In this document: in pieces, positions 1 to 42,955 of the stretch
Layout: each line of letters opens with the position of its first letter
How positions within the stretch are numbered: the first letter of the stretch is position 1
Source: Alphaproteobacteria bacterium MarineAlpha9_Bin3
GTDB lineage: Bacteria; Pseudomonadota; Alphaproteobacteria; TMED109
Length of the DNA: 42,955 nt
Assembly: GCA_002937655.1 (NCBI GenBank)
Contig: PTKH01000009.1
Location: forward strand, 1-42,955
Reading direction: 5' to 3'
The notes under the pieces: model-generated
Database searches by the model: none
Told to the model about the DNA's origin: nothing
The model's input: only the letters and a program-made list of their open reading frames with translations
Position numbers and translations under genes: made by a program

Positions 1-6
1 TTCTTT

Positions 7-24
7 GGTGGTTTCCTAACCACC
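7..24. repeat. 7-bp perfect hairpin
   Basis: GGTGGTT at 7-13 and AACCACC at 18-24 form a perfect 7-bp stem with a TCCT loop. Only a short mixed TCTTTA tract follows, so it is a weak candidate for an intrinsic terminator. It may be fortuitous if the overlapping frame-1 reading is coding. Confidence 0.45.
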
Positions 25-38
25 TCTTTAGCAGTATT

Positions 39-81
39 TATATAGCGCTCGCAAGCTGGAGCTCAAATCAGCGCTTATATA
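39..81. repeat. Imperfect inverted repeat around AGCGCT
   Basis: TATATAGCGCT at 39-49 pairs with AGCGCTTATATA at 70-81, with one bulged base, enclosing a 20-nt loop. The segment is clearly more GC-rich than its surroundings. It overlaps the TAG at 43-45 that would end the possible upstream gene, so it could be a terminator stem or part of a small RNA. There is no T-tract after it. Confidence 0.4.
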
Positions 82-169
82 ATAATACATTATATATTTA
101 TTTTAGTAAACTTCTTATAGGATTTATTATAATATTATATTTTAAATAAAATAATTTTTGGAGATGAGA

Positions 170-1282
170 ATGTTTGATTACCCAGAAGGTATTAGATCAA
201 GAATAATAAAAAATATTAATGGATTATCAATGCATATTCTTGAAGCTGGTTATGAGAATAACATAAATAAACCATGTATTTTTTTACTTCATGGATTTCC
301 AGAGCTCGCATATAGTTGGAGAAAAATTTTAAAACCATTATCTGATGCTGGTTATTATGTAATTGCTCCAGATCAGAGAGGATACGGACATACGGAGGGG
401 TGGAATAATAATTTTGAAGGAGATATATCAGAATATGAGATATCAAATTTAATAACTGATGTAATAAGTTTAGTATATTCTTTAGAAAAGAAGTCAATTG
501 ATTGTCTTGTTGGTCATGATTTTGGTTCTATTGTGGCTGCACACGCTGCAACTATTAGACCAGATATATTTAAATCAGTTGTATTAATGAGTGCGCCCTT
601 TAGCGGTATGCCTTCATTAGAATTAAGTAGTGTTAATCAAAAATCAGATATACATGAGGATTTAAAAAACTTAGTGCGACCAAGGAAGCATTATCAATGG
701 TATTACTCAACTAAAAATGCAAATGATGATATGTATAATTCAAATCAAGGTATGAAAAAATTCTTACGAGCATATTATCATGTAAAAAGTGGAGATTGGA
801 AATATAATGTCCCTTTTAAACTAAATGGATGGACTGCTTCTGAGTTGGAAAAAATGCCTGGTTATTATATTATGGATTATTTATCAGGTATGGCAGAACA
901 AGTGGATATAGAAATGCCATCTGAGGAGGAAATAAGCAGTTGTAAATGGCTTACCGACAAAGAATTAGAATACTATGTAGATAATTTTAATAAAACCCAG
1001 TTTCAAGGAGGTCTAAACTGGTATAGATGTATGGTGGATAGTAAAGTACAATCTAATTTAAGAATTTACAGTGATTTAAAAATTCATACTCCATCCATGT
1101 TTATCGCTGGAAAAAAAGATTGGGGCATATTTCAAAAACCAGGAGTATTAGAAAAAATGCAAGAAGATACTTGCACTAATATGAAATCTTGTGAGTTAAT
1201 AGAAGGCGCAGGTCACTGGGTGCAACAAGAAAAACCGGAACGAGTAATAAAATTATTATTGAACTTTTTATATGAGTTATAA
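170..1282 (+). CDS. Alpha/beta hydrolase, soluble epoxide hydrolase-like
   Basis: Predicted cytoplasmic hydrolase of about 370 residues. Family hallmarks are visible: the oxyanion motif HGFPE near residue 41, the PDQRGYG segment near 67, the nucleophile elbow GHDFG near 115-119 with Asp as nucleophile, and a late GAGHW motif supplying the catalytic His. HGFPE together with an Asp nucleophile is typical of epoxide hydrolases that form a covalent ester on the Asp. The substrate cannot be told from sequence. The ATG at 170 is preferred because GGAG at 160-163 lies 6 nt upstream; an in-frame TTG at 158 and ATG at 164 also exist. The stop codon touches the stop of the converging quinone oxidoreductase gene with no base between. 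Confidence 0.8.
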   Translation: MFDYPEGIRSRIIKNINGLSMHILEAGYENNINKPCIFLLHGFPELAYSWRKILKPLSDAGYYVIAPDQRGYGHTEGWNNNFEGDISEYEISNLITDVISLVYSLEKKSIDCLVGHDFGSIVAAHAATIRPDIFKSVVLMSAPFSGMPSLELSSVNQKSDIHEDLKNLVRPRKHYQWYYSTKNANDDMYNSNQGMKKFLRAYYHVKSGDWKYNVPFKLNGWTASELEKMPGYYIMDYLSGMAEQVDIEMPSEEEISSCKWLTDKELEYYVDNFNKTQFQGGLNWYRCMVDSKVQSNLRIYSDLKIHTPSMFIAGKKDWGIFQKPGVLEKMQEDTCTNMKSCELIEGAGHWVQQEKPERVIKLLLNFLYEL

Positions 1283-2257
1283 TTATATTTTAACTATTGC
1301 TTTACCTATAATTTTTCTATCAGCTATCGCTTTCATTGCATCTAAAGTATTTTCTAATGACACTTTCATAGAAATTCTTGGCTTTATATAGCCTTCTTCT
1401 ATCCATTTATATAACTGTTCAAAATTTTGTAAATTTACTTGAGGGGTTCTTTCTACAAAAGCTCCCCAAAAAACACCTACTATATCGCATGATTTTAATA
1501 AAGCTAGATTCGCAGGCGCAGAAGGTATTCTTCCAGAGGTAAAGCCAATAACTAATAATCTGCCTTCCCATGCGATACATCTTAATGACTGATCAAAAAC
1601 ATCTCCACCGACAGGGTCATAGATTACATCAGCACCTCTGCCGTCTGTCATTGATTTTACAGTTTCTTTAAATTCCCCATTCGAATAATTAATAGTTTCA
1701 TCAGCGCCATGCTCTTTTGCAACACTACATTTTTCATCTGTACTTGCGGTAGCTATTACTTTTGCTCCCATAGCTTTGCCTATTTCTACTGCTGCTAGAC
1801 CAACTCCTCCAGCAGCTCCATGAACTAAAAGAGTTTCTTCTGCCTTTAATTTTCCTCTCTGAATTAAGGCATGTGCTGAAGTGCCATATACCATTGGTAA
1901 AATTGAAGCTATTTCATAATCTACATTATCACTTAATGGGATTATTTTCTTTTGTGGAGCTTTTACAATTTCTGCAAATGCTCCATGACCTGTCATGGCT
2001 ATAACTCTTTGTCCTATTTTATAATTAGTAACATTTTTGCCAACCGCAGTGATTTCTCCTGCGGCTTCTGCTCCTGGTGCAAATGGGAATTCTGGTTTAA
2101 ATTGATATTTACCCTCTACCATTAAAATATCAGGAAAGTTTATACCTGCAGCATGAACTTTAATATTTACTTCGTCATCTTTTATAATAGGCTCATTTAT
2201 TTCTTCTACTTTTAAGTTTTTAGCTGGACCAAATTCTTTACATACTAAAGCTTTCAA
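1283..2257 (-). CDS. NADPH:quinone oxidoreductase, zinc-free MDR family
   Basis: 324-residue medium-chain dehydrogenase/reductase of the quinone oxidoreductase type. The GroES-like N-terminal half carries GINFPD and PGAEAAG motifs, and the Rossmann half has the nucleotide-binding signature HGAAGGVGL near residues 146-154. The catalytic and structural zinc cysteines of alcohol dehydrogenases are absent, as expected for NADPH-dependent quinone or enoyl reductases. It probably reduces quinones or small unsaturated carbonyls in the cytoplasm. The start is a TTG (2255-2257 on the reverse strand) with a strong GAGGAGA ribosome site just upstream; no suitable ATG exists. It converges on the hydrolase gene with zero spacing. 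Confidence 0.88.
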   Translation of the reverse strand: MKALVCKEFGPAKNLKVEEINEPIIKDDEVNIKVHAAGINFPDILMVEGKYQFKPEFPFAPGAEAAGEITAVGKNVTNYKIGQRVIAMTGHGAFAEIVKAPQKKIIPLSDNVDYEIASILPMVYGTSAHALIQRGKLKAEETLLVHGAAGGVGLAAVEIGKAMGAKVIATASTDEKCSVAKEHGADETINYSNGEFKETVKSMTDGRGADVIYDPVGGDVFDQSLRCIAWEGRLLVIGFTSGRIPSAPANLALLKSCDIVGVFWGAFVERTPQVNLQNFEQLYKWIEEGYIKPRISMKVSLENTLDAMKAIADRKIIGKAIVKI

Positions 2258-2335
2258 TGTTCTCTCCTCATTTTTTTAATTTGATGACTATTTTATAATA
2301 AATAAAAAAAAATTATATTAAACTAAATTTAATAT

Positions 2336-3076
2336 TTATTCCAATAATAAGTTATCTGATAAAGTTACATAAAAAGACCCTATAGTAAGTGGTATTTTTA
2401 CTTCAGTTGGGAAATAAAGGTTATATTTAGATAGTTTCTTTAGTATTATAATGCCTTCTCTAGGATGCTTCTTTAATTCTTTTTTTGAATAACCTGCGAT
2501 TCTAACAATTCTAAGTTTACATTTAAGTTCATTTTTATTTTTTTCTATTTGTATAAATTTTAAATCAAATCGTCTTCTTCCATCAAATACATTAATTATT
2601 TGGTTGCAGCTATTATCTTTAGTAATCTTTAAACCGAGAGCTATTATAGAATTAACTGGATCTAATGTCTCCTTAAGTAAATTGTCAGAAACTTTTTTTC
2701 TTCTAGTATCCATATTTGGATCAGGGTATGCGTCAATAATTTTAGGATAATTATTTTGATATTTTATATTTATATATCCTGTTTCTTTATTTTCTCTTTT
2801 ATCTTGTATATTATAAAAAGACGGCTTTATATTAAATTTATTTATTAATCCTGATACTATTATAGTCTGTTTCCATGGGTAAAAAAGTTTAGTAATTCCA
2901 GAAGTAGTAGATAAAACTTTTAAATTATATTCATTATTATTTATTTCTAATACAACTTTAGACTCACCTACTTTAAATCCTGATAAATAACCTTCAATAT
3001 TAATATTCCATGTTTTTGAAAACGCATAGTTATTAAATAAAAAATAAAAAAATATTAATATTAATTTATAAAACAA
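2336..3076 (-). CDS. DUF3108-family secreted protein
   Basis: 246 residues with an N-terminal hydrophobic signal sequence (about residues 1-20, ending near AFSK), so exported to the periplasm or outer membrane. Recognised as DUF3108 from the early KVGE segment, LDPVNSI near the middle and FDGRRRFDL after it. The family is common in alpha- and betaproteobacteria but its function is unknown. The only workable start is TTG at 3076, with AGGA 7 nt upstream; the frame is closed by TAG just before that. Its first codons overlap the end of a 45-codon upstream ORF by 11 nt, which suggests translational coupling. Confidence 0.75.
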   Translation of the reverse strand: MFYKLILIFFYFLFNNYAFSKTWNINIEGYLSGFKVGESKVVLEINNNEYNLKVLSTTSGITKLFYPWKQTIIVSGLINKFNIKPSFYNIQDKRENKETGYINIKYQNNYPKIIDAYPDPNMDTRRKKVSDNLLKETLDPVNSIIALGLKITKDNSCNQIINVFDGRRRFDLKFIQIEKNKNELKCKLRIVRIAGYSKKELKKHPREGIIILKKLSKYNLYFPTEVKIPLTIGSFYVTLSDNLLLE

Positions 3077-3203
3077 AAATATTTCCTACAAGCGAACTAT
3101 TCATAATATCTATTTCTAAATAAACTGATTTAGATACATAAATACCTGGTATAGTTTTTAAGCCAATAATTGACCTTTGTTTAAAAAAATTTTTTCTATT
3201 CAT
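3066..3203 (-). CDS. Possible 45-residue small protein or leader peptide
   Basis: An ATG at 3203 (reverse strand) is preceded by AAGGA with 5-nt spacing and opens a 45-codon frame (starts MNRKNFFKQRS, ends GNIFVL) that stops inside the first codons of the DUF3108 gene. It has a basic N terminus, no clear membrane segment and no family I recognise. The ribosome site and the 11-nt overlap make translation plausible, either as a real small protein or as a coupling leader. It may also be chance. Confidence 0.35.
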   Translation of the reverse strand: MNRKNFFKQRSIIGLKTIPGIYVSKSVYLEIDIMNSSLVGNIFVL

Positions 3204-3321
3204 TGGTGTCCTTAAAAAATATATATTTTACAAATGTTTTAATTAATAAATTTTTACTTATGTGATAAACATATAGATCATATATTAGAGAATATATTTT
3301 ATAATTCAACAAAGGTGTAAA

Positions 3322-4029
3322 TTGACTAAAAAATCTGCTTTAGTTTTGTTTTCAGGAGGACAAGATAGTACGGTTTCTCTTTTATGGGCATGTCAAAATT
3401 TTGATTATGTGGAAACCGTGGGTTTTAATTATAATCAGAGGCACATTATAGAGATGGAATGTAGAAATACTATTCTTACCAATATAAAAAATATATCTAA
3501 GAAATATTCTGATATTATAATTCAAGACCATGTTATTGATATTCCATCATTAGGCAAAATATCAGAAACATCTCTTACAAGAGATACAAAGATTTATATA
3601 AAAAAGAATGGACTACCTAACACTTTTGTACCGGGAAGAAATTTACTTTTTTTTAACTATGCTGCAGCTCTAGGTTGGAGAAGAGATATTTTTGATTTAG
3701 TTGGAGGTATGTGTGATACAGATTATTCTGGTTATCCTGATTGTAGAAGAGATACAATTTCATCTTTAGAAAAAACTATATCACTAGGATTGGACAAACA
3801 AATAAATATTCACACACCTTTAATGAATATGAATAAATCAGATATTTGGAATTTATCTTATGAGTTAGAGGGTAAAAAATTTCAGAAAATTTTAATTAAT
3901 GACACCCATACTTGTTACATTGGTGATAGGTCAAATTTAAATGATTGGGGCTATGGTTGTGGTGATTGTCCAGCTTGTATCTTAAGGAGAGATGGATATA
4001 ATGAATGGTTAAATTCTAATGACTTATAA
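3322..4029 (+). CDS. queC: 7-cyano-7-deazaguanine (preQ0) synthase QueC
   Basis: 235 residues. Converts 7-carboxy-7-deazaguanine to preQ0 using ATP and ammonia in queuosine biosynthesis. The PP-loop ATP pyrophosphatase motif SGGQDS is at residues 11-16, and four zinc-binding cysteines lie near the C terminus (about 198, 213, 216 and 219, in CYIGD and YGCGDCPAC). The start is TTG, with AAGG about 6 nt upstream; no ATG is available in frame nearby. It is first of four queuosine genes and overlaps queE by 11 nt. The cytoplasmic product feeds QueF, encoded three genes downstream. Confidence 0.96.
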   Translation: MTKKSALVLFSGGQDSTVSLLWACQNFDYVETVGFNYNQRHIIEMECRNTILTNIKNISKKYSDIIIQDHVIDIPSLGKISETSLTRDTKIYIKKNGLPNTFVPGRNLLFFNYAAALGWRRDIFDLVGGMCDTDYSGYPDCRRDTISSLEKTISLGLDKQINIHTPLMNMNKSDIWNLSYELEGKKFQKILINDTHTCYIGDRSNLNDWGYGCGDCPACILRRDGYNEWLNSNDL

Positions 4030-4648
4030 CGTTAAAGAGATATTTTATTCAATTCAAGGAGAAGGTTTTCATACTGGAAGGCCATCAATATTTTGTCGTT
4101 TTTCAGGGTGTAACTTATGGAATGGTCTAGAAAGAGATAAAGAGTCGGCTAAATGTAGCTTTTGTGATACAGATTTTATTGGTACTAATGGTCAGGGAGG
4201 AAGTAAGTTTGTTAATGAAGAGGAATTAGTAAGTGAAATTATTTCTTATTGGCCTAATGCATCGGAGCCATTTGTTATTCTCACAGGAGGTGAGCCAATG
4301 TTGCAAGTTGATAAAAAATTAATTAAAGAGTTAAAAAAATATAAATGTGAAATTGCTATTGAAACCAATGGCACTCTTAAAGTTCCAGAGAACATAGATT
4401 GGATTTGTGTAAGTCCAAAAGCAGGAAATAAGTTAGTTCAAATAAGGGGGGATGAATTAAAGTTAGTATATCCCCAAAAAAACCTTGCTCCAGAGGATTT
4501 TGAGAAATATTCTTTTAAAAATTTTAGTTTACAGCCAATGGATGGAGAGTTAAAGGTTCATAATACAAATTTAGCTTTAGAGTATTGTAAGAATAATCCT
4601 AATTGGAGAATATCTTTACAGACTCATAAAATTATAGGAGTGCGTTAA
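4019..4648 (+). CDS. queE: 7-carboxy-7-deazaguanine synthase QueE (radical SAM)
   Basis: 209 residues. Radical SAM enzyme that contracts 6-carboxytetrahydropterin to 7-carboxy-7-deazaguanine. The substrate segment YSIQGEG is at residues 10-16. The cluster motif is the QueE-specific CX14CX2C variant, with cysteines at 31, 46 and 49, rather than the common CX3CX2C. TGGEP follows near residue 90. It starts inside the end of queC (11-nt overlap, no clear ribosome site), so its translation is probably coupled to queC. queD follows after 5 nt. Confidence 0.96.
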   Translation: MTYNVKEIFYSIQGEGFHTGRPSIFCRFSGCNLWNGLERDKESAKCSFCDTDFIGTNGQGGSKFVNEEELVSEIISYWPNASEPFVILTGGEPMLQVDKKLIKELKKYKCEIAIETNGTLKVPENIDWICVSPKAGNKLVQIRGDELKLVYPQKNLAPEDFEKYSFKNFSLQPMDGELKVHNTNLALEYCKNNPNWRISLQTHKIIGVR

Positions 4649-4653
4649 AATAT

Positions 4654-5022
4654 ATGCTTATTTATAAAGATTTTACTTTTGATTCTGCACATGTTTTAGA
4701 AGGATATGATAAGACTCATCCGTATGGAAGAGTTCATGGCCATTCTTTTAGGGCTAGAGTATGGATCAAAGGAAACCCAGAATCAAAAAATAGTATGATA
4801 ACTGACCTAGGTTTTATAGATAAAGAATGTGAAAATGTTAAAGTTTTATTAGATCATAACACTTTAAATAATGTTGATGGGCTAACAAACCCTACATTAG
4901 AAGGTTTGTGTATTTTTATTTGGAAAAAATTGATAATAAAATTTTCTGATTTAAATAAAATTGAAGTCCATAGAGACCAAAGTGGAGAAGGGTGTATTTA
5001 TCATGGTCCAGAAAAAAATTAA
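4654..5022 (+). CDS. queD: 6-carboxytetrahydropterin synthase family QueD, atypical
   Basis: 122 residues, the usual length for QueD/PTPS. Expected to convert dihydroneopterin triphosphate to 6-carboxytetrahydropterin. Zinc ligands are His13 (SAH) and His28 and His30 (VHGHSF), and the catalytic Asp-His pair is at 67-68 (LLDHN). The position of the catalytic Cys in E. coli QueD (KCGRLHGHS) holds Tyr24 here (PYGRVHGHS), and no other Cys is near. The C-terminal substrate segment [10 protein letters not shown] also differs from the enterobacterial form. Context between queE and queF still argues for the queuosine role. Its end overlaps queF by 20 nt. Confidence 0.88.
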
Positions 5023-5467
5023 TAAAATTAAACAATTAGGAAATATAATTAATACCCCAAATGATCCTTCATCTGCTATTCTTGAAAAAGTTAATAATCC
5101 TCATAATGATGAATTATATGTAGCAAGATTTAGTGTTCCTGAATTTACTTCTTTATGCCCTGTAACAGGTCAACCAGATTTTGCTAATATAATTATTGAC
5201 TATATTCCTAAAAAATATTTATTAGAATCAAAATCATTTAAGTTGTTTATGCAGTCTTTTAGAAATCATGGAGCATTTCATGAAGATGTAACTTTATATA
5301 TTGCTAAAAGGATAGTTAAGGAAGTTAAGCCAGTTTGGTTAAGAATAGCAGGTTATTTTTATCCGCGTGGCGGAATACCAATAGATGTTTTTTGGCAAAC
5401 AGATAATCCCCCCAAAAAAGTATGGATTCCTGAAAATAGTATTCAAGTTTATAAAGGTAGAAATTAA
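5003..5467 (+). CDS. queF: NADPH-dependent preQ0 reductase QueF (short type)
   Basis: 154 residues from the ATG at 5003. Reduces the nitrile of preQ0 to the amine of preQ1, the base inserted into tRNA by Tgt. The catalytic Cys52 and Asp59 sit in [13 protein letters not shown], the QueF motif ESKSFKLF is at 75-82, and HED is at 93-95. This is the single-domain, Bacillus-like form rather than the long E. coli form. An upstream in-frame ATG at 4961 would add 14 residues read out of frame inside queD; 5003 is preferred because GAAGG lies upstream and the longer extension resembles no QueF sequence. Its presence indicates tRNA queuosine rather than archaeosine or a preQ0 end product. Confidence 0.95.
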
Positions 5468-5482
5468 AACTAGAGGGCACTA

Positions 5483-6367
5483 ATGAAAATTATTCCGAAT
5501 AATAAAAATAGTGATTTTGTTTGTTTTATTGAGGGATTAGATATATCAGAAGGTATTTCTCTTTCAGACTCAAATAAAATAGATAAATTAATTAACAAGT
5601 ATGCTGTTGTAGTATTTAGAGATCAATTAATTACAGATGAACAACAAATAGAGTTTACAGAATTATTTGGAAAAATAGAAAAGCCCGGAAATAATTCTTC
5701 AGTTCAAAAAAGTACAGATAGAAGACTTACTTCTAAAATGGCTGATGTTTCAAATATTACAAAATCGTCAACAGTTTATGATAGAAATGATCCTACAAGA
5801 ATATTTAATTTAGGAAATAGGCTTTGGCACTCTGATAGCTCATTTAAAAAGATTCCAGCAAAATATTCTTTATTGTCTGCTAGAACTGTTGCTAAGAAAG
5901 GAGGCAATACTGAATTTGCTGATATGAGAGCTGCTTATGATAAATTGGATAAGAATTCGAAATCTATTATCAAAGATATGGTATGTGAGCATTCTTTAAT
6001 TTATTCTAGACAAAGATTAGGTTTTGACATGAAAACAGAATTAAGTGATAGAGAATATAAAAATTTTTCTCCAGTACTTCAACCTTTAGTTAGAATAATA
6101 CCTATGACTAAAAGAAAATTAATTTACTTATCTAGTCATATAGGAAAAATTAGAGGCTGGTTAAGAGAAGATTCTATGTGCTTTATTAACGATTTAATGG
6201 AACATGCTACAGCTAAGAAATTTGTTTATATTCATAAATGGAAAATAAATGATTTAGTAATTTGGGATAATAGGCAGGTAATGCATAGAGTTAGACATTT
6301 TGACGATACTAAAGAGTATAGAGATATGAGAAGGACTACAATATTAGGTGAAGAGAAGTTAATTTAA
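5483..6367 (+). CDS. TauD/TfdA-family Fe(II)/2-oxoglutarate dioxygenase
   Basis: 294 residues, typical for the family. The iron facial triad is visible: His116 and Asp118 in LWHSDSSF and His268 in DNRQVMHR, with arginines near 279-283 to bind 2-oxoglutarate. The AVVVFRDQ and ELFGKIE segments near the N terminus are also typical. Members hydroxylate taurine, 2,4-D, alkyl sulfates or other small acids; the substrate here is unknown. It starts 15 nt after queF behind GAGGG, so it may be co-transcribed with the queuosine genes, though a direct functional link is not established. Confidence 0.88.
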   Translation: MKIIPNNKNSDFVCFIEGLDISEGISLSDSNKIDKLINKYAVVVFRDQLITDEQQIEFTELFGKIEKPGNNSSVQKSTDRRLTSKMADVSNITKSSTVYDRNDPTRIFNLGNRLWHSDSSFKKIPAKYSLLSARTVAKKGGNTEFADMRAAYDKLDKNSKSIIKDMVCEHSLIYSRQRLGFDMKTELSDREYKNFSPVLQPLVRIIPMTKRKLIYLSSHIGKIRGWLREDSMCFINDLMEHATAKKFVYIHKWKINDLVIWDNRQVMHRVRHFDDTKEYRDMRRTTILGEEKLI

Positions 6368-6431
6368 ATAAATTTAAAATTTAACAATATTGATGTATAT
6401 TTTATTATAATAAAACATATGGGTAAAATCT

Positions 6432-6995
6432 TTGGAAAATAAATTTATTGATTATCTTGAGGAGTTTTCAAGTAATTTAGATTATTTGAAAGAAAATTTG
6501 TTTGAAGAAATTGAACAAACAATTAACTGTATAAAAAATAGTCTAAATTCTGGAGGAAAGATTATTTTTTTTGGTAATGGAGGATCTGCCTCTGACAGTC
6601 AGCATTTATGTGCTGAGTTTGTAGGTAGATATAAAAAAAATCGTGATCCTTTACCTGCTATATCCCTAAACACAGATACTTCCATCTTAACAGCAGTTGC
6701 AAACGATATGGGTTATGAAAAAGTCTTTGAAAGACAAGTTCAGGCTTTAGCAAAAAAAGAAGATTTATTATTTGCTATATCCACTAGTGGTAAAAGTAAA
6801 AATGTTATTAACGCCGTAATTGCTGGAAAAAAGAAAGGTATTAAAATTATATCACTTACTGGAAAGCATGATAGTGAGTTGTCTTCTTTATCAGATATTT
6901 CAATAAAAGTGCCTTCAAATAAAGTAAATCATATTCAGGAAATGCATATTTTGATTGGTCACTTTATATGTGAAATGATAGAAGATAATATATAA
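6432..6995 (+). CDS. gmhA: Phosphoheptose isomerase GmhA (SIS domain)
   Basis: 187 residues. Isomerises sedoheptulose 7-phosphate to D-glycero-manno-heptose 7-phosphate, the first step to the nucleotide-activated heptoses used in LPS core or surface glycans. The SIS-domain sugar-phosphate loop GNGGSASDSQH is at 48-58, catalytic Glu62 is in LCAEF, and His177 near the C terminus matches the essential histidine of characterised GmhA. TTG is the only possible start; upstream the frame is closed, and an out-of-frame ATG (6420) opens only a 7-codon frame over it. No other heptose-pathway gene lies in the window. The stop abuts the converging secreted-protein gene. Confidence 0.93.
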   Translation: MENKFIDYLEEFSSNLDYLKENLFEEIEQTINCIKNSLNSGGKIIFFGNGGSASDSQHLCAEFVGRYKKNRDPLPAISLNTDTSILTAVANDMGYEKVFERQVQALAKKEDLLFAISTSGKSKNVINAVIAGKKKGIKIISLTGKHDSELSSLSDISIKVPSNKVNHIQEMHILIGHFICEMIEDNI

Positions 6996-7349
6996 TTATT
7001 CTGTATATTTACATTCAGCAGTAGCTATTAATTTCATCTCGTGAATTTTTCTTCTTGCTTCTCTTATAGTTAAATATACTTTTCCTTTAGGTGGTTGTAT
7101 ATAATTTTCGCCAAATGCTAAAACTTCTTCTTCTTCGCTTAACACAAGACAATTTACTAGTTTTTTAATTTTTTGATCTCCAATTTCGACATCAATTTCC
7201 ATGATTCTGGGGCATAAAAGTACTTTACTTTTCTCTAAAATAGAACATTTTGGTGGATATAACTTGTTTATAACTATATTTGATTCTGCTATAGTGTAAT
7301 TTTTCATACTAAAATATAATATAACTATTAATATGGATCTGAAGAACAT
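6996..7349 (-). CDS. Secreted four-cysteine protein, paralogue B
   Basis: 117 residues with a signal sequence (about 1-21, ending TIAES). The mature part carries four cysteines at about 35, 46, 67 and 113, spaced like those of the neighbouring paralogue, plus the shared blocks YPPKC, LCPRI, SEEEEVLAFGE and KVYLT. I recognise no named family. The even number of conserved Cys and export signal suggest a small disulfide-bonded periplasmic protein. It is last in a minus-strand operon; its start lies inside the end of paralogue A (22-nt overlap). Its stop touches the gmhA stop. Confidence 0.7.
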   Translation of the reverse strand: MFFRSILIVILYFSMKNYTIAESNIVINKLYPPKCSILEKSKVLLCPRIMEIDVEIGDQKIKKLVNCLVLSEEEEVLAFGENYIQPPKGKVYLTIREARRKIHEMKLIATAECKYTE

Positions 7350-7678
7350 TTAGCACCCGCAATCAAAGTTAATCCATGAATTCTAGTTCTAGTTCTTAAT
7401 GTTAAATATATTTTTCCACCTGGCTTTTCTAAAAAAGATTCACCAAACGCTAATATTTCCTCTTCTTCGCTAAATAATGTACATCTAACTAAATGTTTAT
7501 TTAAGTCTCCTTTAATTTCTACTTCTACTTCAATAATTCTTGGGCACAAAAGGCCATTTTTTTCTTCTAATAGAGTACATTTTGGAGGATATACTGTTTT
7601 TACTTTAATAGGGTTGTCTGCATAAGACATGTTTATAAAAAAATAATTTAATATCAAAGATATAAACAATATTTTCAT
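7328..7678 (-). CDS. Secreted four-cysteine protein, paralogue A
   Basis: 116 residues from the ATG at 7678, which overlaps the stop of the upstream flavoprotein gene as ATGA, so the two are very likely translationally coupled. It has a signal sequence (about 1-20, ending SYADN) and cysteines at 34, 45, 66 and 111. Shared blocks with paralogue B include YPPKC, LLCPRI, SEEEEILAFGE and KIYLTL, which shows a tandem duplication followed by divergence. The family is unknown to me. The conserved acidic SEEEE run could bind a cation or basic partner; that is speculation. Confidence 0.7.
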   Translation of the reverse strand: MKILFISLILNYFFINMSYADNPIKVKTVYPPKCTLLEEKNGLLCPRIIEVEVEIKGDLNKHLVRCTLFSEEEEILAFGESFLEKPGGKIYLTLRTRTRIHGLTLIAGAKCSSDPY

Positions 7679-8262
7679 GGTGCCAACCAACACATAGAAA
7701 TATTTTTACTTAATTCAAATTTTGCACGCCTATGTCCAGAATGAATTAAGTATAACCAATCTAGACTTTTAATAAGTATATCTATCCTTCCAAAGTTAAC
7801 TTTATATTTATTTAAATCTTCATTTTGAATATTTTTGAGACTATTATCTATATCCTCTGGTTTTGATATAGTTGTGCTAGGTGGATAAGGAGTAGAATAA
7901 CACTCTCTACTCATACTAGGAGTAGAATCCCACGCTGCATCCCATATTTTATTTTTATAGTTTAAAATTGCTGATCCTATTATTCTAATTTGAATTTTTT
8001 TATTTGGTTCATAAATGCTAACAGATATTTTTTTATTATTTTTTATTTCTAACCACTTTTCCGAACGAATGTCTGTATTAAAAGAAATAATATTATTTTC
8101 TTTATTAATTTTTCTTAATACTACTGTTCGAGATGAGGGGTATCCATTTTTATCTATCGTGGATATAATTGGATAGTGAAAAGCGGATTTAGTATTTTTA
8201 ACCCCATCTTTCAGATCATTCCAAATTTGATTGTAAATTTCATTTAAAGTCATATTTTTCAT
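7675..8262 (-). CDS. PNPOx-like FMN-binding flavoprotein
   Basis: 195 residues of the pyridoxamine 5'-phosphate oxidase-like split-barrel family. Supporting blocks are PIISTIDKNGYPSSRTVVLR (FMN-binding strands, about residues 30-50), the NTDIRSEKW segment near 77-85 and a C-terminal HSGHRRAKF element. It is shorter than canonical PdxH and lacks the usual PdxH substrate motif, so it should not be called PdxH without testing; it resembles the broad Alr4036-like group of general FMN proteins. It is first in a three-gene minus-strand unit with the two secreted four-Cys proteins and diverges from the crotonase gene across a structured 200-nt spacer. Confidence 0.78.
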   Translation of the reverse strand: MKNMTLNEIYNQIWNDLKDGVKNTKSAFHYPIISTIDKNGYPSSRTVVLRKINKENNIISFNTDIRSEKWLEIKNNKKISVSIYEPNKKIQIRIIGSAILNYKNKIWDAAWDSTPSMSRECYSTPYPPSTTISKPEDIDNSLKNIQNEDLNKYKVNFGRIDILIKSLDWLYLIHSGHRRAKFELSKNISMCWLAP

Positions 8263-8289
8263 TTTACTAATATAAAATATATTTAAGAA

Positions 8290-8329
8290 GTAGAAAAGTT
8301 AATCTAGATAAAAAGAAAAACTTTTCTAC
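8290..8329. repeat. 11-bp perfect inverted repeat
   Basis: GTAGAAAAGTT at 8290-8300 and AACTTTTCTAC at 8319-8329 are exact reverse complements separated by an 18-nt A/T-rich loop. There is no T-tract on the plus side, so it does not look like a terminator for that strand. It lies between divergent genes, where an operator or RNA hairpin is possible. Confidence 0.6.
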
Positions 8330-8358
8330 CCCAACTATACGTTTTGCGTAATTAGGGG
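8329..8358. repeat. Imperfect CCCC/GGGG hairpin with inner TACG/CGTA stem
   Basis: CCCC (8329-8332) pairs with GGGG (8355-8358), and TACG pairs with CGTA around a five-base TTTTG loop, with mismatches between the two stems. It shares its first base with the 3' arm of the preceding 11-bp inverted repeat, so the two could form consecutive or competing structures. Confidence 0.4.
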
Positions 8359-8465
8359 AATCTATTTGCAAAACTGTACAAAAAATCTACGATTTTAATT
8401 TTAATTTAGATTGTGTATAATTATATTTTAATTAATATTAATACTTAATATATAGGAGATTAAAG

Positions 8466-9254
8466 GTGTTAAAAAAAACTGTTATTTTAGAAAAGAAAAA
8501 TAATATTGCGATAGTTACTTTAAATAGGCCTGACAATGCAAATGCTATTAATTTAGATCTTGTAAAAGATTTATATGATGCCTTTAAAGATTGTCATCAC
8601 GATGATGGCATTAGAGCTGTTGTTTTTACTGGAAGTGGATCGATGTTTAGTGGGGGAGGAGATCTAGGTTCTTTTCTTGCAGAGTCTGATAATTTAGGCC
8701 CATTCATTACAGATATGACTACTTACTTTCATTTGGCTGTTACTTTAATGCATAGAATGGAAAAACCGATTATAGTTGCATTAAATGGAACTGCAGCAGG
8801 AGGAGGTTTAAGTTTAGCTTTATCAGGCGATATTATTATTTCCTCTGAAAATGCTAAATTTTCTGCTGCATATACTGCTGCTGGTTTATCACCAGATGGT
8901 TCTATGACATACATTATGCCCAGACTTATTGGATTAAAAAAAACAAAAGAATTAATGATTTCTAACAGAAGGTTTACTGCAGATGAAGCTTTAAATATGG
9001 GGATTATAGATCAAGTAGTTAAAGAAGAAGATCTAAACACTATAGCTATTGAAAAAGCAGAAGAGTTATCAAAGGGCGCGACTAAGGCTTTTGGTGCTGT
9101 TAAAACACTGCTGGCGGATAGTTTCTCAAGTACATTAGAGAGTCACTTAGAACAAGAAGCAAGGTCTCTTAATATAAGAGCACAAGGGCATGACGGCAAA
9201 GAAGGTGTAAAAGCTTTCATAGAAAAAAGAAAACCAAACTTTAAAGGATACTAG
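8466..9254 (+). CDS. Enoyl-CoA hydratase/isomerase (crotonase), PaaG-like
   Basis: 262 residues. Crotonase-fold enzyme acting on a CoA thioester. The two oxyanion-hole segments are visible: SGGGDL at about 62-67 and GTAAGGGL at about 108-115. Where hydratases carry a catalytic Glu, this protein has GLSPDGS (about 140-146), with Asp144, the arrangement seen in PaaG-type isomerases; a classical 2-enoyl-CoA hydratase role is therefore less likely. The start is GTG with AGGAG 7 nt upstream. The dehalogenase gene follows 12 nt later on the same strand, so the two may share a transcript. Confidence 0.87.
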   Translation: MLKKTVILEKKNNIAIVTLNRPDNANAINLDLVKDLYDAFKDCHHDDGIRAVVFTGSGSMFSGGGDLGSFLAESDNLGPFITDMTTYFHLAVTLMHRMEKPIIVALNGTAAGGGLSLALSGDIIISSENAKFSAAYTAAGLSPDGSMTYIMPRLIGLKKTKELMISNRRFTADEALNMGIIDQVVKEEDLNTIAIEKAEELSKGATKAFGAVKTLLADSFSSTLESHLEQEARSLNIRAQGHDGKEGVKAFIEKRKPNFKGY

Positions 9255-9266
9255 ATAGGTAAAATT

Positions 9267-10142
9267 ATGAACGTAACTGAGCATTCTAAATCTAAAATAT
9301 TAGTTAATAATAAAAATATGGCATATGTTGAGATGGGGCATGGAGAAACTATGTTGTTTCTTCATGGAAATCCAACTTCTTCGTATTTATGGAGAAATAT
9401 TATGCCTTATTTTTCTAATAAAAAGAGATGTATAGCCCCTGACCTAATTGGCATGGGTGATTCTGAAAAACTAGATACAAATGATGAAGGAACCTATAAT
9501 TATTTTGAACATCAAAAATGGCTTAATGATTTTTTAGAATTATTAAATCTAGGTAATAAAATAATACTAGTTCTTCATGATTGGGGAAGTGCTCTAGGTT
9601 TTGACTGGGCAAGTAAGAATATTGATAGGGTTGCAGGAATAATTTATATGGAGGGAATAGTATGCCCACTAACCTGGGATAACTGGGATGAAAAATCTGC
9701 ACCATTATTTCAAGCATTTAGGTCTGATGCTGGAGAGAATATGATCATCGAAAAAAATATATTTGTTGAAAGAGTACTACCAGGCTCTGTTTTAAGAGGA
9801 TTAACTGAGGAAGAAATGGAAGTATATAGAAGACCATTTTTAAAGAAAGAAGATCGTCGACCAACTTTAGACTGGCCAAATCAAATTCCAATAGATAATG
9901 AACCAAAAGATGTAGTTAGTGTTGTTGATAAATATTCCAAATTTTTAAGTAAAAATAATACTCCAAAATTATTTATTAATGCTGAGCCTGGAGCTATTTT
10001 AATTGGTAAACAAAGAGAATTTTGTAGATCTTGGCCCAATCAATCTGAATTTACTGTACCAGGAAGTCACTTTATCCAAGAAGATTCTCCTGATTTAATA
10101 GGTGAAGGTATACTTAATTGGTTAAATTCAGAGAAGTTATAA
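9267..10142 (+). CDS. Haloalkane dehalogenase (HLD-II type)
   Basis: 291 residues, the usual length of DhaA/LinB enzymes. Hydrolyses carbon-halogen bonds through an Asp-ester intermediate, releasing alcohol and halide in the cytoplasm. The full HLD-II pentad is visible: Asn35 in HGNPTS and Trp106 (halide stabilising), Asp105 in LHDWGS (nucleophile), Glu129 in YMEGIV and His268 in GSHFIQ (LinB: N38, W109, D108, E132, H272). PDLIGMGDS and INAEPGA also match the subfamily closely. Alternative functions among alpha/beta hydrolases are unlikely given these residues. It sits 12 nt after the crotonase gene, and its end overlaps the next small secreted-protein gene by 25 nt. Confidence 0.93.
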   Translation: MNVTEHSKSKILVNNKNMAYVEMGHGETMLFLHGNPTSSYLWRNIMPYFSNKKRCIAPDLIGMGDSEKLDTNDEGTYNYFEHQKWLNDFLELLNLGNKIILVLHDWGSALGFDWASKNIDRVAGIIYMEGIVCPLTWDNWDEKSAPLFQAFRSDAGENMIIEKNIFVERVLPGSVLRGLTEEEMEVYRRPFLKKEDRRPTLDWPNQIPIDNEPKDVVSVVDKYSKFLSKNNTPKLFINAEPGAILIGKQREFCRSWPNQSEFTVPGSHFIQEDSPDLIGEGILNWLNSEKL

Positions 10143-10465
10143 TTTTTTTATTAATAATATTATTGCCTTTCTATAATATTGCTTATTCAATTGAATCAGC
10201 AGCTCATAAAGTTGAAGTAGCTAAATGTTTTGGTGTTATTATGACTATAAAAAATAATAGTAAAAATAAAGATAATATTGAAAAGGCTAATAATATTGTA
10301 GAATTATATTTAGATAAGATAATTAATTTAAATATAGGATCAATTATGATGAAGGAGATGAGCGAGAAAGCAGCAGAAGAAGTGTTTACTGATTTAAAAA
10401 GCTATCCATCAACTTATTTCGATACATTATTAAATAAATGTATAAATACACTTAGAATAGGCTAG
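10118..10465 (+). CDS. Small secreted protein, unknown
   Basis: 115 residues. An N-terminal basic-plus-hydrophobic segment (MVKFREVIIFLL..., to about residue 24) is a convincing signal sequence, so the product is probably periplasmic. The mature part is mostly helical by composition with two cysteines (about 37 and 108) that could form one disulfide bond. The start is a TTG inside the end of the dehalogenase gene, with GAAGG upstream; there is no ATG before the signal. I recognise no family. Its stop (TAG) touches the stop of the converging cytochrome gene. Confidence 0.6.
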   Translation: MVKFREVIIFLLIILLPFYNIAYSIESAAHKVEVAKCFGVIMTIKNNSKNKDNIEKANNIVELYLDKIINLNIGSIMMKEMSEKAAEEVFTDLKSYPSTYFDTLLNKCINTLRIG

Positions 10466-11110
10466 TTATTTTCTTATAGCAGATGAATTTAAAGTAACCT
10501 CATTTTTATATGACCAGCAGGCAGTATAATTACCAGTCCAACCTCTGCCTTCTTTTTTAAGATTATCAAATCTTACTTTTCTAAATGCAGCATGGCATCT
10601 GCCACATGATAGAGCTAGCATACATACAGATCTCTTAATGCTCTCAGGATTCTCTTCTTCAAAAGCTTTATTTAAATTCCTGGAAGCGTGCACAGCATCT
10701 GAATAATATCTATTAAATGCTTCTGGTATAATCCAAACTAATCGTTCTGCATTGGTGGATTTTACATGTGCAACACTTGTTTTACGAGGCCAGAAGTCTT
10801 GAACTTGAGCTAAAAGGTTATAAATTTCTATACCATCTTGCTTAGCTTCCCTTGCATGAATTAATGAATAAGTTTCTAGAGGTTCCATTTTATTCTGATT
10901 ACTTATGATAATTGTAGACCCATCAGAGGAAGTTACAGCATCACCCGGAAGAGCAATAAGTGTTGCTAATCTCTCTAATCTAGTCCACATTGCCTGCATT
11001 GCTTGCTGTCTAACATCTACCATAGTTTGCTTTTCTTCTTCAGCAAAAGAAAAATTTATACTAGATAAAAAGATGACTAAAGTGATTAAAATATTTAATA
11101 TAATTTTCAT
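10466..11110 (-). CDS. Periplasmic class II c-type cytochrome-like protein
   Basis: 214 residues. A signal sequence ends near FSFAEEE (about residue 23), and a single heme c site CGRCH lies at 169-173 on a late helix, as in cytochrome c'/c-556 four-helix proteins. The N-terminal RQQAMQAMW helix (34-42) offers methionines that could be the distal heme ligand. Unlike typical members, about 40 residues follow the heme motif, including an extra Cys near 198. It probably transfers electrons in the periplasm; the partner is not evident. ATG start with AGAGG upstream. It is transcribed alone, facing the Sel1-repeat gene across about 97 nt. Confidence 0.75.
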   Translation of the reverse strand: MKIILNILITLVIFLSSINFSFAEEEKQTMVDVRQQAMQAMWTRLERLATLIALPGDAVTSSDGSTIIISNQNKMEPLETYSLIHAREAKQDGIEIYNLLAQVQDFWPRKTSVAHVKSTNAERLVWIIPEAFNRYYSDAVHASRNLNKAFEEENPESIKRSVCMLALSCGRCHAAFRKVRFDNLKKEGRGWTGNYTACWSYKNEVTLNSSAIRK

Positions 11111-11207
11111 AAGTACCTCTTCAAATAAAAATATTTTATACCATATAGTATATAAATGTGTTAATCAAACAAAAGATATTAACTTAAATTTATATCGAAA
11201 GTTTAAT

Positions 11208-11954
11208 ATGTCTAGGTATATTTTAAATCTAATTTTAATCTTATTTTCTATTGTATACACTAAAAATAGTTTTGCTAATTATAATGAAGCAATAAATGAT
11301 TATAATAATAAGAATTGGCTTAAAGTATTTGAGCATTGTGATAGTGAATTAGAAGATTTAAAATGTTTAAATTTATTAGGAGTTATGCATCTAAATGGTT
11401 TAGGAACTAAAATAGATTATATTAATGCTAAAAAGTATTTTATAAATGCAAAAGAACTAGGAAGTAAGAATGCCGAATTCAATTTAGGTTGGATGGCCCT
11501 TAAGGGATTAGGTGAAGAGATTAATTTGGAGCTTGCATCAAAATATTTTAAAAATTCAAATTCAAAAAATAAAATTATTGTAAAAAATTTAAACACTTTA
11601 GACATAGAATCTGAAAAAAATTTAATTAAATTAAAAAGAAATAATTTAATCTCAAAATATGGATATTTTTACACAAATTATATAAAGTTAGAAAAACTAT
11701 TTCACTCTAAACTTAATATTGAAAATCAAATTATTAAAAACATTTCACAAATAAAAAATAAATTAGATTTGTTTGATGCTTTATTAATTGAAAAAGATGA
11801 AAATATTATTGCTATAAAAAATAATATAAATAAGGAACAAGAAATTATTGTAAAATTATTATTAATAGAAGTTGATAAAGATTTAGATAAATTTGAAGAG
11901 GCTATAACAAAATTATATTCAGTTCTTCAAAATTTTGATATTAATAATATTTAG
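11208..11954 (+). CDS. Secreted Sel1-like repeat protein with coiled-coil tail
   Basis: 248 residues from the ATG at 11208; the same frame stays open further upstream, but that part lies over the divergent cytochrome gene. A signal sequence ends near SFANYNE (about residue 25). Residues 50-115 contain Sel1/TPR-like units (LGVMHLNGLG with AKKYF, then LGWMALKGLG with ASKYF). The rest is lysine-, asparagine- and isoleucine-rich and helical, resembling a coiled coil. Sel1 proteins commonly act as periplasmic scaffolds; no specific partner can be named. The next small secreted gene starts 8 nt later, so they probably form a two-gene unit. Confidence 0.65.
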   Translation: MSRYILNLILILFSIVYTKNSFANYNEAINDYNNKNWLKVFEHCDSELEDLKCLNLLGVMHLNGLGTKIDYINAKKYFINAKELGSKNAEFNLGWMALKGLGEEINLELASKYFKNSNSKNKIIVKNLNTLDIESEKNLIKLKRNNLISKYGYFYTNYIKLEKLFHSKLNIENQIIKNISQIKNKLDLFDALLIEKDENIIAIKNNINKEQEIIVKLLLIEVDKDLDKFEEAITKLYSVLQNFDINNI

Positions 11955-11962
11955 GAGCTGTT

Positions 11963-12367
11963 ATGAAGAAAATTATAATTATATTTTGCATGCTAATTAT
12001 TAGTTCTAATGTTTCATCAGAAGAAATTTTACGCTCTGTAGTTATTCCTTTAACGGAAGATGATTATAATAAAAAAGCAACTAAAAACTGTAGATCATTT
12101 TCTGAAGTATTATTAGAGGCAAAAAAAGAGTGGAAACATATAATCCCATTTAAATTAACGGAAGAAGGCTTAAAAAATTTCTTAATTGGTTATAATAAAC
12201 AAGAAAAATTAGAAGCTGATATTGTTACTGTTTGGCCATCCTATATAGGTAGAAGAGATCAATATTACGTTTTAATTGGAAATAATAATTGTTTTGTTAA
12301 ATGGTTAGAATTACTTCCAAACAGTATTCAAGAAATTATAGATATAGGATCAAATAAAAATATATAA
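11963..12367 (+). CDS. Small secreted protein, unknown
   Basis: 134 residues with a clear signal sequence (MKKIIIIFCMLIISS, cleavage near VSSEE, about residue 19). The mature part has two cysteines (about 43 and 113) that could pair, and a tryptophan-containing C-terminal half. It follows the Sel1-repeat gene by 8 nt, behind AGGAG, so it is probably co-expressed and may be a partner of that protein. I recognise no family. The convergent DUF35 gene ends 9 nt away. Confidence 0.6.
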   Translation: MKKIIIIFCMLIISSNVSSEEILRSVVIPLTEDDYNKKATKNCRSFSEVLLEAKKEWKHIIPFKLTEEGLKNFLIGYNKQEKLEADIVTVWPSYIGRRDQYYVLIGNNNCFVKWLELLPNSIQEIIDIGSNKNI

Positions 12368-12376
12368 AATGTGTTA

Positions 12377-12781
12377 TTATTCTATTTCAAATTTTGGAAT
12401 TGTAAATCCATCATTTTGTTTTTCAAATACGACTTTGACACGATCGCCTATGCAAACTTCCTCAATTTTATCAGTTAATATATTAGAAATAATTCTAGCC
12501 CCTTCATCCAGTTTTATACACGCAACGATATAAGGCGTATCTTCTTTAAATGCTGGCCCTGCTGGTGCATAAACAATAGTAAAAGAGTATATTTCTCCTT
12601 TTCCTGAGACTTGTCTCCATTCAATTTTATTACTATTTGCAGCACTTGTAAGTTGTTTAGAATATAAGAAATATTCTTCTGTATCTATAGAATATTGAAC
12701 CATTAATTTTTTATCATTTGCAGAATCCCAATAAATTTTGGAGTCAGGGTCTATTGTAGGTCGAGGTTTTTTAAATTCCAT
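12377..12781 (-). CDS. DUF35 OB-fold protein lacking its zinc-ribbon cysteines
   Basis: 134 residues. The C-terminal OB fold is recognisable (GKGEIYSFTIVYAPAGPAF near 60-78, then a CIGDRVKVVFE block), as in DUF35/ChsH2-like partners of thiolase-family enzymes. Such proteins normally begin with a CX2C...CX2C rubredoxin-like zinc ribbon; in the matching stretch here (about 28-50) there is no Cys at all, so zinc binding is probably lost. The gene ends one base before the thiolase-like gene starts downstream in map order, is read after it on the same strand, and the two products very likely form a complex. Confidence 0.85.
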   Translation of the reverse strand: MEFKKPRPTIDPDSKIYWDSANDKKLMVQYSIDTEEYFLYSKQLTSAANSNKIEWRQVSGKGEIYSFTIVYAPAGPAFKEDTPYIVACIKLDEGARIISNILTDKIEEVCIGDRVKVVFEKQNDGFTIPKFEIE

Positions 12782-12782
12782 A

Positions 12783-13961
12783 TTAAGAACTTTCTCTTGA
12801 TAGTATTAATGTTGCAGAGCTAGATAGTACGCCGCCAGTTCCGTGACAAAGAGCATTTATTGGATCATTTATTTGTCTTTTTCCGCATATTCCCCACAAT
12901 TGTCTGGTAGCTTCAACGATTGTAAATATTCCATACATGCCTGGATGGCAATAACTTAGTCCTCCTCCGTTGGTATTAAGAGCAAAATCTCCACCAGGTG
13001 CTGTTCTTTGATTTTTTACAAAATCTTTTCCCTCTCCAAAATTGCAAAATCCTATTGCTTCTAGAGTTAATAAAACTGTTATTGTAAATGAGTCATATAG
13101 CATTGTAATATCTATGTCTGACGTGTCCAATTTTGCCTGTGCAAAAGCTAATTTACTAGATTGAGAAGCAATTTCTAATTTTTCCATATTTGGCATATAG
13201 TTAATGCTAGAATGACTATTACATTCCCCAAAACCTTTTATATAAATTGGATTTGTTTTTAAATTTTTAGCTTTTTCTTCAGAAGTTATAATAATAGCTC
13301 CGCCTCCATCCGTAACTAAACAGCAATCCGATCTATGAAGTGGGCTTGATATTGGTTTTGAATGCATCGCTTCTTCAATTGTTAAAGGCTCTTGAAATGC
13401 TGCATTTTTATTCATAGTTGCCCATGACCTAGTCGATACTGCTATTTCAGCTAGTGTCTCTCTAGAACTTCCATATGTAGCCATATGTTTTTGTGCAGCT
13501 AAGGCATAACCGCCAACAGGAAGAGGTAAGCCACTAACTACTTCAAATTGATTGCTATAAAGAGCAGGTCTATCGCCTAATACTCTCGACATATTCGACT
13601 TTTGTAGGCTACCATATAAAACGAGTACTGTATCACAAAGACCTGCATTAATAGCTTGAAATGCATGATTAACATGAATTAAGAAAGTTGAACCACCAAC
13701 GTTAGTTCCTTCAATCCATTTAGGAGACTTTATTCCTAAGTACTCAACTAATAAATTAGGTTGCATTAAGCCTGGACCCGGAACTCCCCACATACCAGCA
13801 ACGGCAATTCCATCAATATCAGACATTTTTAAACCGGCTTGATTAAGTGCTTCTTCAGCACAATATTTTTGAATTGTTAATTCACTGTTTCCTTCAGCAG
13901 CTCTACCTCTTTCTTGAAGAGGAAAGTCTGATACACCAACGATACAAGGTTTTCTATCCAT
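12783..13961 (-). CDS. SCP-x-type thiolase-like protein without the nucleophilic Cys
   Basis: 392 residues, full thiolase-fold length. Blocks typical of the SCP-2/lipid-transfer thiolase-like group are present: CIVGVSDFP at the start, DIDGIAV near 49-55, a late NTNGGGLSYCHPG with the conserved His, and CHGTGG near the C terminus. Where true thiolases have the nucleophilic Cys, this protein reads TNVGGST (about 86-92), so Claisen condensation or thiolysis is unlikely. Paired with a DUF35 protein, it resembles Ltp2-like retro-aldolases that cleave side-chain CoA intermediates. The exact substrate is unknown. tRNA-Cys lies 13 nt upstream on the same strand. Confidence 0.85.
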   Translation of the reverse strand: MDRKPCIVGVSDFPLQERGRAAEGNSELTIQKYCAEEALNQAGLKMSDIDGIAVAGMWGVPGPGLMQPNLLVEYLGIKSPKWIEGTNVGGSTFLIHVNHAFQAINAGLCDTVLVLYGSLQKSNMSRVLGDRPALYSNQFEVVSGLPLPVGGYALAAQKHMATYGSSRETLAEIAVSTRSWATMNKNAAFQEPLTIEEAMHSKPISSPLHRSDCCLVTDGGGAIIITSEEKAKNLKTNPIYIKGFGECNSHSSINYMPNMEKLEIASQSSKLAFAQAKLDTSDIDITMLYDSFTITVLLTLEAIGFCNFGEGKDFVKNQRTAPGGDFALNTNGGGLSYCHPGMYGIFTIVEATRQLWGICGKRQINDPINALCHGTGGVLSSSATLILSRESS

Positions 13962-13974
13962 AATTTACCTTTAC

Positions 13975-14048
13975 TGGAGGCCCGGGACGGAATCGAACCG
14001 CCGTACGGGGATTTGCAGTCCTCTACATAACCACTCTGACACCGGGCC
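13975..14048 (-). tRNA. tRNA-Cys (anticodon GCA)
   Basis: The reverse strand reads a complete cloverleaf of 74 nt: acceptor GGCCCGG/CCGGGCC, anticodon loop CTGCAAA with GCA, T arm GGTTCGATTCC, U as discriminator and an encoded CCA end. D-loop and anticodon regions closely resemble E. coli tRNA-Cys. It lies just upstream of the thiolase-like gene on the same strand; the short 13-nt gap suggests possible co-transcription. Confidence 0.97.
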
Positions 14049-14192
14049 ATTTTAATAAATTAATATTTCATAGATAAAAGTAAAGCTACATAAAAATAAA
14101 ATATTATTTAAAATAAATTTAGAAACATATACTCTATATTAATAATTAGGTAAATTATTATTATTATGAATTTTTAATTTTTGAGGTTTCTA

Positions 14193-16700
14193 TTGTTTCT
14201 AAGTAATATATATAAAAATTATATATTTAAGTTTCCTAGAACTTTACTAATATTATCAGTAAGTTTTTTATTTATTTTTGGTTATTTTGCAAATAATTTA
14301 ATTATTGATGCTTCATCTGATACTTTAATACTAGAGGGTGATAAAGATTTAGCATATACACAGATAGTTAATAAAAGATATTATTCTCCCGACTTTTTGA
14401 TACTTGCTTATACGCCAAAAGAAGATTTATTTTCAAAAATAACATTAAATAATATAGAAAATATTTCATCAAAGATTTTGAAAATAGAAAATGTAGATAA
14501 TGTAACCTCTATTTTAAATGTACCTATATTATTAAGTCCACCTAAACCGATAACGGAACTACTAGAGAATATTCCTACACTAAAATCTGAAAATATTGAC
14601 CTAAATTTAGTAAAAAAAGAGTTTATTAACAGTCCTCTGTATAGTGATAATCTTGTAAGTAAAGATTTTAAAACAACCTCAATAATAATAAATTTAAAGG
14701 AAGACGTAAAAGGAATAAAGTTAAGAGACGATAGAAATTTACTTAGGGAAAATAAATCTAAATCAAATTTAAGTGATAAAGACCTTCAAAAGTTAAATGA
14801 CATAGAAAAACTATATAATAACCATAAGCAGCTAGTTAAGGAAATTAATGAAAATACAATAAAAGAAATTAGAGAAATTATAGAATCTGTTAAGGGTGAA
14901 GAAATAATTTTTCTAGGTGGTTTAGGAATGATAACTAATGATGTTATAGACTATGTAAAACAAGATCTTAAAATATTTGGTCTTTCTATATTATTTTTTC
15001 TAATAATCACTCTAGTAATTATATTTAGAAATATTAGATGGATTATAATACCAATTATTACATGTTTCTTTTCTGTAATAATTACCTCTGGTATTTTAGG
15101 AATATTTGGTTGGAATATTACTATTATTTCTTCTAATTTTATTTCACTTCAATTAATATTTACTATGGCTATAACTGTTCATTTAACAGTAAAATATAGA
15201 GAATTATATTCTTTAAATAGACAAATAAACCAAAAAGAATTGCTACTTGAAACTTTGACATCAATGTCTAAGCCATGCTTTTATACTGTTGCAACAACTA
15301 TTGTTGGTTTTTCGTCCCTAGTGTTTTCAGGTCTTTTACCCGTAATTAACTTTGGTTGGATGATGAGTATAGGAATTATCATTTCCTTGATATCATCTTT
15401 TGTACTGTTTCCTATTTTACAAATTAATTTAAATAAAATAGAACCAAATTATAGTTTTGAAGAAATGTTTCCACTTCCTAAAATATTTTCAAAAATTTCA
15501 AATTTTATAGGAAAAAAAGTTATTTTTATAGCTTTTCTTATTTTTATATTTGGCGTTGCAGGAATTATTCAGCTAAGGGTCGAGAATAGTTTTATAGATT
15601 ATTTCAAAAATAGTAGTGAAATTTATAAAGGAATGAAATTAATAGATCAGAAGTTGGGCGGAACTACTTTATTGGATATAACAGTAGATTTAGATGATGA
15701 GTTTGAGGAAGATATATTTATTGATGATGAAAATTTCGAAGAAGATGAGTTTGATTTTTTAAATGAGGATAGTGATATTGATAATTCTTCAGATCAACTA
15801 TTTTTTACATCTTCTAAAATGAAAATTATAAAAGATATTCATAATTATTTAGATAAACAGCCTGAAGTTGGTAAGGTAATGTCTTTTGCAACATTATTAA
15901 AAGTTGGTAAAGAATTAAATAATAAAAAAGATTTAGATATAATTCAGCTCGCTCTTTTATATTCTGAACTACCTGAAAAATATAAAAATATTATTGTTTC
16001 TCCATATTTATCTTTAGAAGAGAATCAAGCTAAATTTAGTGTTAGAATTAAAGATTCCATGCCTGGATTAAGAAGGAATGAATTCATTGATAGGTTAAAA
16101 TTAGAAATTCCAAAAGAAGCTAACATCGATAAAGAAAGAATATATTATAGTAATGTTCTAATTCTTTATAATAATATGTTACAGAGTTTGTTTAAATCAC
16201 AAATTCTAACATTAGGAACAGTTTTAGCTTTATTATTATTAATGTTTTTATTGCTTTTTAAATCTTTAAAAATATCATTAATAGCTTTATTTCCTAATAT
16301 TATATCTATTTCGTTGGTTTTAGGTTTTATGGGATGGTTTAAGATACCATTAGATATGATGACAATTACAATAGCTGCTATAAGTATGGGTATAGCTGTA
16401 GATAATACTATTCATTATATTTATAGATTTAGAAATGAATTAAAAAAAGATAATAACTATAGTCTTTCTTTATATAGGACACATATGAGTATCGGATTTG
16501 CAATGTATTATACTTCTGTTACTATAATAGTAGGTTTCTGCATATTAATATTTTCGAATTTTATTCCGAGCATTTATTTTGGCTTACTGACAAGCATTGC
16601 TATGCTTATGGCATTATTATCATCTTTGATATTATTACCTCAATTATTAGTTTTATTTAAGCCTTTTAAAAATAAGGATGAAATTAATAATCTTCCTTAA
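14193..16700 (+). CDS. RND-superfamily (MMPL-type) exporter
   Basis: About 835 residues with the two-fold RND plan: one membrane helix, a large periplasmic loop, five helices, then the same again. The second repeat keeps the signature SMGIAVDNTIHYIYR with its membrane Asp; the first repeat reads FTMAITVHLTVKYRE, lacking it. The second loop carries an acidic run (about residues 495-535, rich in Asp and Glu). Such single-gene RND proteins export lipids or other hydrophobic molecules; the cargo is unknown. The TTG at 14193 is chosen since GAGG (14183-14186) is 6 nt upstream; another in-frame TTG at 14181 would overlap that site. TolC is encoded two genes downstream, but a partnership is not proven. 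Confidence 0.83.
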   Translation: MFLSNIYKNYIFKFPRTLLILSVSFLFIFGYFANNLIIDASSDTLILEGDKDLAYTQIVNKRYYSPDFLILAYTPKEDLFSKITLNNIENISSKILKIENVDNVTSILNVPILLSPPKPITELLENIPTLKSENIDLNLVKKEFINSPLYSDNLVSKDFKTTSIIINLKEDVKGIKLRDDRNLLRENKSKSNLSDKDLQKLNDIEKLYNNHKQLVKEINENTIKEIREIIESVKGEEIIFLGGLGMITNDVIDYVKQDLKIFGLSILFFLIITLVIIFRNIRWIIIPIITCFFSVIITSGILGIFGWNITIISSNFISLQLIFTMAITVHLTVKYRELYSLNRQINQKELLLETLTSMSKPCFYTVATTIVGFSSLVFSGLLPVINFGWMMSIGIIISLISSFVLFPILQINLNKIEPNYSFEEMFPLPKIFSKISNFIGKKVIFIAFLIFIFGVAGIIQLRVENSFIDYFKNSSEIYKGMKLIDQKLGGTTLLDITVDLDDEFEEDIFIDDENFEEDEFDFLNEDSDIDNSSDQLFFTSSKMKIIKDIHNYLDKQPEVGKVMSFATLLKVGKELNNKKDLDIIQLALLYSELPEKYKNIIVSPYLSLEENQAKFSVRIKDSMPGLRRNEFIDRLKLEIPKEANIDKERIYYSNVLILYNNMLQSLFKSQILTLGTVLALLLLMFLLLFKSLKISLIALFPNIISISLVLGFMGWFKIPLDMMTITIAAISMGIAVDNTIHYIYRFRNELKKDNNYSLSLYRTHMSIGFAMYYTSVTIIVGFCILIFSNFIPSIYFGLLTSIAMLMALLSSLILLPQLLVLFKPFKNKDEINNLP

Positions 16701-16756
16701 CATTTCATACTATTTACTATATTAGTTATTTACTTTTATTTAAATAAGGAGATAAA

Positions 16757-17425
16757 TTGACAATTTCTCTAGAAATAATGAATAAAAATATGATCGATGG
16801 CCAATTAAAACCAATGGGAATAAATGATGAAATTATTCTTCAAGCTTTTAAAGATGTGCCGCGTGAATTATTTATTGATGAAGAAAAATCTTCTTTATCA
16901 TATCATGAGGGTAATATTTTAATAAAAGATAACAGATGGTTGTTATCTTCTATGGTAATAGCAAGATTAATAAATTGTGTGAGTATATCAAATGAGGATA
17001 TTATATTAGAAATTGGTTCATGTAGCGGTTATACGACAGCAATATTAGAAAAATTATGCTCATTGGTAGTAGGAGTAGAATATGATAAAAAATTACGAGA
17101 TATTGCAAATAATGCACTAGCAAAAATTGGAGCCAATAGTGCTATTATAGTTGATGGTAATCACAAAGAAGGAAACATAAAGAGTGCACCTTATGATAAA
17201 ATATTTATTTTTGGTTCTGTGCCTTCAATTCCTGATACTTTATTTAACCAATTATCGGATAAAGGAGCATTAATTACAGTTATTAAAGACCAGAGTAATC
17301 CTAAATCTTGTGGCAAAGCTGTTGTATTTAAAAAAAATAAAGATATAATTAGCAGTTCTAAAGTATTTGATGTAGAAATACCCTTTATGGACGGGTTTGA
17401 TATAGAAGAAGGTTTTAGTTTTTAA
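16757..17425 (+). CDS. PIMT-family SAM-dependent methyltransferase next to tolC
   Basis: 222 residues of the protein-L-isoaspartate O-methyltransferase family. The start region NMIDGQLKP, the RWLLSSMVIARL block (about 60-71) and the SAM-binding loop EIGSCSGYTT (about 85-94) are visible. Canonical PIMTs have EIGTGSGY; the Cys and the altered flanks set this branch apart. In alphaproteobacteria a PIMT-like gene directly before tolC is a recurring arrangement, and whether it repairs isoaspartate is uncertain. The TTG start is supported by AAGGAG at 16746-16751. A second PIMT paralogue lies at 40473. Confidence 0.82.
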   Translation: MTISLEIMNKNMIDGQLKPMGINDEIILQAFKDVPRELFIDEEKSSLSYHEGNILIKDNRWLLSSMVIARLINCVSISNEDIILEIGSCSGYTTAILEKLCSLVVGVEYDKKLRDIANNALAKIGANSAIIVDGNHKEGNIKSAPYDKIFIFGSVPSIPDTLFNQLSDKGALITVIKDQSNPKSCGKAVVFKKNKDIISSSKVFDVEIPFMDGFDIEEGFSF

Positions 17426-17488
17426 TAATTTTAATTTTTCATTTATATAAAATAATGCAGGTTTGAAGATTAATTAGGAAGATAAATA

Positions 17489-18889
17489 ATGTTTGGAATG
17501 AATATAAATAAGAATTTAATAGCTGGGTTTATTTTGACCGCTATATTTTTAGTTACACATACAGATTTAAAAGCACAAAGTCTCAATATATCACTTGCAA
17601 ATGCTTATTCTAATCATCCTCTATTATTTTCAGAAAGAATAGGGGAAAGAGTTCTGAGTGAGGATGTTGCAGAAGCATTAGCTGGTTGGAAGCCTCAGGT
17701 TCATATAGATGGTTCTTTAGGTAAAACTCTTGTTACTACAAAAACTAGTACTTCATCAAAAACAAATAGTAATTTACCTATGTCAGTTGGAATAGTAGTA
17801 TCAAAAAAGATTTATGATGGAGGAAAAACAAATCAAAATGTTAAAATTGCTGATACAAAACTTATTGCTAACAATTCAAGATTAGCAACAATTGAAAATA
17901 CAGTATTACTTACTGCAGCTAGAGCATATTTTAATTTATTAAAAGAACAAGATCTTTTAAATGTAGCTATTAAGAATAAAGATGTTATTCAAAGACAATT
18001 AGAAGCGACTAAGGACCGGTTTGAAGTTGGGGATTTAACTATTACTGATGTATCACAGGCTGAAGCAAGACTTTCTGATGCTAGTGCAAATTTAGTTAAG
18101 GCTGAATCTGACTTAAATTCAGCAGAGGCTGTATTCTTTTCTGATATAGGATTAGAACCAGAAGATGTTTATTACCCTGAAAATATGCCTATTCTTCCGC
18201 AAAATTTACAAAGCTTAATTGATGATGTTAAAAAGTTTAATCCAAAAGTTATTAATGCCAGAAAGATGAAATTAGTTGCTGAGGAGGAGTTAAAATTAGC
18301 GCTTAAAGAAATGTCGTTATCAGTCGATCTTAAGGCAAGTGCAAACCAAGCTTGGGATCCAAATACTTTTTTTGAAGAGCAGAGATATTTCGATGTATCT
18401 GCGAATCTTAAAATGCCACTTTATAAAGGTGGCAAAGATAAAGCTAATATTAGAAAGTATAGAGAAAAATTAAATAAATCTAATGCTTTTATAGATGATA
18501 TACTTAGAGAAGAATCAGAAAAAGCAATGTTAATTTGGAATAATATTGAGAGCCTTAATTCACAAATAATTGCGTTTAAATCATCTATTCGTGCTAATGA
18601 AATTGCATTAGATGGTGTAGTCCAAGAAGAGAATGTTGGAGCAAGAACTGTAATAGATGTTCTTGATGCAGAAAATGAATTATTTATGGCTAGAGCAAAT
18701 TTAATTAGAGCTAATATAAATCTTTTTATTGCTTATTATGAATTACTTGAGGTTACAGGAGGAATGACTGCAAGAGATTTAAATTTACCTGTATCATCTT
18801 TTTATGATAGTGATGAATATTATAATAAAATGAAAGATTTTTCGGGTAATAATGAAACATCAATATTAAATGTTTTAGGTAACAATTAA
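17489..18889 (+). CDS. tolC: TolC-family outer membrane channel
   Basis: 466 residues, the expected length. A signal sequence ends near DLKAQS (about residue 30). The sequence shows the two-repeat TolC organisation: ANAYSNHPLL near the start, the first coiled-coil repeat with RAYFNLLKEQ and RFEVGDLTITDVSQAEARL (about 180-198), and the second with NVGARTVIDVLDAENEL (near 385-402). It would form the trimeric outer-membrane duct for type I secretion or efflux; the inner-membrane partners may be elsewhere or include the RND protein encoded upstream. The start has AGGAAG upstream. A PopZ-like gene follows after 11 nt. Confidence 0.93.
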   Translation: MFGMNINKNLIAGFILTAIFLVTHTDLKAQSLNISLANAYSNHPLLFSERIGERVLSEDVAEALAGWKPQVHIDGSLGKTLVTTKTSTSSKTNSNLPMSVGIVVSKKIYDGGKTNQNVKIADTKLIANNSRLATIENTVLLTAARAYFNLLKEQDLLNVAIKNKDVIQRQLEATKDRFEVGDLTITDVSQAEARLSDASANLVKAESDLNSAEAVFFSDIGLEPEDVYYPENMPILPQNLQSLIDDVKKFNPKVINARKMKLVAEEELKLALKEMSLSVDLKASANQAWDPNTFFEEQRYFDVSANLKMPLYKGGKDKANIRKYREKLNKSNAFIDDILREESEKAMLIWNNIESLNSQIIAFKSSIRANEIALDGVVQEENVGARTVIDVLDAENELFMARANLIRANINLFIAYYELLEVTGGMTARDLNLPVSSFYDSDEYYNKMKDFSGNNETSILNVLGNN

Positions 18890-18900
18890 GTCCTTTTAAT

Positions 18901-19215
18901 ATGGTTTCAAAAAAAGTATCTAAGAAAAAAATTACTGCTGCAATGAAGGAGCTTGAACAAGCTTTATCAACTACAAAAAACAAAAGTGTTAATAGTAAGA
19001 AAAAATCACCTATAAAAAGTAAAAAATATGACGATATAATAATATTAACAGATATTATTGAGCCATCACCATATAAACATATGGATTATAAACTTGTTGT
19101 TATGAAAAAAAATATCCAAAAAATTGTTAAATCAGATATACAAGATTGGATTTCAAACAATATACCTAATATGATAAATAATTCTATAAAGAAATCATTA
19201 AATAGAATAAAATAG
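18901..19215 (+). CDS. PopZ-like DUF2497 protein, short and basic
   Basis: 104 residues. The last 30 residues (IVKSDIQDWISNNIPNMINN and the following basic helix) match the C-terminal oligomerisation region of DUF2497/PopZ proteins, and the position between tolC and valS is where DUF2497 genes lie in many alphaproteobacteria. Caulobacter PopZ is larger, with an acidic, proline-rich linker and a role in polar chromosome anchoring. This protein has a short linker packed with lysines (KKKSPIKSKK, about residues 33-41), so its binding properties probably differ. No strong ribosome site is seen before the ATG. Assignment rests on the C-terminal block plus synteny. Confidence 0.65.
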   Translation: MVSKKVSKKKITAAMKELEQALSTTKNKSVNSKKKSPIKSKKYDDIIILTDIIEPSPYKHMDYKLVVMKKNIQKIVKSDIQDWISNNIPNMINNSIKKSLNRIK

Positions 19216-19262
19216 AATAGAAATAATAGAATTTATTTTCATAAATATTTGGAAAATGTTTG

Positions 19263-21920
19263 ATGACTACTGATAAGAATAAAGATGACAACAGTTTAAA
19301 TAAGATAATAGAAGATTATTCTACTGATATTTGGTTTAAAAATAATATTTCAGAAGCTAAAATAAACTCTAAAGAAAAACCTTTAGTAATTATGATGCCT
19401 CCTCCAAACGTAACTGGTAGTTTGCATATAGGTCATGCCTTGAACATGACTTTACAAGATGTAATAGTTAGATATTGGAGAATGAAGGATAAAGATGTTT
19501 TATGGCAACCGGGAACTGACCATGCAGGAATAGCCACACAAATGGTTGTTGAAAAACAATTATTAGAAGAAGGTTCTATAAATAGGATTAAATTAGGTAG
19601 AGAAAATTTTATACAAAGGGTTTGGGACTGGAAAGAAAAATCTGGAGGTACAATTGTAAATCAGTTAAAGCGCTTAGGTGCGAGTGCTGATTGGAGTAGA
19701 GAAAGATTTACTCTGGATGAAGGATTGTCCAAAGCCGTAATAGAGGTTTTTGTTAGTCTATATAATGAGGGTTTAATATATAGAGATAAGAGATTAGTTA
19801 ATTGGGATACGCAACTAGAAACAGCAATTTCTGATTTAGAAGTTATACAAAAAGAAAAAAAAGGATATTATTGGCACTTTAAATATCCAATTATTGGTAC
19901 TAAAAAACATATAATAGTTGCAACAACTAGGCCAGAAACAATGCTGGGAGATACATGCGTAGCTGTTCACCCTAGTGATAGTAGATATAAAAATTTAGTT
20001 GGTAAAAAGGTTCTGCTACCCCTAGTCAATAGAGAAATTGAAATAATTGCAGATGAATATGCTGACCCAGTAAAAGGTACAGGAGCTGTAAAAATAACTC
20101 CAGCTCATGATTTTAATGACTTTCAGGTAGGCAAAAGACATAATATAGCAATTATCAATATTATGAATAATAATGGTACTCTAAATGAAAACGTCCCAAA
20201 AAAATATCAGGGTTTATCTATGCTAGAAGCTAGAGATCAAGTAGTAAAAGATATGGATTCAATTGGATTACTGGACTCTATAGAAGAAACAATTCATATT
20301 GTTCCATATGGAGACAGATCAGAGAGTGTAATAGAGCCGTATTTAACTGATCAATGGTTTGTTGACGCAAAAAAACTATCAATTCCTGCTATAGAAGCAG
20401 TAAAATCAGGACAAACTAAGTTCGTTCCTAAATCATGGGAAAACACTTTCTTTGATTGGATGTATAATATAGAACCGTGGTGTATTTCTAGACAACTTTG
20501 GTGGGGTCATAGGATCCCTGCATGGCATGGTCCAGATGGGCATATTTTTGTTGATAAAAACGAGAGTATAGCTAAAGAGAAAGCATTAAAAAAGTACGGA
20601 AGAGATGTAAATTTAAAACGTGATCCTGATGTATTAGATACATGGTTTTCATCAGGACTATGGCCTTTTTCTACATTAGGTTGGCCTGAAAAAAACCTTG
20701 CATTAGATAAATATTATCCTGGAGACGTTTTAATTACGGGATTTGATATAATATTCTTCTGGGTCGCCAGAATGATGATGTTGAGTATTCATTTTATGAA
20801 AAAAACTCCTTTTAAAGAGGTTTATGTGCATGCATTAGTGAGAGATTCAAAAGGTAATAAAATGTCTAAATCTAAGGGTAATGTTGTAGATCCCTTAATT
20901 TTAATGGATAAATATGGAACGGACTCAATAAGGTTTTCTTTAACTGCTTTAGCAACTCAAGGTAGAGATATTAAATTAGCTGAAGATAGAATAATTGGAT
21001 ATAGAAATTTTATAACAAAGGTATTAAATGCTTCTAGGTTTATAGAAATAAATGAATGTCGTTATGATAAAAATTTTGATTTAAAGGCAATTAACTTACC
21101 CGTAAGTAACTGGATAATAAATTTACTATATGAAACAGCTAAAAATGTTTCTAAAGATATAGAGGCTTATAGATTTAATGAAGCTGCAAATAAAATATAC
21201 CAGTTTGTTTGGCATAATTTTTGTGATTGGTATTTAGAAATTGTAAAACCAAATTTATTAAATGAAGAAAATATAATAAATAAAGAAATTAAAAATGTTA
21301 CTGCTTTTGTATTTAGTAAAATACTAGCTATCCTGCATCCAATAATACCTTTTAACACAGAATATTTATATAGTAATGTTCATAAATTTGGAAATGTATT
21401 AGCTATTAGTAAATGGCCTGATTCAAAAATAGATAATATTATTTTAAGAAAAGATAATAAGGAAATAGAGTGGATTATTAATTTTATAAGCGAGATTAGA
21501 TCTTTAAGATCATTGTTAAATATACCAGCTAAGTCATTGATTAATATATATTATAAATCAATAGATAGTAATTATGTTAAATATATAACTAATAATAAAG
21601 ATGTTTTATATAGAATTTCAAAAATAGAAAATTTGAAACATTCTGATGAAAATATTAGTAATGCTGCACAAATATTAGTTAATGATGCTATTTTTCAGGT
21701 TGCTCTCAAAGGTGTTATTAATATAGAAGAAGAGTTAAATAGATTAAATAGAGATTTAACAAAAATGAAAAATGATATATCTTTTATTAACAATAAATTA
21801 TCAAATGAAAATTTTACAAGCAGAGCACCTAAAGAAGTAATTGATGAACAAATTAATAAAAAAGAAATTTTGGGTAATAGAATAACTAAATTAGAAGCTG
21901 CTATAAATAAGCTTAAATAA
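19263..21920 (+). CDS. valS: Valyl-tRNA synthetase
   Basis: 885 residues. Class I synthetase charging tRNA-Val in the cytoplasm. The HIGH-type motif reads [14 protein letters not shown] (about 43-56), the KMSKS loop reads NKMSKSKGN (about 532-540), the editing insert lies between them, and the anticodon-binding domain and C-terminal coiled-coil arm (from about 815) are complete. ATG at 19263 is preferred over the adjacent in-frame TTG at 19260. It follows the PopZ-like gene by 47 nt and precedes ilvD by 16 nt. Confidence 0.98.
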
Positions 21921-21936
21921 ATTTAAAGGGGGTATT

Positions 21937-23655
21937 ATGAAGAAATTTGATAAAAATAAATTACCAAGTCGGCACGTTACAGAAGGTCCAGGAAGAGCTC
22001 CTCATAGATCTTTTTATTATGCGATGGATTTAACAACTGAACAAATTCATCAGCCATTTATTGGTGTAGCAACTACATGGAACGAGTCTGCTCCGTGTAA
22101 CATTACATTAAGAAGGCAAGCACAATCTGTAAAAAAAGGTGTTACTAGTGCAGATGGTACTCCAAGAGAATTTACTACAATAACTGTTACGGATGGAATA
22201 GCTATGGGGCATCAGGGTATGAAAGCTTCTTTAGCTAGCAGAGAAGCTATTGCTGATACCATAGAATTATCAGTTAGGGGACACTGTTATGATGGTTTAG
22301 TAGGAGTAGCGGGTTGTGACAAATCTTTACCAGGAGTAATGATGTCTATGTTGAGACTAAATATACCAAGTGTTTTTATATATGGAGGTTCAATTATGCC
22401 AGGTAAGCATAAAGGCAGAGATCTAACTGTACAAGATGTATATGAGGCCGTCGGACAGAATGATGCAGGAATTATTGATGAAAATGAATTAGATTTAATA
22501 GAAAGAGCTGCTTGTCCATCAGCTGGTTCATGTGGAGGTCAATTTACTGCTAATACTATGGCATGTGTAAGTGAAGCAATAGGGCTTGCTTTACCTAATA
22601 GTACTGGTGCTCCGGCTCCTTATGAGTCTAGAGATGAATATGCACTAGCTGCAGGTAAACAAGTTATGAATTTAATAGAAAAAAACCTAAGACCAAGAGA
22701 TATAGTAACTAGAAAATCTTTTGAAAATGCTGCAAGAGTAGTAGCTGCTTCAGGTGGGTCAACAAATGCTGCTCTTCATTTACCTGCTATGGCTAATGAA
22801 GCTGGAATTGATTTTGATTTATTTGCAGTAGCCGAAATATTTAAATCTACTCCATACATTGCAGACCTTAAGCCAGGAGGAAAGTATGTAGCAAAAGATC
22901 TTCATGAAGCTGGCGGAGTTCAAGTTATATTAAAGGCGCTATTTGAAGCAGGATATATTCATGGAGATTGTATGACAGTTACGGGTAAAACTATTAAGGA
23001 AAATTTGGATGATATTATATTTCCTGAAAACCAAGATGTAATTTATAAGGTTGAAAATGCTATAACACCAACCGGAGGTGTAGTTGGACTAAGAGGAAAC
23101 TTAGCTGAGGAGGGAGCTATAGTTAAAGTTGCTGGTATGACAAGAACAAAGCATGTAGGACCTGCAATAGTTTTTGATTGTGAAGAAGACGCATATCAAG
23201 CTGTCAATGAAAGAAATTATAAAGAAGGCGATGTTTTTGTTATACGTTATGAAGGACCAAAAGGAGGTCCAGGTATGAGAGAAATGTTAGCTACAACAGC
23301 AGCTATTTATGGACAAGGTATGGGAGAAAAGGTTGCTCTTATTACTGATGGTCGTTTTTCTGGAGCAACTAGAGGTTTTTGTGTAGGACATGTAGGACCA
23401 GAAGCAGCTGTAGGAGGAACAATAGCTCTTATTAAAAATGGTGATATTATTACAATAGATTCAGATACTGGTGAATTAAGTGTTGATCTTTCAACCGAAG
23501 AATTAGAAAGTAGAAAAAAAACATGGAAACCTCGTGAACATGAATATGGCTCAGGAGAAATTTGGAAATATTCACAACTTGTTGGCTCAGCATTAAAAGG
23601 GGCAGTAACTCACCCAGGAGCAAAACAAGAAAAACAATGTTATGCTGATATATAA
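21937..23655 (+). CDS. ilvD: Dihydroxy-acid dehydratase IlvD
   Basis: 572 residues. Dehydrates 2,3-dihydroxy-isovalerate and -methylvalerate in valine and isoleucine synthesis. Iron-sulfur ligand cysteines are seen in ESAPCNI, VAGCDKS and [12 protein letters not shown], with [13 protein letters not shown] earlier and [14 protein letters not shown] late in the chain. Length and motif pattern fit the [2Fe-2S] type common in alphaproteobacteria and plants, but cluster type is inferred. A GGGGG-rich ribosome site precedes the ATG, and valS ends 16 nt upstream. No other branched-chain biosynthesis gene is in the window. Confidence 0.97.
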
Positions 23656-23667
23656 TTAGTAGATTAA

Positions 23668-25131
23668 ATGTTGATAGTATTTAGATATAAATTTATATAT
23701 TATATATTCTTAACATTCTTTATATTATTAATTTGTGGTTGTGCTCAAAATATTGCTACTGGAGAGAGACAGTTAGTTATATTAACACCAGAAGAAGAAA
23801 ATGATATAGGAGCGAGGGAACATCCAAAAATTATTAGAAGTTTTGGCGGTATTTATAATAATCAAATTTTAAAAAGTTATGTCAGTGATTTAGGTAATAA
23901 AATTGCTTCTAATTCTGAAATGCCAAATATTAGATGGACTTTTACAGTTTTAGATAATCCTTTAGTTAATGCTTTCGCTTTGCCTGGAGGATACATATAC
24001 TTAACTAGAGGGTTGTTATCCCTTGCTAATGATGAATCAGAAATCGCAAGCGTAATAGGTCATGAAATAGCACATGTTACAGCTAGGCATACAGCGCAAA
24101 GACATGCAAAATCAACTTTATCAAGTGTGGGGCTAGATATTTTGAATATTGTAGTTGGTCAACCGATATTAACTAATGCAGCCAGTATAGGATTACAAGG
24201 TGCTTTATCTGCATTTAGTAGATCGGAAGAATTAGAAGCAGATAAATTAGGAATAAGGTATTTAGTAAAGTCTAATTATGACCCAAGTGGTTCATATAGG
24301 TTTTTATATAGATTAAATGAATTGACAAAAGTTTTATCAAAAAATGAAAGAGATTTTATTAGCTCAATTTTTTCCACACACCCAAAGACTATAGACAGAA
24401 TTAATGCATCAAGAGTTAATATAAAAGATAATTCATTAGAAATTAGAAATAGAAAATTATTTTTAAATGCGATAGATGGAATGGTATATGGAGATAATTC
24501 TCAACATGGAATTATAAAAGATAATAATTTTTATCATTTAGATTTAAATTTTTCATTTGAAACACCAAAAAATTATCAAATAATTAATAAAACTAATTAT
24601 GTTACTGCTTTTAATAAAAATAAAGATGTAGTTATTATTTTTGATGGTTTAGTTAATGATGAAGGGTTATCGCTTTTAGAGCTTGCAGAGTCTAATTATT
24701 CGAGATCAAATATAAATTCATATAAAGAATTGATTATAGATAATAAGTTAGCTTTTTCTTTTAAAGAAAAAAAAATTATTAAATATAAAGGTAAAGATTA
24801 TTACAGAAAAACATATTTAATTAATTGGCCCAATAATAGAGTTTGGAGATTCTCTCTTTTAGTTAATCCTAGATTAAAAATGGAATATGAGAATGAAATA
24901 GATAAAATTGCAGAGAGTATTCATGAATTAAGTGAAGAAGAAAGAATTATTGGGAGACCTAAATTTATAAGTATTTACAAGTCAAAAAAAGGTGATACAG
25001 CTTCAAAATTAGCTAAAAAAATGGCTATAAAAGAGAATCAATTAGAAATTTTTCTTATAATGAATGGTTTAAATATTGATAGTAATGAGCTATTACCCGA
25101 AGGTACAATGGTAAAACTGATAGAAAATTAA
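23668..25131 (+). CDS. M48-family metalloprotease lipoprotein with LysM-like tail
   Basis: 487 residues. The hydrophobic N terminus ends in a lipobox-like LLICGC, so the mature protein is probably a lipoprotein anchored by Cys22 or close to it. The zinc protease motif HEIAH is at about 132-136, and the third ligand Glu lies in EELEADKLG near 190, as in BepA/LoiP-type periplasmic proteases that clear misassembled outer-membrane proteins. The C-terminal 60 residues (KKGDTASKLAKKM... to LLPEGTMVKLI) resemble one LysM module, which would tether it to peptidoglycan, instead of the TPR tail of BepA. It follows ilvD by 12 nt with no clear ribosome site. Confidence 0.88.
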   Translation: MLIVFRYKFIYYIFLTFFILLICGCAQNIATGERQLVILTPEEENDIGAREHPKIIRSFGGIYNNQILKSYVSDLGNKIASNSEMPNIRWTFTVLDNPLVNAFALPGGYIYLTRGLLSLANDESEIASVIGHEIAHVTARHTAQRHAKSTLSSVGLDILNIVVGQPILTNAASIGLQGALSAFSRSEELEADKLGIRYLVKSNYDPSGSYRFLYRLNELTKVLSKNERDFISSIFSTHPKTIDRINASRVNIKDNSLEIRNRKLFLNAIDGMVYGDNSQHGIIKDNNFYHLDLNFSFETPKNYQIINKTNYVTAFNKNKDVVIIFDGLVNDEGLSLLELAESNYSRSNINSYKELIIDNKLAFSFKEKKIIKYKGKDYYRKTYLINWPNNRVWRFSLLVNPRLKMEYENEIDKIAESIHELSEEERIIGRPKFISIYKSKKGDTASKLAKKMAIKENQLEIFLIMNGLNIDSNELLPEGTMVKLIEN

Positions 25132-25145
25132 TATTTATGTATTAT

Positions 25146-25634
25146 TTATAAAATGGTAATTTTTTCATTCGGTTCAAGCGACTCTAATATTTCAATAAAG
25201 TCATTCAATTTTATACCAATACATCCTGCCGTTGGTTTATAAGTATCTAATGATACATGCATAAATATTGCACTTCCTTTGAAAGGAATTGTAGGATTAA
25301 TATTATAGTTTATTACTAGTAATATATCGTATATATTGTCACTTCTAAAAAAACTTTCTTCATGATTATATTTTACTTTTATTAATTGATTATAATTTAA
25401 TTCATTAGGGTTGTTAGACCATGCCATTCCTTTCTTTATTTCAATAAGTTTAAATTTAGTATTTAAATTTTTTACGCGATCTGTTCTAATAAATAAATTT
25501 CCAAAATTATAAGTGCCAATAGGGGTTTTTTTATCTCCTTCTATTTTATTTCTTGTAAAACCATTTAACCCAATGGAGCATTTATAATCTTTTTTATTGT
25601 AATGAAGAATTTTATGTTTATTAACATAAATCAT
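25146..25634 (-). CDS. L,D-transpeptidase (YkuD domain)
   Basis: 162 residues, essentially one YkuD domain. The catalytic pair is visible: His126 in FMHVSLD and Cys138 in TAGCIGIK. Upstream blocks KKTPIGTYNFG (about 35-45) and MAWSNNPNELNYNQ (70-83) fit the family. Such enzymes form 3-3 peptidoglycan crosslinks or attach lipoproteins. No signal sequence or membrane segment is seen at the N terminus (MIYVNKHKILHY), although the enzyme must reach the periplasm to act on peptidoglycan, so either export is atypical or the role differs. It is last in a minus-strand unit, starting 3 nt after xthA ends. Confidence 0.82.
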   Translation of the reverse strand: MIYVNKHKILHYNKKDYKCSIGLNGFTRNKIEGDKKTPIGTYNFGNLFIRTDRVKNLNTKFKLIEIKKGMAWSNNPNELNYNQLIKVKYNHEESFFRSDNIYDILLVINYNINPTIPFKGSAIFMHVSLDTYKPTAGCIGIKLNDFIEILESLEPNEKITIL

Positions 25635-25637
25635 TAT

Positions 25638-26417
25638 TTAAATATTTAATTTTATTATAACTGGTGCGTGGTCTGACGGCTTTTCTAGAGATCTATGATA
25701 TGTATCAATCTCAATGGAGTTTAGTTTATCAACGGCTGAGGGAGAAAGTAAAAAGTGGTCTATTCGTAATCCTTTATTTTGTTCAAATGCTCTCCCATAA
25801 TCCCAATAACTCCAATTAGTTTTTTCTGAATGAAGAGAACGCCATGCGTCGTAATAACCTAAATTAATGATCTCTCTAAATTTTGCCCTAGATTCTGGTT
25901 GAAATAAGGCATCATTTCTCATTGATTCAGGGTTTGCTGCATCCCTGTCTTCGGGACATATGTTAAAGTCTCCTCCTAAAATAACCATTTCTTCATTTTG
26001 AAGTAATTTTTCGACGTGATTTCGTAATTTTGTCATCCATTCTAATTTATACGAAAACTTATCTGTATTTATAGGATTTCCATTTGGTAGATATATTGAG
26101 GCTACTCTAAAACCACTATTTTTAGCATTAATCCAACATTCAATATATCTTGCCTGTTCATCATCGCCAACGTTATATAAATTTGTGATAATATCGCTTA
26201 TCGGGTACTTAGATAATATGGCTACACCATTGTAAGCTTTTTGGCCTTTAAATATTAAATTATATCCTAAATCTTCTAATTCTGTAGCTGGTATATCTTT
26301 ATCTTGTGCTTTTAATTCTTGTAAAAGAAGCACGTCAGGGGATTGTTTTTCAATGAAGTCTTTTACATGTGGCATTCTAACTCTAACAGAGTTTACATTC
26401 CATGTTGAAATTTTCAT
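25638..26417 (-). CDS. xthA: Exodeoxyribonuclease III
   Basis: 259 residues. AP endonuclease and 3'-5' exonuclease in base excision repair. Motifs of the Mg-dependent EEP fold are all present: STWNVNSVR at the start, LLLQELKAQD with the metal Glu near residue 34, GGDFNICPEDRD (about 143-154), and the catalytic DHAPV near the C terminus. It sits between erpA and the L,D-transpeptidase gene, separated by 1 and 3 nt, so the three genes are surely one transcription unit. Erp A-XthA adjacency is common in alphaproteobacteria. Confidence 0.96.
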   Translation of the reverse strand: MKISTWNVNSVRVRMPHVKDFIEKQSPDVLLLQELKAQDKDIPATELEDLGYNLIFKGQKAYNGVAILSKYPISDIITNLYNVGDDEQARYIECWINAKNSGFRVASIYLPNGNPINTDKFSYKLEWMTKLRNHVEKLLQNEEMVILGGDFNICPEDRDAANPESMRNDALFQPESRAKFREIINLGYYDAWRSLHSEKTNWSYWDYGRAFEQNKGLRIDHFLLSPSAVDKLNSIEIDTYHRSLEKPSDHAPVIIKLNI

Positions 26418-26418
26418 A

Positions 26419-26754
26419 TTAGGTTACCGAGAAAGAAGTACCACATCCACAACTAGAAGTTGCATTAGGATTGTCAATTGTAAAAGATGCACCACTTAAG
26501 TCTTCTTTCCAATTAATTTCTGACCCTGCAAGGTATGTAAGTGATACATTATCAGTTACTAAAGCTGGTTTTCCATTATCATCTTTAGAAGCGACGATAT
26601 CATCTTTAAGTGTTTCTTTATCAAATTTAAAAGAGTAAGAAAAACCTGAGCAACCGCCACCATCAACAGTTATTCTAAGAAAGCCTTCCCCCTCTTGTTT
26701 TTGAATATATTCTATTCTTTTTAATGCACTTTTTGAAATAGTCAGTTCTTGCAT
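26419..26754 (-). CDS. erpA: Iron-sulfur cluster insertion protein ErpA (HesB/IscA family)
   Basis: 111 residues. A-type carrier delivering Fe-S clusters to target proteins. The three conserved cysteines are in DGGGCSGF (about residue 35) and SSCGCGTSFSV at the C terminus. The GSEINW... block in the middle is also typical. It heads a minus-strand unit with xthA and the L,D-transpeptidase and diverges from dgt; the roughly 106-nt AT-rich spacer must hold both promoters, and I see no clear iron-response site in it. Confidence 0.93.
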   Translation of the reverse strand: MQELTISKSALKRIEYIQKQEGEGFLRITVDGGGCSGFSYSFKFDKETLKDDIVASKDDNGKPALVTDNVSLTYLAGSEINWKEDLSGASFTIDNPNATSSCGCGTSFSVT

Positions 26755-26860
26755 AAAACAACTCTCATTTAATATTACAATATATTTATAATGTTAGTTC
26801 AAATTTATATAATTTCAAGTTATGTATATATATATTACCATAAGAAAGATATATATAAAT

Positions 26861-28072
26861 ATGAAAAAATTAAATTTATATAGAACAGAGTTCTCCAAAA
26901 CAAAAGGACGTTACTTTTTAGAAGATGAATCTTTATATAGAAATCCATTTATGAGAGATAGAGATAGGTTAATTCATTCTGCTGCTTTTAGAAGATTAGA
27001 ACACAAAACGCAGGTATTTGTTCAACATGAAGGTGATAACTTTAGATCTCGTTTAACGCATACTATAGAGGTTGCTCAGATAGCAAGAACAATTGCTTCT
27101 CGTTTAGGTTTAGATCCAGATTTAGCAGAAACAATAGCTTTAGCTCATGATTTAGGTCATACGCCATTTGGTCATGCTGGTGAAGATGCATTAAATAAAT
27201 CCATGATAGGTAAAGGAGGCTTTGATCATAATGCTCAAACATTAAGAATAGTAACTAAATTAGAAAAAAAATATGCTGAATTCGATGGATTAAATTTAAC
27301 ATGGGAATCTTTAGAAGGTATTGTAAAACATAATGGACCATTATCTGGAAAAATACCTACAGTTGTAAAAGAATATCAAAATCTTATCAAAATGAGTAAT
27401 GAAAAACTAGATTTAAAATTAGATAAATTTGCTGGCCCAGAAGCACAAGTAGCTGCTATATCAGACGATATTGCTTACTGCAACCATGATATAGACGACG
27501 GTTTAAGGGCAGGTTTATTTGAACTAGATTCATTAGAAGATATTGAGCATGTTGCTAAAGTCATAAATTCTAACAGAATTAGATGGAAGAATATTGAGAA
27601 AAAAAGACTAATTCATGAAACTATTAGAAAATTAATAAATAATATGATTGAAGATGTAGTAACAGAATATAAAATTATTATAAATAAAAATAAATTTAAC
27701 TCTTCTGATGATATTAGAAATCATAATACAAAAGTAATAAGATTCTCTAAAAATATGTATGAAGATAATCAAAAGTTAAGAAAATTTCTTTTTGAAAAAA
27801 TGTATAAACATACAATAGTAAATAGAATGACTTTAAAAGCAAAAAGTATAGTAGAAGAACTATTTAATGCTTTTTCAAGTGATATTACTATTTTACCTTC
27901 AGAATGGAGAGAAATTGCAGAAAATGCAAAATCAGATAATGATTTATATAGAACTATATCAGATTATATAGCTGGAATGACAGATAGGTATGCAGTAATG
28001 GAACATAAAAGACTCTATGATTTACATGGAGGTTGGACTGGAACTTCTTTATATGATAAACGCGATAGATGA
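26861..28072 (+). CDS. dgt: Deoxyguanosinetriphosphate triphosphohydrolase-like protein
   Basis: 403 residues from the ATG at 26861; a longer in-frame start at 26822 would add 13 isoleucine- and tyrosine-rich residues unlike any dGTPase N terminus. HD-domain dNTPase that cleaves dNTPs to deoxynucleosides and triphosphate. The N-terminal RDRDRLIHSAAFRRLEHKTQV block and the metal site HTIEVAQIARTIA followed by ALAHDLGHTPFGHAGE are textbook. Length matches the shorter type 2 dGTPase-like group. It stands at the head of the dgt-argS-SPOR-nagZ-scpAB series. Confidence 0.94.
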   Translation: MKKLNLYRTEFSKTKGRYFLEDESLYRNPFMRDRDRLIHSAAFRRLEHKTQVFVQHEGDNFRSRLTHTIEVAQIARTIASRLGLDPDLAETIALAHDLGHTPFGHAGEDALNKSMIGKGGFDHNAQTLRIVTKLEKKYAEFDGLNLTWESLEGIVKHNGPLSGKIPTVVKEYQNLIKMSNEKLDLKLDKFAGPEAQVAAISDDIAYCNHDIDDGLRAGLFELDSLEDIEHVAKVINSNRIRWKNIEKKRLIHETIRKLINNMIEDVVTEYKIIINKNKFNSSDDIRNHNTKVIRFSKNMYEDNQKLRKFLFEKMYKHTIVNRMTLKAKSIVEELFNAFSSDITILPSEWREIAENAKSDNDLYRTISDYIAGMTDRYAVMEHKRLYDLHGGWTGTSLYDKRDR

Positions 28073-28098
28073 TTTTTATTAATTGAAATGGATTACTA

Positions 28099-29832
28099 GT
28101 GAATATTTTTGAATATGTTAAAACAATATTATTAGATATAGCTAAATCTCGAGGAGTAGAAGATGATATATTACTTCATAAAATTACGGCTGAGCCTCCA
28201 AAAGAAGATATACATGGGGATGTTTCAACTAATATTGCGCTTCTATGTTCTAAAAAACTAAATTCTAACCCTAGACAATTAGCAGAAAGTTTTAAAGAAT
28301 TATTAGTAAAAAATACTTATATAGATAATGTGCAAATTGCAGGTCCTGGTTTTATTAATATATTTCTTAATAAAAATATATTCTATGAATGTTGTAAAAA
28401 TGTTCTTAATATTAAAAATGAATATGGTAGAAGTAATTATGGTAAATCCGAAAAAGTTAATATAGAATATGTGTCAGCTAACCCCACTGGTCCTATGCAT
28501 ATTGGGCATGCAAGAGGCGCAGTATTTGGTGATTCTTTAGCAAACTTACTACAATATGTAGGATATAATGTTACTAGAGAATATTATATTAATGATGCAG
28601 GACAACAAATCATTAATTTGGCAAAATCTGTCTATATTAGATATATAGAAATTTTAACTAAAAAAGAAGCAGTCTTTGATGATGATTTATATCCAGGAGA
28701 ATATTTGATAGCTGTTGCTAAAGAAATAATTGATATATATGGCGATAGGTTTCTTTCTTGTGATGAGCAAAATTGGATTAAAGTTTTTAAAGAATTTAGT
28801 ACTAATGCAATGATGAATATTATTAAAGAGGATTTATCTCTAATTAATATTTATCATGATAATTTTGTTTCTGAAGAACATATTAAATCAATAGGCTTAA
28901 TAGATAAAGTAGTGAAATTATTAAACAAAAATGGCTCTATTTATGAAGGTGTATTAGATCCGCCTAAAGGGCAAAAAAATGAAAATTGGGAAAGTAGGCC
29001 TCAGCTACTTTTTAAGTCTACTTTGTTTGGAGATGATTTAGATAGGCCGTTAAAAAAAGCAGATAATACTTGGACTTATTTTGCAGCGGATTCAGCTTAT
29101 CATTATGATAAATTTAAAAGAAATTATACCTCATTAATAAATGTATGGGGAGCAGATCATGGTGGGTACATAAAAAGAATTGAGGGTATTATAAAGTCAA
29201 TTTCAAATTCTAAATTAAAATTTGATGTGAAATTATGTCAATTAGTAAATTTAAATAAGGATGGTAAACCAGTAAAAATGTCAAAAAGAGCGGGTAATTT
29301 TATTTCAATGAAAAGTGTAATAGATTCGGTAGGAGCAGATGTGTTAAGGTTTATAATGTTAACAAGAAAAAATGACGCTCCTTTAGACTTTGATTTGGCT
29401 AAAGTTAAAGAGCAGTCTAAGGATAATCCTGTTTTTTATGTACAATATGCCAATGTAAGAATTAATTCTCTTTATAAAAAGGCACAAAATCATGGCATAA
29501 ATTTAAATGATGAATTAATTAATGTTAATTTTGATTTACTTAATAATTCGTCAGAAATTAATATAATCAAGCTTATAGCTAAATGGCCTAGACAAGTTGA
29601 AGCTGCTGCAAAGGCAAATGAACCTCATAGAATTACATTTTATTTAAACGATTTGGCAAGTGCTTTTCACAGCTCATGGTCTTTAGGAAATGAAGACCCT
29701 TCATTAAGATATATCATTGATAATAATATGGATTTATCTAAAGCAAGATTAGCATTAGCAAAAATTGTTAAAATAATTATGGCATCTGGTTTATCTATTA
29801 TAGGAGTTGAGCCAGTTGATAAATTGTCTTAA
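28099..29832 (+). CDS. argS: Arginyl-tRNA synthetase
   Basis: 577 residues. Class I synthetase charging tRNA-Arg. The HIGH-type motif is in NPTGPMHIGHARG (about 129-141), the KMSK-like loop reads KMSKRAGN (about 393-400), the N-terminal Add1-like domain precedes them, and a C-terminal anticodon-binding domain with YVQYANVRI is complete. The start is GTG. It follows dgt by 26 nt and precedes the SPOR-domain gene by 17 nt, a gene order repeatedly seen in alphaproteobacteria. Confidence 0.98.
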   Translation: MNIFEYVKTILLDIAKSRGVEDDILLHKITAEPPKEDIHGDVSTNIALLCSKKLNSNPRQLAESFKELLVKNTYIDNVQIAGPGFINIFLNKNIFYECCKNVLNIKNEYGRSNYGKSEKVNIEYVSANPTGPMHIGHARGAVFGDSLANLLQYVGYNVTREYYINDAGQQIINLAKSVYIRYIEILTKKEAVFDDDLYPGEYLIAVAKEIIDIYGDRFLSCDEQNWIKVFKEFSTNAMMNIIKEDLSLINIYHDNFVSEEHIKSIGLIDKVVKLLNKNGSIYEGVLDPPKGQKNENWESRPQLLFKSTLFGDDLDRPLKKADNTWTYFAADSAYHYDKFKRNYTSLINVWGADHGGYIKRIEGIIKSISNSKLKFDVKLCQLVNLNKDGKPVKMSKRAGNFISMKSVIDSVGADVLRFIMLTRKNDAPLDFDLAKVKEQSKDNPVFYVQYANVRINSLYKKAQNHGINLNDELINVNFDLLNNSSEINIIKLIAKWPRQVEAAAKANEPHRITFYLNDLASAFHSSWSLGNEDPSLRYIIDNNMDLSKARLALAKIVKIIMASGLSIIGVEPVDKLS

Positions 29833-29849
29833 TGTAATTGGTTTTAAAT

Positions 29850-30410
29850 ATGTTTAAAAAAATTATTCTAATTTTGATTTTAATTATAATAAGTAGTGCT
29901 TCTTATAAATATCTTTTACCTGTATTTTCTAAGAGTGATCAAATAATTAATATAGATGGAAATGAAGATCAATATAAGTTTAAACCTAATGATAAAGAAG
30001 GTAAAAGCTTTAATGGAGACACATTACAGATATATGAAATTACTCGTGAAAAATTACTTCCAGATGTTGAGGTAAAATCATTAGATGTAGATTTGAAAGT
30101 TTTATCAAAGATAAATACTGAAGATAAAACTATAATTAGTAAAAATACATATTCATCATATGACATATTTTTGCAACTAGGTTCATATAAAACGGAAGAA
30201 AAAGCAAAAAATTTTATAAGAAACTTCAAAGAAAAAAATTTCCAATTAATTAATAATTTAAATTTAAATATTACTTCAGCAAATCTTCCTGAAAGAGGAA
30301 CCTACTACAGGGTTAGATTAGGTCCATTTAATGATAATAAAGATATTTTCACATTATGTATTGACCTTAAATTAGAAAATAACGAGTGTTTAATAGTTAA
30401 GGATAAATAA
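29850..30410 (+). CDS. SPOR-domain membrane protein
   Basis: 186 residues from the ATG at 29850. One N-terminal membrane helix (FKKIILILILIIISS) would leave the rest in the periplasm. The C-terminal segment from about residue 107 is a SPOR domain: FLQLGSYKTEEKAKNF, then GTYYRVRLGPFND and a final strand. SPOR domains bind denuded glycan strands at the division septum. The linker is short and lysine/aspartate-rich. The location between argS and nagZ matches the usual alphaproteobacterial arrangement, consistent with a cell-wall role. Confidence 0.87.
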   Translation: MFKKIILILILIIISSASYKYLLPVFSKSDQIINIDGNEDQYKFKPNDKEGKSFNGDTLQIYEITREKLLPDVEVKSLDVDLKVLSKINTEDKTIISKNTYSSYDIFLQLGSYKTEEKAKNFIRNFKEKNFQLINNLNLNITSANLPERGTYYRVRLGPFNDNKDIFTLCIDLKLENNECLIVKDK

Positions 30411-30416
30411 TACTTA

Positions 30417-31433
30417 ATGATAAATATAAAGAGTGTAATAATTGGTATTTCCGGTTTAATTTTAACTAAGGACGAAAAAAATCTTTTAAAAACATATTTA
30501 CCTATTGGTATTATATTATTTAGCAGAAATATTAAAAATAATAATCAAGTATTACGTTTAACAAATGAGATAAGAGAAGTATTAGGTTTTGATTGTCTTA
30601 TATTAATTGACCAAGAAGGTGGACGGGTTCAGAGATTAAAGGAACCTAATTGTCCTAATTACCCTGCTGCAAATTTTTTTGGTGAGTTAGCAAAAAAATC
30701 TGTAAAGGATGCAGTAAGAGCTACTTATTTAAATTATTATCTATTAGGTAAGGATCTAATAAATATTGGAATTAATGTTAATTGTGCTCCTTGTTTGGAT
30801 GTAAAAAACTTAAATACTCATGAAGTTATAGGCGATAGGGCCTTTTCATCAGATCCTAAAATTGTTTCTCTTTTAGGGGAAGCTGCTTGTAATGGGTTAA
30901 TAAAATCAGGAGTTTTACCTATAATTAAACATATACCAGGACATGGAAAAGCTGTATCTGATAGTCATTTATCATTACCTATTATAAATGATAAAGTTAA
31001 ATCTTTAGAAAAAAGTGATTTTTTACCTTTTAAAAATTTGTCAGACATGCCTATGGCTATGACTGCTCATATTTTATATGAAGATATAGATAATAGGTTG
31101 CCAGTTACTCAATCTAGGTTAGCTAATACATTTATTAGAAAAAATATTAAATATAAAGGTATATTAATATCTGATGATATTGAAATGTTAGCTTTATCAG
31201 GCTCTCTTCAAGATAAAATAAAGTCTATATATAAGGCAAATTATGATTTAATATTACATTGTTCCGGCGATTTAAATAATACTGAAATAGTTCTTAAAAA
31301 CGGCAACTTTATGGAAAAAGATTTATTTATTAAAATTAAGTCCAGTATGGAAAGTCTTAATAAAATTGATAATACTAATACTTTTACCTCAAATAAGATT
31401 GAATTAAGTAATATTTTAAAAAAGCTAATGTAA
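30417..31433 (+). CDS. nagZ: Beta-N-acetylhexosaminidase NagZ
   Basis: 338 residues, glycoside hydrolase family 3. Removes GlcNAc from cytoplasmic anhydro-muropeptides during peptidoglycan recycling. Motifs: LIDQEGGRVQRL (about 61-72), IKHIPGHGKAVSDSH (about 169-183, with the acid/base His) and LISDDIEM (about 246-253, with the nucleophile Asp). No signal sequence, as expected for a cytoplasmic enzyme. It starts 6 nt after the SPOR-domain gene and is followed by scpA after about 104 nt. Confidence 0.95.
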   Translation: MINIKSVIIGISGLILTKDEKNLLKTYLPIGIILFSRNIKNNNQVLRLTNEIREVLGFDCLILIDQEGGRVQRLKEPNCPNYPAANFFGELAKKSVKDAVRATYLNYYLLGKDLINIGINVNCAPCLDVKNLNTHEVIGDRAFSSDPKIVSLLGEAACNGLIKSGVLPIIKHIPGHGKAVSDSHLSLPIINDKVKSLEKSDFLPFKNLSDMPMAMTAHILYEDIDNRLPVTQSRLANTFIRKNIKYKGILISDDIEMLALSGSLQDKIKSIYKANYDLILHCSGDLNNTEIVLKNGNFMEKDLFIKIKSSMESLNKIDNTNTFTSNKIELSNILKKLM

Positions 31434-31537
31434 ATAACAACTTTTAGCATTAAATTTCTATATGTTGTGTTTAAATCTGGTAAATATATATATATTGTGT
31501 TAATTAATTATTGAGGTTATTAATCTTTAAGGTAAAA

Positions 31538-32344
31538 ATGGAAGAAATAAAACATAGTATTGAAAAGAATCTAGAAGATGATCCAGGAATTATAGAAAAC
31601 TCTTTCAATGATGAAATTTTATTATTAAATATTAATGGCTACGAAGGCGCTATAGACCTACTTTTAGACTTGGCAAGAAGGCAAAAAGTAGATTTATTAA
31701 GTATATCTATACTTGAATTAGCGGAGCAATATTTAGAATATGTGAAAAATGCTAGTAAATTAAACTTAGAGTTAGCCTCTGATTATCTAGTTATGGCGGC
31801 CTGGTTAGCTTTTTTAAAATCAAAAATATTACTACCCGAAGAAGAGGAAGAAGAAATAAGCGGTGAAGATTTAGCTAAGGCGCTAAAAATACAATTATCT
31901 AAACTTCAAGCAATGCGAGATGCAGGAAAAAAACTTTTTCAACTAGATTTATTATTTATAGATCGCTTTCCTAAAGGTATTATATCTAAAGAAGTTAAAA
32001 TTATAAAAATAGAAGATAATACTAATTTAAATGATTTATTATTTTCTTATAGTAATATTATTAGAGGTAAGAACCTTAAGGATTATGAACCTCCCGTTAA
32101 AAAATTAGAAACTATAGAGTCTGCTTTAAAAAGACTTAATAAACTTTTAAATACTGATAAGGATTGGCAGCAATTATCATTGTTTCTTCCAGAAGATTTA
32201 GATAAAAATGATAAAGTTTTTAATAGTTCAGTTTTATCAGCTACTTTTTCTGCTACTTTAGAATTAGCTAAAAAAGGAAAAGTAGAGATAAGACAATTAA
32301 ATGCTTTTGGAGAAATATTTATTAGAAATAAAATGGAAATTTAA
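31538..32344 (+). CDS. scpA: Segregation and condensation protein A
   Basis: 268 residues from the ATG at 31538, which has TAAGG about 6 nt upstream; the frame also has a TTG at 31511. Kleisin subunit bridging the SMC heads in chromosome condensation. The N-terminal GAIDLLLDLARRQKVDLLSISI block, the YLVMAAWLAFLKSKILLP helix and the C-terminal winged-helix segment (SATFSATLELAKKGKV) are all clear. scpB follows after 5 nt, so the two are surely co-translated. Confidence 0.96.
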   Translation: MEEIKHSIEKNLEDDPGIIENSFNDEILLLNINGYEGAIDLLLDLARRQKVDLLSISILELAEQYLEYVKNASKLNLELASDYLVMAAWLAFLKSKILLPEEEEEEISGEDLAKALKIQLSKLQAMRDAGKKLFQLDLLFIDRFPKGIISKEVKIIKIEDNTNLNDLLFSYSNIIRGKNLKDYEPPVKKLETIESALKRLNKLLNTDKDWQQLSLFLPEDLDKNDKVFNSSVLSATFSATLELAKKGKVEIRQLNAFGEIFIRNKMEI

Positions 32345-32349
32345 TAATT

Positions 32350-32919
32350 ATGAATAAAGAGTTATTGATAAAAATAGTTGAGGGTATAATTTTTACGAGC
32401 GAAAGTCCCATTAGAGTAAAGGATATAGAGAAAAGGTTACCTGAATGCAAAGATTTAAATGCTATAATAGATATTTTATTAATAAAATATAAAGAAGGAG
32501 GTTTTGTTTTAGAAAAAAGTAGTGATGGATTAGCCTTTAGAACATCTAGTAGTATCTCTAATTATATGAAAATTGAAAAAACAATTCAAAAAAAATTATC
32601 TAAAGCAGCATTAGAAATATTGTCTATTATTGCTTATCATCAACCTGTTACAAGAGCAGAAATTGAAGATATGAGAGGGGTTAGTGTGAGTCAAGGATCA
32701 CTTGACGTACTTTTAAATAATAATTGGGTTGAGCCAAAAGGTCATAAGAATATTCCAGGTAGGCCTTCTACTTGGAGAACTACTAAAGATTTTTTGGATC
32801 ATTTTGGTTTATCTTCATTAAAAGATCTTCCTGGTTTATCTGAACTTAAATCAGCAGGTCTACTTGCAAGAAATATTGGGCCATCCGTTTTAAATAGAGA
32901 TAATATTTCTGACTTATAA
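32350..32919 (+). CDS. scpB: Segregation and condensation protein B
   Basis: 189 residues with two winged-helix domains. Binds ScpA as a dimer in the SMC complex. Recognisable blocks are IIFTSESPI (about 14-22), the RTSSSIS region, LEILSIIAYHQPVTRAEIE (about 94-112) with RGVSVSQGSLDVLL, and GRPSTWRTTKDFLDHFGL near 138-155. The end LKDLPGLSEL is typical. After it the expected tat genes are displaced by an iron transporter. Confidence 0.96.
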   Translation: MNKELLIKIVEGIIFTSESPIRVKDIEKRLPECKDLNAIIDILLIKYKEGGFVLEKSSDGLAFRTSSSISNYMKIEKTIQKKLSKAALEILSIIAYHQPVTRAEIEDMRGVSVSQGSLDVLLNNNWVEPKGHKNIPGRPSTWRTTKDFLDHFGLSSLKDLPGLSELKSAGLLARNIGPSVLNRDNISDL

Positions 32920-32971
32920 TATTTAATTAAAAATTTTTTATACCAATCATAAATTTTTCTGATAATATTAA

Positions 32972-32992
32972 TGAGAATAAGTATTAATCTCA
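32972..32992. promoter_or_regulatory. Fur-like palindrome upstream of the iron transporter
   Basis: TGAGAATAA (32972-32980), spacer GTA, then TTAATCTCA (32984-32992): the arms are reverse complements at 8 of 9 positions. Just before it GATAAT and ATTAAT (32961-32972) extend the site toward the hexamer-repeat pattern of Fur boxes. It is 31 nt before the fbpA start codon. Regulation by Fur or another iron-responsive repressor is inferred from position and pattern. Confidence 0.5.
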
Positions 32993-33023
32993 CTAATTTA
33001 TTTATTATTATTTAAGGAATAAA

Positions 33024-34031
33024 ATGAAAAATATTAATATACTATTGATTATAATTTTATCTTTTTTTTATATTGGAAAATGTTGGTCAGAAGAAGTTAA
33101 TCTTTATTCTGCCAGAAAAGAGCATTTAATTAAGCCGCTTACGGATTTATTTGAAAAAGAAACTGGCATAAAAGTAAATTTAGTTACTGCAAAATCGTCA
33201 CAATTACATCAAAGAGTTTTGAGGGAAGGAAAAAATTCTCCAGCAGATGTTTTGCTCACAACAGATGCTGGTAATTTATGGAAAGCATCTAATGAGAATT
33301 TTTTCCAACCTATTTATTCAGAATTATTAAATAAAAGAATAAAGCCTAAATACAGAGATGAAAATAATTTGTGGTTCGGTTTAAGTTTAAGAGCGAGGAT
33401 TATTGTTTATTCATTAGATAGAGTTAAAAAAGATGAGCTAAAGGGATATAAATATCTATCAAATCCAATTTTTAAAAATAGAATCTTAATTCGCTCTTCT
33501 AGTAATGTATATAATCAATCTTTAATTGCTCATATGATTTCTAAATATGGTGAAGATAAAGTTGAGATATGGGCTAAAGGTTTAGTTAATAATTTTGCCA
33601 GAGATCCTGCTGGAGGTGATAGAGATCAAATAAAAGCCATAGCAGCTGGAATAGGAGATATAGCTGTAGTAAATTCCTACTATATAATTAATATGTTAAA
33701 TTCTGATAATAAAGGTATATTTGATTCTTTAGGCATTTATTTTCCCCATGATAATGAAATGGGTACACATTTTAATATTAGTGGAGCTGGGTTATTATTA
33801 AATGCTCCAAATCCAGCTAACGGAAAAAAATTAATTGAATTTTTAGCTAGTGAAAAAGCTCAATTAATTTATTCTAATAATAACTTTGAGTATCCAGTTA
33901 TAGAAAATGTAGAAATTCCTAATGATCTAAAAAGGCTTGGAAAATATACAGAAGATTCCACAAATATCTATGAATATGGAAAACTCTCTTTTAAAGCAAT
34001 TAAATTAGCTGATAGAGTAGGTTGGAAATAG
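33024..34031 (+). CDS. fbpA: Fe(III) ABC transporter substrate-binding protein
   Basis: 335 residues with a signal sequence (about 1-22, ending KCWSEE). Periplasmic ferric-iron binding protein of the FbpA/FutA type. The mature N terminus VNLYSARKEHL, the segment LRARIIVYSLDR and the paired tyrosines NSYYI near residue 218 are the iron-ligand regions of the family. It begins 31 nt after a Fur-like palindrome and heads a three-gene operon with permease and ATPase. FutA-like Tyr-rich coordination is likely; the exact ligand set needs alignment. Confidence 0.92.
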   Translation: MKNINILLIIILSFFYIGKCWSEEVNLYSARKEHLIKPLTDLFEKETGIKVNLVTAKSSQLHQRVLREGKNSPADVLLTTDAGNLWKASNENFFQPIYSELLNKRIKPKYRDENNLWFGLSLRARIIVYSLDRVKKDELKGYKYLSNPIFKNRILIRSSSNVYNQSLIAHMISKYGEDKVEIWAKGLVNNFARDPAGGDRDQIKAIAAGIGDIAVVNSYYIINMLNSDNKGIFDSLGIYFPHDNEMGTHFNISGAGLLLNAPNPANGKKLIEFLASEKAQLIYSNNNFEYPVIENVEIPNDLKRLGKYTEDSTNIYEYGKLSFKAIKLADRVGWK

Positions 34032-34077
34032 TTATAATATATATATGATTATTTTTATTATTATTTATAATTATTAA

Positions 34078-35685
34078 ATGGATATATTTTTTAAAAACAG
34101 TTGGGCATATGCATCTGTTATACTTAGTTTAATAGTAATTCTTCCAATTCTAATTATTTTCTTTTTTCTTTTTTATTCTGGTAATGATACTTGGATGCAC
34201 TTAAAGGAAACGGTATTAGCTTCTTATGCTATTAATTCTTTCATTTTATTAATATTTTCAGGTATAGGGACATTATTATTAGGAACAGTAACTGCATGGA
34301 TTGTTGTCATGTATATATTCCCACTTAAAAAATATTTAGAATGGTTGCTGGTTTTACCTTTAGCAATTCCATCATATGCTTTAGCATATGTATATTCAGA
34401 TTTATTAGATTATGGTGGTTTTCTAACGATATTATTTTCATTAATAATGTTTACAGAAATTAATACTATTAATTTTTATTCAATTTATGGAGCTATTTTT
34501 GTATTTATATTTAGTTTATACCCGTATGTTTATCTTTTAGCGAGGCAAGCTTTTATAGCGCAGTCTGGAACATATATTGAAGTTGCTAAAGTATCAGGAC
34601 TTAATATATTTTCGGTATTTTATAAAGTTGCAATACCATTAGCAAGGCCAGCTCTTATTGGAGGGGTTATTCTTGTAATAATGGAAACATTGGCCGATTT
34701 TGGTGTTGCAGATTATTTAGGAATAGAAACTTTTACTAAAGGTATTTATAAAGCTTGGTTTAATTTAGGAGATATAGTATCGGCTGGTAAATTATCTATT
34801 ATTTTGCTTATTACAATATCCTTGATAATTTCATTAGAAAAAATTATGAGAGGTAAATCTGAATTTACTAATGATACTAGAATTTTTAGAAACTTTAAAT
34901 TTAAAAAACTTAATAAATTTCTAGGAATAATAGCTCTAATTATTTGTAGTATTCCAATATTTATAGGGTTTATTATACCTTTTATTACGCTAGTTAATTG
35001 GTCATTAAATAGTATTGATAATGTTAATATATATAATTTTTTAAATTTAGTTTTATCCTCTTTTACTTTAGCCTTCATAGCATCAATTATATGTATAGTG
35101 TTCGCTATAATAATTGTTTATGGAGTGAGAACTAATGAAAAAATTGCTAGCCCTTTTGCTAGATTAGCTAGTTTAGGATATTCCATACCAGGAGCAGTTG
35201 CAGCAGTTGGAGTTCTAATTCCTTTAGCTTGGTTGGATAATTTTATTAATGGTATTTCATTAATGTATTTTAATACCTCTTTAGGATTAATATTAACGGG
35301 ATCGTGGTTTGCATTATTATTTGCATACCTAGTTAGGTTTTTAGCTTTATCAATGAACTCTGTAGAAAGTTCTTTTATAAAGATACCAAAATCATTAGAT
35401 TATGTTGCTAAAGTATTAGGTTCTTCAGATAGTAAGATATTAACTAAGGTAAATGCTAGAATTGGTTTTGGAGGTATATCATTAGGTTTATTAATAGTAT
35501 TTGTTGACGTGCTTAAAGAATTGCCAGCAACAATGATATTAAGACCATTTGGCTTAAATACTTTAGCTGTAAAGGCCCATGAATACGCTATAGATGAAAG
35601 ATTAGGAGATGCTTCTATTCCATTACTTGCAATTATAGTGGTTTGTCTTTTACCTTTATTTATATTAGCTAAAGGCATTAAATAA
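34078..35685 (+). CDS. fbpB: Iron ABC transporter permease
   Basis: 535 residues with two tandem permease halves, about twelve membrane helices in all, as in FbpB/SfuB. Cytoplasmic EAA-type loops contact the ATPase: EVAKVSGLNIFSVFYKVAIPLARPA (first half, about 165-190) and a corresponding KVLGSSDSKILTKVNARI loop in the second half (about 445-463). The second-half loop is somewhat divergent. It lies 46 nt after the binding protein and 26 nt before the ATPase, with no strong ribosome site at its ATG. Confidence 0.92.
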   Translation: MDIFFKNSWAYASVILSLIVILPILIIFFFLFYSGNDTWMHLKETVLASYAINSFILLIFSGIGTLLLGTVTAWIVVMYIFPLKKYLEWLLVLPLAIPSYALAYVYSDLLDYGGFLTILFSLIMFTEINTINFYSIYGAIFVFIFSLYPYVYLLARQAFIAQSGTYIEVAKVSGLNIFSVFYKVAIPLARPALIGGVILVIMETLADFGVADYLGIETFTKGIYKAWFNLGDIVSAGKLSIILLITISLIISLEKIMRGKSEFTNDTRIFRNFKFKKLNKFLGIIALIICSIPIFIGFIIPFITLVNWSLNSIDNVNIYNFLNLVLSSFTLAFIASIICIVFAIIIVYGVRTNEKIASPFARLASLGYSIPGAVAAVGVLIPLAWLDNFINGISLMYFNTSLGLILTGSWFALLFAYLVRFLALSMNSVESSFIKIPKSLDYVAKVLGSSDSKILTKVNARIGFGGISLGLLIVFVDVLKELPATMILRPFGLNTLAVKAHEYAIDERLGDASIPLLAIIVVCLLPLFILAKGIK

Positions 35686-35711
35686 TATTAAAAAGTAATG
35701 TAGAAATAAAT

Positions 35712-36743
35712 ATGAAAAATAACTTAAAAATAACTAATTTATCTCATAAGTATAAAAATGGAAAATCTATTAATAATTTTAATTTAGAAATAAATTCTAA
35801 TGAAGTAGTGTGTATTTTGGGACCTAGTGGTTCTGGCAAAACAACTTTATTAAGACTTATTGCTGGTTTTGAAGATCCAATTAATGGAGAAATTAAAGTT
35901 GGTAATAACGTTGTATTTGGAAGCAAATACGTTCCAACTGAAAAAAGAGCAATAGGTATGTTGTTTCAGGATATAGCATTATTTCCTCATTTATCTGTGA
36001 AAGATAATATAGGTTTTTCCTTAACTAAAAATAATAAATATATTTCTACTATAAAAAAATTATTAAAAAAAATAGGTTTAGAAGGGTATGAGGATAGATT
36101 TAGTAGTTCGATGTCTGGGGGAGAACAACAAAGAATTGCATTAGCAAGAGCTCTTGCAAATAAGCCTAATGTAATGTTGTTAGATGAGCCATTTGGTTCA
36201 TTGGATAGTTCTTCAAAATATGATATTGCACTTGATATAATAAAAATTTTAAAAAAATCAAAAACTCCAACTATTATGGTTTCTCATGACCCACAAGAGG
36301 CTATGAGATTAGCTGATAGAATAATAGTAATGTTAGATGGGTATATAATAGATCAAGGAACACCGGAGGATTTATATGCTAACTCTAGGCATCCTTTTTC
36401 TGCTAAATTAATTGGTCCAACCTCAAGTTTCATATTTAAAGCAAGAAATGGAATTTTATATACTCCATTTGGAAAAATTAATGTTAGTTCAAGTAAAGGT
36501 ATTTCTTATGAGGTAATTATTAGACCAGAAGCATTTACTTTTTCAAAAAATAGTAAGAAAGCTTTTACTATAAAAATACTTAAATATAAGTATTTGGGTC
36601 TTTTAACAGAATTAGAAATTTCTGCTCATAAAGGAAATAAGACTACAAAATTTTTTATTTTTTCAAATATTTTAGATAAAGTATTACCAAATAAAAAATT
36701 AATATTTAATAAAGAATGGGCTTTTGTGTTTCCTATTAAATAA
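35712..36743 (+). CDS. fbpC: Iron ABC transporter ATP-binding protein
   Basis: 343 residues. Energises ferric-iron uptake. Walker A GPSGSGKTT (about 37-45), Q-loop LFQDIALFPHL, signature MSGGEQQRIALARAL (about 136-150), Walker B VMLLDEPFGSLD (about 155-166) and switch His in MVSHDPQEA are all intact. The remaining C-terminal third resembles the TOBE regulatory region of CUT1/FbpC ATPases. It ends the three-gene iron operon; tatA starts 60 nt later. Confidence 0.93.
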   Translation: MKNNLKITNLSHKYKNGKSINNFNLEINSNEVVCILGPSGSGKTTLLRLIAGFEDPINGEIKVGNNVVFGSKYVPTEKRAIGMLFQDIALFPHLSVKDNIGFSLTKNNKYISTIKKLLKKIGLEGYEDRFSSSMSGGEQQRIALARALANKPNVMLLDEPFGSLDSSSKYDIALDIIKILKKSKTPTIMVSHDPQEAMRLADRIIVMLDGYIIDQGTPEDLYANSRHPFSAKLIGPTSSFIFKARNGILYTPFGKINVSSSKGISYEVIIRPEAFTFSKNSKKAFTIKILKYKYLGLLTELEISAHKGNKTTKFFIFSNILDKVLPNKKLIFNKEWAFVFPIK

Positions 36744-36803
36744 ATAAGGTATATAAATAATATAATATAGCTTATATCAAATTGATTAAATGGAGGAATT
36801 TTT

Positions 36804-37022
36804 ATGAGTATTGGAATTTGGCAGATTGTTTTAATCTTAGCAATTGTATTAATTTTGTTTGGCGCAGGAAAATTACCACGTGTAATGGGTGACGTTGCAA
36901 AAGGAATTAAAAATTTTAAAACTGGTATGAAAGAAGAAGAAGATTTGGAAGAATCTAACAATAATGAAACAGTATCAGTTTCAAAAGAAAAAGATAATAC
37001 AAAAGACTCTAAAACTAGTTAA
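36804..37022 (+). CDS. tatA: Sec-independent translocase subunit TatA
   Basis: 72 residues. One N-terminal membrane helix (IWQIVLILAIVLILFGAGKLP) with the conserved FGAGKLP hinge, then the amphipathic GDVAKGIKNFKTGMKEEED helix and a charged tail. Forms the protein-conducting oligomer for folded twin-arginine substrates. A strong GGAGG lies upstream of the ATG. It is followed by tatB and tatC, completing the translocase in one operon. Confidence 0.96.
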   Translation: MSIGIWQIVLILAIVLILFGAGKLPRVMGDVAKGIKNFKTGMKEEEDLEESNNNETVSVSKEKDNTKDSKTS

Positions 37023-37053
37023 TTTTATTTGCTAGGTCTAAGAGGGGACTAAC

Positions 37054-37503
37054 ATGCTTGATATAGGTTGGACGGAAATATTAGTTATAACCGTCGTCGC
37101 ATTATTTATAGTTGGGCCAAAGGATATTCCTAAGGCGTTGAGAACTATTGGTATTTGGATAGGAAAGTTAAAATCTTTATCCCGCGAATTTCAAAATACT
37201 GTTGAAGATGCTGTAAGAGATTCTGAATTAGATGAAGTAAAAAAACAAATAGAGTCAGCAAAAAATAATTTTAAAAAAGATATGACTGAAACTATAGACT
37301 CTGAAGGAGAGCTTACAGAAATGCTTCGTGGAGTGGATGTTGTGGATAAAGATAAATCTCAAAAAAACTCTGCTTGGCCTATTCCTTTAAATAAAAAGGA
37401 AGAGTTAGAAGATAATAATATTCAGAAAAAAGATATAGATAATAAAAACGATAATGTTAAAGAAGTAGATAATAATTTAGATAAAGATAGTTCAACAACT
37501 TAA
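37054..37503 (+). CDS. tatB: Sec-independent translocase subunit TatB
   Basis: 149 residues. An N-terminal membrane helix follows MLDIGWTEIL, with the TatB-specific VGPKDIPKALRTIG hinge and amphipathic helix, and then a long charged tail rich in Lys, Asp and Asn. TatB and TatC form the receptor that binds twin-arginine signal peptides. GAGGGG precedes the ATG. The tail is low-complexity and probably disordered. Confidence 0.95.
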   Translation: MLDIGWTEILVITVVALFIVGPKDIPKALRTIGIWIGKLKSLSREFQNTVEDAVRDSELDEVKKQIESAKNNFKKDMTETIDSEGELTEMLRGVDVVDKDKSQKNSAWPIPLNKKEELEDNNIQKKDIDNKNDNVKEVDNNLDKDSSTT

Positions 37504-37520
37504 TAGTTCTAAGATTTAAT

Positions 37521-38423
37521 ATGACCAATAACATAGATGATGATAGTGTAGAAAATTCAAAAGCTCCCTTAGTGTCTCATTTAATAGAGTTAAGAGATAG
37601 GCTAAAATGGGCTGTTATAGCTTTTTTTATAGCATTTTTAATTTCCTATTTTTTTGCTGATTACATATATGGTTTTTTAGTTAAGCCCTTAAAGCTTACT
37701 TATCAGGATATGGGATATGAAAATCCTAGAATGATTTATACAGGACTAACCGAAGCATTTTTTACATATTTAAAGGTTTCTTTCTATACAGCATTATTTA
37801 TTTCTTTTCCTGTAATAGCATCACAAATATATAAATTTGCTGCACCTGGTTTATATAAAAATGAAAGGAAAGCCTTCTATCCATTTTTAATCGCTACTCC
37901 TCTTCTTTTTGCATTAGGAGCAGCCTTAGTTTATTATTTCATATTTCCTTTAGCTTGGAAATTTTTTTTAGGCTTTCAAACTTCGGGATTAGAAACAGGT
38001 TTAGCTATAGAACTGGAAGCTAAAGTTAATGAATATTTATCTCTAGTTTTAAAATTAATGTTTGCTTTTGGTTTAGCATTCCAATTACCTGTAGCTGTTT
38101 CTTTATTAGCTAGAGCTGGATTAGTTACCTCTAAAGGTATGCGAGATAAAAGAAAGTACGCATTTGTAGGAGCTTTTGCTACGGCTGCTATTCTAACACC
38201 TCCTGATTTAATTAGTCAGGTTGGTCTAGGTGTTCCCATTATTATACTATATGAAATTTCCATAAGATTAGCTTATATAATGGAGAAAAAAAGAAATGAT
38301 ACTGAAGTAGATAATTCTACTGACCCAGATGATAATGATAGTTCAAGTAATGTTGGAAATGCTAAAGAAAAAAAAATAGATGATATAGACGATATTCCTG
38401 AAACTGATTTTACTGAAGATTAA
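37521..38423 (+). CDS. tatC: Sec-independent translocase subunit TatC
   Basis: 300 residues with six membrane helices. The signature SHLIELRDRLKW is at about 19-31, followed by the FTYLKVSFY and PLLFALGAALVYYFIFPLAW blocks. The conserved SLLARAGLV region and ATAAILTPPDLISQ segment near 220 are also typical. It binds the twin-arginine signal. The C-terminal 40 residues are strongly acidic (DDNDSSSNVGN and following), longer than the E. coli tail. serS starts 10 nt later. Confidence 0.97.
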   Translation: MTNNIDDDSVENSKAPLVSHLIELRDRLKWAVIAFFIAFLISYFFADYIYGFLVKPLKLTYQDMGYENPRMIYTGLTEAFFTYLKVSFYTALFISFPVIASQIYKFAAPGLYKNERKAFYPFLIATPLLFALGAALVYYFIFPLAWKFFLGFQTSGLETGLAIELEAKVNEYLSLVLKLMFAFGLAFQLPVAVSLLARAGLVTSKGMRDKRKYAFVGAFATAAILTPPDLISQVGLGVPIIILYEISIRLAYIMEKKRNDTEVDNSTDPDDNDSSSNVGNAKEKKIDDIDDIPETDFTED

Positions 38424-38433
38424 GGACACTATA

Positions 38434-39708
38434 ATGTACGACATTAAATGGATTAAAGATAATATTGATGACTTTGATAAAGCTATGAAGCAGAGAGGAG
38501 TATCTAGTATTTCAAAAACTGTAGTTAATTTATATGATGATTATGTTGATTTAATTGCAAAATTACACAAATTGCAAAATGCAAGAAATAATTTATCAAA
38601 AAATATTGGACTTAAAAAGTCTAAAGGTGAAGATGTATCAGAAGAAATAAAAGAGGTTGCAGATTTAAAACAGTCCATTTCTTCTTTTCAGAATAAAAGC
38701 AATTCCTTGCAAAACAAAATACAAAAGATGCTAGAAGTAGTTCCCAATTTACCTTCTGAGGATACTCCAGAGGGTATAAATGAAAATGATAATAAAGTAA
38801 TAAAAAAATATGGGGAAATTCCAAATTTCGACTTTAAACCTTTACCGCATGACGATTTAGGTTTTAATTTAGGTATGATGGATTTTAACAAAGCTGCTGA
38901 AATGTCAGGATCACGATTTGTAATTTTAAAAGATAAATTGGCATTACTTGAAAGAGCGCTTTCAAACTTTATGTTAAATACTCATACCCAAAACCATAAT
39001 TATATTGAGGTTAATCCGCCTTCATTAGTTAAAGATAATGCTCTGTATGGAACAGGCCAATTACCTAAATTTGATGAAGACTTGTTTCAAACTTCAACAG
39101 GTCATTGGCTTATTCCAACATCGGAAGTGCCTCTTACTAATATAGTTGCTAATGAAATAGTTAATCAAGATAATTTACCTTTAAGATATACTGCATTAAC
39201 AAGCTGTTTTCGGTCTGAAGCTGGTTCAGCTGGTCAAGATACAAAAGGAATGATAAGATTACATGAATTTAAGAAAGTAGAATTAGTTTCTATAGTTAAA
39301 GCTAGTGATTCAAATAATGAGCATGAAAGAATGTTAACATGCGCTGAAGAAATTCTTATTAAATTGAAATTGCCTTATAGAACTGTAATACTTTGTGCTG
39401 GAGATCTTGGTTTTTCTGCATCCAAAACCTATGATATTGAAGTATGGCTTCCTTCACAGAATAAGTACAGAGAAATATCTAGTATTTCAAATTGTAAAGA
39501 TTTTCAAGCAAGAAGAATGAAATCAAGAATGAGAAGTGATGAAAAAAATATTGAGTCCTTACATACATTGAATGGCTCAGGGGTAGCTGTAGGAAGGGCA
39601 TTATTAGCAATTTTAGAAAATTATCAAAATAAAGATGGAAGTATTAATGTACCTATAGTTTTGCAACCTTATATGAATGGCTTAACTAAAATTAGTATTA
39701 ATGATTAG
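38434..39708 (+). CDS. serS: Seryl-tRNA synthetase
   Basis: 424 residues. Class II synthetase charging tRNA-Ser, with the N-terminal coiled-coil tRNA-binding arm (about 30-105) and catalytic core. Motif 2 lies in TSCFRSEAGSAGQDTKGMIRLHEF (shown here only as positions about 261-284) and motif 3 in GSGVAVGRALLAILENYQ (about 380-397). Neighbour spacing is tight: 10 nt after tatC, and an 8-nt overlap with surE at the 3' end. Confidence 0.97.
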   Translation: MYDIKWIKDNIDDFDKAMKQRGVSSISKTVVNLYDDYVDLIAKLHKLQNARNNLSKNIGLKKSKGEDVSEEIKEVADLKQSISSFQNKSNSLQNKIQKMLEVVPNLPSEDTPEGINENDNKVIKKYGEIPNFDFKPLPHDDLGFNLGMMDFNKAAEMSGSRFVILKDKLALLERALSNFMLNTHTQNHNYIEVNPPSLVKDNALYGTGQLPKFDEDLFQTSTGHWLIPTSEVPLTNIVANEIVNQDNLPLRYTALTSCFRSEAGSAGQDTKGMIRLHEFKKVELVSIVKASDSNNEHERMLTCAEEILIKLKLPYRTVILCAGDLGFSASKTYDIEVWLPSQNKYREISSISNCKDFQARRMKSRMRSDEKNIESLHTLNGSGVAVGRALLAILENYQNKDGSINVPIVLQPYMNGLTKISIND

Positions 39709-40489
39709 TATGAAAAAAAACCCATTAATATTTATTACGAATGATGATGGTCCAGATACAAAAGGTCTAGAAACTCTTATAACTATTGTTCGAGAAATAA
39801 CAAATAAATATCTAGTAGTTATTCCAAAAGAAAATCGCTCTGGATATGGACATTCTATTACAATAACAAAACCAATAAGGTTAAATAAAATTAGTAGCAA
39901 TTTTTATCATTGTGACGGAACGCCAACAGACTGCGTAATGATTGGTATTTATGAGATACTAAAAAATAAAAAACCTGATTTATTAATTTCTGGAATTAAT
40001 ATGGGGGAAAATTTAGCTAATGATATAACTTATTCAGGTACAGTATGTGCTGCTTTAGAGGGTGGATTAAGAAATATTAAGTCTATGGCTTTATCAAAAA
40101 TATTACCAAAAAATAGTTCTATAGATGATTGGTCTTCAATAGATGTGTACTTAAAAAGTATTATTTTGAGTATTTTAAATAATAAAATTAATAAAAAGCA
40201 TTTTTTTAATGTAAATTTTCCTAATATTAATCATAAAAAAATTATTGATATTAAAATTACTAAGCTATCTAATAGAAAACCTATGGGTAAATTTTTATCA
40301 AAAAAAGATGCAAAAAATATTCCTTATTTTTGGTTAACAACGGATAGATATTCTCCTAATATTCATGAAAAAGATACTGATATATGGGCAATAAAGAATA
40401 AATTTATATCAATAAGTCCATTGAATACAAGTATGACAGAAATAAAAGATTTAAACTTTTATAAGGAACAATTTGACAAAAATAAATGA
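39701..40489 (+). CDS. surE: 5'-nucleotidase SurE
   Basis: 262 residues. Metal-dependent phosphatase acting on nucleoside monophosphates. Metal site NDDGPDTKG near the N terminus (about 14-22), the NRSGYGHSIT loop (about 46-55) and SGINMGENLANDITYSGTV (about 96-114) are family hallmarks. The ATG at 39701 overlaps the serS stop by 8 nt; an in-frame ATG at 39710 just after that stop is equally plausible and shortens the protein by three residues. The start of pcm overlaps its end by 17 nt. The surE-pcm-nlpD order is conserved. Confidence 0.95.
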   Translation: MISMKKNPLIFITNDDGPDTKGLETLITIVREITNKYLVVIPKENRSGYGHSITITKPIRLNKISSNFYHCDGTPTDCVMIGIYEILKNKKPDLLISGINMGENLANDITYSGTVCAALEGGLRNIKSMALSKILPKNSSIDDWSSIDVYLKSIILSILNNKINKKHFFNVNFPNINHKKIIDIKITKLSNRKPMGKFLSKKDAKNIPYFWLTTDRYSPNIHEKDTDIWAIKNKFISISPLNTSMTEIKDLNFYKEQFDKNK

Positions 40490-41108
40490 TTTAGATGATA
40501 GAAATTTAATGATGCTTTTAGAATTAAGGCAGAGAGGTATATTAGATGATAGAATATTTAATGCTATAACTTCCCTATCAAAAAATATATTTTTACCTGA
40601 TAATTTAAAAGGTTTTTCTAATGAAGATTTAGATTTAAAAATCTTCTCAAATGTTATCGCTTCAAAAACTAGTGATATTGCCAAAATGATATTTTTGGGT
40701 TTGTCAAAAAATAGTAATACTAGAAATGTTCTAGAAATAGGAACAGGATCTGGTTGGCAAACAGCTTTGCTCTCAAAAATATATAAACGAGTTTATACAA
40801 TTGAAATTAATAAACAAGCATATCTGTTTTCTAGCAAAATTTTGAAAAATATTTCTAATAAAATTTCATTTAAATATGGAGACGGTAAGAAAGGATGGCT
40901 TGAAGCAGCTCCATTTGATGCTATTTATATTGATTGTGAAGTAGTTGAGGAGCCAACGTATTTATATTCAAATTTAGTTGAAAAAGATGGTGTTATTATT
41001 TTAGTTAAAAATTATAATGGAAAACAGTTTTATACAAGTTATTCACCAAATGATAAAGATATATTATATAAATCATTATATGAAGTAAATAGGACTAAGT
41101 TAATATAA
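40473..41108 (+). CDS. pcm: Protein-L-isoaspartate O-methyltransferase
   Basis: 211 residues. Methylates isoaspartyl residues as the first step of protein repair. The SAM-binding loop LEIGTGSGWQTALL (about 87-100) is canonical. The region ahead of it (NVIASKTSDIAKM, about 60-72) lacks the usual ISQPY-type substrate motif, so activity is less certain than the name. The TTG start is supported by AAGGA (40463-40467) with 5-nt spacing and lies within the end of surE. nlpD follows after 11 nt; a distant PIMT paralogue sits by tolC. Confidence 0.85.
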   Translation: MTKINDLDDRNLMMLLELRQRGILDDRIFNAITSLSKNIFLPDNLKGFSNEDLDLKIFSNVIASKTSDIAKMIFLGLSKNSNTRNVLEIGTGSGWQTALLSKIYKRVYTIEINKQAYLFSSKILKNISNKISFKYGDGKKGWLEAAPFDAIYIDCEVVEEPTYLYSNLVEKDGVIILVKNYNGKQFYTSYSPNDKDILYKSLYEVNRTKLI

Positions 41109-41119
41109 ATGAAATTACT

Positions 41120-41998
41120 ATGAATAAAAAATTCTTAATTTTAATAAACTTTCTTATAATTATGACTGCTTGTACATCTTCTGACTATTTAGCGCCAGTC
41201 GTAAATAAAAATTATAATATAGACAAATCTATTACTAGTACGAGAATCATAACTGTATATGAGGGAGATAGTCTTTATTCAATTTCTAAAAGAGAAGGAG
41301 TATCTATTAGGTCAATTATCAAAGCTAATAAATTAGAGCCACCTTTTACACTTTACAAAGGTGAAAAAATCATAATTGCTGAACCAAAAGTACATATAGT
41401 AAAGAAAGGACATACTTTATATGATATAGCAAACTGTTTTAATGTTAGTATTTTAGATATAATGAAAATGAATCAATTACTTAAAAGTGATAAAATATAT
41501 GAAGGAGATAAATTATTTATTCCAATAACTCCAAATAATGTTAAAGCTAAATGTAGTAATATTAAAAAAACTATAGCTAATAATAATTTAAATAAGTCAA
41601 AAGAGGTTATAAACTCAAGTAAATATTCATATATGTGGCCTGTTAAAGGTAAGATTATTTCAAAATTTGGTTTATTGGCAAAGGGGTTGAGGAATGATGG
41701 AATAAATATTTCTGCAGATAAAGGTAAACCTGTATTAGCAGTAGAATCTGGAAAAATTGTTTATGCCGGCAATGAAATACAGGCATTTGGTAATTTAATA
41801 CTTATAAAACATTATAATAATAAAACATCAGCCTATGCTCATTTAGAAAAAATTAATGTTAAAAAAGGTGAATCTGTGAATAAGGGTCAAATTATAGCAT
41901 TAGTAGGAAATAGTGGGAAGGTATCTACGCCACAGCTTCATTTTGAAATAAGAGATAAGGATGGGCCTCTAGATCCATTAAAATATTTACCACAGTGA
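41120..41998 (+). CDS. nlpD: NlpD-like lipoprotein: two LysM plus degenerate LytM/M23
   Basis: 292 residues. A lipobox (IIMTAC, lipid Cys18) anchors it in the outer membrane. Two LysM modules follow (about 42-88 and 92-137), then a linker and a LytM/M23 domain (about 175-290). The zinc motif HxGxD is replaced by NDGIN, and HLH by QLH, so it is almost certainly not a working endopeptidase. E. coli NlpD has the same kind of loss and works by activating amidase AmiC at division. Position after surE and pcm supports the same role. rpoS, which follows nlpD in gammaproteobacteria, is absent here. Confidence 0.92.
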   Translation: MNKKFLILINFLIIMTACTSSDYLAPVVNKNYNIDKSITSTRIITVYEGDSLYSISKREGVSIRSIIKANKLEPPFTLYKGEKIIIAEPKVHIVKKGHTLYDIANCFNVSILDIMKMNQLLKSDKIYEGDKLFIPITPNNVKAKCSNIKKTIANNNLNKSKEVINSSKYSYMWPVKGKIISKFGLLAKGLRNDGINISADKGKPVLAVESGKIVYAGNEIQAFGNLILIKHYNNKTSAYAHLEKINVKKGESVNKGQIIALVGNSGKVSTPQLHFEIRDKDGPLDPLKYLPQ

Positions 41999-42862
41999 CT
42001 AAATTTTTATTTTCAATTTACCAGCTAAATCTTGAATAAATTGCCAGGCAACCCTTCCTGATCTAGACCCCCTAGTCACAGACCACTCTATAGCTAGTTT
42101 ATTTAGTTCTTCAATGGTAATTTTTAATTTTAGCTCCTCTGAATAACTTTTTACTATTTTTAAATAATCATCTTGAGAGCATTGGTAAAATCCGAGCCAA
42201 AGGCCAAATCTATCAGATAATGATATTTTTTCTTCTGCACTTTCAGATGGAGATATAGATGTAGAACTTTCATTTTCTATCATAGATCTTGGCATTAAAT
42301 GTCTTCGGTTAGAAGTTGCATAAAATAATATATTTTTTGATCTTTCCATTATTCCACCATCTAAAACAGTTTTTAGAGACTTATAGGAGGTTTCATTATT
42401 ATCAAATGATAAATCATCACAAAATATTATAAATTGATGATTTATTTGCTGTAAATCAGAAATTAATTTAGGAAGACTGTTAATGTCATCCCTATATATT
42501 TCTATTAGTATAAGGCGTTTATCAGTATTTTTATTACAAATTTCTTTATGTACAGACTTAATTATTGAGGATTTTCCCATACCGCGCGCGCCCCATAATA
42601 ATACATTGTTTGCAGAATATCCTTCTGAAAACTGAACAGTATTTTCTAAAAGTATCTTCTTTGTATGATCTATACCTTTTAATAAACTTAAATTTATTGC
42701 ATTTATATTATCAATTGGAATTAGCTGAAATCTGTCTGCATCCCACAAATAACCATTCGCTTTTGTAACAATTAATTTATTTTTCGATTTTGAGTTACTA
42801 ATTACCTCTAAAGCTTTTGTAGCTCTTTCTAATAATGGCAATATATTTTCATTAAAACTCAT
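41999..42862 (-). CDS. DUF815-family AAA-type ATPase
   Basis: 287 residues from the ATG at 42862, preceded by GGAAAG; a TTG at 42874 is an alternative. DUF815 P-loop ATPase of unknown function, widespread in proteobacteria. Walker A reads GARGMGKSS (about 90-98), Walker B-like IIFCDDLSF (about 145-153), and the C-terminal TRGSRSGRVAWQFIQDL block with preceding SDRFGLWLGF is characteristic. It faces nlpD with the two stop codons touching (TGA then CTA). The location after surE-pcm-nlpD is common in alphaproteobacteria. Confidence 0.93.
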   Translation of the reverse strand: MSFNENILPLLERATKALEVISNSKSKNKLIVTKANGYLWDADRFQLIPIDNINAINLSLLKGIDHTKKILLENTVQFSEGYSANNVLLWGARGMGKSSIIKSVHKEICNKNTDKRLILIEIYRDDINSLPKLISDLQQINHQFIIFCDDLSFDNNETSYKSLKTVLDGGIMERSKNILFYATSNRRHLMPRSMIENESSTSISPSESAEEKISLSDRFGLWLGFYQCSQDDYLKIVKSYSEELKLKITIEELNKLAIEWSVTRGSRSGRVAWQFIQDLAGKLKIKI

Positions 42863-42955
42863 TTTTCTTTCCAATATAGTAATAAGATTAATAGTTTTTG
42901 TTGCAATAATATAGTTTTTAATATTTATTACGGTAAACCTTCATTATATTCTTTG

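Follow-up and report, generated by a model that had tools for sequence, protein, structure and literature searches.

Two small minus-strand genes, whose products appear to be exported and share four spaced cysteines, lie in tandem behind the gene for a PNPOx-like flavoprotein in the window (the whole 42,955-nucleotide stretch of Alphaproteobacteria bacterium MarineAlpha9_Bin3 analysed here). The original prediction recognised no family for the two proteins and proposed an undescribed, lineage-specific periplasmic system coupled to the flavoprotein. The locus thus raises the question of what the two proteins are, how far they extend beyond this genome and whether the flavoprotein belongs with them. 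The genome falls in TMED109, which PMC8879329 describes as a GTDB order near Rickettsiales, with a warning of long-branch attraction. The genomes analysed include 28 of this order, all of one family; its genera are referred to as g1 to g8, g1 being the genus of the window. The genes at the centre of the question are:

6432..6995, plus strand: gmhA-like SIS isomerase, convergent with A
6996..7349, minus strand: A, exported four-Cys paralogue of 117 amino acids, starting inside the end of B
7328..7678, minus strand: B, exported four-Cys protein of 116 amino acids from its ATG, first gene of the tandem pair
7675..8262, minus strand: PNPOx-like flavoprotein (Pyridox_oxase_2, PF12766, E 8e-16), head of the operon in g1 only
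8466..9254, plus strand: divergently transcribed member of the enoyl-CoA hydratase family, kept close to the four-Cys gene in g1, g4 and g7 (in g7 behind one presumed SDR-like gene)

The PNPOx-like gene, B and A form one overlapping minus-strand run, with the convergent gmhA-like gene on its 3' side and the divergent enoyl-CoA hydratase gene on its 5' side. At the PNPOx/B junction, CACCATGAAA, the TGA stop and the ATG start share ATGA, a 4-nt overlap; the frame of B is open further upstream to a GTG at 7693. The stop of B ends at 7328 and the ATG of A stands at 7349, giving an overlap of 22 nt. A and B are 49% identical over 105 amino acids (E 6e-36); 500 shuffles of A averaged a local score of 28.8 (sd 5.3, maximum 51), compared with 252 for the real pair. 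Both proteins begin with MK and a hydrophobic stretch ending in YA/D and IA/E, which by eye we judged to be Sec-type signals. In the mature parts the cysteines occupy positions 14, 25, 46 and then 91 (B) or 92 (A), and all four are invariant in the 18 homologues aligned, at identities down to 28%; another two, both from G003, were excluded from the alignment on account of N in the public sequence. An even number of conserved cysteines behind a signal peptide, the latter again judged by eye, is what a two-disulfide exported protein would have. For ten ortholog pairs, simple Nei-Gojobori estimates of dN/dS were 0.036-0.081 for the mature part of B and 0.032-0.307 for that of A, the top value coming from a pair with a dS of just 0.06; the mature parts of both are under purifying selection. 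Since the overlaps recur, the two are paralogous, the cysteines are invariant and selection is purifying, A and B are, judged from their sequences, real genes. When the ORFs, overlaps, paralogy and cysteines were rechecked, the original description of the pair proved correct in every detail: the ATGA and the 22-nt overlaps are both present in every g1 genome that has the pair (the window's and five more), and the proteins are indeed four-Cys paralogues, with export read from the sequence.

We found no known family to which A and B could be assigned. Neither matched any family in Pfam or NCBIfam up to E 1, let alone at a curated cut-off, and the best Pfam value for any of the 18 aligned family members was 0.15. 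The family profile yielded nothing credible among PDB sequences, its single match (dynein tail, E 1.6) being attributable to chance. In PHROG, A weakly matches phrog_30076, of unknown function (E 0.0045), and B reaches E 0.25. PADLOC had no match for A or B, and a defence role sought through it was dropped. No relative was found in viral contigs, nor any match in phage and plasmid searches with B, and on these searches a mobile origin of the pair was rejected. No description of the family appeared among the papers listed by full-text literature searches, with subscription journals and preprints mostly outside their range.

The distribution is narrow. In the window's own genome the pair represents the sole copies; a would-be third copy on contig C23 (E 0.007) was dismissed as chance, its ORF resembling what we take to be ATP synthase delta, as was a match on contig C12 (E 0.6, with stops inside). 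The family is present in 14 of the 28 genomes of the order, as the pair in 6/7 genomes of g1 and as a single copy in g4 (1/1) and g7 (7/7). None was detected in the 13 genomes of g2, g3, g5, g6 and g8, where g2 and g6 are represented by one incomplete genome each and the g8 genomes are 54-75% complete. In the seventh g1 genome (G004), a 3351-bp contig with the cytochrome c'-like and 115-aa genes described below ends before the four-Cys locus. Wider samples, not comprising all genomes of either rank, gave 4 of 385 genomes for the class, all of the window's taxonomic family, and 1 of 398 for the phylum, which was the window's own genome. A short-peptide-pattern scan of B over 84,980 species, which detects close relatives only, returned six loci, in g1 and g4. 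Within what was searched, the four-Cys family is therefore confined to one narrow lineage, and the original view of it as lineage-specific and outside recognised families has held: Pfam, NCBIfam and PDB gave no match and PHROG only a weak one, while profile searches of the order, class and phylum sets added no relative from outside the order.

The single-copy homologues bear on the history of the pair. Those of g7 retain the cysteine spacing; the one compared (G018) is 34-40% identical to B copies versus 28-31% to A copies, and the g4 protein 55-59% versus 46-48%, so that by sequence the single-copy proteins compared are more B-like than A-like. In the tree the A copies group together (100/99), and the A/B duplication is older than the sampled genus; long branches surround the g4 split, which may have come before or after the duplication. 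A has evolved faster than B (60% versus 81% mature identity for the same genome pair), and in the five genomes free of N, 14 mature positions are constant within each paralogue and different between A and B.

Structure prediction, which the original prediction had put forward as a check, produced an all-beta sandwich. The AlphaFold2 model, from the 18-row alignment, has 8 strands (pLDDT 82.1, pTM 0.73). With a threshold of E 0.001, Foldseek retrieved nothing from either PDB or BFVD; PDB values were 0.04 or worse, and the best among the viral structures of BFVD, 0.046, was not usable. Realignment of the Foldseek list with VIA-align gave assorted Ig-like and beta-sandwich domains, with a top Z of 7.6 (rmsd 3.0, 79 aligned). 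Seven to nine strands in a two-sheet Greek-key sandwich define the Ig-like fold, to which the 8-strand model can be referred only tentatively; its matches to Ig-like domains are middling. We take the predicted fold to be of a general Ig-like or beta-sandwich type, with no relative that could be named, a Z below 8 and Foldseek E values of 0.04 or more making the fold class a common arrangement and not an assignment. Domains of hantavirus envelope proteins were also among the best VIA-align matches, and we read this likeness too as the common sandwich arrangement and not as kinship. From the strands that bear the cysteines in the model, the most likely disulfides are C14-C25, which would close a hairpin, and C46-C91, which would join neighbouring strands.

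Whether the flavoprotein is part of the system can be judged from loci where either gene occurs alone. The PNPOx-like gene adjoins the four-Cys gene in six of the 14 genomes with the family, all of g1, and in the other eight (g4, g7) it does not. Conversely, in eight genomes of g3, g5 and g8 a homologue of PNPOx was detected (E 3e-18 or lower) and no four-Cys gene. In all five such loci that were read (G010, G014, G008, G026 and G016), PNPOx sits between gmhA and enoyl-CoA hydratase in a run of genes of the same direction, namely queF (a label that we assume here), gmhA, PNPOx, enoyl-CoA hydratase and hydrolase; the G016 contig is truncated inside queF. PNPOx is flanked by at most about 40 nt to either side, too little to conceal a four-Cys gene. 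The gmhA-like and PNPOx-like genes are 0-8 nt apart at these loci. Because the two are adjacent in g3, g5 and g8, the PNPOx-like enzyme may belong with the gmhA or que genes, and not with A and B. The flavoprotein shows no signal peptide on inspection by eye and would stay in the cytoplasm, and it is probably not a functional partner of the pair. We accordingly gave up the flavoprotein link as a general rule, adjacency being limited to one genus and PNPOx occurring without the pair in three others. A constant absence of the flavoprotein beside the homologues, which the original prediction had named as a finding against it, is what we saw outside g1, but not within g1; conservation of the flavoprotein as a neighbour did not extend beyond this genus.

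An older neighbourhood is found on the other side of the divergent enoyl-CoA hydratase gene, where the window continues with:

9267..10142, plus strand: alpha/beta hydrolase, above the cut-off of the haloalkane dehalogenase model NF002938
10118..10465, plus strand: 115-aa exported two-Cys protein ('IESAAH'), a predicted four-helix bundle with the presence and absence of the four-Cys family
10466..11110, minus strand: exported cytochrome c'-like protein (PF01322, E 1e-10; CGRCH)

The hydrolase, encoded at a chromosomal locus that is conserved in this marine lineage, passes NF002938 clearly (409.7 versus 241 bits). Common to g1, g4 and g7 is the series cytochrome c'-like, 115-aa, hydrolase, enoyl-CoA hydratase and four-Cys gene, the last divergent from the rest of the series in every locus read. 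The g4 locus lacks PNPOx and has the four-Cys gene flanked by enoyl-CoA hydratase and gmhA. In the three g7 loci read it is divergent from SDR-like, enoyl-CoA hydratase, hydrolase and 115-aa genes, with the cytochrome c'-like gene next. The outer neighbours vary, with gmhA in g1 and g4 and an rplU/obg-like side in g7 (SDR-like and rplU/obg-like being labels that we presume). By gene order, the older neighbourhood appears to consist of the cytochrome c'-like, 115-aa, haloalkane-dehalogenase-like and enoyl-CoA hydratase genes, PNPOx having joined only in g1.

Of these neighbours, the 115-aa protein follows the four-Cys family most closely. Profile search placed it in 15 of the 28 genomes of the order (g1 7/7, g4 1/1, g7 7/7) and in none of the remaining 13, apart from a match in G022 (E 0.04, two stops) that we took as chance; the four genomes of the class sample that have it are also the four with the four-Cys family. 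The two families are present and absent together. The cytochrome c', 115-aa and four-Cys genes share one contig in 5/7 genomes of g1, 1/1 of g4 and 6/7 of g7, the three exceptions (G002, G004, G021) being loci broken by contig ends. The hydrolase tree separates g1, g4 and g7 from g3, g5 and g8, so the co-inheritance may reflect one evolutionary event, a single gain or loss, and carries limited weight; the enoyl-CoA hydratase tree puts g4 elsewhere (89/91). In g3, g5 and g8 cytochrome c' is also present outside this locus and is thus not tied to the four-Cys family; an exclusive co-occurrence was discarded on account of these shorter forms. The form of g1, g4 and g7 is longer, those of g3, g5 and g8 matching only residues ~3-55 and 86-198 of its 214. 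The 115-aa protein matched no family by sequence; a four-helix bundle was predicted for it with confidence (pLDDT 93.3).

Upstream of the PNPOx-like gene lies one further conserved element:

8284..8418, minus strand: leader of PNPOx-B-A, conserved, with three hairpins, folding better on the minus strand, without an Rfam match

Column identity across it is 83% in the six g1 genomes, and for five of the six the synonymous sites of B show pairwise differences of 21-74%. The loop of the middle hairpin carries a conserved TTCCCCTA. Against shuffles, the minus-strand fold had z values of -5.1 in the window and -7.2 in G002, compared with -3.5 and -3.7 for the plus strand. Three pair changes (GC to GU twice, AU to GU) stay paired only as minus-strand RNA, becoming A-C mismatches on the plus strand, and two pairs have changed on both sides, on either strand. 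Rfam gave no match over 8200-8480 even at E 1, and none at the gathering threshold; over the whole window at gathering it found only a tRNA and SAM_alpha, elsewhere than the leader. The SAM_alpha riboswitch lies at 7-84 on the minus strand (38.4 versus a gathering score of 36 bits), its downstream gene being beyond the window. An RNA model of the leader recovered just its six training loci (20 sources, of 95 loci plus the window), apart from antisense matches to the palindromic stem, weaker ones, at five of the six. A promoter scan found 10 sites against 13.1 in shuffles, no excess, and we therefore claim no promoter. The leader is possibly a cis-regulatory RNA or an operator, and the RNA reading is just a lead because covariation from six sequences is thin and a DNA operator would explain the palindromes equally well. 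If real and ligand-responsive, such an RNA would point directly to the signal that the operon senses.

Taken together, we hold with middling confidence that the four-Cys protein is a lineage-specific periplasmic protein with an Ig-like fold and two disulfides, duplicated in g1 and joined there to the PNPOx transcript, with a probable accessory or binding role. A and B would be exported by the Sec route to the periplasm, each as a single Ig-like beta-sandwich of about 96 residues that two disulfides probably brace. The family would have been inherited vertically in one order, occurring singly in two genera and in tandem in g1, where the pair came to lie behind the PNPOx-like gene, with which it is probably translated jointly. 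Its role, we infer, is that of a small periplasmic binding or accessory protein, acting with the exported products of the old neighbourhood, namely the 115-aa four-helix protein and, less certainly, the cytochrome c'-like one; that these particular proteins are its partners is at best doubtful. It is improbable, although worth stating, that the whole represents an order-specific periplasmic module of TMED109-type alphaproteobacteria (Ig-like four-Cys, four-helix 115-aa and cytochrome c'-like proteins), of which one genus duplicated the four-Cys part and brought it, along with the PNPOx-like gene, under the control of a cis-regulatory RNA leader of a kind not yet described.

Several other readings were weighed against this one. 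A and B might be the obligate halves of a heterodimer or co-polymer, derived by duplication of a single-copy gene for a homodimer and followed by specialisation of the partner surfaces. Retention of the tandem pair in six of six genomes, the 14 positions fixed per paralogue and the equal output favoured by the gene overlap all agree with this, but the faster evolution of A could mean that A is drifting to another role, and we regard a heterodimer as possible, if rather unlikely. In a joint system as originally envisaged, the flavoprotein and the two exported proteins would cooperate, perhaps as a redox or cofactor relay whose components are kept in ratio by translational coupling. Such a system would account for the identical overlapping gene run in 6/6 g1 genomes with the pair and for their common conserved leader. 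It would place its components in different compartments, however, and it is contradicted by the eight of 14 genomes where the family lacks an adjacent PNPOx and by PNPOx homologues without the family (8/14); we consider it very unlikely. Secreted inhibitors and immunity proteins are generally small, exported, disulfide-bonded and narrowly distributed, and the four-Cys protein, with its size, export, two likely disulfides and restricted range, would pass for one, whether akin to lysozyme or protease inhibitors or serving self-protection. Yet Pfam, NCBIfam and PADLOC contain no match, inheritance is vertical beside metabolic genes with no toxin gene among the neighbours read, and B shows purifying selection and not the signal of an arms race, which leaves an inhibitor highly improbable.

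A protein family absent from the libraries tested is hereby defined, together with a co-inherited second family, in an uncultured marine lineage of small genomes. Few dispensable genes survive in streamlined genomes, which makes small exported orphans that are strongly conserved by purifying selection reasonable places to look for new periplasmic functions; outside the TMED109-type lineage the impact is modest.

Among known systems, the PNPOx-like neighbour passes the cut-off of PF12766 and falls far under that of TIGR04026 (Npun_F5749; 51 versus 220 bits), whereas the four-Cys proteins match neither model. The 115-aa protein differs from the type II secretion pilotins GspS, PulS and AspS in having no sequence match and a Foldseek E of 0.7 or worse. 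It has four helices in common with them, and PulS and GspS are among its first structural matches (6hcg, Z 6.9, rmsd 4.1, 84 aligned; 3sol, Z 6.9, rmsd 3.8, 82 aligned), with a Z that is weak for a helical bundle and is tied by Dps and ferritin-like chains. The Ig-like and beta-sandwich domains of PDB differ from the four-Cys proteins in sequence (4-19% identity among the matches listed, all with Z below 8) and resemble them in arrangement: the top VIA-align match, the porphyran-binding CBM 8wae (Z 7.6), is an all-beta sandwich over most of the model, and the same all-beta arrangement is seen in the GH3 and GH2 sandwich domains and in domain 3 of HAP2, also among the top matches.
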